Positions 1-45,526 of a DNA stretch of 45,526 nucleotides are shown piece by piece. This DNA is from Planctomycetota bacterium (lineage in GTDB: Bacteria > Planctomycetota > Planctomycetia > Gemmatales > Gemmataceae): assembly GCA_021325115.1 (NCBI GenBank), contig JAJPHU010000125.1, positions 1-45,526 of the forward strand. Direction: 5' to 3'. Position 1 is the stretch's first letter, and the number at the start of each line of letters is the position of its first letter. The notes beneath the pieces were generated by a model. It ran no database searches, was not told where the DNA came from, and saw only the letters and a program-made list of their open reading frames with translations. Made by a program: the position numbers and the translations under genes.

Positions 1-834
1 GACGACAACAGTTCCCGCAAGAAACGCCAACAAGCCTGGGCCGCCTGGTGGAAGGCCAACGGCGCACACGTCCGCCTCGTGGAGCGCTATCCGCCCGCCG
101 GCACCGAACGTTATCTCGGCCATGTTCTGTTGGTCTTCACCAACAACGGCGAAGTCGTAGAGCTGGATCGCGATCGCAAGGAGCGTTGGAAGCTGACCGG
201 CCTATCGAACCCGCGCGATGCCGAAGTGGTCAGCAACGATCGCATCCTCGTCGCTGAACAGGGCGCTCAGCGCGTCACCGAACGCAATCGCAAAGGCGAC
301 ATCATCTGGGAAAAGAAAATCCAGGGGGCTTTTCCCATCGGCGTACAACGGCTGCGCAACGGCCACACATTCATTGTTTGCCAGAACAAACTGATAGAAG
401 TGGACCGCGGCGGCCACGAGGTCTTTTCCATCAGCCGTCCTCATGATGTCATTGCGGCGCGCCGTATGCGCGATGGCCAAATCATCCTTATCAGCAGCCA
501 GCGCCAGTGCATTCGCATGGACGCCAACGGCAAGCAGATCAAAAGTTTCCCCTTGCAATGGGTCTGGCACGGGGCTGGCGTGGACATCCTGCCCAATGGC
601 CACATCATTATCCCCGGCTTTTGGATGAATAAAGTCCTCGAATACGATGCGGACGGCAAAACTGTTTTGGACCTAAATGCCAATCAACCCTACGCCGCTA
701 CCCGGCTGAAGAACGGCAATCTCCTGATGGCGCCGCAGCAGTGGCCGTCCGAGTTAATCGAAACCGATGCGGCCGGAAAACAGCTGAGCAAAAGCAGCCT
801 CCCCAATTTCCCACACCGTATTCGCACGCGGTAA
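1..834 (+). CDS. C-terminal part of HEAT-repeat/PQQ-like beta-propeller protein (5' truncated by window edge)
   Basis: Frame 1 is open from base 1 (DDNSSRKKRQQAWAAWWKANGAHVRLVERYPP...). Repeated blades of the form LPNGHxxIxxxxxNxVxEYDxDGKxV. Clear paralog of the next two ORFs. Confidence 0.85.
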   Translation, partial: DDNSSRKKRQQAWAAWWKANGAHVRLVERYPPAGTERYLGHVLLVFTNNGEVVELDRDRKERWKLTGLSNPRDAEVVSNDRILVAEQGAQRVTERNRKGDIIWEKKIQGAFPIGVQRLRNGHTFIVCQNKLIEVDRGGHEVFSISRPHDVIAARRMRDGQIILISSQRQCIRMDANGKQIKSFPLQWVWHGAGVDILPNGHIIIPGFWMNKVLEYDADGKTVLDLNANQPYAATRLKNGNLLMAPQQWPSELIETDAAGKQLSKSSLPNFPHRIRTR

Positions 835-877
835 CGCACGGGACAAGTGACAGAGTGACAGGATGACAAGGTGAGGG

Positions 878-2578
878 ATGGACAATATGAAATGGAAGGC
901 ATCCTCTCTTTGGGTGACGCAATTCTTGGCTGTTTTGGTCACTTTGTCATCCTGTCCGCTTGGCGTCTTGTCCTCTGCGGAGATAGATGCGGATGAAGCC
1001 ACACTCAAGGCAGTGGGTATCCCCACGGATGGGCCGGGGTTGGCTGCCTACTTCAAGAAGCGCACCGCAACCGTCGCCAATACGGAACGCATCCAAGAGC
1101 TGGTGCGGCGGCTGGGTGACGATGATTTCAAAACACGCGAGGAAGCGTCCAGAAAACTGATCATGTTCGGCCCCCGTGCGCGTCCATTCTTGCAAGCTGC
1201 CCTCAAGGATTCCGACCCTGAAATCGTCCGCCGTGCTCAGGATTGCTTGGAGCGCATCGCGCAGGGAACATCGGTAGCGGCGTTGTCGGCGGCTGTGCGG
1301 GTGCTGGCGCAGCGGAGGCCGCCTAACGCCGCTGCCGTCTTGCTCAACTATCTGCCCTCTGCCGAGGATGAGCGCGTTGCCCAGACCATCCATCAAGTGC
1401 TGCCGGACCTGGCTGTGCGCGACGGCAAGGCCGAGCCGGCATTCGTTAAGGCACTGACGGATCCATCAGCCCTCAAACGTGCCGCTGCCGGGGCAGCTCT
1501 GGCTGGTTCTCGTCTTGCCGATGAAATGCCGAGCGTGCGCAAGCTCCTGCACGACCCCGAGGCTCCGGTTCGCCTGCGTGTCGGTCTGGCCCTGGCCGCT
1601 CGCGGAGAGAAAGACGCCATACCCGCCCTCCTTCGCTTGATCGATGATGTCCCCCTGGAGCGCAACGGCTTGGTTCTGGAGCTGCTCGATCGCTTGGCGG
1701 ACGGCAAACCGCCGCCGGGTATGCCTGTCGCTGATCAGAACGCGCGGCACGAATGTCGCCAAGCCTGGGAAACCTGGTGGAAGATGCATCAAGACAAGAT
1801 CGAACCGGCCCGCCTCGAACGAGTCTCGCGCTCGCTCGGCTGCACACTTATCGTCTTACTCGATCTGAATACGGTACAACTCCTCGATCGCTTCGGAAAC
1901 GTTCGCTGGAAGATCACCGACGCCCAGATGCCGCTCGATGCGGAGCTATTGCCGGGCGAGCAGCGCGTGCTGCTGGCCGAATACAAGGTTGGCCGCGTCA
2001 GCGAGCGCAACCTCAAAGGCGAGATCGTTTGGCAGAAGGGGGTGGACGGCCCGCTGGTGGCCCAGCGCCTGCCGAGCGGCCACACCTTCATCGCCACGCC
2101 CAATCAGCTCATTGAAGTCGATAAAGATGGCAAGGAAGTGCTGAATTACAGTCGCCCGGACGGCAGCAACTTCATGCGGGCGACGAAGCTGCGCAACGGC
2201 GACATTGCTTGTATCGTGCAGATGGCCGGCGCCGGCAGGGCACGTTATGTTCGTTTGACCCCGGCGGGTAAGGACTTCAAGGAAGTCAAAAGCTGGGACG
2301 TGCAGGTGCGGACCTCCGGCGGACGTATCGATGTGCTGCCCAACGGCCACGTGCTTATCCCGGAGATGGACAACAACCGCGTGGTCGAATACGATGCCGA
2401 CGGCCAGGATGTCTGGAAAGTGATGCTTGACCAGCCTATCGCTGCTGTGCGTCTGCCCAATGGCAATACGTTGGTCACATTGATGCGCGAGGACCGGGCC
2501 GTCGAAGTGGACCGTGCGGGTAAGGAAATCTGGCAGTTCAAGGCGGACACGCGCGTCACCCGTGCCCTCCGCCGATAA
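878..2578 (+). CDS. Secreted HEAT-repeat plus PQQ-like beta-propeller protein
   Basis: Signal peptide, HEAT-like region (LGDDDFKTREEASRKLIMFG, DPEIVRRAQDCL), then propeller blades (LPNGHVLIPEMDNNRVVEYDADG). Confidence 0.88.
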   Translation: MDNMKWKASSLWVTQFLAVLVTLSSCPLGVLSSAEIDADEATLKAVGIPTDGPGLAAYFKKRTATVANTERIQELVRRLGDDDFKTREEASRKLIMFGPRARPFLQAALKDSDPEIVRRAQDCLERIAQGTSVAALSAAVRVLAQRRPPNAAAVLLNYLPSAEDERVAQTIHQVLPDLAVRDGKAEPAFVKALTDPSALKRAAAGAALAGSRLADEMPSVRKLLHDPEAPVRLRVGLALAARGEKDAIPALLRLIDDVPLERNGLVLELLDRLADGKPPPGMPVADQNARHECRQAWETWWKMHQDKIEPARLERVSRSLGCTLIVLLDLNTVQLLDRFGNVRWKITDAQMPLDAELLPGEQRVLLAEYKVGRVSERNLKGEIVWQKGVDGPLVAQRLPSGHTFIATPNQLIEVDKDGKEVLNYSRPDGSNFMRATKLRNGDIACIVQMAGAGRARYVRLTPAGKDFKEVKSWDVQVRTSGGRIDVLPNGHVLIPEMDNNRVVEYDADGQDVWKVMLDQPIAAVRLPNGNTLVTLMREDRAVEVDRAGKEIWQFKADTRVTRALRR

Positions 2579-2614
2579 CAGGGGTGACAGAGTGACAAGG
2601 TGGAGTGGAATGTT

Positions 2615-4309
2615 ATGAAACCAACTCTATTCCATCGCGGGAGCGTCTGCCGCTTCGCCCTGCTGTTCACGTTGTCAGCCTGTCAGCTTGCCAGCTTGTC
2701 ACTTTGTCATCTTCAAGCGGAGACAGACGCCAAGGCAGATGAGGAAACACTGCATCGAGCGGGGCTGCCGACCGAGGAATCGAGTTTGTTGGCGCTGTTC
2801 CGCAAGCGCACGCCTGATGCCGATTCGCAAGCACGCATCCAGGCGCTGATCGCCCAGCTTGGCAGCGATTCGTTTGCCGAGCGCGAGGAAGCCAGCGCAG
2901 AACTGGTGACGTACGGCGTGGCGGCAGTGGGTCTGCTACATAAGGCGGCGCATCATGCCGACCTCGAAATCCGCCGGCGAGCAAAAGATGCACTGGGGCT
3001 CATCGAACAAAACGATCTCGCCACCGACGTGTTGATCGCGGCGCTGCACGTGCTGGGACGCCGTAAGCCGGCACAGCTGGCCGAGGTATTGTTGGACTAT
3101 GCCCCGCACGCTGTTGATGTCGACCTCACCGAGGAATTGTGCCTGACCCTCGCTTCGGCCGGCGCCGATCCGCGTCTGGTGCAGGCATTAACCGATAAAT
3201 CGCCTATCAAACGAGCCATTGCTGGCGCGGTCCTGGCCCGCAGGGGCTGCCATAAGCAATTCTCCGCTGTGCGCCGCCTGTTGCATGATGCCGATGCCCA
3301 GGTCCGCTGCCGTGTCGCTCTGGCCCTGGTGGAGGCGCGCGACAAAGCGGCTGTTCCTGTGTTGATCGACCTGCTCGCGGAGTTGCCGATTATAGAGGCC
3401 GAACATGTGGAATCGATGCTCTTGCAGCTTGCCGGCGATACGGCGCCGAAAGGTACTCTCGACTCCCGTAGCAAATACCGTGCTGCCTGGGCTGAGTGGT
3501 GGAAGCAGCACGGCGACAGCCTGGATTTGGCGAAAATCAAGTTAGCGCCGAACTGGCGTGGCTACGTGCTGGCAGTTTGCATGACTACCATGCGCGGCCG
3601 AGGCGTCCGAACCAACGGCTGCCTTCTCGAGCTGGATGCCCTGGGCCGCCTGCGCTGGCAGATCAAGGATTTGTCCTGGCCCGTGGATGCCCAAGTCCTC
3701 GATGAAAAACGGGTTTTGGTGACCGAGTATCGGCTGTGCCAGGTGACTGAACGCAATCACGACGGCGACGTTCTGCGCCGCTTTAATGTCCCGGATCTTC
3801 CTTTGGCAGCGCGGCGTCTGCCCAACGGCAATACGCTCATCACCACTCAAAGCCGCGTCTTCGAGGTGGACCGTGACAACAAAGAAGTGTTGACGATCTG
3901 CACCAACGGTCTTTCTCGATTCGTCACCGCCTGTCCCTTGCCCGGCGGAGAGATCGGCATTTGTTATCGCAACGGCGAATTCGTTCGCCTGGACCGCAAC
4001 GGCAAGATGCTGACCTCGTTTCGCGTCGGCCGCCTGTTCCGTCCCTACGGCATGCACATCCAGGGACTGCCCAATGGAAATATCCTTGTGCCCCTGTATT
4101 ACGATAACAAAATCGTGGAGTTTACCAAAGACGGCCGGGAAGTCTGGTCGGCTTCGTATCCGCAGCCGATGTGTGCCCAGCGTCTGCCGAACGGCCGCAC
4201 CTTGGTTGCGAGCTACGGCAACACGTACTTTGCGGAATTGGACAAGAATGGACACGAAGTCCGGCGCCGGAACTGCGATGCACCGCTCTTGAACGTACGC
4301 GGAAGGTAG
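2615..4309 (+). CDS. Secreted HEAT-repeat plus PQQ-like beta-propeller protein (third tandem paralog)
   Basis: ORF 2600..4309 opens with GTG; ATG at 2615 (MKPTLFHRGS...) is the likely start. Same domain order as the ORF at 878..2578. Confidence 0.87.
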   Translation: MKPTLFHRGSVCRFALLFTLSACQLASLSLCHLQAETDAKADEETLHRAGLPTEESSLLALFRKRTPDADSQARIQALIAQLGSDSFAEREEASAELVTYGVAAVGLLHKAAHHADLEIRRRAKDALGLIEQNDLATDVLIAALHVLGRRKPAQLAEVLLDYAPHAVDVDLTEELCLTLASAGADPRLVQALTDKSPIKRAIAGAVLARRGCHKQFSAVRRLLHDADAQVRCRVALALVEARDKAAVPVLIDLLAELPIIEAEHVESMLLQLAGDTAPKGTLDSRSKYRAAWAEWWKQHGDSLDLAKIKLAPNWRGYVLAVCMTTMRGRGVRTNGCLLELDALGRLRWQIKDLSWPVDAQVLDEKRVLVTEYRLCQVTERNHDGDVLRRFNVPDLPLAARRLPNGNTLITTQSRVFEVDRDNKEVLTICTNGLSRFVTACPLPGGEIGICYRNGEFVRLDRNGKMLTSFRVGRLFRPYGMHIQGLPNGNILVPLYYDNKIVEFTKDGREVWSASYPQPMCAQRLPNGRTLVASYGNTYFAELDKNGHEVRRRNCDAPLLNVRGR

Positions 4310-4325
4310 ACGATAAGGAGAGAAA

Positions 4326-5276
4326 ATGAATCTTCTTACAACTTTTTCTGGCTCGCTGATGGAGGGCTTTCTGCCGCGCGGCTGGGATCTGGCAAAGATC
4401 GATCGCCTCGCCGCCGTGCCGACCGAACAGGCGACGGCACGGCAATCGTGGTGGCATCCGCACTTCGAGCCGGTGCCGTGTGCCTCTGTTGAGGACTTTG
4501 ACACCTACATGGGCCACGAAATAGCCCGCGAGATCGTGCTGGCGCGGCAGGCAGGCCGGCCCATTGTCTTCATTCTGCCGGTCGGTCCGATGGGCATGTA
4601 TCGCTGGACAGTATGGTTCCTCAAGGAGTGGGACATTTCCTGCAAGCACGTCCACGGTTTCAACATGGACGAATGGTCCGACGCCGAAGGAATGACGCTG
4701 CCGCCGCAGACGCCGGGCGCCTTTCAACATGCGATGGAACAAGCATTCTATGGCCCGTTGGGCAAGAACACCGTGCCGCCGCGGCAGCGGCATTTCGCGG
4801 TGAAAACGGAGCTGCCCAGCTACGCCGAGCAGATTGCCGAATTGAAAAAACAGGGCGCCAGGCTGGTGACGGTGTTCGGTATTGGCCGGGTCTGTCACAT
4901 CGCCTTCTGGGAGCCACATTTCGCCGCCGAATTTACCAACGAAGCGGAGTGGAAAAAGCAGACGCACCGGCTGGGAGCGCGGCTGCATCCGTTAACGATC
5001 GAGCAAAATGCGCTAACGAGTTTTCGCAGCCGTACCACGCTGGTACCAGCGTTTGCCAACACCATCGGCCCGGCCCTGTTTCTGGCCGCTGATCGCATCA
5101 TCGGCGGCGCCGACGGCATTCTCGGCCGCGGCATGCAGTGGCAGGGGTTGTCGCTGCGCATGACGCTGTTGCACGAGCCGACGCCGTGGATACCCAGCAG
5201 CTACATGCCGACGCTGCCAGGACGTTTGTTCTACCTGCGTGAACTGGCCGAGCCGCTGACAGCGGAGTGTCATTAA
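4326..5276 (+). CDS. NagB/RpiA-fold glucosamine-6-phosphate deaminase-like protein
   Basis: FNMDEW resembles Nag[20 protein letters not shown] resembles NagB GVGNDGHIAFNEP. ATG follows aaggagag. Confidence 0.75.
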
Positions 5277-5329
5277 AGTTAGCCATGACGTAGAGCGGCA
5301 ACGCGAACATGCTCCGTTCCACGTCGTGG

Positions 5330-6745
5330 CTAGCCGCTACCGCCAACGTGGCCATCGGGGTGCAGATGATTGAGATAATGCAAGAAAGCGCGCTCAAAAT
5401 CTGCAAGGGGCTGGCCGGTTAGCTCGCGGAACGCCTCCAGTGGGTCGACGCCGCGCTGTAGGCGGTGCACATAGGTATCAAGGGCCGATGTGCCGAGCAG
5501 TTTGCGATCGAAAGTCAGATAGAAAGCCAGCGCCCACGAAGCCAGATAATAACGATCGGATACTTGTCTATCGCCGTTGTGGGCCACCAAAAACTGGTCC
5601 GCTTTGGAGCGCAGCAAGTCGGCCACGGGCAAGAGTGCGTTCTGGGCCAACGCCCGGCGGACGGCTTCCAGTCGCTCCCGGTCGGCATGGCCGATGCGCA
5701 GCTCTCCCACCTCGAAAACGGCTGTCTCGAAAATTTGCGCCAGCCCTTCGTTGAGCCAGCGCGGCACTCCTCCTTCTCCTCCCAAGTTTTGGGAGGAAGG
5801 TGGCGGATACACGAAGTTCAGCAAATAAGCGTGAAACGCTTCGTGGAATAGACGCTGAAACAACCGCTGGCGGGCGCGAGCGCACGTCTCTTGGTTGTGT
5901 ACCTCGGCAGCCTGAATACGGCGGCATTGCTCGATCAGGGCCGCTTTCAGCTCGGCGGGAATATCGCCTTTGTAAGCCTTGCGCAACTCTGCTTCGCACT
6001 TCGTCACTTTCTCGCGCAACTGAACGTGTTCATTGTGAAGGCGTTGTAGTTCCGCACTCATCTGCTTCCAGTCGAAAGCGCAGATGATCTGATTCTTCTC
6101 GGGATTGAAGAAAGCGGGGTTGAGCAAGCTCCGTCCCTGGCCACGCACCAGCGCCTGATAGTCGGCCCGCGATTGCGGCAGCAAGATGGTTGTCGGCCGG
6201 CCCTTGGCGCGCGGCGGCAGACAGCGGGCGTAGGCCGCGTACACCTGTTCGAGCTGTTCAGCAGCGACGACAACAATGCGCCGCGAAGCGTTGGATTCCA
6301 GCTCAAAATGAGTAGAGCGATAGGCCAGCGCCTTGGTCTTGCCGCCGCCGCGCCACGGTGTCTCCTGGAGTTGAATCTTATCGGTGCCAGGGATAGCCGT
6401 CTCCTCGGACTCGATCGCTTTCCAGGGATCGGGCATTCGGCGATGCTCTTCGCGCAACATCTCGAAACGCTGCCGCAGTTTTTCGTGTTCGTCATCGGGC
6501 AACATTTCAACGCGGGCAACCTCCTCTTCGCTGAAGTGGACGCGATAGAAAACGGCGGGCCGACCGGGATTGCGAAGGATACACCACATCTGCACGCCGC
6601 CGCCGCGCTGGTAAACCAGTCCGTGATAATTGATTCCATTTTTGAGATAGACAATATCGTATTTCCAGTCATCGCCGCCAACAGGATTGTCGGCACCGGC
6701 GACTCCGCTTAGGAGCAGTAAGGAGACGAACAAGATGCGCTTCAT
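5330..6745 (-). CDS. DUF1570-like secreted protein with HExxH-like motif
   Basis: Signal peptide MKRILFVSLLLLSGVAGA; RLFHEAFHAYLLNFV motif; GVPRWLNEGLAQIFE typical of DUF1570. The longer ORF start at 7105 runs into the neighbouring gene and is unlikely. Confidence 0.75.
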   Translation of the reverse strand: MKRILFVSLLLLSGVAGADNPVGGDDWKYDIVYLKNGINYHGLVYQRGGGVQMWCILRNPGRPAVFYRVHFSEEEVARVEMLPDDEHEKLRQRFEMLREEHRRMPDPWKAIESEETAIPGTDKIQLQETPWRGGGKTKALAYRSTHFELESNASRRIVVVAAEQLEQVYAAYARCLPPRAKGRPTTILLPQSRADYQALVRGQGRSLLNPAFFNPEKNQIICAFDWKQMSAELQRLHNEHVQLREKVTKCEAELRKAYKGDIPAELKAALIEQCRRIQAAEVHNQETCARARQRLFQRLFHEAFHAYLLNFVYPPPSSQNLGGEGGVPRWLNEGLAQIFETAVFEVGELRIGHADRERLEAVRRALAQNALLPVADLLRSKADQFLVAHNGDRQVSDRYYLASWALAFYLTFDRKLLGTSALDTYVHRLQRGVDPLEAFRELTGQPLADFERAFLHYLNHLHPDGHVGGSG

Positions 6746-6822
6746 AGCAAGACCCTCTTGGCGAACGGCTGGCGTGAGCTGGCTGGTGGGAGGTGGCCAG
6801 CCGACGGACGCCTGTTGTTCGC

Positions 6823-7473
6823 CTACTCCGCGCGGCGCAATTCGACAATGATGCCGCCGAGTTTCAGCAAGCGATGTATGGCGGAGAACCACATTTCGCG
6901 TTCCCAGTGCAGGCCGCACGCGCCGCAGACCTGGCGCAACTCGGTGCGATTGTAGGTGCGGCAATGCCACAAGCGGCTGCACAGGACCCCGGTTAGCGTG
7001 TCCTCGGTGGACAGAAGCAGTAGTTTGCCGCCTTTTTGCAATACCCGCGCCAATTCGCGCAGGCCGGGCCGCGGATCGGGCAGATGTTCCAGCACCCAGC
7101 CGCACACCACGGCGTCAAAAGAGGCATCGGCATAGGGCAGGCGTGTCAGGTCGGCCACGGCATGGCTGACGCGCGCACTGCGGAGCCGGGCACGGGCGCG
7201 GAGCAGCATGTGCGGCGATAGATCGAAGCTGGTGAGGAGGGCATCGGCGTCCGCAGAGCGGAGCAGGAAGCGCGAATAGCGGCCATTGCCGCAGCCAGCG
7301 TCGAGAATGCGCTTGCAGCCGCGCACGTCGAAACCACCGGGACGAATGAGTCGGCCGGCCAGTGCCTCGTGACCTGTCACCAAACCTGTTACCGCCGTCA
7401 GCGCACCGGGCAGGCCGTCGTAGTGATTTTGGATGAAACGCCGGTAAAGGGTCGATTCCGAAGGAGAAAGCAT
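6823..7473 (-). CDS. Class I SAM-dependent methyltransferase
   Basis: ILDAGCGNGRYSRFLL (motif I), LPYADASFDAVVCGWVLEHLPDP. Start at MLSPSES chosen; ORF extends to 7506. Confidence 0.8.
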   Translation of the reverse strand: MLSPSESTLYRRFIQNHYDGLPGALTAVTGLVTGHEALAGRLIRPGGFDVRGCKRILDAGCGNGRYSRFLLRSADADALLTSFDLSPHMLLRARARLRSARVSHAVADLTRLPYADASFDAVVCGWVLEHLPDPRPGLRELARVLQKGGKLLLLSTEDTLTGVLCSRLWHCRTYNRTELRQVCGACGLHWEREMWFSAIHRLLKLGGIIVELRRAE

Positions 7474-7518
7474 GATGCCTGCACAAGAATGAACCACGGA
7501 TGCCACAAATAACGCGGA

Positions 7519-9603
7519 TCATTTCGCCGCTGCCAGCGCCTTGTTGAGGAAATCCGCGAACTCTTCGGGACTGTCGATCAAGCCTTTGTCGTATTCGGCG
7601 ATCTTCGTCAGCGTCTTGCCCTTGACGGTCAGCACGACGTAATAGGGTCGTGCATAATTGCCCAATTTTTGACTCGCAAAATCCTGTGCTTCTTCGGCAT
7701 CGGGTATCTGCTTCGTCCCTTGGGGAACGCGGTCTTCATAGAGGCGGACCGTCACGAATTGCCCAAAGATATTTTCGATGCTCGGCTGCGAGAGCACACG
7801 GCCCTCGTTCAATTTGCAGTTGTTTCAGCCCAGGCCGGTGAAGTCGATAAACAGCGGTTTGTTTTCGCGCTCTGCTCGCGCCAGCGCGGCTGGCAAATCC
7901 ATGCTCCATTCCGAGCGCTCGTCCGGCAACAAAAAGGCGCTGACCCATTCGTAGACCACGCCGCGCGGCTTCTGTGAGCGGCCGTGGTCATCCTTGAAGA
8001 TGCCCGGCAGCAGATAGAAGGCAAACGATAGAAACATCAGACCAAAGACCAGGCGCGGTACGCCGATCGATTCAGCGGCATCGTGATCGTGTGGCAGACG
8101 ATACACGTTCAGCAGATACAGTCCGCACGCCGCAGCCAAGGCAACGTAGATCCCCAGCACCAGATCGAAGCTGAAATATCTGCTGTCGGCCAGGAAATTC
8201 AGCTCAGCGGCGCGGACAAACTTAAACGCCGCCGCCAGCTCCAGAAAACCCATTACCACCTTGACCGAATTCATCCATGAGCCGCTCTTGGGCAACGACC
8301 GCAACAGCGTGGGAAACAAGGCCAGCACGAAGAACGGCGACGCGAAAGCCGAGGCAAAGGCCAATGGGCCCAGGAGGCGCTGCAACCAGCCGACCACCGA
8401 CTGCGCGGCTTCCAGGGTGATGAAGGCGCCGTAGATGGGACCGACGCAGGCAAAGCTGATGATGCTGAACGTCAGGGCCATAAAGATGATGCCGACCAGT
8501 CCGCCCTTGCCTTCACGCGAGCCGGTCAGGTTGGCCAGGCCCGACGGCAATTCGATTTCGTACATACCCAGAAGGCTTAGGGCGAAGAAGATGAATACGC
8601 CGGTGAGAAAGACATTGGTGATCCAATGCTGGCTGATGATTTGTAATACGTGGACCAGAGCGATGCCGCCGGCAGTCAGCACGGCGACGATGGTGGCGCA
8701 GTACACCGCCGCCATCGTCAGTGGCCGATGATGCACGCGCTCGCTCTGCTTGAGAAAGAAACTGACCGTCACCGGAATCATGGGAAAAACACAGGGTGTC
8801 AACAGCGAGATGAAACCGCCCAGAATGGCCGTGACAATCGTGGCCCACAAACCGGATTCGCCGCCGCCAGAGACGCTTTGCAGGGAGGGACTATTGACGA
8901 CCTGATATTCCCGCCAGTCGAAGGATTGCGGCGCGTGGCCAGGGGCCGCTGGCTGGTAGAGCTGACCAGTCGGCTGACTCCGGCCGCTCGCCTGGGCTTC
9001 GTCGTAATTTTTCAGCAGCTTCTGTACATCGGGCGCGAGAGCAACAGCTTCTGCCGGGGAGACATGGACAGGAACACGGAGTGTCTGTTTCTCTGTCAGG
9101 CAGCCCTTGGGATCGCAGACTTGCAGGCGGAGGTTAATTTCCAGGTTGTGCGTTCCCGGCGCTGCCTCGGGACGCGCCAGCACTTCCATCGTCCAGGTGA
9201 ATGGCTTTTCGTATTCGTAGATGGGGCCAGTGCTCTCCTCCGGCTTTAGTTCCGGCTCGCTCTCCGTGATGGACCAGAGATTGGCGAACTCTTTGCTGTC
9301 GCTCAAACGCACCTGGCTGAGCTGGGCTATGCTTTGGCTTTCTGTGTGCTTGGCAATCGGGTAAGTGTGCCAGCCCTCTTGCGGCGTACCTTCGATAATG
9401 ACCAGGAATGTCTCGCCGCGGCGAACCTCGAACTTGTTTTCTGCCTCGACAGCGTTCTGGTCCGAGAAAGGATCGACCGGCCCCAAGCGCACCTTGAATG
9501 CGACGTGCTGAGGCTGTTCCGACTGCGCAGAGCGAACTATAGAGTTACAGAGAGCGCAGAGAAAACAAAAGAGAAAAACCAAAGGAAAGAAACGTGTGCG
9601 CAT
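7519..9603 (-). CDS. Thiol:disulfide interchange protein DsbD-like, probable selenoprotein with in-frame TGA (Sec) at 7825..7827
   Basis: Two collinear in-frame ORFs (7825..9603 and 7519..7812) separated only by TGA: KPLFIDFTGLG-U-NNCKLNEGRVL. Total 2085 nt = 695 codons. N-terminal DsbD-alpha-like domain, 8-TM DsbD core (LTPCVFPMIPVTVSFFLKQ, CVGPIYGAFI), C-terminal thioredoxin-like domain. Confidence 0.82.
7789..7807 (-). promoter_or_regulatory. Candidate bacterial SECIS hairpin
   Basis: On the minus-strand RNA: CGAGGGC-CGUGU-GCUCUCG, 7-bp stem including one G-U, 5-nt loop with G at loop position 2; apical loop begins 24 nt after UGA. Confidence 0.55.
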
Positions 9604-9686
9604 GGGAGACCTCTAGGGCCGACGCATTAAAATCGTCTGCATTTTACCTGATCTCCTGGTTTCGTCCAGGGGACGTGGCCACAGGG

Positions 9687-9877
9687 GGGTGTCCCTCTCG
9701 ATTGGGGCGTGGAGGAGGGCTTACGTGCAAGCGGTCTTTTCCCTCCCCTTGTAGGGGAGGGTCAAGGTGGGGGGAAGTGTTTCGCCTGCGGATGCCTTAC
9801 CCACCCCAGCCCTCCCTCACAAGGAAGGGGGGAGTAGAAAAACCTACTCGGGGGAGGCTGACGCAATCCCGCTCGTC
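9687..9877. mobile_element. Degenerate MITE-like element, related to the copy at 26363..26499
   Basis: gggtgtccctctcgattggggcgtggaggagggcttacgtg...gtagaaaaacctactcgggggaggctgacgcaatcccgctcg matches the 26363..26499 element in inverse orientation; far TIR missing. Confidence 0.6.
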
Positions 9878-9911
9878 CGAAAAGGTAGGGGCATGGATTT
9901 TAGAGCAAAGA

Positions 9912-10718
9912 TCAATCGTTTCGCATCGCCTGTTCTACAATCCGCTTGCTGTCATGGAGCGCCTCGAGTGGATGAGCAGTCGTCGGGTTGAATTCCAGCG
10001 ACAATGTGCCCCGATACCCAATCGCTTGCAGGGCCGTCATCATGTCCGCGAGCTGCGGCTGCGTCAAACGCCCCGTGAGCAACGGCCAGTGCAAATCACG
10101 AATACCGTCGTTGTCGTCGAGGTGGACATAACCGAGCCATTCACCAGCTTGCTGCACCACAACAGCAGCATCTTCGTTGCTGAGAAGGCAATGGCCCACA
10201 TCCAGCAGCAAGCCCAAATGAGGATGCCCGACTTGTTGCAGCCAGCCAAGCGTGACGGCGGCAGTCGGCAAGGCACGGCCAGGGACGTGCTCGATACATA
10301 AGCGGACTTTGCGTGCGGCAGCGTAGTCGGCCAAGAGAGCACAGCCCTCGGCGAAACAGCTCAGAGCCGTCGCGCTCGTGTCGAAACCGGGTACGAGGTA
10401 CGCCGTCGTGGCACCAAGGCGGGCCGCATCGACGATTTGGCGCTGGAGCAAAGCCAGGGTAGCGCGACGGATGCCGACATCGGCCGCATCGAGACTGTGG
10501 CCAGCAGGCAGTTGACGCCCCAAGGCCAGGCAAGAGACAAGCAATCCCGAATCAGCCAACTCTTCCAACTGCTCGATCGAACGATCGACTTCAGCGACGA
10601 GATCGACGTGTGTGAAACCGAGCACGGCAATCTGGCCGAGCGCGGCAGCGAAAGTGCCGGGCAACGATGTGGCGAAGACAGCCAAAGGCCACGGCAAACG
10701 CGCGGTTCCCGATGCCAT
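9912..10718 (-). CDS. Sugar phosphate isomerase/epimerase-like TIM-barrel protein
   Basis: GFTHVDLVAEV, LCIEHVPGRALPT, HLGLLLDVGHCLL, GYVHLDDNDG and YRGTLSLEFNP are typical of the AP endonuclease 2 / xylose isomerase-like fold. Confidence 0.75.
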   Translation of the reverse strand: MASGTARLPWPLAVFATSLPGTFAAALGQIAVLGFTHVDLVAEVDRSIEQLEELADSGLLVSCLALGRQLPAGHSLDAADVGIRRATLALLQRQIVDAARLGATTAYLVPGFDTSATALSCFAEGCALLADYAAARKVRLCIEHVPGRALPTAAVTLGWLQQVGHPHLGLLLDVGHCLLSNEDAAVVVQQAGEWLGYVHLDDNDGIRDLHWPLLTGRLTQPQLADMMTALQAIGYRGTLSLEFNPTTAHPLEALHDSKRIVEQAMRND

Positions 10719-10854
10719 GCGGATGTCAGTGCCTCCTCAATACCGAAAGAATCGCGGAGGACACGGATAACACGGATCGGATAAAAGCAGATTGTTCTCT
10801 TTTTTTGTCCATGTTAGCTGTATTCTCCGTGGTTCCTTCGGTATTAAACGAGAA

Positions 10855-10888
10855 ACGCTCTCCTGGACAACGGGGGCCAGGAGAGCGT
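10855..10888. terminator. Stem-loop, possible terminator
   Basis: acgctctcctgg / ccaggagagcgt, perfect 12-bp stem, 10-nt loop. Confidence 0.4.
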
Positions 10889-11378
10889 TCCCTGGTATGC
10901 CAGCTCGCAGCGCGGGGAGCTGTCAGGGGACGACACGGACTCGGAGCGGGCGACGTTGACAGAGGCGACTATTGCAACCGGAATATAGCAATTTTCAGAC
11001 CATTTTTCCCTTTTTCTGATCCTTTTCCGGTGCTTTTGGGCTTAACTATTTGAGTTTGTGCTACTTGCAGCAAGCCATATCCTGGAAGAAAAGAAGAGTG
11101 GATTGATCGTCATTGTTTCCGCATCTTTACAAGCGATGTCTTCGTGAAACAACGATGTTTCTTTTCGGAAACAGTCGCGCTCTGGGATCTTTTTCCGCTG
11201 GCGACGTCCTGCCATTGTCGCTAGAAAAAGAAGAACTAACCACAGAGTTCGCGAGAACCCAAAGAAGGAAAAGAAAACTACTGGTTCAAGCGACAGAATA
11301 AGATGTAAAATCCGGCATGCCTCATGGCAATGGCTTTTCTTTGATCTCTGCGTTCTCGGGGACTCTGTAATTAGTGCT

Positions 11379-11433
11379 AGCGGACAACATATTGTAGGGC
11401 AAGCGGGCCGCTTGCCCTACAATGTTGTCCGCT
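11379..11433. repeat. Long near-perfect palindrome upstream of rpiA
   Basis: agcggacaacatattgtagggcaagcgg / ccgcttgccctacaatgttgtccgct, differing by a 2-nt indel. Confidence 0.7.
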
Positions 11434-11460
11434 GGTCCTTTGTTCTGGTGGAGGCGGAGC

Positions 11461-12132
11461 ATGACGATTTATGAGCGAGCACTGACCCTGGTCCGTGCCG
11501 GTGATGTTGTTGGTCTGGGATCAGGGCACGCTTCCGCCGAATTCATCACGGAGTTGGGGGAACGTATCCGCGCCGGCCTGAACGTCCGCGGCGTAGCCAC
11601 TTCGCGCGCCTCGGAGGAACTGGCCCGGCGCGCTGGCATCCCCCTCGTCTCGCTCGCCGAAGGAATGCCGCTGGCCTTGACCGTGGATGGTGCCGACGAA
11701 GTCGATCCCAGTCTGAATCTTATCAAGGGCTATGGCCGGGCGCTGGTGCGTGAGAAGATCGTGGCAGCGGCGTCGCGCTACCTGGTCATTCTCATTGGGC
11801 CGGGCAAAGAAGTGCCGGTGCTCGGCTCGCGCGGCAAGCTGCCAATTGAGGTGGTGCCGTTCGGCGTACCTTTATGTCAGGAACGTCTGGCGAAGCTCGG
11901 CTGCAATCCGGTCCTCTACGAGGAAAAGGGTGCCCCGTTCGTGACGGACAACGGCAATTACATTCTCGACTGTGCCATTGCGCCCATTTTACATCCCGAA
12001 CAGTTCGAGGAGCATCTGCGAGCCATTCCCGGCATCGTCGGCACGGGACTTTTTTTGGGCATGGCGGATCGCGTATTGGTGGGCGATGAGCATTTCAATC
12101 TGGTAGCTGAGAGACAGAGAGCAATCCCTTGA
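11461..12132 (+). CDS. rpiA: Ribose-5-phosphate isomerase A
   Basis: [66 protein letters not shown]. Confidence 0.93.
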
Positions 12133-12146
12133 AAGGAGGGTGGCAA

Positions 12147-13130
<984 letters not shown>

Positions 13131-13137
13131 CGGCACC

Positions 13138-13186
13138 AAGGCGCTGGAAGCGTAAGCGACAGCTCTTCTTACGCTTCCAGCGCCTT
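13138..13186. repeat. GGAAGCGTAAG-family palindrome / probable gnd terminator
   Basis: aaggcgctggaagcgtaag / cttacgcttccagcgcctt, perfect 19-bp arms, 11-nt loop. Confidence 0.75.
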
Positions 13187-13428
13187 GATTATTCCCTCGA
13201 GTTCCGCGATAATGGTTTTGGGGTCGCGTGGCTGTAGTCTCTGCATGCGACAATCAACTACCCGATCCAAATCTTCCAGCACGATAGCGCCAATCAGAGC
13301 AGCGGTGCGCTTGGGTTCGACAATGATCGACGTAGCGAACCGTCCCGATCTGGTGCCCGTGCGCCATCTTTGACGCGCACCAAATCTTCCGAGTTGGTCA
13401 GCTCGACCTCGACGCTAATGCGCCCCAT
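13169..13428 (-). pseudogene. Degraded clan AA (retropepsin-like) aspartic protease remnant
   Basis: Minus strand gives N-terminus MGRISVEVELTNSEDLVRVKDG, then after a frame change RFATSIIVEPKRTAALIGAIVLEDLDRVVDCRMQRLQPRDPKTIIAELEGIIKALEA*. Too short, and no DTG motif. Confidence 0.5.
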
Positions 13429-13548
13429 GCTTGTGTCTCCTCACCCATTCATGTTTGTATCTCCGTTGGTGTCTCTTTGCGATGAGCTTGCCGAAGCACA
13501 TAATACCGTCTGGCCATACTGGGGGATCAGGCCGACCGGAATGAAGAC

Positions 13549-14964
13549 TCACTTCGGCGCAAGTTCGTAGCGGCGACCCAAAGATGGGACGTTGACGATC
13601 GGCGGCCGCGGCATTATCTCCAGGATGCCATGTCCATCTGACACTTTATAGAAGTCGTCAAAGCCTTTGCCGGTGACGGGATCGATGGGCAACGGCACAA
13701 TGGTGATGTCGCCCCACTTCGCCGGCGGCTTGCCCTCGTGCGCCGCTGCATACAGGCGCAACGCCTCAGCACAGCGCAGGCCGGCCAGTTGGCGCTCGCT
13801 CCGCACATAGGCCTGCCAAGTTTTTTCGATGGCTGGCATCAGGAGCTTGAGCAAAACGTTGTCGGTCGAGCGATGTTCCTTGAGGGCCGCTGCCATCAGC
13901 GTCTGACCTTGCCAGATCGGTACGGTCAGGGCTTTGAGGATATCGTCCCGCGCCCGGTCCCATTGGCCGGCGTGCCAAAGCAGAAGTACCTGCGACTTGG
14001 GCAGGGCATCGATTTCTTTAACAGGCCACCCCCACTCCAGGAGGCGTTTGCGGGCTTGTGGATACATGGTCGCCTGGAGCGTTGCCGCCCGCCATTGCTC
14101 CAGGATGGCTGCTTCCTTCGCCTTCTCGCCCAGCATCTTGGCCGGCCAGCAGAACACCTCGTTGGCCAAGCTGTCCGCTGCCTGCGTCGTCAGGGTTTCC
14201 TTGCGAAGCCGATGCAATCCGGGAAAGGAGCGATAGAGAGAATTCAATTCGTATTCCACGGCATGGCGCATGTTTCCAAGAGGACGAGGCAGTTCCGTCA
14301 GCGCCCAATAGAGGTTCGGCGAGCCGGGCGTTTGTATCCACTCCTCGACACGGTTAAACATGTTCGTATGGATAGCGATGCCAACAAGTATTTCTATGAG
14401 CATGTTTCCTTCGCAGAGATGGCGCGCCAAGGCAAAGCCGGTCTGCAAGGTCTCCGCCGCGTCGTCGAAGCGTCTTTCGACGAGCTGAAGCCGAAACTGA
14501 ATGCTCAGCAGATTGGCCAACTCGCGGCATCGTTGCATATGCGCCATCGGCAGATAGATGTGGATCGACTGGAAGGTCACAGGCGGCAATTCCCAATCGC
14601 AATGCTCGCGGCAAGCGGCCTGTCGCGACAGCTGGAGAGCAGCGGTGTAATGAGCGAGTACGCCGCGCACTTCCTGACATGGTAGCTTATCGAGTGGTAC
14701 TTCGACCCAAGCCCATTCTTTGGCCGTCATCTTATGCTTGGCCTCGTGGAAGGCGTCGCTGGCCAAGCGCCACAAGGGGGCGGCGTTGCCAGGTATTCGA
14801 TCGTGTGGATCAGGCAGCAAACGATAGCGAAACGTCTCTACCTGCTTGGTGTTGGACTGCGGGGCGAGCTGGATGTGCCGCGGATCTTCTGAAGGAGCCG
14901 GAGCGGCCCCGGCCCCGCAGAGGATGGCAGCCAGACAAATTACGAACAGGGACCGACACATCAT
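13549..14964 (-). CDS. Secreted hypothetical protein
   Basis: Signal peptide MMCRSLFVICLAAILCGAGAAPAP; long ORF downstream of the sigma/anti-sigma pair; RBS aggagtg on the minus strand. Confidence 0.7.
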   Translation of the reverse strand: MMCRSLFVICLAAILCGAGAAPAPSEDPRHIQLAPQSNTKQVETFRYRLLPDPHDRIPGNAAPLWRLASDAFHEAKHKMTAKEWAWVEVPLDKLPCQEVRGVLAHYTAALQLSRQAACREHCDWELPPVTFQSIHIYLPMAHMQRCRELANLLSIQFRLQLVERRFDDAAETLQTGFALARHLCEGNMLIEILVGIAIHTNMFNRVEEWIQTPGSPNLYWALTELPRPLGNMRHAVEYELNSLYRSFPGLHRLRKETLTTQAADSLANEVFCWPAKMLGEKAKEAAILEQWRAATLQATMYPQARKRLLEWGWPVKEIDALPKSQVLLLWHAGQWDRARDDILKALTVPIWQGQTLMAAALKEHRSTDNVLLKLLMPAIEKTWQAYVRSERQLAGLRCAEALRLYAAAHEGKPPAKWGDITIVPLPIDPVTGKGFDDFYKVSDGHGILEIMPRPPIVNVPSLGRRYELAPK

Positions 14965-15007
14965 GACACACACTCCTGAAATCAACATATGAAAAAATAT
15001 AAACTTG

Positions 15008-15436
15008 TCATAATGAATTCAACAGCGATCCGGCGTCTAGCGGCGGTTCGTCCGTCGCACTGGGCGGCGGAGGCAAGCCGTCCAGACCGTGGAGCAGCAC
15101 TTGCTCTTGCAGATGGACGTAGCGCGACCACGCGCCTCGTTCGAGTTCGTTGGCAAGGAGAGGCGAGGGCGGAACGGGGAGAATTGTTTCGTTGTCGACA
15201 GGCGGGACGGCAACGTACACAATCGCCGGCGCGGGCCGAATCCACAAGACGATGCCCAGAACGAGCGTCGCCGAAGTCGAAAGCAGCGTAGCCAACGGCC
15301 AAATCCAGCCGCGCGCCGAGGCCCGGCCGGCGCGGTACATCAACACAGCGCGATCCAGCGCCTCCGTCTGCGGCCGCAGCTCGCGCAGTGCTGATTCGAG
15401 AGCTGTTATTTCTCTTTCTTCGAGTCGTTCGGACAT
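15008..15436 (-). CDS. Putative anti-sigma-like single-TM protein
   Basis: Start overlaps the 3' end of the sigma-factor gene (15406..15436). One TM segment WIWPLATLLSTSATLVLGIVLWI. Confidence 0.6.
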   Translation of the reverse strand: MSERLEEREITALESALRELRPQTEALDRAVLMYRAGRASARGWIWPLATLLSTSATLVLGIVLWIRPAPAIVYVAVPPVDNETILPVPPSPLLANELERGAWSRYVHLQEQVLLHGLDGLPPPPSATDEPPLDAGSLLNSL

Positions 15437-15912
15437 GGCACACGCAGCCTTTCGCGCAGGGCAGCCAGACCGGCCAGGTAGCGCCGATGCGCTGTGCTCG
15501 ATGATATGCCGGTCAGCTCGCCGATTTGTTCAAAAGTCAGACCGCCCCACAAATGAGCGATTAGTATTTCTCGTTGTTCCAGAGGTAATTTTTGCAGCGC
15601 CGCCGTGGCGGTCTCGGCGTCGAGCCGCATTTCTTCCGACGGCACAAACCAGTTCGGCATTCGCAAGGCAGCCGCAGATTCATGGTGGCGGCGCCGGCGT
15701 TCGGCTCGTGCTGCGGCCAGGGCGCCGTTGCGGACGACGCGGTGCAACCAGCCGGCGACGTTGTCCGGCAGCGCGCGTTGGGCCGCCAGTTTGATGAACG
15801 CTTCCTGCACGACATCTTCTGCGGCGGCGCACCACTGACGGGCGTACAGCACCAGCGCCGCCGCATAGTTGTCCACCAGCCGGCTCAGTTGCTCCGGTCC
15901 CATCATAATCAT
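15406..15912 (-). CDS. ECF-type RNA polymerase sigma factor
   Basis: AEDVVQEAFIKLAAQ; GWLHRVVRNGALAAARAERRRR; LPLEQREILIAHLWGGLTFEQIGELTGISSSTAHRRYLAGLAALRERL. Confidence 0.88.
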   Translation of the reverse strand: MIMMGPEQLSRLVDNYAAALVLYARQWCAAAEDVVQEAFIKLAAQRALPDNVAGWLHRVVRNGALAAARAERRRRHHESAAALRMPNWFVPSEEMRLDAETATAALQKLPLEQREILIAHLWGGLTFEQIGELTGISSSTAHRRYLAGLAALRERLRVPCPNDSKKEK

Positions 15913-15937
15913 GTTGCTCCGGTCCCATCATAATCAT
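15888..15937. repeat. Perfect 25-bp tandem duplication spanning the sigma-factor start codons
   Basis: gttgctccggtcccatcataatcat at 15888..15912 and 15913..15937. Confidence 0.9.
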
Positions 15938-15991
15938 GATGCCGGCCGAACGTCGCCGTCCCACAAAAAATGCAAAATGAGGAGAGGATGT

Positions 15992-16055
15992 GTTGTTTCG
16001 CCGCGAGCTATAGGCGGACGCGGCCGTGCTCGCCTATGGCTCGCGGCGAAACAAC
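15992..16055. terminator. Long hairpin, probable terminator of the WD40 gene
   Basis: gttgtttcgccgcgagctataggcg / cgcctatggctcgcggcgaaacaac, 24/25 complementary, 14-nt loop. Confidence 0.6.
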
Positions 16056-16056
16056 G

Positions 16057-17517
16057 CTATTTTTGGACAGTCTTCAATCCCGGCGAGGCGTTGAACGCTT
16101 TCACCAGGCTGCCGTCTTTGATCTTCCAGATGCGCACCTCGCCGTCGAAAGCTCCCGATGCGATCAGATTACCGTCGGGGCTGATGGCCACGGCGTAAAC
16201 GTAATCGTGGTGTCCGCTCAGCGTCCGTACCAGCGAGCCGTTGTCCGCATTCCATAGTCGGACCGTCTGGTCGGCGCTGCACGTGGCCAAGAGGGGCTGC
16301 TTGGGGTGCGCCACCAGCTTGAGGATAACTCTGCCGTGTCCGCCGGAAGCGCGGATCTGCTTGCCCTCGGCAGCAGCTGTCCACGCCCGCAACTGATTGT
16401 CTTCGCCGACCGAGTAACCGACCGTGCCATCAGCCTTGATAGCAACGCCGTAAACGGGATTTTGATGATTCGGAAAGGTCAGAATCGATTCTTTGGCATC
16501 GATGTCCCAGAGCTTGGCCGTCTTGTCGCGGCTGGCAGTGGCCAGGCGCTTGCCGTCCGGCGTGAAAGCGATGCCGAATACCCAATCGGCGTGGTTCTCG
16601 ATAGGCGGCAGCTCCTTGATGTGGTCATAACCGCCACTGAGGTCCCAGACATGAACGAGGCGATCACAACCGCCAGAGGCCAGCTTTTTGCCGTCGGCGC
16701 TAAGAGCGAGGCACAACACCTCATCATCGGCATCGAGCAGTTGTTTGACCATCACACGCTTGTCGTGGACGCCATCGAGGACAACAACTTCAGTGGGACG
16801 GACGTTTCGCCGGTCGGTCCCTCCGTTGAGGTCATAGAGGCGCACGTCGCCCTCCTCGCCGGGCCGGCCGCCAGCGACGGCCAGCTTGCCATCGGGCAGA
16901 AACACCATCGCCATAGCACGGCGGGCACGCGTGTAGATGCGCTTTTCTAGTTTATCTCTAAATATATCCCAAATAGTCAACTCGTGATGGCCGCTGACAA
17001 CGATTTTCTTGCTGTCCGGCGTAAAGGCGAGGGCGGTGACGGTGACGGGATAGGGATAAGCAGCGGGCGGCGGCGGCGGCGTCCAGCGTAGCCGTAGCTC
17101 ACGCAGCAGGTCGGCATCCGGCTTAATGCCCGCATCGAGCGGGGCGCCTTGCTGAATCCAGCGTTCGATTAGTTCGATTTGCTGGGATGGCAAGGGAGCG
17201 CCACTTTCCTTGGGCGGCATACGTTTCTTGTCCGTGGCTGTCAGCACCGTTATGAGATAGCTATCCTCGGGATTGCCGGGGATGATAGGATCTTCCTTGG
17301 TGCCGCCCTTGCGCAAGTTGGCATACCGGGTCATGTCTAGCTTGCCCTTGGGGTTCTTGGCTCCGTGGCAGCCGAAGCATTTTTCCTTGAGGATGGGGGC
17401 GATGTCGTTGATAAAGCTAACCGGTTTGGAGGCATCGGCAGCGTGAACCGGCTGTGCCGCGGCCAGCACGACGCACAGAAAGTAGAAGCAACGATGCGAA
17501 GAATACATGGGAAACAA
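16057..17517 (-). CDS. Planctomycete cytochrome c (PSCyt1-like) plus WD40 repeat protein
   Basis: EKCFGCHGAKNPKGKLDM (CxxCH) followed by WD40 blades (HADWVFGIAFTPDGKRLATASRDKTAKLWDI). Confidence 0.9.
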   Translation of the reverse strand: MFPMYSSHRCFYFLCVVLAAAQPVHAADASKPVSFINDIAPILKEKCFGCHGAKNPKGKLDMTRYANLRKGGTKEDPIIPGNPEDSYLITVLTATDKKRMPPKESGAPLPSQQIELIERWIQQGAPLDAGIKPDADLLRELRLRWTPPPPPAAYPYPVTVTALAFTPDSKKIVVSGHHELTIWDIFRDKLEKRIYTRARRAMAMVFLPDGKLAVAGGRPGEEGDVRLYDLNGGTDRRNVRPTEVVVLDGVHDKRVMVKQLLDADDEVLCLALSADGKKLASGGCDRLVHVWDLSGGYDHIKELPPIENHADWVFGIAFTPDGKRLATASRDKTAKLWDIDAKESILTFPNHQNPVYGVAIKADGTVGYSVGEDNQLRAWTAAAEGKQIRASGGHGRVILKLVAHPKQPLLATCSADQTVRLWNADNGSLVRTLSGHHDYVYAVAISPDGNLIASGAFDGEVRIWKIKDGSLVKAFNASPGLKTVQK

Positions 17518-17777
17518 GCTCCAAGGTGGGGCGCCTGAAGGCGCGCATTCGGTGGGTTCAATGCTTTCATCATTATAATGGAATACGGATGATCCGGATA
17601 TAGCAGAAGATACGAACCGGAAGTGTAAGTAGCGGAAGATAGGTCCTCGCTTACGCTTTCCCTTCGTATCCTCACGTCATCCGCATTCGGTTTATCCGCA
17701 TATAATCATCTCCGCTACGGGTGGATCGGCCCAATGGTTCGGCGCCGGCGCCTGTAAATCCTGACGAGGAGAATATC

Positions 17778-18692
17778 ATGCGAAACAACATGCTTTTGCC
17801 CCTCTTTCTCATTCTTCCGCTCTGCGTGGGAGTATTGGCGGCAGAGGTCGATCCCTATGATCAATCCGGCGTGCCGCTGGAAAAGCAGCCGCCCCCGGAT
17901 GCCAAGGTGACGAAAATTGTCCTCGTCGCCGGTCGGGCCAGTCACAGGTCTGGCGAGCATGAGTTTTTCGCCGGCTGTGCTTTGCTTATGAAGTTGCTTC
18001 AGCAAACGTCCGGCGTCTTCCCCGTCATGGCCCGCGATGGCTGGCCGAAAAATCCCCAAACCTTCGAGGGCGCCAAGACGGTCGTCTTTTACATGGATGG
18101 CGGCAACGGCCATCCGATCATTCAGAAGGACCATCGCCAAATTGTGCAAAAGCTGATGGACCAGGGGGTCGGTTTCGTTAATCTACATTACGCCGTTGAA
18201 TATCCCAAAAGTCAGAGCGATCACGTCCTGCAATGGCTGGGCGGCTACTACGAGACAGGGTTTTCGACCAATCCGCACTGGAAGGCCGAGATCAAATCGC
18301 TGCCAGAACATCCGATCACGCGCGGCGTCAAACCGTTTGCCCTTCAGGACGAATGGTACTTCAACATCCGCTTCAAGCCGGAGCTGCAAGGCGTGACCCC
18401 GATCCTCAAGGCCGTGCCGCCCGATGACAAGCGGGGCACTGCCGCCGCTCGTGAACACAAGGGCCGTGAAGAGATCCTTGCCTGGGCCTTCAACCGCGCC
18501 AACGGCGGGCGCTCGTTCGGCTTCACCGGGGCGCATTTCCACAAAAACTGGGGCGATGAAAACTTTCGTCGTCTCGTGGTCAATGCCATCCTGTGGACGG
18601 CCAAGCTCGAAGTGCCCCCGGACGGTGCTAAAGTGGATATGAGTCCCGACGAACTGAATCGCAATCTCGATCGCAAACCCGATCGCAGATGA
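17778..18692 (+). CDS. ThuA domain-containing protein
   Basis: VLVAGRASHRSGEHEF; GVGFVNLHYAVEYPKSQSDHVLQWLGGYYETGF; HPITRGVKPF; GAHFHKNWGDENFRRLVVNAILWTA. Confidence 0.88.
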   Translation: MRNNMLLPLFLILPLCVGVLAAEVDPYDQSGVPLEKQPPPDAKVTKIVLVAGRASHRSGEHEFFAGCALLMKLLQQTSGVFPVMARDGWPKNPQTFEGAKTVVFYMDGGNGHPIIQKDHRQIVQKLMDQGVGFVNLHYAVEYPKSQSDHVLQWLGGYYETGFSTNPHWKAEIKSLPEHPITRGVKPFALQDEWYFNIRFKPELQGVTPILKAVPPDDKRGTAAAREHKGREEILAWAFNRANGGRSFGFTGAHFHKNWGDENFRRLVVNAILWTAKLEVPPDGAKVDMSPDELNRNLDRKPDRR

Positions 18693-18711
18693 CGTTTTTG
18701 TCGCGCCAGGG

Positions 18712-18772
18712 ACGAGCCGGAAGCGTAACCAACGGATAAAACAAACAGCCGTCGCTTACGCTTCCGGCTCGT
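18712..18772. repeat. GGAAGCGTAAG-family palindrome
   Basis: acgagccggaagcgtaa / ttacgcttccggctcgt, perfect 17-bp arms. Confidence 0.75.
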
Positions 18773-18801
18773 GAGCAGCGCGAAGAACAAGGAGATTGCT
18801 C

Positions 18802-18999
18802 ATGAGTTCGCTTCCGAAGGGTTTGCCTCAGCCAATGCCGGGAAAGCCTGGCACAGACGCCGAAGGCTGGGAACGCCGTGAGCATCTGACCAAGAGCGAA
18901 TCGGAGATGCTGCTGGACTGGCTGGAGGCGAACGGTTATTCGCAGAAAGAAGTCCTCCTTGCTGAGGATGGCAGTTTCATAGTGCGCTGGCGTCACTAA
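18802..18999 (+). CDS. Small conserved-looking hypothetical protein (about 65 aa)
   Basis: MSSLPKGLPQPMPGKPGTDAEGWERREHLTKSESEMLLDWLEANGYSQKEVLLAEDGSFIVRWRH; aaggaga RBS. Ends 4 nt before the convergent gene. Confidence 0.6.
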   Translation: MSSLPKGLPQPMPGKPGTDAEGWERREHLTKSESEMLLDWLEANGYSQKEVLLAEDGSFIVRWRH

Positions 19000-19002
19000 G
19001 TC

Positions 19003-21978
19003 CTAACGGTCGCGGCCCGATGGTTGGCGGAGCGGCGGCCGGAAGAGCGCAGAGAGTTTGCTGCTCCATCCACTCCCTGGCGATCGCGGTTCGGTTTTTT
19101 CCGGCGGCATTCCTTCAACGGTGCTCATCTCCGGCTCCTCTTTCTTGTCTGTCATCGGCTCAATGCGAACGTCATCAAAATACACTGTGCCCAGCCCCGT
19201 CAGTGCCATACTCACGTGGACCAGGCCGGACTCCGGCACGGTGCGATAAAGGATAAATTGTTTCCAAATAGTCGGTTGTGTTAGACGCACCGCCAGCGGC
19301 TCGCCACCGGCGCTGTCGTACAATAACGCGCCATCGGGAGAGCCGGTGATTGCCTCCGGCACACACACCCAGGCGCTGATACGCACCGGCGTGCCGGGCG
19401 GCAGATGCACCGCCGGACTGTGGATGGCCAGGAACGTTCGCTCCAACACCTGCGGCGTTTTCAGGGCATTTTTGGCGCTGAGTTTGAGCATCAGACATTG
19501 CTTGCCCTCGCGCGGATTGTTGGCCACGCGCTTGGCCTCGCCTTGCACGTCATCCAAGGACGGTACTTCTTCCAGACTCCAGTTGCGCTGTTGTTGGTAG
19601 GGGGGCGATTCAAAATCGCCTTCCAGCAGGACGTTTTTGCCGGGGTGCAGCTTGACGATCGCGTTGTAATATTGCCAGAAGCGCGGCAGGGTGTAGAAAC
19701 TGAGGGCGAAGGGACAAGCTACCGGCGTGGTCAGTTTTTGCACGGCGGCATCCCAGTGTTGACGCATAAGGATGCGCAGCGCCCGCAAAGCCAGCTGTGC
19801 ATCGGCATAGGCGTCGTTGAATTCGCCGTCAATACGGTGCTTGCGGCTCTTTTCCAGCCATTGCCGGGCTGTGTCCAGAAGTGCATCGCCGTCGTGAATT
19901 TTCTTGCCCATCGTCTTCAATTCTTCGTGAATTTTTGCCACTTTGACGATCTCTTCTTGGGCTTGATCGTGAATCCATTGGGCAGCGTCCATGCGCATCG
20001 ACCGTTGCATTTCTTGAAAGCGCGGTATGAGGCTGCCGCGGCCCAGGACATCAGCCGTGAAGACAAGGGCGCTGGTCAGGTTGAAATTGCGCAGGATGAC
20101 TTCCCGACCGCCGAGGATGGGCTTGCTCGGATAGGAGCGGATGCCGCCGGGCGAGACTTCCCAGGCCGTGTAGTTCTCCGGCACCATGACTTTCAAGCGG
20201 ACCTGGGAAAGATAGCCTTGTGGCGGAACATATTGCGAACCAGGCCCCATCCAGATCGGCAGCACGAGCACAGCCTTATCGCATTTCAAGACGGCGGCCA
20301 TGACATTGGGATCGGGCACCTCCGGAAGTCCGGGTACTTTGGGCAGCCAGGCAGTAACCCATTGTGGGTCTTTATTAGCGGTGACGAGCAGCGGTTCGAG
20401 CAAGCGCAGTTCCTGGTTGAGCAGAGCCAGGGCCAGCAGGCGATCGCGGCCCATGTGGCTGTCGGCTAAAAAGCGGTCCGACCAGTAGCCGAGGCCGCGG
20501 AAGCCGCAGCCGATCGCGATGTATGACAAGAGGCGGATCTGTTCCGGCTGCGGGCCGATCGGCTCGCTGAATCGGCCCGTCGTGCGCTCGTAGGCAACGG
20601 TCATAAACCAGTCGGGCAAGTGGGTTTGAATCCAGGTCCAGCAGAAAGCATCAGGCGGCAACAGGGCACGCCGCTGCATCAGCCATTGGCGATAATCGTT
20701 CAGCTCCAGGCTGGTCAGCAGCGGCCAGCGGTGGGTGCCAATCATCAGTTGTTGATTGCCGGCGCGCGAATAGGCGAGGAAGCCATCGCGGACATCGGCG
20801 GCCAACGGACGAAGCGGATCGACATTGTGGATGGCCTGGGCTGTACTCATAACGGCCCGGCTTTTCTCGAAGGGCAGGTTGCCGCCCAGGTCCCAGCATA
20901 GTACCGCTTGCTCGCGGAGAAAGCGGCTGACATTGCGGCCCAGTGCCTCGTTGGCCGTCAACTGGCCCTGGACCTTGCCGCCCGGCTGCTCGACGATCTG
21001 CGGCGCGTTCAGCGTCGGAATGATCCAGAAGCCGAGATTGGCGGCGTTTTCGATCAGGCCCGATGGCGCGCTTTCGTCGAGCCAAATCGTATTGAAACCG
21101 GCGTTGCGCAGCACTTGCAGCGGTGTGCCCGTATGGCGAATGCCCAACAGAAAAAGCCGCTCATTGCCGACTTTCAGATGCCCCCCCTCCAGGCGAACCT
21201 CGTCGGGCCGCTGGTTGATGGCCGGCCGCGCCGGCGTCATCTCTTGACCGCCAGCGTGCAGGGGTGTCTCCGCACCCTGAGTTCGAGGCGTGGAGGCAAC
21301 TCCGCTCGCCGGCAGCGGCATGTCGAACGCTGGACCGGCTTCCAGATCGTCGATCCACACATGTGTTTCACCTGGCCCTGTGTAGACGTTGAGCACCAAC
21401 TGATCGACATAGGCGCCGGTGGCATTGATCTCGTGCTTGAGCGTGCCGGCCAGTAATTGCTGTTGTTGACGCAGCAACTTGACCGGCGTGGGCAGCGATA
21501 ACGGTTGCCAGTGCTGAACGATCTGATAGCGTTCGCCGGGCAGCAGCGCCGTCAGCAGATGGCCGGGATTGTTGGGGTCCCACTCTTTGGGAAAAACAAC
21601 ACGCGCCAACAGCTGCACGCCAGGGCGATTGGCGCGGACCCACAGACTGATGTTGAGATCGTCCGTCACCGGCGCCCGGCCGAGGTTGTAGGTGTAGTGG
21701 ATAAAACTGCCATGTTCCGCTTCAAACTGAATGGTTTCGGAGCGCTGGCCGCTGTGTACCGATTTGTCAGTGAGTTCATGGAGAGTCTCTTTGTAGCTGG
21801 CGTCGTGCGGCCCTGGCAGCCAGAGAGGACTGCGCCCCTCGAAACCGTACTGGATCATCTGTTGCCCGGGAGCAGCGGCGACGAAAGCCAGCACCAGACC
21901 AATGCAGAGAGCAAAAGGCAGAAGGCAGGTCCTACCCGTCGGCTTTTCCTTCTGCATTCTGCAGGCTGCGTTCTGCAT
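19003..21978 (-). CDS. Large secreted protein with glycoside-hydrolase-like barrel region
   Basis: Signal-like N-terminus; LGIRHTGTPLQVLRNAGFNTIWLDE...LGFWIIPTLNAP resembles GH-A-type barrels; C-terminal carbohydrate-binding-like region. Confidence 0.7.
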   Translation of the reverse strand: MQNAACRMQKEKPTGRTCLLPFALCIGLVLAFVAAAPGQQMIQYGFEGRSPLWLPGPHDASYKETLHELTDKSVHSGQRSETIQFEAEHGSFIHYTYNLGRAPVTDDLNISLWVRANRPGVQLLARVVFPKEWDPNNPGHLLTALLPGERYQIVQHWQPLSLPTPVKLLRQQQQLLAGTLKHEINATGAYVDQLVLNVYTGPGETHVWIDDLEAGPAFDMPLPASGVASTPRTQGAETPLHAGGQEMTPARPAINQRPDEVRLEGGHLKVGNERLFLLGIRHTGTPLQVLRNAGFNTIWLDESAPSGLIENAANLGFWIIPTLNAPQIVEQPGGKVQGQLTANEALGRNVSRFLREQAVLCWDLGGNLPFEKSRAVMSTAQAIHNVDPLRPLAADVRDGFLAYSRAGNQQLMIGTHRWPLLTSLELNDYRQWLMQRRALLPPDAFCWTWIQTHLPDWFMTVAYERTTGRFSEPIGPQPEQIRLLSYIAIGCGFRGLGYWSDRFLADSHMGRDRLLALALLNQELRLLEPLLVTANKDPQWVTAWLPKVPGLPEVPDPNVMAAVLKCDKAVLVLPIWMGPGSQYVPPQGYLSQVRLKVMVPENYTAWEVSPGGIRSYPSKPILGGREVILRNFNLTSALVFTADVLGRGSLIPRFQEMQRSMRMDAAQWIHDQAQEEIVKVAKIHEELKTMGKKIHDGDALLDTARQWLEKSRKHRIDGEFNDAYADAQLALRALRILMRQHWDAAVQKLTTPVACPFALSFYTLPRFWQYYNAIVKLHPGKNVLLEGDFESPPYQQQRNWSLEEVPSLDDVQGEAKRVANNPREGKQCLMLKLSAKNALKTPQVLERTFLAIHSPAVHLPPGTPVRISAWVCVPEAITGSPDGALLYDSAGGEPLAVRLTQPTIWKQFILYRTVPESGLVHVSMALTGLGTVYFDDVRIEPMTDKKEEPEMSTVEGMPPEKTEPRSPGSGWSSKLSALFRPPLRQPSGRDR

Positions 21979-22177
21979 TGGGAAAGCTCCTTGCGCAACA
22001 AGGGCGAACCAACGGGGCGGAATTCATAGCAAAGGGGCGGCGATCGGCCAAGAGCAATTCGCGCTTGCCCGCCAATGCCGATTGTGCGACAAATCTACGC
22101 AGCCAGCGAGCGGGACGTATCAACGCCCCGGTAGAAATGCCCAGAGCATGGACACGTCCCGCTCGCTGAATTTGAGG

Positions 22178-23260
22178 ATGCCATATATGTCCGGATGGAA
22201 TCGTCCTTCGCTGGCGGTTTATAACGCCGAACGCATCGCTGTGATCAAGCCGAGCGCTCTGGGCGACATCGTCCACAGCCTGCCGGTGCTAACGGCCCTG
22301 CGGCGGCGCTATCCACACGCGCACATCACCTGGGTGGTCAATCAGGTTTATGCCCCGCTGCTGGACGGCCACCGTGATCTGGATGACGTTTTGCCGTTCG
22401 ATCGCCGCGCCTCGCATCGCGGCTGGCAGGCAGCGGCGCGATCGTGGTTAAGTTTCCTCCGCGAATTACAACGGCGGCGTTTCGACCTGGCCATCGACTT
22501 GCAGGGCTTGTTCCGCACGGCCGTGATGATGGCAGCAACCGGAGCCAAACGGCGTGTCGGGCTGAGTACGGCCCGCGAAGGGGCAACGTGGACCTACACC
22601 GACATTGTTCCTGTGGCGGATTTCAACGCCATTCACGCTGTCGATCGTTGCTGGCGCGTCGCTGAAGCACTTGGCGTCGGCGATATGCCCAAGGAATTCC
22701 ACATCCCAATCCCCGAGGAAGCCCAACGCTGGGCCGAGGCAACGACACGCGGCTATCCGCGTCCGTGGCTGATGCTCGGTCCTGGCGCGCGTTGGATGAC
22801 CAAGCGCTGGCCGCCGGAGCATTTCGCCGCTCTGGCCCGCCGGGCCTGGGACAACTTCGGCGGTACTGTTTTTGTCGTTGGCGGTGAAGAAGAGACCGCG
22901 GCGGCGCTGGCCGTGCGCCGGCGCTTGTCCGGTCCTTGCCGCGATTTGACTGGACGAACCACCTTGCCGCGTCTGGCTGCGCTGTTGGCGCGCGCCGACG
23001 TAATGCTGGCCAACGACACCGGCCCGCTACACCTGGCCGCTGCCCTGGGCCGACCCATCGTCGCCCCTTATACGTGCACGCGCGTTCGGCTCAATGGTCC
23101 TTATCCTCTCCAGGCTGGCGCAGTCGAAACGACCGTCTCCTGCCGCGGTAGTTACATCAAACGCTGTTCGCGCCTGGAGTGCATGGCGGAACTAACACCG
23201 GAGTGCTTGTGGCCCTCTCTCGCCGATGTGCTGCGTTCCTGGCAGAATTGTTGCGCATAA
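22178..23260 (+). CDS. Glycosyltransferase family 9 (ADP-heptose:LPS heptosyltransferase-like)
   Basis: RIAVIKPSALGDIVHSLPVLTALRRRYPHAHITWVV; LGPGARWMTKRWPPEHFA; NDTGPLHLAAALGRPIVAPYT. Confidence 0.87.
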   Translation: MPYMSGWNRPSLAVYNAERIAVIKPSALGDIVHSLPVLTALRRRYPHAHITWVVNQVYAPLLDGHRDLDDVLPFDRRASHRGWQAAARSWLSFLRELQRRRFDLAIDLQGLFRTAVMMAATGAKRRVGLSTAREGATWTYTDIVPVADFNAIHAVDRCWRVAEALGVGDMPKEFHIPIPEEAQRWAEATTRGYPRPWLMLGPGARWMTKRWPPEHFAALARRAWDNFGGTVFVVGGEEETAAALAVRRRLSGPCRDLTGRTTLPRLAALLARADVMLANDTGPLHLAAALGRPIVAPYTCTRVRLNGPYPLQAGAVETTVSCRGSYIKRCSRLECMAELTPECLWPSLADVLRSWQNCCA

Positions 23261-23408
23261 GGAACGAATGCAACGGAGATGGTTTCTGCACCGAGTGCAG
23301 GGTCGGGACAGCTTGGCCCCTTGCCGCGGACGGCGGCCGCTTACACAATCAGAAGAAGAGCATCCCCCGCGATCAAGACCCCTTTTTTCTCACACAAGGA
23401 GAAGCACC

Positions 23409-24008
23409 ATGACCGTGTGTAAGTATCTCGTTCTCGCTGGCTTCGTTCTCGGCATCTGGATGGCCGCAGTCGGCGGCACGCCGGCCAAGGAGGCCAAGAA
23501 TGAGCTGAACAAAGGAGACAAGGCTCCGTCCTTCGAGGCCACCGATGACCAGGGCAAGACCTGGAAGTCCAGCGATTACGTCGGCAAGAAGGTGATCGTC
23601 GTTTACTTCTACCCGGCTGACTTCACCGGCGGCTGCACCAAGCAAGCCTGCACCTACCGCGATGATATGGACAAGCTGGTCGCCAAAGATATCATGGTCG
23701 TCGGCATCAGCGGCGACAGCGCCAGGACGCACGATCTGTTCAAGAAACACCACAAGCTAAATTACACCCTTTTGGCCGATGAAAAGGGCGAAATTGCCAA
23801 AAAGTTCGGTGTGCCGGTCAACAGAGGCGGCAAGGCCAAAGGTTTCGACGAGAACGGCAAGGAAATCGTGGTCGAACGCGGCGTCACGATTCCACGCTGG
23901 ACCTTCGTGATCGGCAAGGATGGCACCATCATCTACAAGAACCAAAAGGTCAATCCGGCGCAGGATAGCAAGCAGATCTTGGAAGCAGTCGAGAAACAGA
24001 GCAAGTAA
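23409..24008 (+). CDS. Peroxiredoxin (BCP/AhpC-TSA family), exported
   Basis: VIVVYFYPADFTGGCTKQACTYRDDMD; GDKAPSFEATDDQGKTWKSSDY; signal-like N-terminus. Confidence 0.9.
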   Translation: MTVCKYLVLAGFVLGIWMAAVGGTPAKEAKNELNKGDKAPSFEATDDQGKTWKSSDYVGKKVIVVYFYPADFTGGCTKQACTYRDDMDKLVAKDIMVVGISGDSARTHDLFKKHHKLNYTLLADEKGEIAKKFGVPVNRGGKAKGFDENGKEIVVERGVTIPRWTFVIGKDGTIIYKNQKVNPAQDSKQILEAVEKQSK

Positions 24009-24030
24009 CACGGAAGAGCCGCAAAAACGT

Positions 24031-24225
24031 AACGATCCGGAAGCGTAAGGGATGATAAGGCAGCCGTCGCCTTAGAGCTACCGAACCCAGCCTCCTCTCC
24101 CCTCGTGGGGGAGGGCTGGGGTGGGAGGTGTCAGGGCAATGGAGCCAAGGAGTTGTCTCCCCACCCAACCCCTCCCCCACAAGGGGGAGGGAAAAGTCCC
24201 CTAGCCCTTACGCTTCCGGATCGTT
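24031..24225. repeat. Nested inverted-repeat element (outer GGAAGCGTAAGGG arms, inner CTCCCC/GGGGAG arms)
   Basis: Outer arms aacgatccggaagcgtaaggg (24031..24051) and cccttacgcttccggatcgtt (24205..24225) perfect over 21 bp; inner arms cccctcgtgggggagggctggggtgggag and ctccccacccaacccctcccccacaaggggg. Confidence 0.75.
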
Positions 24226-24231
24226 TTTACA

Positions 24232-25380
24232 TCAGCGGCTGACGAGACTAAGCGGCACAGTGGGCGTATCGTTGGCGATGCGCAGTTTTTGCTGGTACAC
24301 CAGCCGGCCAGCGGCATCCTGGGTATAGACGAGCCAGTTGCCGGCAGCCAGCGTGGTCTGAAAGTGTCCCGAACTGTCGGTCGTCAGGGCTTGCCGGCCA
24401 CCTTGCGCATCTGCACAGACGAAGATCACTTTCACGCCGGCCTGCGGCTGACGATCGGGCCGCACTACCTGGCCTTCGGTGTTATGCTTCGGTGCGGAGG
24501 TGATGCGGTCGAAGCGAACGCGCGGCTTGGGCGTCGGAGCGGCCGGCGGCACCGGCACCGGAGCTTGCAGCCGCGGTTGGCGATAGGCGGAGCCATCCGA
24601 ATTCGGCATGCGCGGGATGCGATAATTGTTCGAAGTGGCTCCCGCCTGTTCGGGCGGCAGCGGCTCGTTCGATCCCCCTTGCACGGCCGGCGGTGGAACA
24701 TTGGACTGCCCCGATACAGCAGGCGGAGCAGCGGTTGATCCTCCGGACACGCCCGGGGCCGGCACCATTGGCGTGCCTTGGACAGCCGGCGGCGGAGTGA
24801 CCGGCGTGCCTTGGACAGCCGGCGGCGGAGCAGCCGGGACCGCAGACGAAGGACACGGCGGGGCCGCTACCGGCGCGCCGATGGTCGTGGTGCAGCAGGT
24901 CGTTTGTGGCTCGTAATAAGTTACCTGCTGATAGGTAGTCACCGGCTGCAAGCAGCAGCGTTGCAGATAACTCGTCACCGGGCAACTCTGAGCACGCAGC
25001 CGATAGGTAGTCACGGGGCAAGCGACTTGTTGATAGCTGCACGTGCAGGGATCAAAGTAGCAGCTGTAGCGATAGCTGGTACAAGGCTCATAATAGTAGC
25101 TGGTACGATAAGTCGTGACCGGCTCCAGGTAGCAACTTTGCCGATAAGTAGTCACTGGCTGATAGTAGCAGCGCTGCACGTAGCGGGTGGTGCATTGTTG
25201 GCAACCGCCGCACGGGGCCGGCGCCGCAGCCGCCGGAGCCGGCACGGCGACATAATTGGAGCTTCGGCAATTATGGCAACACACCTGGAAGACATTGTTC
25301 CAGGCCGCAAAGGCGCTGCCGTTCGCCATTGCCAAGGCCGCCAGCGCGCAGCACCACACGGAACCCCACAAGGGTCTCAT
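24232..25380 (-). CDS. Secreted Cys/Tyr-rich repeat protein (YTV-like) with Pro-rich linker and C-terminal Ig/carboxypeptidase-regulatory-like domain
   Basis: Repeats CYYQPVTTYRQSCYLEPVTTYRTSYYYEPCTSYRYSCYFDPC...; PPPAVQGTP repeats; C-terminal GQVVRPDRQPQAGVKVIFVCADAQGGRQALTTDSSGHFQTTLAAGNWLVY. Confidence 0.8.
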   Translation of the reverse strand: MRPLWGSVWCCALAALAMANGSAFAAWNNVFQVCCHNCRSSNYVAVPAPAAAAPAPCGGCQQCTTRYVQRCYYQPVTTYRQSCYLEPVTTYRTSYYYEPCTSYRYSCYFDPCTCSYQQVACPVTTYRLRAQSCPVTSYLQRCCLQPVTTYQQVTYYEPQTTCCTTTIGAPVAAPPCPSSAVPAAPPPAVQGTPVTPPPAVQGTPMVPAPGVSGGSTAAPPAVSGQSNVPPPAVQGGSNEPLPPEQAGATSNNYRIPRMPNSDGSAYRQPRLQAPVPVPPAAPTPKPRVRFDRITSAPKHNTEGQVVRPDRQPQAGVKVIFVCADAQGGRQALTTDSSGHFQTTLAAGNWLVYTQDAAGRLVYQQKLRIANDTPTVPLSLVSR

Positions 25381-25620
25381 GGCACAATCTCCTTACCATC
25401 GGGTTTGCTAAGGGGGCCTCTAGTCTGCTCCAGCACACACTGGAGAGCACCACGAAACCTCTTCTCTGCTTCGGCGCACCCGTGGTTCACGCCGATCACA
25501 TCTTTATCCTTAATGGCATGAAATCATCTATCAAGAGAAGAGAGCGCCTATCAGAACAGGAAATTCCTAACGTGGCTGTTACAATTGACAGGTTCGCTAA
25601 AGTCAACAATAACAACGACG

Positions 25621-25675
25621 CCAGCCCGCCGCGCCAGCAAGAAGAAGAGATACTCTTGTTGGCGCGGCGGGCTGG
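25621..25675. terminator. Long hairpin downstream of the thiol peroxidase gene
   Basis: ccagcccgccgcgccagcaaga / tcttgttggcgcggcgggctgg, 21/22 complementary. Confidence 0.55.
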
Positions 25676-25701
25676 TGGACGGAGGGACGTACAGCTGCAA
25701 C

Positions 25702-26226
25702 TTAACCGGCGACGCTCTTGATAGCGGCCAGTGCCGCATCATAATTGGGATGGGACGTGACTTCCGGCACATACTCAACATAAGTGATGGTGCCGTTCTT
25801 ATCGACGACAAAGACAGCCCGGCTCAACAGCGGCAACGGCAGTCCTTCGATGAGGACGCCGTAATTCTGGCCGAACGAATGATTATGCACGTCCGACAAT
25901 GTTTGCATGTTGGCGATGTTTTCGGTCGTGCAGAAGCGCTTCTGCGCAAACGGCAAATCGAGGCTAATCGTGTAGCAGGCCAGCTTGTCTTTGTAGGAGG
26001 CGAGCGCCTCATCGAACTTGTGCGTTTGCTGGTTGCACACGGGCGTATCCAACGATGGCACCACGCTGAACAGACGCGGCTTGGCTGGCGTCTTATCCAG
26101 GGTGACGAGTTCCAGGCTGCTGTTCAGGCAAGTGAAATTCGGCGCCTTGTCGCCAGCCTTGAGCTGCGGACCAACGAGGGTCTGCGGATTACCCTTGAAC
26201 GTGACCGCGTTTTGACGTTTCTGCAT
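25702..26226 (-). CDS. tpx: Thiol peroxidase (Tpx-type peroxiredoxin)
   Basis: VTFKGNPQTLVGPQLKAGDKAPNF; SVVPSLDTPVCNQQTHKFDE; SDLPFAQKRFC-like segment (LDLPFAQKRFC). Confidence 0.9.
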   Translation of the reverse strand: MQKRQNAVTFKGNPQTLVGPQLKAGDKAPNFTCLNSSLELVTLDKTPAKPRLFSVVPSLDTPVCNQQTHKFDEALASYKDKLACYTISLDLPFAQKRFCTTENIANMQTLSDVHNHSFGQNYGVLIEGLPLPLLSRAVFVVDKNGTITYVEYVPEVTSHPNYDAALAAIKSVAG

Positions 26227-26362
26227 GGGAGCTCCTCTCATCAGGGGAAGGGACACGTTACCAACTCGGTCAAAATATGCCTTGCTTCCGCAAACGTCAA
26301 ACCTTGCCTGATTTTTGGTCCCTGCCAACCGCAGGGCAAACGGGCAGCTTGCCCTGTAGCTC

Positions 26363-26499
26363 GGGTGTCCCTCTGGATTTTGGCGAGCGAGGTTGCGTCA
26401 ACTCCCGAGGAGGTTTTTCTACTCTCTCCCCTACCAGGGGGAGGAAAAAGACCACTCACACGTAAGCCCTCCGACACGCCCAAATCGAGAGAGACACCC
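26363..26499. mobile_element. MITE-like non-autonomous element, 137 bp, 23-bp TIRs, 9-bp TSD
   Basis: TIRs gggtgtccctctggattttggcg / cgcccaaatcgagagagacaccc (20/23). Flanks ctgtagctc at 26354..26362 and 26500..26508, a perfect 9-bp direct repeat. Confidence 0.75.
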
Positions 26500-26598
26500 C
26501 TGTAGCTCTTGCCGTTAGCGGCCGGATTTGGTGAGGAGAACGTCGAGATGTTTGGGCGTGCGTATGGCAGCGGGATCGCACTTGACTATCATTAAATA

Positions 26599-27750
26599 CT
26601 AAAGCCGTAGAAAAATCTGATTCTTCTCCAGATGGCGGACGAAGAGGCAGCAGACGGCAAGGAACAGAGCGAACGCAACCAGGACGAACCACAAGGGCGC
26701 ATCCGCAGGTGCATAGGGCTTGATAGCGTCATCAACCAGGCCGTGAATAATGTAGGCGGCCAGAGCATTGCTGCCTAAAGTGGCGAAGAGTCCTAGCCGC
26801 AGCCGGCCGCGGTCGCAAGCCAGGGCGAAAAGAGCATACAGCGCTAGTGCGAAGCCGGCCGCGAAGGTCTGGTAGGAGACGCTGCCGGAGCGCTGGCTCA
26901 TCGACCACAGGTTGACCGGCCGCGACGGCGGCACGAACGGTGGCTCGACCAGCCAGGAGCGGATGTCCGGCCCGGCGCTATTGGGCGGCGTCACCCGGTT
27001 CAGGCAGGCCAGGGCGTAACCCAGCAGCATCAGGACCGTTCCCCAGACCAGCAGCCGTCCGACCGGCACCCGGGGATGTGCGGCGGTTACCAGGTCGTAA
27101 GCGAGCGAGCCAGTCAAGAGGGGAATGGCCCAGCTCAAAAAGCCAAGCGGGCCGCCATCAATCCCTTTAGGGGTGGTATTGACCCATTCGTAATAATTCC
27201 AATCGATGTAGAACGGCCAGCCCGACAGGCCAGCGGATAAATAGAGGTGCGCCAGACCGGAGAAACAGGCGAAGGCGATCTGAACCGCCGGCCGGGCGGC
27301 CATCACCGGCAGGACCCAAAGGGACGTTACACCGATATGGGTCAGCGTCTGAAACGGGCTGCGCTTGAATGCCTTGAGCCAGTCCCAGCCATCGAGCTGA
27401 CGCAGTGCGCTCCAGCTTTTGACGCCGCCATCGAGATGGTAAAGCACCAGGCCCAACAGAATTAGCCCCAGGCTGCGACGGAAGACGTGCAGATAGGCGG
27501 CCCGCGCCCCTTCGCGTTCCAGACGCCGCCGAAGTGTCAGCCGGTAGGCAAACCCCACCGCGAAGAAGAACTGCGGCATGATCGTATCGGCGTAGCTGCA
27601 ATAAGTATGATGATGCTTGAGGACCGGCAGAATGGAGCCGATCGCCGCGAAGCCGCTGATGAAATTGACCAGGAACATCCCCAGCACGGTATAACCGCGG
27701 AACTGATCGAGCGACACGATGCGTCCTGTTGGCGTGTTTTTTGGGCTCAT
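26599..27750 (-). CDS. Multi-TM acyltransferase / DUF5009-like protein
   Basis: RIVSLDQFRGYTVLGMFLVNF; multiple TM segments; HHTYCSYADTIMPQFFFAVGFAYRLTLRRR. Confidence 0.78.
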   Translation of the reverse strand: MSPKNTPTGRIVSLDQFRGYTVLGMFLVNFISGFAAIGSILPVLKHHHTYCSYADTIMPQFFFAVGFAYRLTLRRRLEREGARAAYLHVFRRSLGLILLGLVLYHLDGGVKSWSALRQLDGWDWLKAFKRSPFQTLTHIGVTSLWVLPVMAARPAVQIAFACFSGLAHLYLSAGLSGWPFYIDWNYYEWVNTTPKGIDGGPLGFLSWAIPLLTGSLAYDLVTAAHPRVPVGRLLVWGTVLMLLGYALACLNRVTPPNSAGPDIRSWLVEPPFVPPSRPVNLWSMSQRSGSVSYQTFAAGFALALYALFALACDRGRLRLGLFATLGSNALAAYIIHGLVDDAIKPYAPADAPLWFVLVAFALFLAVCCLFVRHLEKNQIFLRL

Positions 27751-27829
27751 GGTTTCATTCCATCCATAGGCGAACGGCCAGCATCCGCCGACTGGTGGGG
27801 GCGACCAGCCGGTGGACGCCGCCGTTTGT

Positions 27830-28309
27830 CTATTTGCTCCTCTTACGCTGTTGTTGAGCCAGAACGGCTTCATTTTTTTTGGCCTGGGCAGCGCTAATGG
27901 TAAGCTCGAACGGCGGCAGCTTATTCGTGCCCTTTTCCACGTGCGCTGTCAGGCCAGAGGTTTCGGCCTTGGCATACTTGTTGCCGAACTTGTCCGGTCC
28001 CCAATGCTTGCCGTGCCGATACGCCGGCCATTCCGCTGTCACCCGGTAGTCGCCAGCCGGAGCGCCATCCTTGGTGCTGTATGTCTCCACAACAAAGGAG
28101 CCATCCTCTTCCGTCCACGCCTGGGGTACAATCGCTCTCTCTTTGTCCCCCCAGTCGCCTAAGTGATAGAAGACCAGCCGCACTCCTTTGGCGGGCTGAC
28201 CATTGACCAAGACCTGTCCGGAAACCGGAAAGGGCGGATGAGCGCCATACTTGCTGTTGCTACAGGAGATCAAACATAGGCAAAGACAGATGCTGCCCAG
28301 GTATCTCAT
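27830..28309 (-). CDS. Lipoprotein with carboxypeptidase-regulatory/transthyretin-like domain
   Basis: Lipobox MRYLGSICLCLCLISC; PVSGQVLVNGQPAKGVRLVFYHLG; follows a DUF1559 gene. Confidence 0.75.
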   Translation of the reverse strand: MRYLGSICLCLCLISCSNSKYGAHPPFPVSGQVLVNGQPAKGVRLVFYHLGDWGDKERAIVPQAWTEEDGSFVVETYSTKDGAPAGDYRVTAEWPAYRHGKHWGPDKFGNKYAKAETSGLTAHVEKGTNKLPPFELTISAAQAKKNEAVLAQQQRKRSK

Positions 28310-28323
28310 GGTTCGCTCCTCTC

Positions 28324-29442
28324 TCAATACGATGGGATCGGCAAGCCGTCTCCGTACATGACCAGCATCAAGGCGACATTGGTGGCAATGCTTGCCGAGA
28401 CGAACTCGACGTGGCCGTCGGCGTAGAGGAAATTGGCCCCGCCGGTATGGAAGGCGAAGAAGCCGCCGCCTGTATTGGAGCAATTGATGATGCAGGGACC
28501 GTGGTTCCCCGGATTCATGCCCGTGTAATCGTTGCCAGTGATCCACCAATCACCGTTGTTTTCGTCTGCCCAACCTAAGCCGGAGACACTCAAGCCTTGG
28601 CCGCACAGTGCCGCCGTGGTGGGGCCAAGGGACCGGGGGCCGGCAACATAAACGTTGGGAGCGCCGCCTGCCTCACCCACCATCCAGGTGTTGGAAGTGC
28701 CATCGGTAATCATCATGATCGAGACGGGCTTATCATCGTTCAGGATGCCATGTTCTTCACCGACGGCGCCGAGGCCATAAGTGCCCCTCATGCCGCCTGT
28801 GGTGCCACTTGCAGGTACATAATCGGTGACCGCTACGGTCCAACTTTGGGCACCCGCCATAGGCAGGTCATTGACCTGGTTGGAGCAACCTTGAGCTGTC
28901 CAGGTGTCCGTGTACACCGCATTCGGTGGGCCGGGCGAAGAGGGACAGCGGTAAACCTTCAGAGGTGTGGCTGCGGGGTTGAGAGTGGGGTCGATATTAT
29001 TCGTGTTGTTGGGAGGGTTGTTGAAAAGCAAGGGCGAGGAAGGGCCAAGGGCGTCCGGGGGAGCATTGTTGAAACGTACGCCGCCGCCCTGGCCGATGAT
29101 ATTGGCGACATTAAACCTATTGTACAGGTTTTGTTGTTCGAGGTAAGGTAAAAGATAGACGCCCCAGGGCAGAGAGTAATAGGTACCGCCACTGCCGCTG
29201 TAGTCATCGCTCCCTCCCCACGGGAATATCTGATTGATGCTGTGGTAGTTGTGGAAGGCCAAACCAAGTTGTTTGAGGTTATTGGTACAACTCATGCGGG
29301 CGGCGGCCTCGCGGACCTTTTGCACCGCCGGTAAGAGCAGACCAATGAGGATAGCGATGATGGCAATCACCACCAACAGCTCGATGAGCGTGAACGCACG
29401 CCTACCTCGCCCACGAGAACTTTGTACCACACTGTACCGCAT
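28324..29442 (-). CDS. DUF1559 domain protein with type II prepilin-like N-terminus
   Basis: [55 protein letters not shown]-terminal [17 protein letters not shown]. Confidence 0.95.
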
Positions 29443-29663
29443 GGGACTATCTCCTCAGAAGGGAAACCCGGTTATGTTGGCTTCAGCGGTTTTTCATCGA
29501 GAGGATGCTGCCGCTGTTATCACGCGCATCACTTCTGAATCTGCTGACACAATACTAGAGAATGTGCAATCAAGCGTACTTGTCCGATCCTCCTCAGTCA
29601 ATTGAGATTGAACACATTTTTTCTTAGATCTTTTATCATTACGGCAGGCACCTCGACGGAGAC

Positions 29664-30869
29664 TCAAAACGCTGCCCGCAAGATGCCTTCCAGATCGTCT
29701 ACCGTCACGGGGCGCGGATTGACACGCAGAATGCGCTGGATGGCGAACGCCTTTTCGGCCAAAGGGCGCAATTGCGATTCTGTTACTCCAATATCCCGCA
29801 AACGCAGTGGAATGCCGATATCCCGCCGCAATTGCTCGACGGCGGTAATGGCGGCCTCGGCGGCTTCGGCCTCGCCTTTGCCTTCCACGTTGGCGCCGAG
29901 CAAGCGTGCGATGACGGCGAAATGACGGCGGCGTACCGGCAGATTGTAACGCATGACGAAGGGCAGCAGCAGCCCGTTACCGGCCCCGTGCGAGCAGTGT
30001 GTGGCGCCGCCGACCGGATACTCCAGAGCATGGACCGCGGCGACGCCGACGTTCGAGAACGCCAGGCCAGCCAGCGTCGCGGCCAGGGCCATGCCTTCAC
30101 GAGCCTCGACATCGGCGCCGTGGGCAACGGCACGGCGGAGATATTGGCCGATCAACGCGATCGCTTTCTCCGCGAACATCTCGCCCAAAGGATGGCCGCC
30201 CTGATAGACAGAACGCTCGCCGTGAGGCAGCGGAAAATAGGCGTTGTCCACAGCGGTGTAGGCTTCGATGGCATGTGTCAGAGCATCGATGCCGCTGTCC
30301 GCCGTCACCTTGGGCGGACACGATACAGTCAGCAGCGGATCGACCACGGCCAGGCGTGGCCGCAAATAATTGCTCAGGATGCCGACCTTGATCTTGTGCT
30401 CGCTATCGGTCAGCACGGCGGCGGCGGACACTTCCGAGCCGGTGCCAGCCGTGGTCGGTAGACAAATAAGCGGCAGGACCGGGCCGGGCACCTTGTCATC
30501 GCCGGCATAATCGAGCGACTGGCCGCCGTGTTGCAGGATGGCGGCGGTGATCTTGGCCAGGTCCATGTTGCTGCCGCCACCGAGGCCGAGTACCGCATCG
30601 GGACGGAAAGCGCGGCCCACCGCGATGGCCGCATCGGCGACGCGCGTCGAGGGCTCTGGCTCGCCCTCAGAAAATATTTCGACGACAACGCCCGCTTCAC
30701 TGAGGGACACATGGATCGGCTCGACCAGGCCGGTCTTAACGAGAACAGGATCGGTAACAATCAGAATGCGGCGTGCGCCGAGGCGACGGGCAAGATCGCC
30801 AAGCTGTTGCGTGGCATATCGGCCGAAAAGCAATTGGCCGGCGGAGTGGAACGTCCAGGTGGTACGCAT
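29664..30869 (-). CDS. Iron-containing alcohol dehydrogenase
   Basis: LGLGGGSNMDLAKI; LPTTAGTGSEVSAAAVLTD; DALTHAIEAYTA; GVAAVHALEYPVGGATHCSHGAGNGLLLPFVM. Confidence 0.92.
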   Translation of the reverse strand: MRTTWTFHSAGQLLFGRYATQQLGDLARRLGARRILIVTDPVLVKTGLVEPIHVSLSEAGVVVEIFSEGEPEPSTRVADAAIAVGRAFRPDAVLGLGGGSNMDLAKITAAILQHGGQSLDYAGDDKVPGPVLPLICLPTTAGTGSEVSAAAVLTDSEHKIKVGILSNYLRPRLAVVDPLLTVSCPPKVTADSGIDALTHAIEAYTAVDNAYFPLPHGERSVYQGGHPLGEMFAEKAIALIGQYLRRAVAHGADVEAREGMALAATLAGLAFSNVGVAAVHALEYPVGGATHCSHGAGNGLLLPFVMRYNLPVRRRHFAVIARLLGANVEGKGEAEAAEAAITAVEQLRRDIGIPLRLRDIGVTESQLRPLAEKAFAIQRILRVNPRPVTVDDLEGILRAAF

Positions 30870-30945
30870 GATGAACTCCTTTATTTGTACTAATGAGTTA
30901 GCAGAAGAAACTCCCTCGCCTCCAAGAGGGGAAGGGTTTGGTCCG

Positions 30946-31046
30946 CTAGAGCGCATTGCAAGTAGGTGTAGCGGCTATAGGTCTTCCTCCCTCCCCCACA
31001 AGGGGGGAAGGAGAAAAACGCTACACCCGCTTGCAATACGCTCTAG
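30946..31046. repeat. Nested inverted-repeat element upstream of mog
   Basis: ctagagcgcattgcaagtaggtgtagcg (30946..30973) / cgctacacccgcttgcaatacgctctag (31019..31046), 25/28 complementary, enclosing cctccctcccccacaaggggggaagg. Confidence 0.7.
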
Positions 31047-31093
31047 CCCTAAGAGTATAGCAGGCTGGTAAGAGTATAATCGAAAGGAGGAGA

Positions 31094-31642
31094 ATGTTCA
31101 CCATGAGCACCAATCAAGCGATTCGTATTGGCATTGTCACGGTATCCGACCGGGCCAGCCGCGGCGAATACGAGGACCGCGGCGGGCCAGCCATTCGGGC
31201 TTGCCTGGAAGAAATCCTGTCGTGCGCCTGGGAGGCGGTGCCGCGCCTCATCGCCGATGAGCAGCCGCTTATCGAGGCAACGTTGAAGGAATTGTGCGAT
31301 CACGAAAACTGCTGTCTGGTGGTAACGACTGGCGGCACAGGACCGGCGCGGCGTGACGTGACGCCGGAAGCGACCGAAGCGGTGTGCGACAAGCTGCTCG
31401 ACGGTTTCGGCGAATGGATGCGCGCGGTGTCGCTGAAAGTCGTGCCCACGGCGATCCTGTCGCGGCAGATTGCCGGCATCCGCGGCCGCTCGTTGATTGT
31501 TAATCTGCCAGGCAAACCCAGCGCCATCCGCGATTGTCTGCTGGCGGTGTTCCCGGCCATCCCCTATTGCATCGATCTGCTCGAAGGTCCCTATCTGACG
31601 ACCAACGAGGCCGTGGTCAAGGCGTTTCGACCGAAAGCATAA
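31094..31642 (+). CDS. mog: Molybdopterin adenylyltransferase
   Basis: IRIGIVTVSDRASRGEYEDRGGPAI; LVVTTGGTGPARRDVTPEAT; VVPTAILSRQIAGIRGRSLIVNLPGKP; PYCIDLLEGPYL. Confidence 0.92.
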   Translation: MFTMSTNQAIRIGIVTVSDRASRGEYEDRGGPAIRACLEEILSCAWEAVPRLIADEQPLIEATLKELCDHENCCLVVTTGGTGPARRDVTPEATEAVCDKLLDGFGEWMRAVSLKVVPTAILSRQIAGIRGRSLIVNLPGKPSAIRDCLLAVFPAIPYCIDLLEGPYLTTNEAVVKAFRPKA

Positions 31643-31789
31643 GGGCGTCTGCAGGGCAAGCTGCCCGCTTGCCCGAACAGGAACACGCGAGCAGCTTGCC
31701 CCGGATTGGGCGGAAAAAAGGTTCCTCCTCTGGCGTTTTGCGCGTAAGATAAATCGTCGAGGGATTTCACAGTCAGGCGAGACTCCATC

Positions 31790-34700
31790 GTGCATATCAC
31801 GGCTTCATGTCCCTTCTGTCGGTCGGCTTACCAGGTGCAGGCGGCGCTGCGCGGCCAGTTGGTACGTTGTCCCAACGCCGCCTGCCGCAAGGTCTTTTCT
31901 GTGCCCTCTGAGGAGCCGCTGGAGGTGCCGGCCCCGCCCGCCTCGCCACGCCCCAATCCTCCGCCGCCAGGCAGCAGTCAACGCTCCGGATCGGTCGGCG
32001 AGATGGTGCCGATCTTGCCGGCCGAACAAGCCGCTCCCCCGCAAGGAGGCAATGCAGCCTCGAAGCCTATTTCCGAAATACCGCCGGTAGCACCGGAGAC
32101 AGGAGGCCAGGCCACCGAAAGCGATTGGTGGCAGACAGCCCCCGCGTCGGCTGTTCCCACCAAGGAATTGCCTACCGATGCGGTATGGTGGCGTGAGGCC
32201 CCGCCTGTGCGCAAGCCACAGGCGCCGCTTAAGACGGGCGCGACGCCTGCTCCGGCCCCTTCTCCGCCGCCGACGCAGCGGCTTCGCCGTCCTACACGCT
32301 CTACGGCAGAAACTCAGCCAATGCCCGCCCATCCGCCAGCGGAAACCCAGCCGCTGCCTGCTCTGCCTCCAGAGACGCCAGCTCAACCGCGCGAACTGCC
32401 GCCCGGCACGTGGGAACCGCCGCCGGTACGCCGCGCTGCCCCAAACTCAGAGCGAGCCGTTCCTTCCCAGGCAGAGCTTGAAAACGAGAGGCACACCGAG
32501 CTTGGCAACGAGGCGCCGGCTCGGCCTGGGGACGACGATCGAGAACTGGACGACGAAATCCCGCCGCGCCGGAGTAAGCGCCGTGTCTGGCTTGTCATGC
32601 TGGCGATGTTTTTGGTGCCCGTCCTCATACTTGTGCCCACCGGCTTGTGGGTCTGGCAGAAAATCCATTTCAGCGAAGAGACGCTGGCCGAGAAGGCTCA
32701 CGCCGACTACGCTCAAGGTTCCTTCAGCAGTGCCAAAAGCAAGTACGAAGATCTTGCCCACAGGTTTCCCGGCAGTGAGCACGCCACGGAATATCGCTTC
32801 CTGGCCGATTGGTGCGGCGTGTGTGCTGCCGTTTCCGATCCGGACGCCGACCTGTCTGCCGCAGTAGATCAATTCCTTCGCTTGGTTAAGGAACACAAAA
32901 AAGATCCCTTAATGCGCCAATTGGCTCACGATGCCGGGCAGCGCTTGCTCCATCTGGCCCAGATGCTTGCTGCACGCAACACCAACCCGACCGATGATTC
33001 CCCCTTGTCGGTTGCTGATCGTATCGAACAGCTCCAGCAGACGGTGAGGGCCCTTCGCGCCGATGCGTTGTCTCCAAACGAATCGGCACAGATCGGCGCC
33101 GATCTCGGCAAAGTCCGCCGGGCCGTCGAGTTGGCCTCCACCCGCCGCAAGGTGTTTGCCCAGCTGCACAAGCAAGACAACGAAACACCAATGGATGCCA
33201 TCAAGCGCGTTCGCTCTTTGTTGGCGCGGATGGAGCGCGAATTGCCGGGCATCAGCCAGAGCGACGAAGCGAAGGCGGCGTTGGCCCAGCTGGAAGAAAC
33301 GCACCTGGCCAGCGTCGTTTATCAGCCAGCGGCGAATGTGCCTCCTCCGCGGAGCCAGCCTGCTGGGGACGATGCCGATGTGTTATTGTTTGCTCCGCTC
33401 TTGCCAACGGCCGCGCCCGGCAAAGCGCCGCCGAATGATCCGATTGTGCTGGCTCTGGTTCGCGGCATTCTCTACGCCCTGAAACAATCCAACGGTGAGC
33501 CGAAATGGGCCACGCACGTCGGCATAGACACCACCGTGCTGCCACAGCGGGTTCCGGCCTCGGCGTTCTGCCCGGAATTGCTTCTGGTGCTGTCGGCGGA
33601 CACACAAACGCTGGCGGCGCTGAACGTCGAAGGCGATCAGGTGTGGGAATATCCGGTTGGTCAGCCGGTGCTGGGCCGACCTCTGATCATCGACCAGCGT
33701 GCCTATCTGGCTGACTACAGCGGTTGGGTCCACGAAATCGAGCTGTCGGGCGGGCAATTGCTCGGTCGCTGGCACCTGGGTCAACCGCTGACCTGCGGCG
33801 GCGCCCGTGAAGGCGAGACCAGTCGTATCTATTTTCCCGCTGATGATTCCTGCATCTACGTGTTGGACGTGAAAGCGCGCCGCTGTGTGACCATCCTTTA
33901 CGACGGCCATCCCAGCGGCTCGCTGCGCAGCGAGCCGGTTATCATCCCCCCCGCCGAAGGTGAAACCGCGCCGGGCTATCTCATTCTCAATCAGGCCAGC
34001 GGGCTGGACACCATGCAGCTGCGTGTCTTTGAGCTGCCGTTGCAGGATCGCCATGCTTCCCCGCTGGAACTCAAGCCGCCGGCCACCTTCGCGGGCTGGA
34101 CCTGGTTCGAGCCGAAACAGGACAGCGAGAAGCTGGCCGTCCTCAGCGATGCCGGCCGGCTCGGTCTGTTCGGCATCCGTCAACCGGGCAATCGCGATCC
34201 CGCCTTGTTTCCGCTGCTCCAGCCCGGGGGTCTGGATCTCTCGTCCTTCCTTCGCTCGCCCGTAGCGGCGTCCGCCCGCCGCGCTAGCAAGGGACAGGAA
34301 TTAGCTCAGGAGCGCGGCCGTTCTCAGGTGGTCTACATGCAGGGTGACGATCTGTGGGTGCTGGCTCACGGCCAGTTACAGCAGTTGCAGCTGTATATGG
34401 ACCCGAGAGAGGGGCCGCAAGTGAGGCCCCGCTGGCAAACTCCGCTGGCCCTGGGGTCGCCGCTACACGAAGCCCAGTACATCCCGGAACCGAACGGCCA
34501 TTCTACCTTTGTCCTGGTGACGCAAGCTCTCCAGCAGCCGATGTGCCTGGCCACGGCGGTGAACGAACAGGGGGCCATCGTCTGGCAGCGGCAGCTGGGT
34601 CTGGTTTGTCAGGGGGAGCCGCTGGCCTTGACGCCGCCTGGAGGCGGTCCGCCGTTGCTCTTGGTGCTGGACCAGGGCGGCGGCTTGTTTGTCCTGGACC

Positions 34701-35770
34701 CTTTGCAGCCGAATCGACCGCGCGCTCTCCCGGATGCCCCCGCATTGGTCGGCGACCTGCTGGCGCCGCCGCAGCTGCTGCCGGCAGCGGACGGCCGCTC
34801 CGCCTACGAGATCGCCATTACCGACGCGGGCCAAGAGCTGATCGTTCGCTCCATCCAAGGGGGGGACGACCAGCGCGGCTTGCGCGTCCAGGAACGCAAA
34901 GTGAAGTGGGCGCAAGCGGGTAACAACATGTCGCTGCCGGCCGGCCCGCCAGCTGTGACCGACTCTCATCTGCTGATCCCAATGAGCAATGGCCGGGTTA
35001 AAGGACTGGCCTTGGCGGAATTAGCAACCCAGGAGCAGCCGCCGCTGGAGACCGGCCCTGGCTGGCGGCGCGACACGCGAACTCCTGTCGTCGCGCCCTG
35101 CACGGTGCTGGCCCTGGGTGGCTCGCGCTTCCTGACCACTGACGGTAACCGCAGCCTGTCTGTGGTCGAGTGGCTGCCGGGCAAGGACAAAGTTTGGGAG
35201 CGTCTGCCCAAGGATGGCGAAGGCGATCCGTTCACGACGTTGGAATATCTTATAGCCGCGCCGCCCGTGTTACTGCCCGCCAGGAATAGCCAGCCGCGCA
35301 TCGCCGTTGCCGATTCGTCCGGCGTGCTGCGTCTGTTCACCGTGGCGGCAAACGGCGCCCTGCAACCGGGGCCTACCTGGGACCTCCGAGGCAATCTCAC
35401 CGCTGGACCTTTCGTTCAGGTGACGCCCGAAGGCGATTGGCGTATCGGCTGTGTGCTGGATCGCCGCCGTCTGCTCTGGATCGATCCCGCCAAGCCGGAG
35501 CCGCTGTGGACCTATACCAGCGACGGCCCAGCCATCCTCGGCCCGCCTCAGCGCATCGAGGACATGCTGGTATTGGCCTTGCAGTCCGGGCGCTACGTAG
35601 GGATCGATCCGAACACTGGTCAACCGAAGGGGCCGGGCTACACCTTACGCACCAGCGCCGCACCGGCGGCCACGCCGATGCCCTTCGGTCCCGGCCACAT
35701 GTTCGCGCCCTTAAGCGATGGCACCGCCTTGCTGTTGTCTGTGGAGCTGCTGCGCCAAAAGAAGCCGTAA
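31790..35770 (+). CDS. Large membrane protein: N-terminal zinc-ribbon, Pro-rich region, TM segment, PQQ-like beta-propeller
   Basis: GTG start; ASCPFCRSAYQVQAALRGQLVRCPNAACRKVF; TM WLVMLAMFLVPVLILVPTGLWVW; PQQ-like blades in the C-terminal half. Confidence 0.85.
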   Translation: MHITASCPFCRSAYQVQAALRGQLVRCPNAACRKVFSVPSEEPLEVPAPPASPRPNPPPPGSSQRSGSVGEMVPILPAEQAAPPQGGNAASKPISEIPPVAPETGGQATESDWWQTAPASAVPTKELPTDAVWWREAPPVRKPQAPLKTGATPAPAPSPPPTQRLRRPTRSTAETQPMPAHPPAETQPLPALPPETPAQPRELPPGTWEPPPVRRAAPNSERAVPSQAELENERHTELGNEAPARPGDDDRELDDEIPPRRSKRRVWLVMLAMFLVPVLILVPTGLWVWQKIHFSEETLAEKAHADYAQGSFSSAKSKYEDLAHRFPGSEHATEYRFLADWCGVCAAVSDPDADLSAAVDQFLRLVKEHKKDPLMRQLAHDAGQRLLHLAQMLAARNTNPTDDSPLSVADRIEQLQQTVRALRADALSPNESAQIGADLGKVRRAVELASTRRKVFAQLHKQDNETPMDAIKRVRSLLARMERELPGISQSDEAKAALAQLEETHLASVVYQPAANVPPPRSQPAGDDADVLLFAPLLPTAAPGKAPPNDPIVLALVRGILYALKQSNGEPKWATHVGIDTTVLPQRVPASAFCPELLLVLSADTQTLAALNVEGDQVWEYPVGQPVLGRPLIIDQRAYLADYSGWVHEIELSGGQLLGRWHLGQPLTCGGAREGETSRIYFPADDSCIYVLDVKARRCVTILYDGHPSGSLRSEPVIIPPAEGETAPGYLILNQASGLDTMQLRVFELPLQDRHASPLELKPPATFAGWTWFEPKQDSEKLAVLSDAGRLGLFGIRQPGNRDPALFPLLQPGGLDLSSFLRSPVAASARRASKGQELAQERGRSQVVYMQGDDLWVLAHGQLQQLQLYMDPREGPQVRPRWQTPLALGSPLHEAQYIPEPNGHSTFVLVTQALQQPMCLATAVNEQGAIVWQRQLGLVCQGEPLALTPPGGGPPLLLVLDQGGGLFVLDPLQPNRPRALPDAPALVGDLLAPPQLLPAADGRSAYEIAITDAGQELIVRSIQGGDDQRGLRVQERKVKWAQAGNNMSLPAGPPAVTDSHLLIPMSNGRVKGLALAELATQEQPPLETGPGWRRDTRTPVVAPCTVLALGGSRFLTTDGNRSLSVVEWLPGKDKVWERLPKDGEGDPFTTLEYLIAAPPVLLPARNSQPRIAVADSSGVLRLFTVAANGALQPGPTWDLRGNLTAGPFVQVTPEGDWRIGCVLDRRRLLWIDPAKPEPLWTYTSDGPAILGPPQRIEDMLVLALQSGRYVGIDPNTGQPKGPGYTLRTSAAPAATPMPFGPGHMFAPLSDGTALLLSVELLRQKKP

Positions 35771-35782
35771 AGGAGGTTTCCT

Positions 35783-36943
35783 ATGCGTCACGCCGTTGTC
35801 ATCGATGCTGTCCGCACCCCCATCGGACGTGCTCATTCCGAAAAAGGCATTTACCGCGATGTCCGTGCCGATGACTTGTCGGCAGACCTGATGCGTGCTC
35901 TGCTGGAGCGTGTCGGCTTGCCGGCGGCGGCGGTCGAGGACATTCAATGGGGCTGTGTCAAACAGCAGGGCGAGCAGGGCTACGACGTGGCCCGCATGGC
36001 AGCGCTGATCGCCGGATTGCCGATCGAGGTCGGCGGCGTCACTGTCAATCGCAATTGTGGCTCCAGCTTGCAGGCCATCAACAGTGCCGCCGCCAGCATC
36101 GCCGCCCATGCCGAGGACGTGCAGATCGCCGGCGGCGTCGAACACATGCATCACATTCCGATGGAGGCCGGCTTCGACGCCAGCCCGCGTTTGTGGTATC
36201 GCCATAGTCCCGCCACCATGAACATGGGCCTGACCGCCGAGAACCTGGCCCTGCGCTATAAGATCAGCCGCCGTGAACAGGATGAATGGGCACTGCGCAG
36301 CCATCAACGCGCCGCCGAGGCTACCGACAACGGCGCCTTTGCCAAGGAGATCATTCCAACCTGGGGCCGCGATGAACAAGGCCGCCGCAAGATCATGACC
36401 GAAGATCAGTGCATCCGCCGCGATACCAGCCTGGAAGCGCTGGCGGCGCTCAAGCCGGCCTTCATGCCCGAAGGCGGCACGGTGACAGCCGGCAATTCCA
36501 GCCCGCTTAACGTCGGCGCCGCCGCCCTGCTCATGATGTCCGAAGAGCGGGCGAAGGAACTGGGACTCAAGCCTAAGGTGCGGGTACGCGCTATGGCCGT
36601 TGCCGGCGTTGATCCGTCGGTGATGGGCATTGGCCCGGTGCCGGCGACGCACAAGGCTCTGCAACGAGCCGGATTGAAGCTGGAAGACATCGACCTCATC
36701 GAGATCAACGAGGCCTTCGCGGCCCAGATCTTGGCGGTGATGAAATTGCTCAAGGCCGATCCGGAGAAAGTCAACGTCCGCGGCGGCGCTATCGCCATCG
36801 GCCACCCACTCGGCGCCAGCGGAGCACGCATCTCGACGACGCTGATCCATGCCATGGAAGCACGAAAAGCGCACTTCGGCCTGGCGACTATGTGCATCGG
36901 CGCAGGCCAGGGCATTGCCACCATTTACGAAGCCGTCGAATGA
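35783..36943 (+). CDS. fadA: Acetyl-CoA acyltransferase (thiolase)
   Basis: AVVIDAVRTPIGRAHSEKG; VNRNCGSSLQAINSAAASI; INEAFAAQILAV; GGAIAIGHPLGASGARI; CIGAGQG. Confidence 0.92.
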   Translation: MRHAVVIDAVRTPIGRAHSEKGIYRDVRADDLSADLMRALLERVGLPAAAVEDIQWGCVKQQGEQGYDVARMAALIAGLPIEVGGVTVNRNCGSSLQAINSAAASIAAHAEDVQIAGGVEHMHHIPMEAGFDASPRLWYRHSPATMNMGLTAENLALRYKISRREQDEWALRSHQRAAEATDNGAFAKEIIPTWGRDEQGRRKIMTEDQCIRRDTSLEALAALKPAFMPEGGTVTAGNSSPLNVGAAALLMMSEERAKELGLKPKVRVRAMAVAGVDPSVMGIGPVPATHKALQRAGLKLEDIDLIEINEAFAAQILAVMKLLKADPEKVNVRGGAIAIGHPLGASGARISTTLIHAMEARKAHFGLATMCIGAGQGIATIYEAVE

Positions 36944-37974
36944 CTTTGGCGGCCTTCGATCCGGTCGATGGCCCAGCGAGCAGCCTCCCGGACCACGGGT
37001 TCTGGATCTTCCACAGCGCGGCGCAGGGCCGGCAGGGCCGCAGCGTCGCCGCGATTGCCCAGCACCAGAGCTGCATTGCGGAGTAAACCTGTCCTCTTGG
37101 TCCGCAGAAGCGCCGTGCCGCGGAAACGCTGCCGAAACGTCTCCTCGGACATGCTCAGTACCTCGATCAAATCGAGTTGCATCAGCTCTGGGCGTCCTTG
37201 CAGGGCTGGCTCCGTTCCCGGCGGTGCTTTGCGGTTCCACGGACACACTTCCTGGCACACATCGCAACCGAACAGCCAATCGCCCAGGTTGCGCCGCAGA
37301 TCCTCCGGCACGTTGCCGCGATGCTCGATAGTCAAATAACTGATACAGCGCCGGGCATCGAGCACGCCGGGGGCGACGAACGCTTGCGTCGGACAAGCCT
37401 CCAGGCAGGCGGTGCAACTGCCGCAATGGCTGGCCGTATGCGGCGCATCGCAGGCCAGCTCCAGGTTCGTAAGCAGAGCGCCGAGAAAGAAATAACTGCC
37501 CAGGCGCTTGTTGATAAGCATGGTGTTCTTGCCGAACCAGCCCAACCCGGCGCGGCGGGCGAAATCGCGTTCCAGCAGCGGCGCCGTATCGACGACGCCG
37601 CGACCCCGACAATCGGGACGCTCCTGACGCAGCCAATCGAGCAAGCGACGCAGGCGCTCCCGTAAAACCTCGTGATAATCGCGGCCGCGGGCATAGCAGG
37701 AAATGCGCCCCTGCCCTGTCCGCTTTTCCTCGGTATCGGCAGGACGATAATTCATGCCGACCATGATGATGCTGCGGACTTCGGGCAGGATCGAGGTGGG
37801 ATGGCGGCGGGCCTCGCCATGGCGATCCAGATAATCCATCGTGCCAGCGAAACCACGAGCCAGCCAATCACGCAAGCGGTCAAAGCCGTCGGCTTCCGTG
37901 GCCGGTGCGATGCCGACCAATTCAAAGCCGAGGGCATGGGCTTGTTGCTTCAGACGCTCTTCGAGTAGGGCCAT
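36925..37974 (-). CDS. queG: Epoxyqueuosine reductase
   Basis: GLGWFGKNTMLINKRLGSYFFLGALLTNLEL; CGSCTACLEACPTQAF; GCDVCQEVCPWNRKAP; C-terminal HEAT-like region. Confidence 0.93.
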   Translation of the reverse strand: MALLEERLKQQAHALGFELVGIAPATEADGFDRLRDWLARGFAGTMDYLDRHGEARRHPTSILPEVRSIIMVGMNYRPADTEEKRTGQGRISCYARGRDYHEVLRERLRRLLDWLRQERPDCRGRGVVDTAPLLERDFARRAGLGWFGKNTMLINKRLGSYFFLGALLTNLELACDAPHTASHCGSCTACLEACPTQAFVAPGVLDARRCISYLTIEHRGNVPEDLRRNLGDWLFGCDVCQEVCPWNRKAPPGTEPALQGRPELMQLDLIEVLSMSEETFRQRFRGTALLRTKRTGLLRNAALVLGNRGDAAALPALRRAVEDPEPVVREAARWAIDRIEGRQSHSTAS

Positions 37975-38120
37975 GTTCTCATTTTAGCGGGCGGATTGCC
38001 GCAAACCCCTCTTGCTCATATCACTGAATAAACAAAGCTCGGCTTGCGTCGAAGACAAGGGAATGTTGCGCCGCGTGGGCCGGCGCCGAATGGCTGCTCT
38101 GCAAACATGAGGGATGACGA

Positions 38121-38504
38121 ATGCGTGCAACGAAGTCTTTTATGATGGCGGTGATGGCATTGGGCTTGGCCGCCAGTCTGGGCATGTTTTATGCCGCCGA
38201 TGAGGTCAAACCCAAGTACGACATTGAAGAGATCATGGCGAAAGCCCATAAAGGGAAACCCAGCCTTCTTCAACAAGTGGTCAAGGGCAAGGCCAGCGAG
38301 GAACAAAAGAAGCAACTGTTGGAGTATTATCAGGAGTTGGCCAAGAACAAGCCGCCCAAGGGCGATGCCAAGGATTGGAAAAGACGCACCAACGCCCTGA
38401 TAGTGGCTGCCCAAGATGCCCTCGCCGGCAAACCCAACGCTGCAAGAGCGCTCCAGAGTGCGGCCAAATGCGGCGACTGCCACAAGGCGCATAAGGAAGA
38501 TTGA
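38121..38504 (+). CDS. Small exported cytochrome c-like protein
   Basis: Signal peptide; C-terminal CGDCHKAHKED single CxxCH heme motif. Confidence 0.8.
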   Translation: MRATKSFMMAVMALGLAASLGMFYAADEVKPKYDIEEIMAKAHKGKPSLLQQVVKGKASEEQKKQLLEYYQELAKNKPPKGDAKDWKRRTNALIVAAQDALAGKPNAARALQSAAKCGDCHKAHKED

Positions 38505-38510
38505 GTAGGT

Positions 38511-38678
38511 AGGCGAGCGGGGTTGCGTAATGGAACAGATAGGCGAGCGGGGTTGCGTAATGGAGCAGATAGGCGAGCGGGGTTGCGTAATGGAGCAGAT
38601 AGGCGAGCGGGGTTGCGTAATGGAACAGATAGGCGAGCGGGGTTGCGTAATGGAACAGATAGGCGAGCGGGGTTGCGT
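38511..38678. repeat. 30-bp tandem repeat, five full units plus a partial sixth
   Basis: Unit aggcgagcggggttgcgtaatggarcagat starting at 38511, 38541, 38571, 38601, 38631; partial at 38661. Confidence 0.95.
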
Positions 38679-38747
38679 CAGCGCCCCGAGGCCCCCGCTC
38701 GGGGTGTTGACGCAACCCCGCTCAGGGCGCTGACGCAACCTCGCTCG
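38664..38747. repeat. Palindrome at the end of the 30-bp tandem array
   Basis: cgagcggggttgcgtcagcgccc / gggcgctgacgcaacctcgctcg, 22/23, with an additional internal gttgacgcaaccccgctc copy. Confidence 0.75.
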
Positions 38748-38779
38748 TTTCAGAGTTCTTTTATCTTGAGGCACCAATC

Positions 38780-39262
38780 ATGTTCGATGGTCCCTCCGTA
38801 GTCGCGGCTCTGGAAGACTGCGGAGTGACGCATGTGGTATGGATTCCCGACAGCGATATCGGCCGCTGGGAGCCGGCTCTGCGCACGGCCACACGCTTGC
38901 AGCTTCTGCGTGTCTGCCGTGAAGGCGAAGCCATCGCTTTGGCAGCCGGCTTGCACTTGGGCGGCAAGCGTCCCCTTGTTCTCATCCAATGCACCGGCCT
39001 GTTCGAGGCCGGTGATTCGCTCCGCAACATTGTCCATGATCTGCACCTGCCCCTCTTTTTTGTCATCGGCGTCCGCAGCTATTATGCCTATCAGCGCGGC
39101 GCCTCGACCGATAGCTGTCCCGTCTTTACCGAACCGATCCTGCGTGCCTGGCAGTTGCCCTACGTCCTCTTGGATAACCGTCACAGCGCTGCTGATCTGG
39201 CCGCGGCGTATCGGCAGGCGCAGGCGAAGAATCAGGCATTCGCTGTCCTTCTCGCGGAATGA
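38780..39262 (+). CDS. Sulfopyruvate/phosphonopyruvate decarboxylase-like, TPP-binding alpha subunit
   Basis: PYR-type TPP domain: VVWIPDSDIG, REGEAIALAAGLHLGGKRPLVLIQCTGLFEAGDSL. Overlaps the beta gene by ATGA. Confidence 0.8.
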   Translation: MFDGPSVVAALEDCGVTHVVWIPDSDIGRWEPALRTATRLQLLRVCREGEAIALAAGLHLGGKRPLVLIQCTGLFEAGDSLRNIVHDLHLPLFFVIGVRSYYAYQRGASTDSCPVFTEPILRAWQLPYVLLDNRHSAADLAAAYRQAQAKNQAFAVLLAE

Positions 39263-39837
39263 GTCTTGCCATGATGAGCTTACACGAAGCCCTGGAAATC
39301 CTGGCCCAGCATCGTGGACAGCGCATTGTCATTGCCACCATGAGTGCAGCTGGCATCTGGCCGAGCCTGTCGGATAAGCCGCTGGATTTCATCTATGTTC
39401 CCTCCGCAATGGGGCAAGGTCCATCACTGGCACATGGACTGGCCCTGGCTCAGCCCGAGCGCGGCGTCATTATCGTCAACGGCGACGGTTGCACACTCAT
39501 GAATTTAGGCTGCCTGGTGACGCTGGCGCAGCATCCGGCCAACGTGTATCTGTTAATTATCGACAACGGTTTGTACGAAGTGACGGGCGGCCAGCCGACT
39601 CCCGGCGCCGGCCGCACCGATTTCGCTGGACTCGCTCGCGCCGCCGGCATTGGCCGCGTCTACAGCTACGACAAGGTGGAGGCCTGGCGCGTCGGAGCGG
39701 CGGAGGCGCTGACGGGGCCAGGGCCAGTCGTAGTCTGGCTCAAAGTCCAAGGCCGCCTGGGCCAGCAGACCCCCAAGCCGCCACGACCCATGGCCGAACA
39801 GATCCAGCGCTTGCGGCAAGCCCTTGGCACCGAGTAA
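39259..39837 (+). CDS. Sulfopyruvate/phosphonopyruvate decarboxylase-like, TPP-binding beta subunit
   Basis: SAMGQGPSLAHGLALAQPERGVIIVNGDGCTLMNLGCLVTLAQHPANVYLLIIDNGLYEVTGGQPTP (GDG...N TPP motif). Confidence 0.83.
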   Translation: MSLAMMSLHEALEILAQHRGQRIVIATMSAAGIWPSLSDKPLDFIYVPSAMGQGPSLAHGLALAQPERGVIIVNGDGCTLMNLGCLVTLAQHPANVYLLIIDNGLYEVTGGQPTPGAGRTDFAGLARAAGIGRVYSYDKVEAWRVGAAEALTGPGPVVVWLKVQGRLGQQTPKPPRPMAEQIQRLRQALGTE

Positions 39838-39868
39838 TTTACAAGAACTCGAACAGAAAAGGGCGAAT

Positions 39869-40828
39869 ATGCCAGACAAGCAGAGAACACAACGTCGCTT
39901 TGGAATCGGCGAATGGTATGGCAAATCGTTTGTGACCCTTACTCCCGAAGAACGCCGACACTTCGCTGAAATTCAGCAATCGGAAGAAGTGGAAATTCCT
40001 TCTTGTCCATTTCTCTCGACGGAAGAGCAACGGCGTCCTTGCTGGAAGACGGGCGGCGTTTGCTCGTTACGGTCCTACGAACAGACAGGAAACGTCGTCC
40101 AAATCAACTCTGCTGGAAGTACTCCACGGGTAACCTGTCCAAGCCGATTTGAGGAAGGCGGCTTAATCTATCGCTGGATTGGTGAAACGCTTCTTGGCAA
40201 TGCCAATGCCGTTGCAGTGGGACAGGTTCCATTCCTGGAGCGTGTGCCGACGATGGGTGAAGACGACGAAGGCAAGACACGTAAAGGAGAAGGGGTAGGC
40301 CGTATTGATAACGTGTTAATCATCCCAAACACACAACCGCTGAAATGGTGCGCGATTGAAATCCAAGCCGTCTATTTTTCCGGCGACAAAATGGCAAATG
40401 ATTTCCGGGCCATCCTCCAACATCAGGGCGACTCTATCCCCTTTCCCGTTGGCCTTCGCCGTCCAGACTACCGCAGTAGTGGTCCAAAGCGGTTAATGCC
40501 TCAATTACAAATCAAAGTGCCTACGTTGCGGCGTTGGGGCAAGAAAATGGCCGTCGTGGTCGATGAAGACTTTCTTCGGAACATGGGGCGAATGCGTACG
40601 GTTGAGGATGTCTCTCTCGCCGACATTGCTTGGTTCACAGTGCGCTTTGAAGAACACGGAGACACCATACGACTGGCGCAGGGCGGGATCTATTACACCG
40701 AGTTAGAATCCGCCGTGTCAGGTTTGATTGCCGCCAAACCCGTTTCTCAAAAAATCTTTGAAGAGCGGATAGTCGCCAGGTTGGGGCAATTGAATGCGGA
40801 ACCAGGTGAGGTTACGACCAATAAGTAG
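39869..40828 (+). CDS. NotI-family type II restriction endonuclease
   Basis: Cys cluster CPFL...CWKTGGVCS...TCPSRF; GRIDNVLI...WCAIEIQAVYFSG; adjacent to a DNA methyltransferase. Confidence 0.8.
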   Translation: MPDKQRTQRRFGIGEWYGKSFVTLTPEERRHFAEIQQSEEVEIPSCPFLSTEEQRRPCWKTGGVCSLRSYEQTGNVVQINSAGSTPRVTCPSRFEEGGLIYRWIGETLLGNANAVAVGQVPFLERVPTMGEDDEGKTRKGEGVGRIDNVLIIPNTQPLKWCAIEIQAVYFSGDKMANDFRAILQHQGDSIPFPVGLRRPDYRSSGPKRLMPQLQIKVPTLRRWGKKMAVVVDEDFLRNMGRMRTVEDVSLADIAWFTVRFEEHGDTIRLAQGGIYYTELESAVSGLIAAKPVSQKIFEERIVARLGQLNAEPGEVTTNK

Positions 40829-41644
40829 TTCGCTCATGATAGCGTGATGGGTGTTTTTCATCTGCACTTCTTGAGTATCAAAATGAAATTTTGCCGCTAG
40901 TGCCCGGATTGGGCCTACGTTGTCGTAAGTCATGAGAAAATCGCCTTTCACGTCCGTCATGACGCGGAACAGTTCGTGATGGTCAATTTCCGAGTGCAGA
41001 TACAGGCGTCGGCCTGCAACGGTATACGGTGGGTCGATGAAAAAGACGACATCGGAACGATGAGCGTTGTCACGAAGGAATTGAATGCCGTCACCCTGGA
41101 AGAATGTAATGCGATTTTTCCGCTCCGCGATAGCATGAATTCTCTTAATGAGTGTTTGAACATACCATCGCGAAGATATACCGCGTCCATTCTCACCTTT
41201 CTTCATCAGACTCGCGCCTGGAGCCATGATGCCGCCGCGCTGAACGCGATTGCGTACAATTGTGGCAAAAGCGCGGTCGAGCAACGTTGCCGGTTCAGAA
41301 GAGAGAAGTTGCCGAACGGTACTTTCTCTCATATCAAAAGAGGCAATGCGTTCAATGAGTTGTTCCGCTCCTCCGTTGAGAATTGCTTGCCAGACTGCGC
41401 CGACATTTTCATCTCGCTCAACGAGCGTCAGCGTCTCCGCCAAGTTTTCAAAGATGACAGACAAACCAACAATGGCCCCGCCAGCGAAGGGTTCGCTAAA
41501 TTGGACGGGTTTGTAGGCAAGGCTTGCCAGCCATTGTCGAACGAGAGGAACAAGCCAGGTCTTACCGCCAGGATAGCGAAAAGGACTGCGATGAGGCACA
41601 CTGGCGACATTAACGATACGCTGTGAGAGTGGCTTCTTTTTCAT
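40718..41644 (-). CDS. D12-class (Dam-like) N6-adenine DNA methyltransferase
   Basis: SPFRYPGGKTWLVPL; SEPFAGGAIVGLSV; VVFFIDPPYTVAGRRLY (DPPY). Start at MKKKPLSQ, coupled TGATG with the upstream regulator. Confidence 0.9.
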   Translation of the reverse strand: MKKKPLSQRIVNVASVPHRSPFRYPGGKTWLVPLVRQWLASLAYKPVQFSEPFAGGAIVGLSVIFENLAETLTLVERDENVGAVWQAILNGGAEQLIERIASFDMRESTVRQLLSSEPATLLDRAFATIVRNRVQRGGIMAPGASLMKKGENGRGISSRWYVQTLIKRIHAIAERKNRITFFQGDGIQFLRDNAHRSDVVFFIDPPYTVAGRRLYLHSEIDHHELFRVMTDVKGDFLMTYDNVGPIRALAAKFHFDTQEVQMKNTHHAIMSELLIGRNLTWFRIQLPQPGDYPLFKDFLRNGFGGNQT

Positions 41645-41886
41645 CACTTGGTTCCTCTTTTTTGCTCTTCCGCAAACAGGTCGGCGATTGGTACACCGAC
41701 AGCCCGCGCGAACTTCCGCAGCATCGACACGCGCGGATCGTTTGTCCGACTGACAAACTGCCATGCCGCCTTGCGCGCCGTAGCACCCCGATAACCCATC
41801 CGTTGCCCCAGAGCTTCGAGAGTCAAACCAGATTGTGTGAACAGCTCTCGGACACGAAGCATGACTCGATCGGGTGATTCCTCCAT
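41644..41886 (-). CDS. XRE-type HTH regulator, candidate R-M controller
   Basis: RVRELFTQSGLTLEALGQRMGYRGATARKAAWQFVSRTNDPRVSMLRKFARAVGVPIADLF. Confidence 0.8.
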   Translation of the reverse strand: MEESPDRVMLRVRELFTQSGLTLEALGQRMGYRGATARKAAWQFVSRTNDPRVSMLRKFARAVGVPIADLFAEEQKRGTK

Positions 41887-41894
41887 GAATTAAG

Positions 41895-41923
41895 TCTATA
41901 CCACAATTGACAACTGCCGTCAA
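41895..41923 (-). promoter_or_regulatory. Sigma70-like promoter for the HTH-methyltransferase operon
   Basis: Minus strand TTGACG-17 nt-TATAGA; the start ATG lies 8 nt after the -10 box. Confidence 0.55.
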
Positions 41924-41933
41924 GCATTTCTGT

Positions 41934-43197
41934 CTACACCTGATGCTGACCATCATTCTTCCTATCGGACAAAGCCGGCGGCCGCAGGGGAAGCCGGATG
42001 CGGAACAGTGTGCCGCGGCCAATTTCGCTGTTGACCTCGATGCTGCCGCCGTGATCGCGGATGATGCCGTAACTTACCGACAGCCCTAAGCCGGTACCTT
42101 CGCCAACCGGCTTCGTTGTAAAAAACGGATCGAAAATGTGCGGTAAATGTTCCGGCTTGATCCCGCAGCCGCTATCCTGCACCTCGATCACTACTCCGCC
42201 GTCTGGAGAGGAATCCTCCGGCCGTGTTCGCACTTCGATCGAACCTCCGGGCTGGCTCGCTTGTATGGCGTTGAGCAGCACATTCAGGAACACCTGATTG
42301 ATCTTGCCGGGATGACACAGGACCGGCGGCAGCTCGGCGAAATGCGTCCGTAAATCAAGGGCCTTGTCCTTAATCTCGTGGCTAGCGATTTCCAGCGTCG
42401 ATTGCAGGGCGGCATTGAGGTCGGCCTCCTTGAACTCAGCCTCGTCGAGCCGGGCGAAATCACGCAGGTTTTTCACGATGTCACGCACCCGCTTCAGTCC
42501 TTCCAGCGAGCGCTCGAACAGCCGTGGCAAACTGGCGCGGATGTACGGCAAATCGATGTCCGCTTCAAGACGCTCCGCCTCGGCGACGATCTCCGGGGCC
42601 ACCCGCCGTAATTGCTCGCGGCCCGCGCGGTACTTGTCCAGGACTTGCAAGGCGGCCGGCACGTCGCGGCGCAGCACGGCGAGATTGTTGGCGACGTAGG
42701 CGATGGGGTTGTTGATCTCATGGGCCATGCCGGCAGCCAACTGGCCCAGGCTGGCCAATTTCTCCGTCTGCACCAGGGCCGCCTGCGCCTCGCGCAGCGC
42801 CCGATTCTGCGCCGCCAACGCCTGTTCCAATTCGACAATGCGTTCCCCGGCGCGCACCCGCACGCGCAGCTCGCCGCGGTCGAACGGTTTGGTCACGAAG
42901 TCGTTGGCCCCGGCCTCCAGTCCCTCGATCACATCCTGCTTTTGCGTTCGCGCCGTCAGCAGGATGATGTACGTAAAAGCCCCATTGGGACTGGCGCGGA
43001 TGTGGCGGACCAGCTCCACTCCATCCATCTGAGGCATCACCCAATCGCTGAGGACGAGTGGAAAAATCTCTTTCTGGAACAGTTGCCAAGCTTCCGCGCC
43101 ATCGGCTGCCGCCGTCACCTGATGTCCCCATTGCTGCAAGTACGCCTGGAGCAAATGGCGAGAAACCGCTTCATCTTCGGCAATTAGGATTTTCACG
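41934..43197 (-). CDS. Response-regulator receiver fused to sensor histidine kinase
   Basis: GTG start VKILIAEDEAVSRHLLQAYL; LVLSDWVMPQMDG; LASLGQLAAGMAHEINNPIAYV; GSGCGIKPE-like (DSGCGIKPEHLPHIFDPFFTTKPVGEGTGLGLSVSYGI). Confidence 0.92.
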
Positions 43198-43303
43198 ATC
43201 GTTTTAATATCTGAAAATAGCACGCAGGTCCATCGAGCGCTCAAGAACAAGTACGAGGTTCCAAGGATATATTAGACGCAGGAAGGCATAGGTGTAAACA
43301 CGA

Positions 43304-43366
43304 GCGAGCGGAGTTGCGTGAGCGCTCCGAGGCACTCTCTCGGAGCGCTCACGCAACTCCGCTCGC
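43304..43366. repeat. Perfect 28-bp palindrome, GCGAGCGGRGTTGCGT family
   Basis: gcgagcggagttgcgtgagcgctccgag / ctcggagcgctcacgcaactccgctcgc, 7-nt loop. Confidence 0.9.
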
Positions 43367-43412
43367 CCAGGCATCTGCTCTGTGCAAGGGATGTGTTGGT
43401 CTTGAGGAAAAA

Positions 43413-44363
43413 TCAGGGCATTTTGTCTGTTTGCTCCGCTACAGGCAAGTCTTTGAACTCGCCTTTGCCAGGCCGCTTCGACAGCGCCTCCTGGAGCCGC
43501 TTCGCTTGCTCGGCGGAAAGCAGCTCTTTGGCAGGTTCGGCCAATGCGGCGGCAAACGAGTTGAAGCGCGTCAGCCAATCGGCCGGCTGCTGTTGCTGCT
43601 TGCAGCAATCTTCTCCTTGGGCCGGTTGTTTGCAGCAATCCTCTCCTTGGGCCAGGCGGTCCCATTGTCGGGCGGCGAGCTTCAGCAATTTGTTCGTCGT
43701 GTCTTTATCGAGCTTTTCGGTCTGGGCAAAAGTCTCGACACGATGGAGTGCCAAGGTGCGGAACTCGATGGCCGAGAGTTCTCCAGGCGAACCCCACTTT
43801 TCTTTGGCCAGAGCTTGCTTGAAGTCGTCCCCCATGAGAAGGACAGGCTTGCGGTTGTCCTTGACCAGGTCCTCGCGAACGGCCGCTGCAACCTTATCGC
43901 GATCCGCCGAAGGTGCCACGGAGATGCGCAGCAGTGTACCCGTCCGATTGGTGAAACTCTTCTCGACGCCTTCGATCTTGCTCAGGCGCGCCAAGACGGG
44001 AGCAATGCGATGGCCGCAGCCCAACCCCTTGACCGCAGGGCATGTCAATCCTTCCACTTTGAAGATAAGCTGACTTTCTGCATCTACTTTTTCAGATTTG
44101 CCGGACGAAGCCGCCTGCTTCGGTGACGCAGAAGCGCAACAATCTACACCTGCGGTCGCCGGCTTCTCAGCCGAGACGGTCTGGGGCGAGCAACAATACA
44201 TCTTTTGAGTCGTCTGTTGGTTGGTTGCCGTCACGGCAGCACTTGGCGAAGAACGGGCCGAGTTGTTCGCCGAAGAACAGCACGGATCGTTCGACCAACA
44301 GCCGCTGCCCAGAGCAGCCAAAACCCCCAGAAGACCAACGACGAACACACGTTGTCTACTCAT
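43413..44363 (-). CDS. Cys-Cys-rich lipoprotein with HMA-like domain
   Basis: Lipobox LAALGSGC; PCCSS, MYCCSPQ, VDCCASA, EDCCKQ x2; LIFKVEGLTCPAVKGLGCGHRIAPVLARLSKIEGVEKSFTNRTGTLLRISV. Confidence 0.75.
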   Translation of the reverse strand: MSRQRVFVVGLLGVLAALGSGCWSNDPCCSSANNSARSSPSAAVTATNQQTTQKMYCCSPQTVSAEKPATAGVDCCASASPKQAASSGKSEKVDAESQLIFKVEGLTCPAVKGLGCGHRIAPVLARLSKIEGVEKSFTNRTGTLLRISVAPSADRDKVAAAVREDLVKDNRKPVLLMGDDFKQALAKEKWGSPGELSAIEFRTLALHRVETFAQTEKLDKDTTNKLLKLAARQWDRLAQGEDCCKQPAQGEDCCKQQQQPADWLTRFNSFAAALAEPAKELLSAEQAKRLQEALSKRPGKGEFKDLPVAEQTDKMP

Positions 44364-44443
44364 GGTTTCCTCCTAATCGTATTATTGCCCCCGTTCGCCT
44401 GGCCGTTCCGCTGGCCAACCCCAGCCGGGGGCCAATGCTGGGA

Positions 44444-45526
44444 TTACTTCTTCCGCTGAGCGGTGTAGCCGGCCTCCTGGACCGCATCGATCAGCACTTG
44501 AGGCTGAACGGCACAGCAGGGGTCGAAATAAACCACGGCTTCGGCTCGCTCGTAATCCATTTGCGCTTCGGTTACTCCAGGCACCTTGCGGAGAACTTGT
44601 TGCACAGCAGCGGCGCAGCTTTCGCAACTCATGCCCTTGATCTGGAGGACGATCTGTTTGGCCTCCGGCTTGACAGACACGGTCGAGGCGCTGCTTCCAC
44701 CTCCGAGCAACCGAGTTATCCCATGCGGGAATAGTGCGAACAACACGATCAAGACCGTGGCCGTCCACAGCATCACCTGGTTGAACTGCCGCATCGTAAA
44801 ACGCTGCCGGGCGGAGCCAACGGCTGTTTTGGCTGAAGATGCACAGCAATCTTCTTGCTCTGACTCCGCTTCGATGCCACAGCAAGAATGAACGGGGGGA
44901 GAAGCAGCTTCGGAAGCGCAGCAGGCTTCGACAACAGCCGTTGGGGCCGGCTTGCCTCGCAGCCGTGCCCACGTTTGCCAGATGGCCGCGCGATAGGTGA
45001 AATACCAGGCCACTGCCAGGAGAGCGAACGTGGCTGCGAGAAAATAGGGCCGGTATTGCTCGAAGAAACTGCCAATCCCGGCGGCGGAGAAGCCGAAGGC
45101 GATCAACAGCAACGGCAACCAGCAGCAGGCCGTTCCCAAAAGAGCGGTGCAGGCAGCCCCCAGGGTTGCCAGCAGCGCCCCTCTTTCCCTTCGCTTCCCC
45201 TTGACAGGAGTTGCGGGAATGCCTGCATCCTGTTGTCCCGCAAGTTTGGCCCGAATTTCCTTGACGGCTTTGTTCACGTTACCCAAACAGCAGGAGCCTT
45301 GCGGGTTCATCGTTTCGCACTGGCAATAACCCTGCTGCACCATCCGCTTGATGCGTTCGGGTATAGTCGTGTCGCCGGTCAGACGCAGCTCGCGCTCAAT
45401 GTCCTCGGCGGTCCAGTCGAAGCAGTAGCACACTTGAATCGGCGGCGTGGTTTCCTTTTGACCGACGCGAACGCGGATGTCGGTTCGATAGAAACGCTGC
45501 TCCGGATGCAGTTCGCTGAAATAAAC
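44444..45526 (-). CDS. CopZ-N-terminal-like / MerT / MerP-HMA fusion protein (5' end beyond window)
   Basis: Reading frame open to the window edge: VYFSELHPEQRFYRTDIRVRVGQKETTPPIQVCYCFDWTAEDIERELR...QCETMNPQGSCCLGNVNKAVKEI; MerT-like GALLATLGAACTALLGTACCWLPLLLIAFGFSAAG; C-terminal LQIKGMSCESCAAAVQQVLRKVPGV. Confidence 0.82.
   Translation of the reverse strand, partial: VYFSELHPEQRFYRTDIRVRVGQKETTPPIQVCYCFDWTAEDIERELRLTGDTTIPERIKRMVQQGYCQCETMNPQGSCCLGNVNKAVKEIRAKLAGQQDAGIPATPVKGKRRERGALLATLGAACTALLGTACCWLPLLLIAFGFSAAGIGSFFEQYRPYFLAATFALLAVAWYFTYRAAIWQTWARLRGKPAPTAVVEACCASEAASPPVHSCCGIEAESEQEDCCASSAKTAVGSARQRFTMRQFNQVMLWTATVLIVLFALFPHGITRLLGGGSSASTVSVKPEAKQIVLQIKGMSCESCAAAVQQVLRKVPGVTEAQMDYERAEAVVYFDPCCAVQPQVLIDAVQEAGYTAQRKK

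Follow-up and report, generated by a model that had tools for sequence, protein, structure and literature searches.

The window analysed here, a stretch of 45,526 nucleotides from a Planctomycetota genome, carries a gene for a NotI-family restriction endonuclease that faces a gene for an adenine methyltransferase. The recognition site of NotI, GCGGCCGC, contains no adenine. The locus thus raises the question of what an endonuclease with this pedigree would recognize, how its host would be protected and whether the long overlap of the two convergent genes serves a purpose of its own.

Organization of the island

The features of the island are as follows.

39869..40828, + strand: R, NotI-family type II restriction endonuclease, 319 aa (ATG 39869 to TAG 40828)
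40718..41644, - strand: M, D12-class (Dam-fold) adenine-N6 DNA methyltransferase, 308 aa (ATG 41644 to TGA 40718)
41644..41886, - strand: X, small HTH protein, 80 aa (ATG 41886 to TGA 41644)
40718..40828: convergent reading-frame overlap of R and M, 111 bp (from the sequence)
40781..40795: spacer between the conserved R and M cores, 15 bp (from alignments)
41907..41923: exact inverted repeat TTGAC-N7-GTCAA, a weak candidate operator just upstream of X
39841..41975: acquired segment, without counterpart in the same-genus genome G393 (blastn)

The first-pass annotation, which described a NotI-like endonuclease, a D12 methyltransferase, an overlap of exactly 111 bp and a TGATG coupling, is accurate in all coordinates, frames and codons. 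At the junction of X and M, AAGTGATGAAA, the start of M is overlapped by the stop of X, and the stop of M is located within R, which settles the reservation that it might fall upstream of the overlap. An in-frame TTG upstream, at 39824, is a possible alternative start for R.

R resembles NotI in fold and active site

R matches the Pfam NotI profile (PF12183) with E 4.3e-62 and a score of 210 bits (cut-off 22), over profile positions 8-233 of 238. An AlphaFold model of R (pLDDT 93.6) returned a single significant match in the PDB from Foldseek, namely NotI with bound DNA (PDB code 3C25, chains A and B; E 6e-8, probability 1.00, TM 0.57, 13% identity). Alignment with 48 relatives assigns the Cys4 metal site to C46, C58, C65 and C90 and the catalytic residues to D147, E164 and Q166. 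The D...EXQ residues and the four cysteines are invariant or nearly so in this set, and every one of them is present in the full-length window R. NotI itself has been described with Fe in a Cys4 motif and with Q replacing K (PMC4081073). A profile built from the 48 relatives failed to retrieve the sequence of 3C25 even with the threshold relaxed to E 10, so the relationship of R to NotI itself must be old. From sequence and model together, R is predicted to be a PD-(D/E)XK nuclease of the NotI fold, in which an EXQ active site is combined with a Cys4 metal site; the earlier worry that it might resemble only non-nuclease proteins is answered by the nuclease fold and its catalytic residues. Such an enzyme would cut unmodified incoming DNA.

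M belongs to the D12 adenine methyltransferases

M matches the Pfam profile MethyltransfD12 (PF02086, E 7.5e-9) and the PADLOC model MTase_II (E 7.8e-34). An alignment of 34 relatives places its DPPY motif at residues 204-207, and Foldseek matches its fold to Mcbe1 (PDB code 7m6b), DpnM and EcoDam (E 6e-15 to 1e-10), so that the D12 profile, the DPPY motif IV and the Dam fold are all found in M. Adenine N6 is methylated by D12 enzymes, and cytosine by C5 enzymes. We infer cognate methylation of the R site by M, which would N6-methylate an adenine within that site and thereby protect the host. The central region of M (approximately residues 132-161, NR..GGI.A.G...GE.G.G..SRWY) is conserved among the aligned D12 partners, a pattern that suggests a recognition site common to most of the family.

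A methyltransferase gene adjoins R at most loci

A pattern-based scan of 84,980 species genomes yielded 67 NotI-family loci, and a search found the family in 14 of 392 genomes of the phylum. Of 78 genome loci, counting the window, 76 have a methyltransferase gene beside R; at the other two (L063 and L074) no methyltransferase partner was identified. The partner is a D12 enzyme at 58 of these 76 loci and a cytosine-C5 enzyme at 18, proportions that are rough because the scan is a non-random sample. Convergent, R-then-M and M-then-R arrangements all occur. The D12 pairing is also carried by plasmids (the conjugative pEST4011, a 4-kb Aeromonas plasmid and Thermus pTbrSNM4-1c), as is the C5 pairing (pBN5 and a Sedimenticola plasmid). 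No phage-encoded relatives were found in INPHARED; IMG/VR contains 10 viral contigs with relatives, eight of the m5C type and two of the D12 type. The phrase 'NotI family restriction endonuclease' did not occur in the literature searched.

The suggestion that the two window genes form a restriction-modification (R-M) pair is strengthened by these counts, which show D12 enzymes as the regular partners in this branch of the NotI family. With separate, adjacent R and M genes that are conserved as a pair, the island has the ordinary architecture of a type II R-M system.

The recognition site should differ from that of NotI

In the 293 kb sampled of this genome GCGGCCGC occurs 30 times, corresponding to about 570 copies genome-wide, and one copy lies at 41978, just outside the island. 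As the site lacks adenine, an adenine methyltransferase could not protect these copies. Methylation of adenine by M therefore implies a site for R that includes an A:T pair and is not the NotI site: if R and M are a cognate pair, the R site cannot be GCGGCCGC. The same had been anticipated in the first-pass annotation, and both the assignment of M, by family, as adenine-specific and the abundance of GCGGCCGC lend it indirect support. The companion cytosine methyltransferase expected beside a NotI isoschizomer is not what adjoins R, the companion being the D12 enzyme.

The opposite view, that R keeps the NotI specificity and that the adenine methyltransferase M is unrelated or an orphan and gives no protection against R, draws on the fold match of R to NotI. 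We regard it as very improbable, as it would leave some 570 copies of GCGGCCGC unprotected in the genome, with an R only 13% identical to NotI. Moreover, the D12 enzyme is a regular neighbour of R in three arrangements and many phyla, and no C5 enzyme was found beside R at the D12 loci.

Statistics of palindrome avoidance did not reveal the site of the R-M system. GAGCTC (O/E 0.08 here) was rejected as a candidate since G393, a genome without R, and several members of the family are similarly poor in it; its strong depletion spans the genus as well as those family members, and this R-M system does not account for it. CAGCTG, which ranked first among the loci of the window clade, was rejected because genomes that do not carry the system are equally depleted. 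GTGCAC (O/E 0.19) and CTCGAG (0.22) are further hexamer palindromes that are strongly depleted in this genome.

Exchange of the partner methyltransferase

The methyltransferase type changes five times on the tree of R, and at least two of these changes are forced by well-supported branches. The R proteins of D12 tandem systems (L047-L053 and L079) are up to 84% identical to those of C5 convergent systems (L043 and L039), of which L044, L077 and L081 are close kin. The R lineage would thus have exchanged its protector between m6A (D12) and m5C while R itself stayed up to 84% identical. Protection by either chemistry requires a site in which both bases occur. A change of partner beside a nearly identical R points to one conserved site with both adenine and cytosine, and the recognition site that we take these systems to share very probably holds both bases, although specificities at 84% identity could differ through a few contact residues.

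Vsr repairs T:G mismatches that arise from deaminated m5C. Genes for vsr are found at 5 of 18 C5 loci versus none of 58 D12 loci (Fisher p 0.0005, an optimistic value because the loci share ancestry), and on four of the eight m5C viral contigs versus neither of the two D12 contigs. The vsr-type genes observed (at L043, L077, L085, L037, L044, L075, L196 and L200-L202) lie beside C5-type NotI-family systems only.

On balance we favour a single lineage of NotI-fold endonucleases with one site containing A and C, in which m6A and m5C protectors have been exchanged repeatedly, vsr accompanies the m5C form only and the window represents the m6A form. Nearly identical endonucleases with an m5C or an m6A partner would amount to a natural experiment in replacing the protector without killing the host.

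The 111-bp overlap is best read as a product of packing

Conservation stops at residue 304 (nt 40780) in R and at residue 283 (nt 40796) in M, so that neither core reaches into the other and the crossing is confined to the non-conserved C-terminal tails. The tail of M is predicted to be disordered, with pLDDT mostly below 50 for residues 291-308. Across 35 convergent D12 loci the cores are separated by a median of 17 bp, and the genes overlap in 29; in 19 of these the overlap amounts to 60 bp or more. The in-frame tails at these loci have medians of 27 nt (R) and 51 nt (M), and the distances to a stop in the other two frames are 60/57 (R) and 99/51 (M). In comparison with the copy from the same genus, the synonymous divergence of R drops from a pS of 0.71 outside the overlap to 0.37 inside it, while total identity is similar (0.68 versus 0.72-0.74). 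Such a pattern is expected if both frames are translated, and it is probable that the overlap genuinely codes on both strands.

The first-pass annotation allowed for antisense control of R by transcription of M. In a fuller form of this proposal, the overlap would be a selected regulatory device in which convergent transcription of M through the 3' end of R postpones cutting until the methyltransferase has done its work. Convergent gene pairs, like antisense control, are known from other R-M systems, overlap recurs in most of the convergent D12 relatives and the lowered synonymous divergence would fit a double constraint. However, overlap is slight or missing in many relatives, and tandem versions dispense with convergence altogether. 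The tails, which are not conserved, are also no longer than the stop distances of the other frames across the 35 loci, and the proposal, for which the separate cores offer no footing, appears unlikely to us. The overlap is best read as the by-product of two convergent genes packed core to core, given that the cores are 15 bp apart, only non-conserved tails cross and these do not exceed chance length; its extent needs no regulatory explanation.

The small HTH protein X

The gene upstream of M had been described as an XRE regulator translationally coupled to the methyltransferase. The coupling is as described; the family assignment is less firm, as the HTH matches of X are all below the Pfam cut-offs (HTH_31, 19 bits versus a cut-off of 27), and X is not a conserved component of the system. 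PADLOC returns weak matches to capH and control-protein models (E 9e-4 and 6e-3). No homologue of X was found in any other R-M locus examined, on which ground its candidacy as a conserved component was rejected, and an HTH gene upstream of M is mostly absent at the other loci. X is probably a regulator of the X-M operon, whose expression it would tune.

A more specific role is conceivable in which X, like the controller of C-dependent R-M systems, initially holds R back and later acts as a repressor of the X-M operon. An HTH protein of 80 aa coupled to M, the weak control-protein match and the inverted repeat TTGAC-N7-GTCAA upstream of X all lend themselves to this role. We consider it doubtful nonetheless, as the HTH matches are sub-threshold, X is coupled to M rather than to R and neither X nor, in most cases, any upstream HTH gene accompanies M elsewhere. 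Furthermore, the inverted repeat was spotted post hoc, and no promoter in its region passed the criteria of the scan.

Signs of acquisition and decay within the genus

The impression that the island is less GC-rich than its surroundings is borne out by GC contents of 0.519 (R), 0.502 (M) and 0.572 (X), versus 0.58-0.63 in four neighbouring genes, and by GC3 values of 0.525, 0.505 and 0.568, versus 0.64-0.73. In the closest relative, the same-genus genome G393, which lacks R, homology ends at 39840 and restarts at 41976 (blastn). Two genes border the resulting 2.1-kb acquired segment with their 3' ends, one for a TPP-enzyme subunit and one for a response regulator/histidine kinase. A clean empty site was not seen in G393, where the flanking genes are on separate contigs, so the comparison shows absence of the segment rather than an exact empty site. 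After one same-genus copy, the nearest relatives are from Acidobacteriota. Horizontal gain, as surmised earlier, accords with the low GC and GC3, the absence from G393 and the affiliation of these relatives.

The same-genus copy, in G392, encodes an R that is 67% identical to the window R and is disrupted by an in-frame TGA and a 10-residue deletion. A further genome of the genus, G394, has a second, distant NotI-family/D12 pair in tandem (L131, 7383-9289), in which R is interrupted and M is open. With broken R genes in two same-genus genomes, activity of the window R is not certain, and the window system might itself be decaying, with R already inactive and the methyltransferase alone maintained. 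We think this improbable, as the window R retains its full length and all catalytic and Cys4 residues. Most of its divergence from G392 also accrued under purifying selection (dN/dS 0.12 for R; 0.08 for the sampled part of M). The picture that emerges is one of gain, use and decay of R-M systems inside one genus.

Directly upstream of R, at 38780-39837, two short adjacent genes encode a thiamine-diphosphate enzyme in two parts, its N-terminal half and its C-terminal half; the gene for the latter is also present in relatives without R. Further upstream, at 38510-38747, is a tandem array of 30-bp units (5.6 copies, 98% match), together with palindromic GC-rich units with a GAGCGGGGTTGCGT core. 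Related copies are located near 9861, 21294, 26385 and 43306-43351, and the palindromic units recur genome-wide, with eight more in the 247 kb sampled. Homology to G393 skips approximately 38523-38724, as if the 30-bp array were absent there. The array looks like a dispersed REP-like element.

Comparison with known systems

Taken together, the evidence makes it highly probable that the island is an acquired type II R-M system with a NotI-fold endonuclease, a protecting methyltransferase, a site containing A and C, a protector chemistry exchanged during its history and an overlap arising from packing. The database label 'NotI family' invites the assumption that GCGGCCGC is cut; the adenine partner argues otherwise for most of the members sampled. 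A new specificity on a NotI fold could serve as a reagent.

R shares with NotI (3C25) its fold, the Cys4 site and active-site residues of the D/EXQ type in the expected order, but differs from it in sequence, with identity as low as stated above, and in having an adenine methyltransferase as partner. M has the fold and DPPY motif of the D12 adenine methyltransferases Dam, DpnM and Mcbe1, to which it is 13-20% identical, but unlike them adjoins a restriction endonuclease gene, and their GATC specificity is not implied for M.

PMC9519451 presents PD-Lambda-5 as a compacted form, found in prophages, of a system that joins RM and Abi. The PADLOC model for its B component is matched by M (E 3e-48), whereas neither R nor X matches the PD-Lambda-5_A component; with a match to the B-type methyltransferase only, the island was rejected as a PD-Lambda-5 defence system.

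The systems that pair a NotI-family R with a C5 methyltransferase (for example in Paraburkholderia pBN5, Caballeronia and Gallionellaceae) have endonucleases up to 84% identical to those of D12 systems, and some are convergent; they differ in their cytosine-C5 partner and, sometimes, in the presence of vsr. The plasmid loci of pEST4011, Aeromonas (on the 4-kb plasmid) and Thermus pTbrSNM4-1c carry the same gene pair, annotated automatically as a NotI-family R and a 'DNA adenine methylase'. Their genes are arranged in tandem, R then M, and their R proteins share 48% or 26% identity with that of the window.
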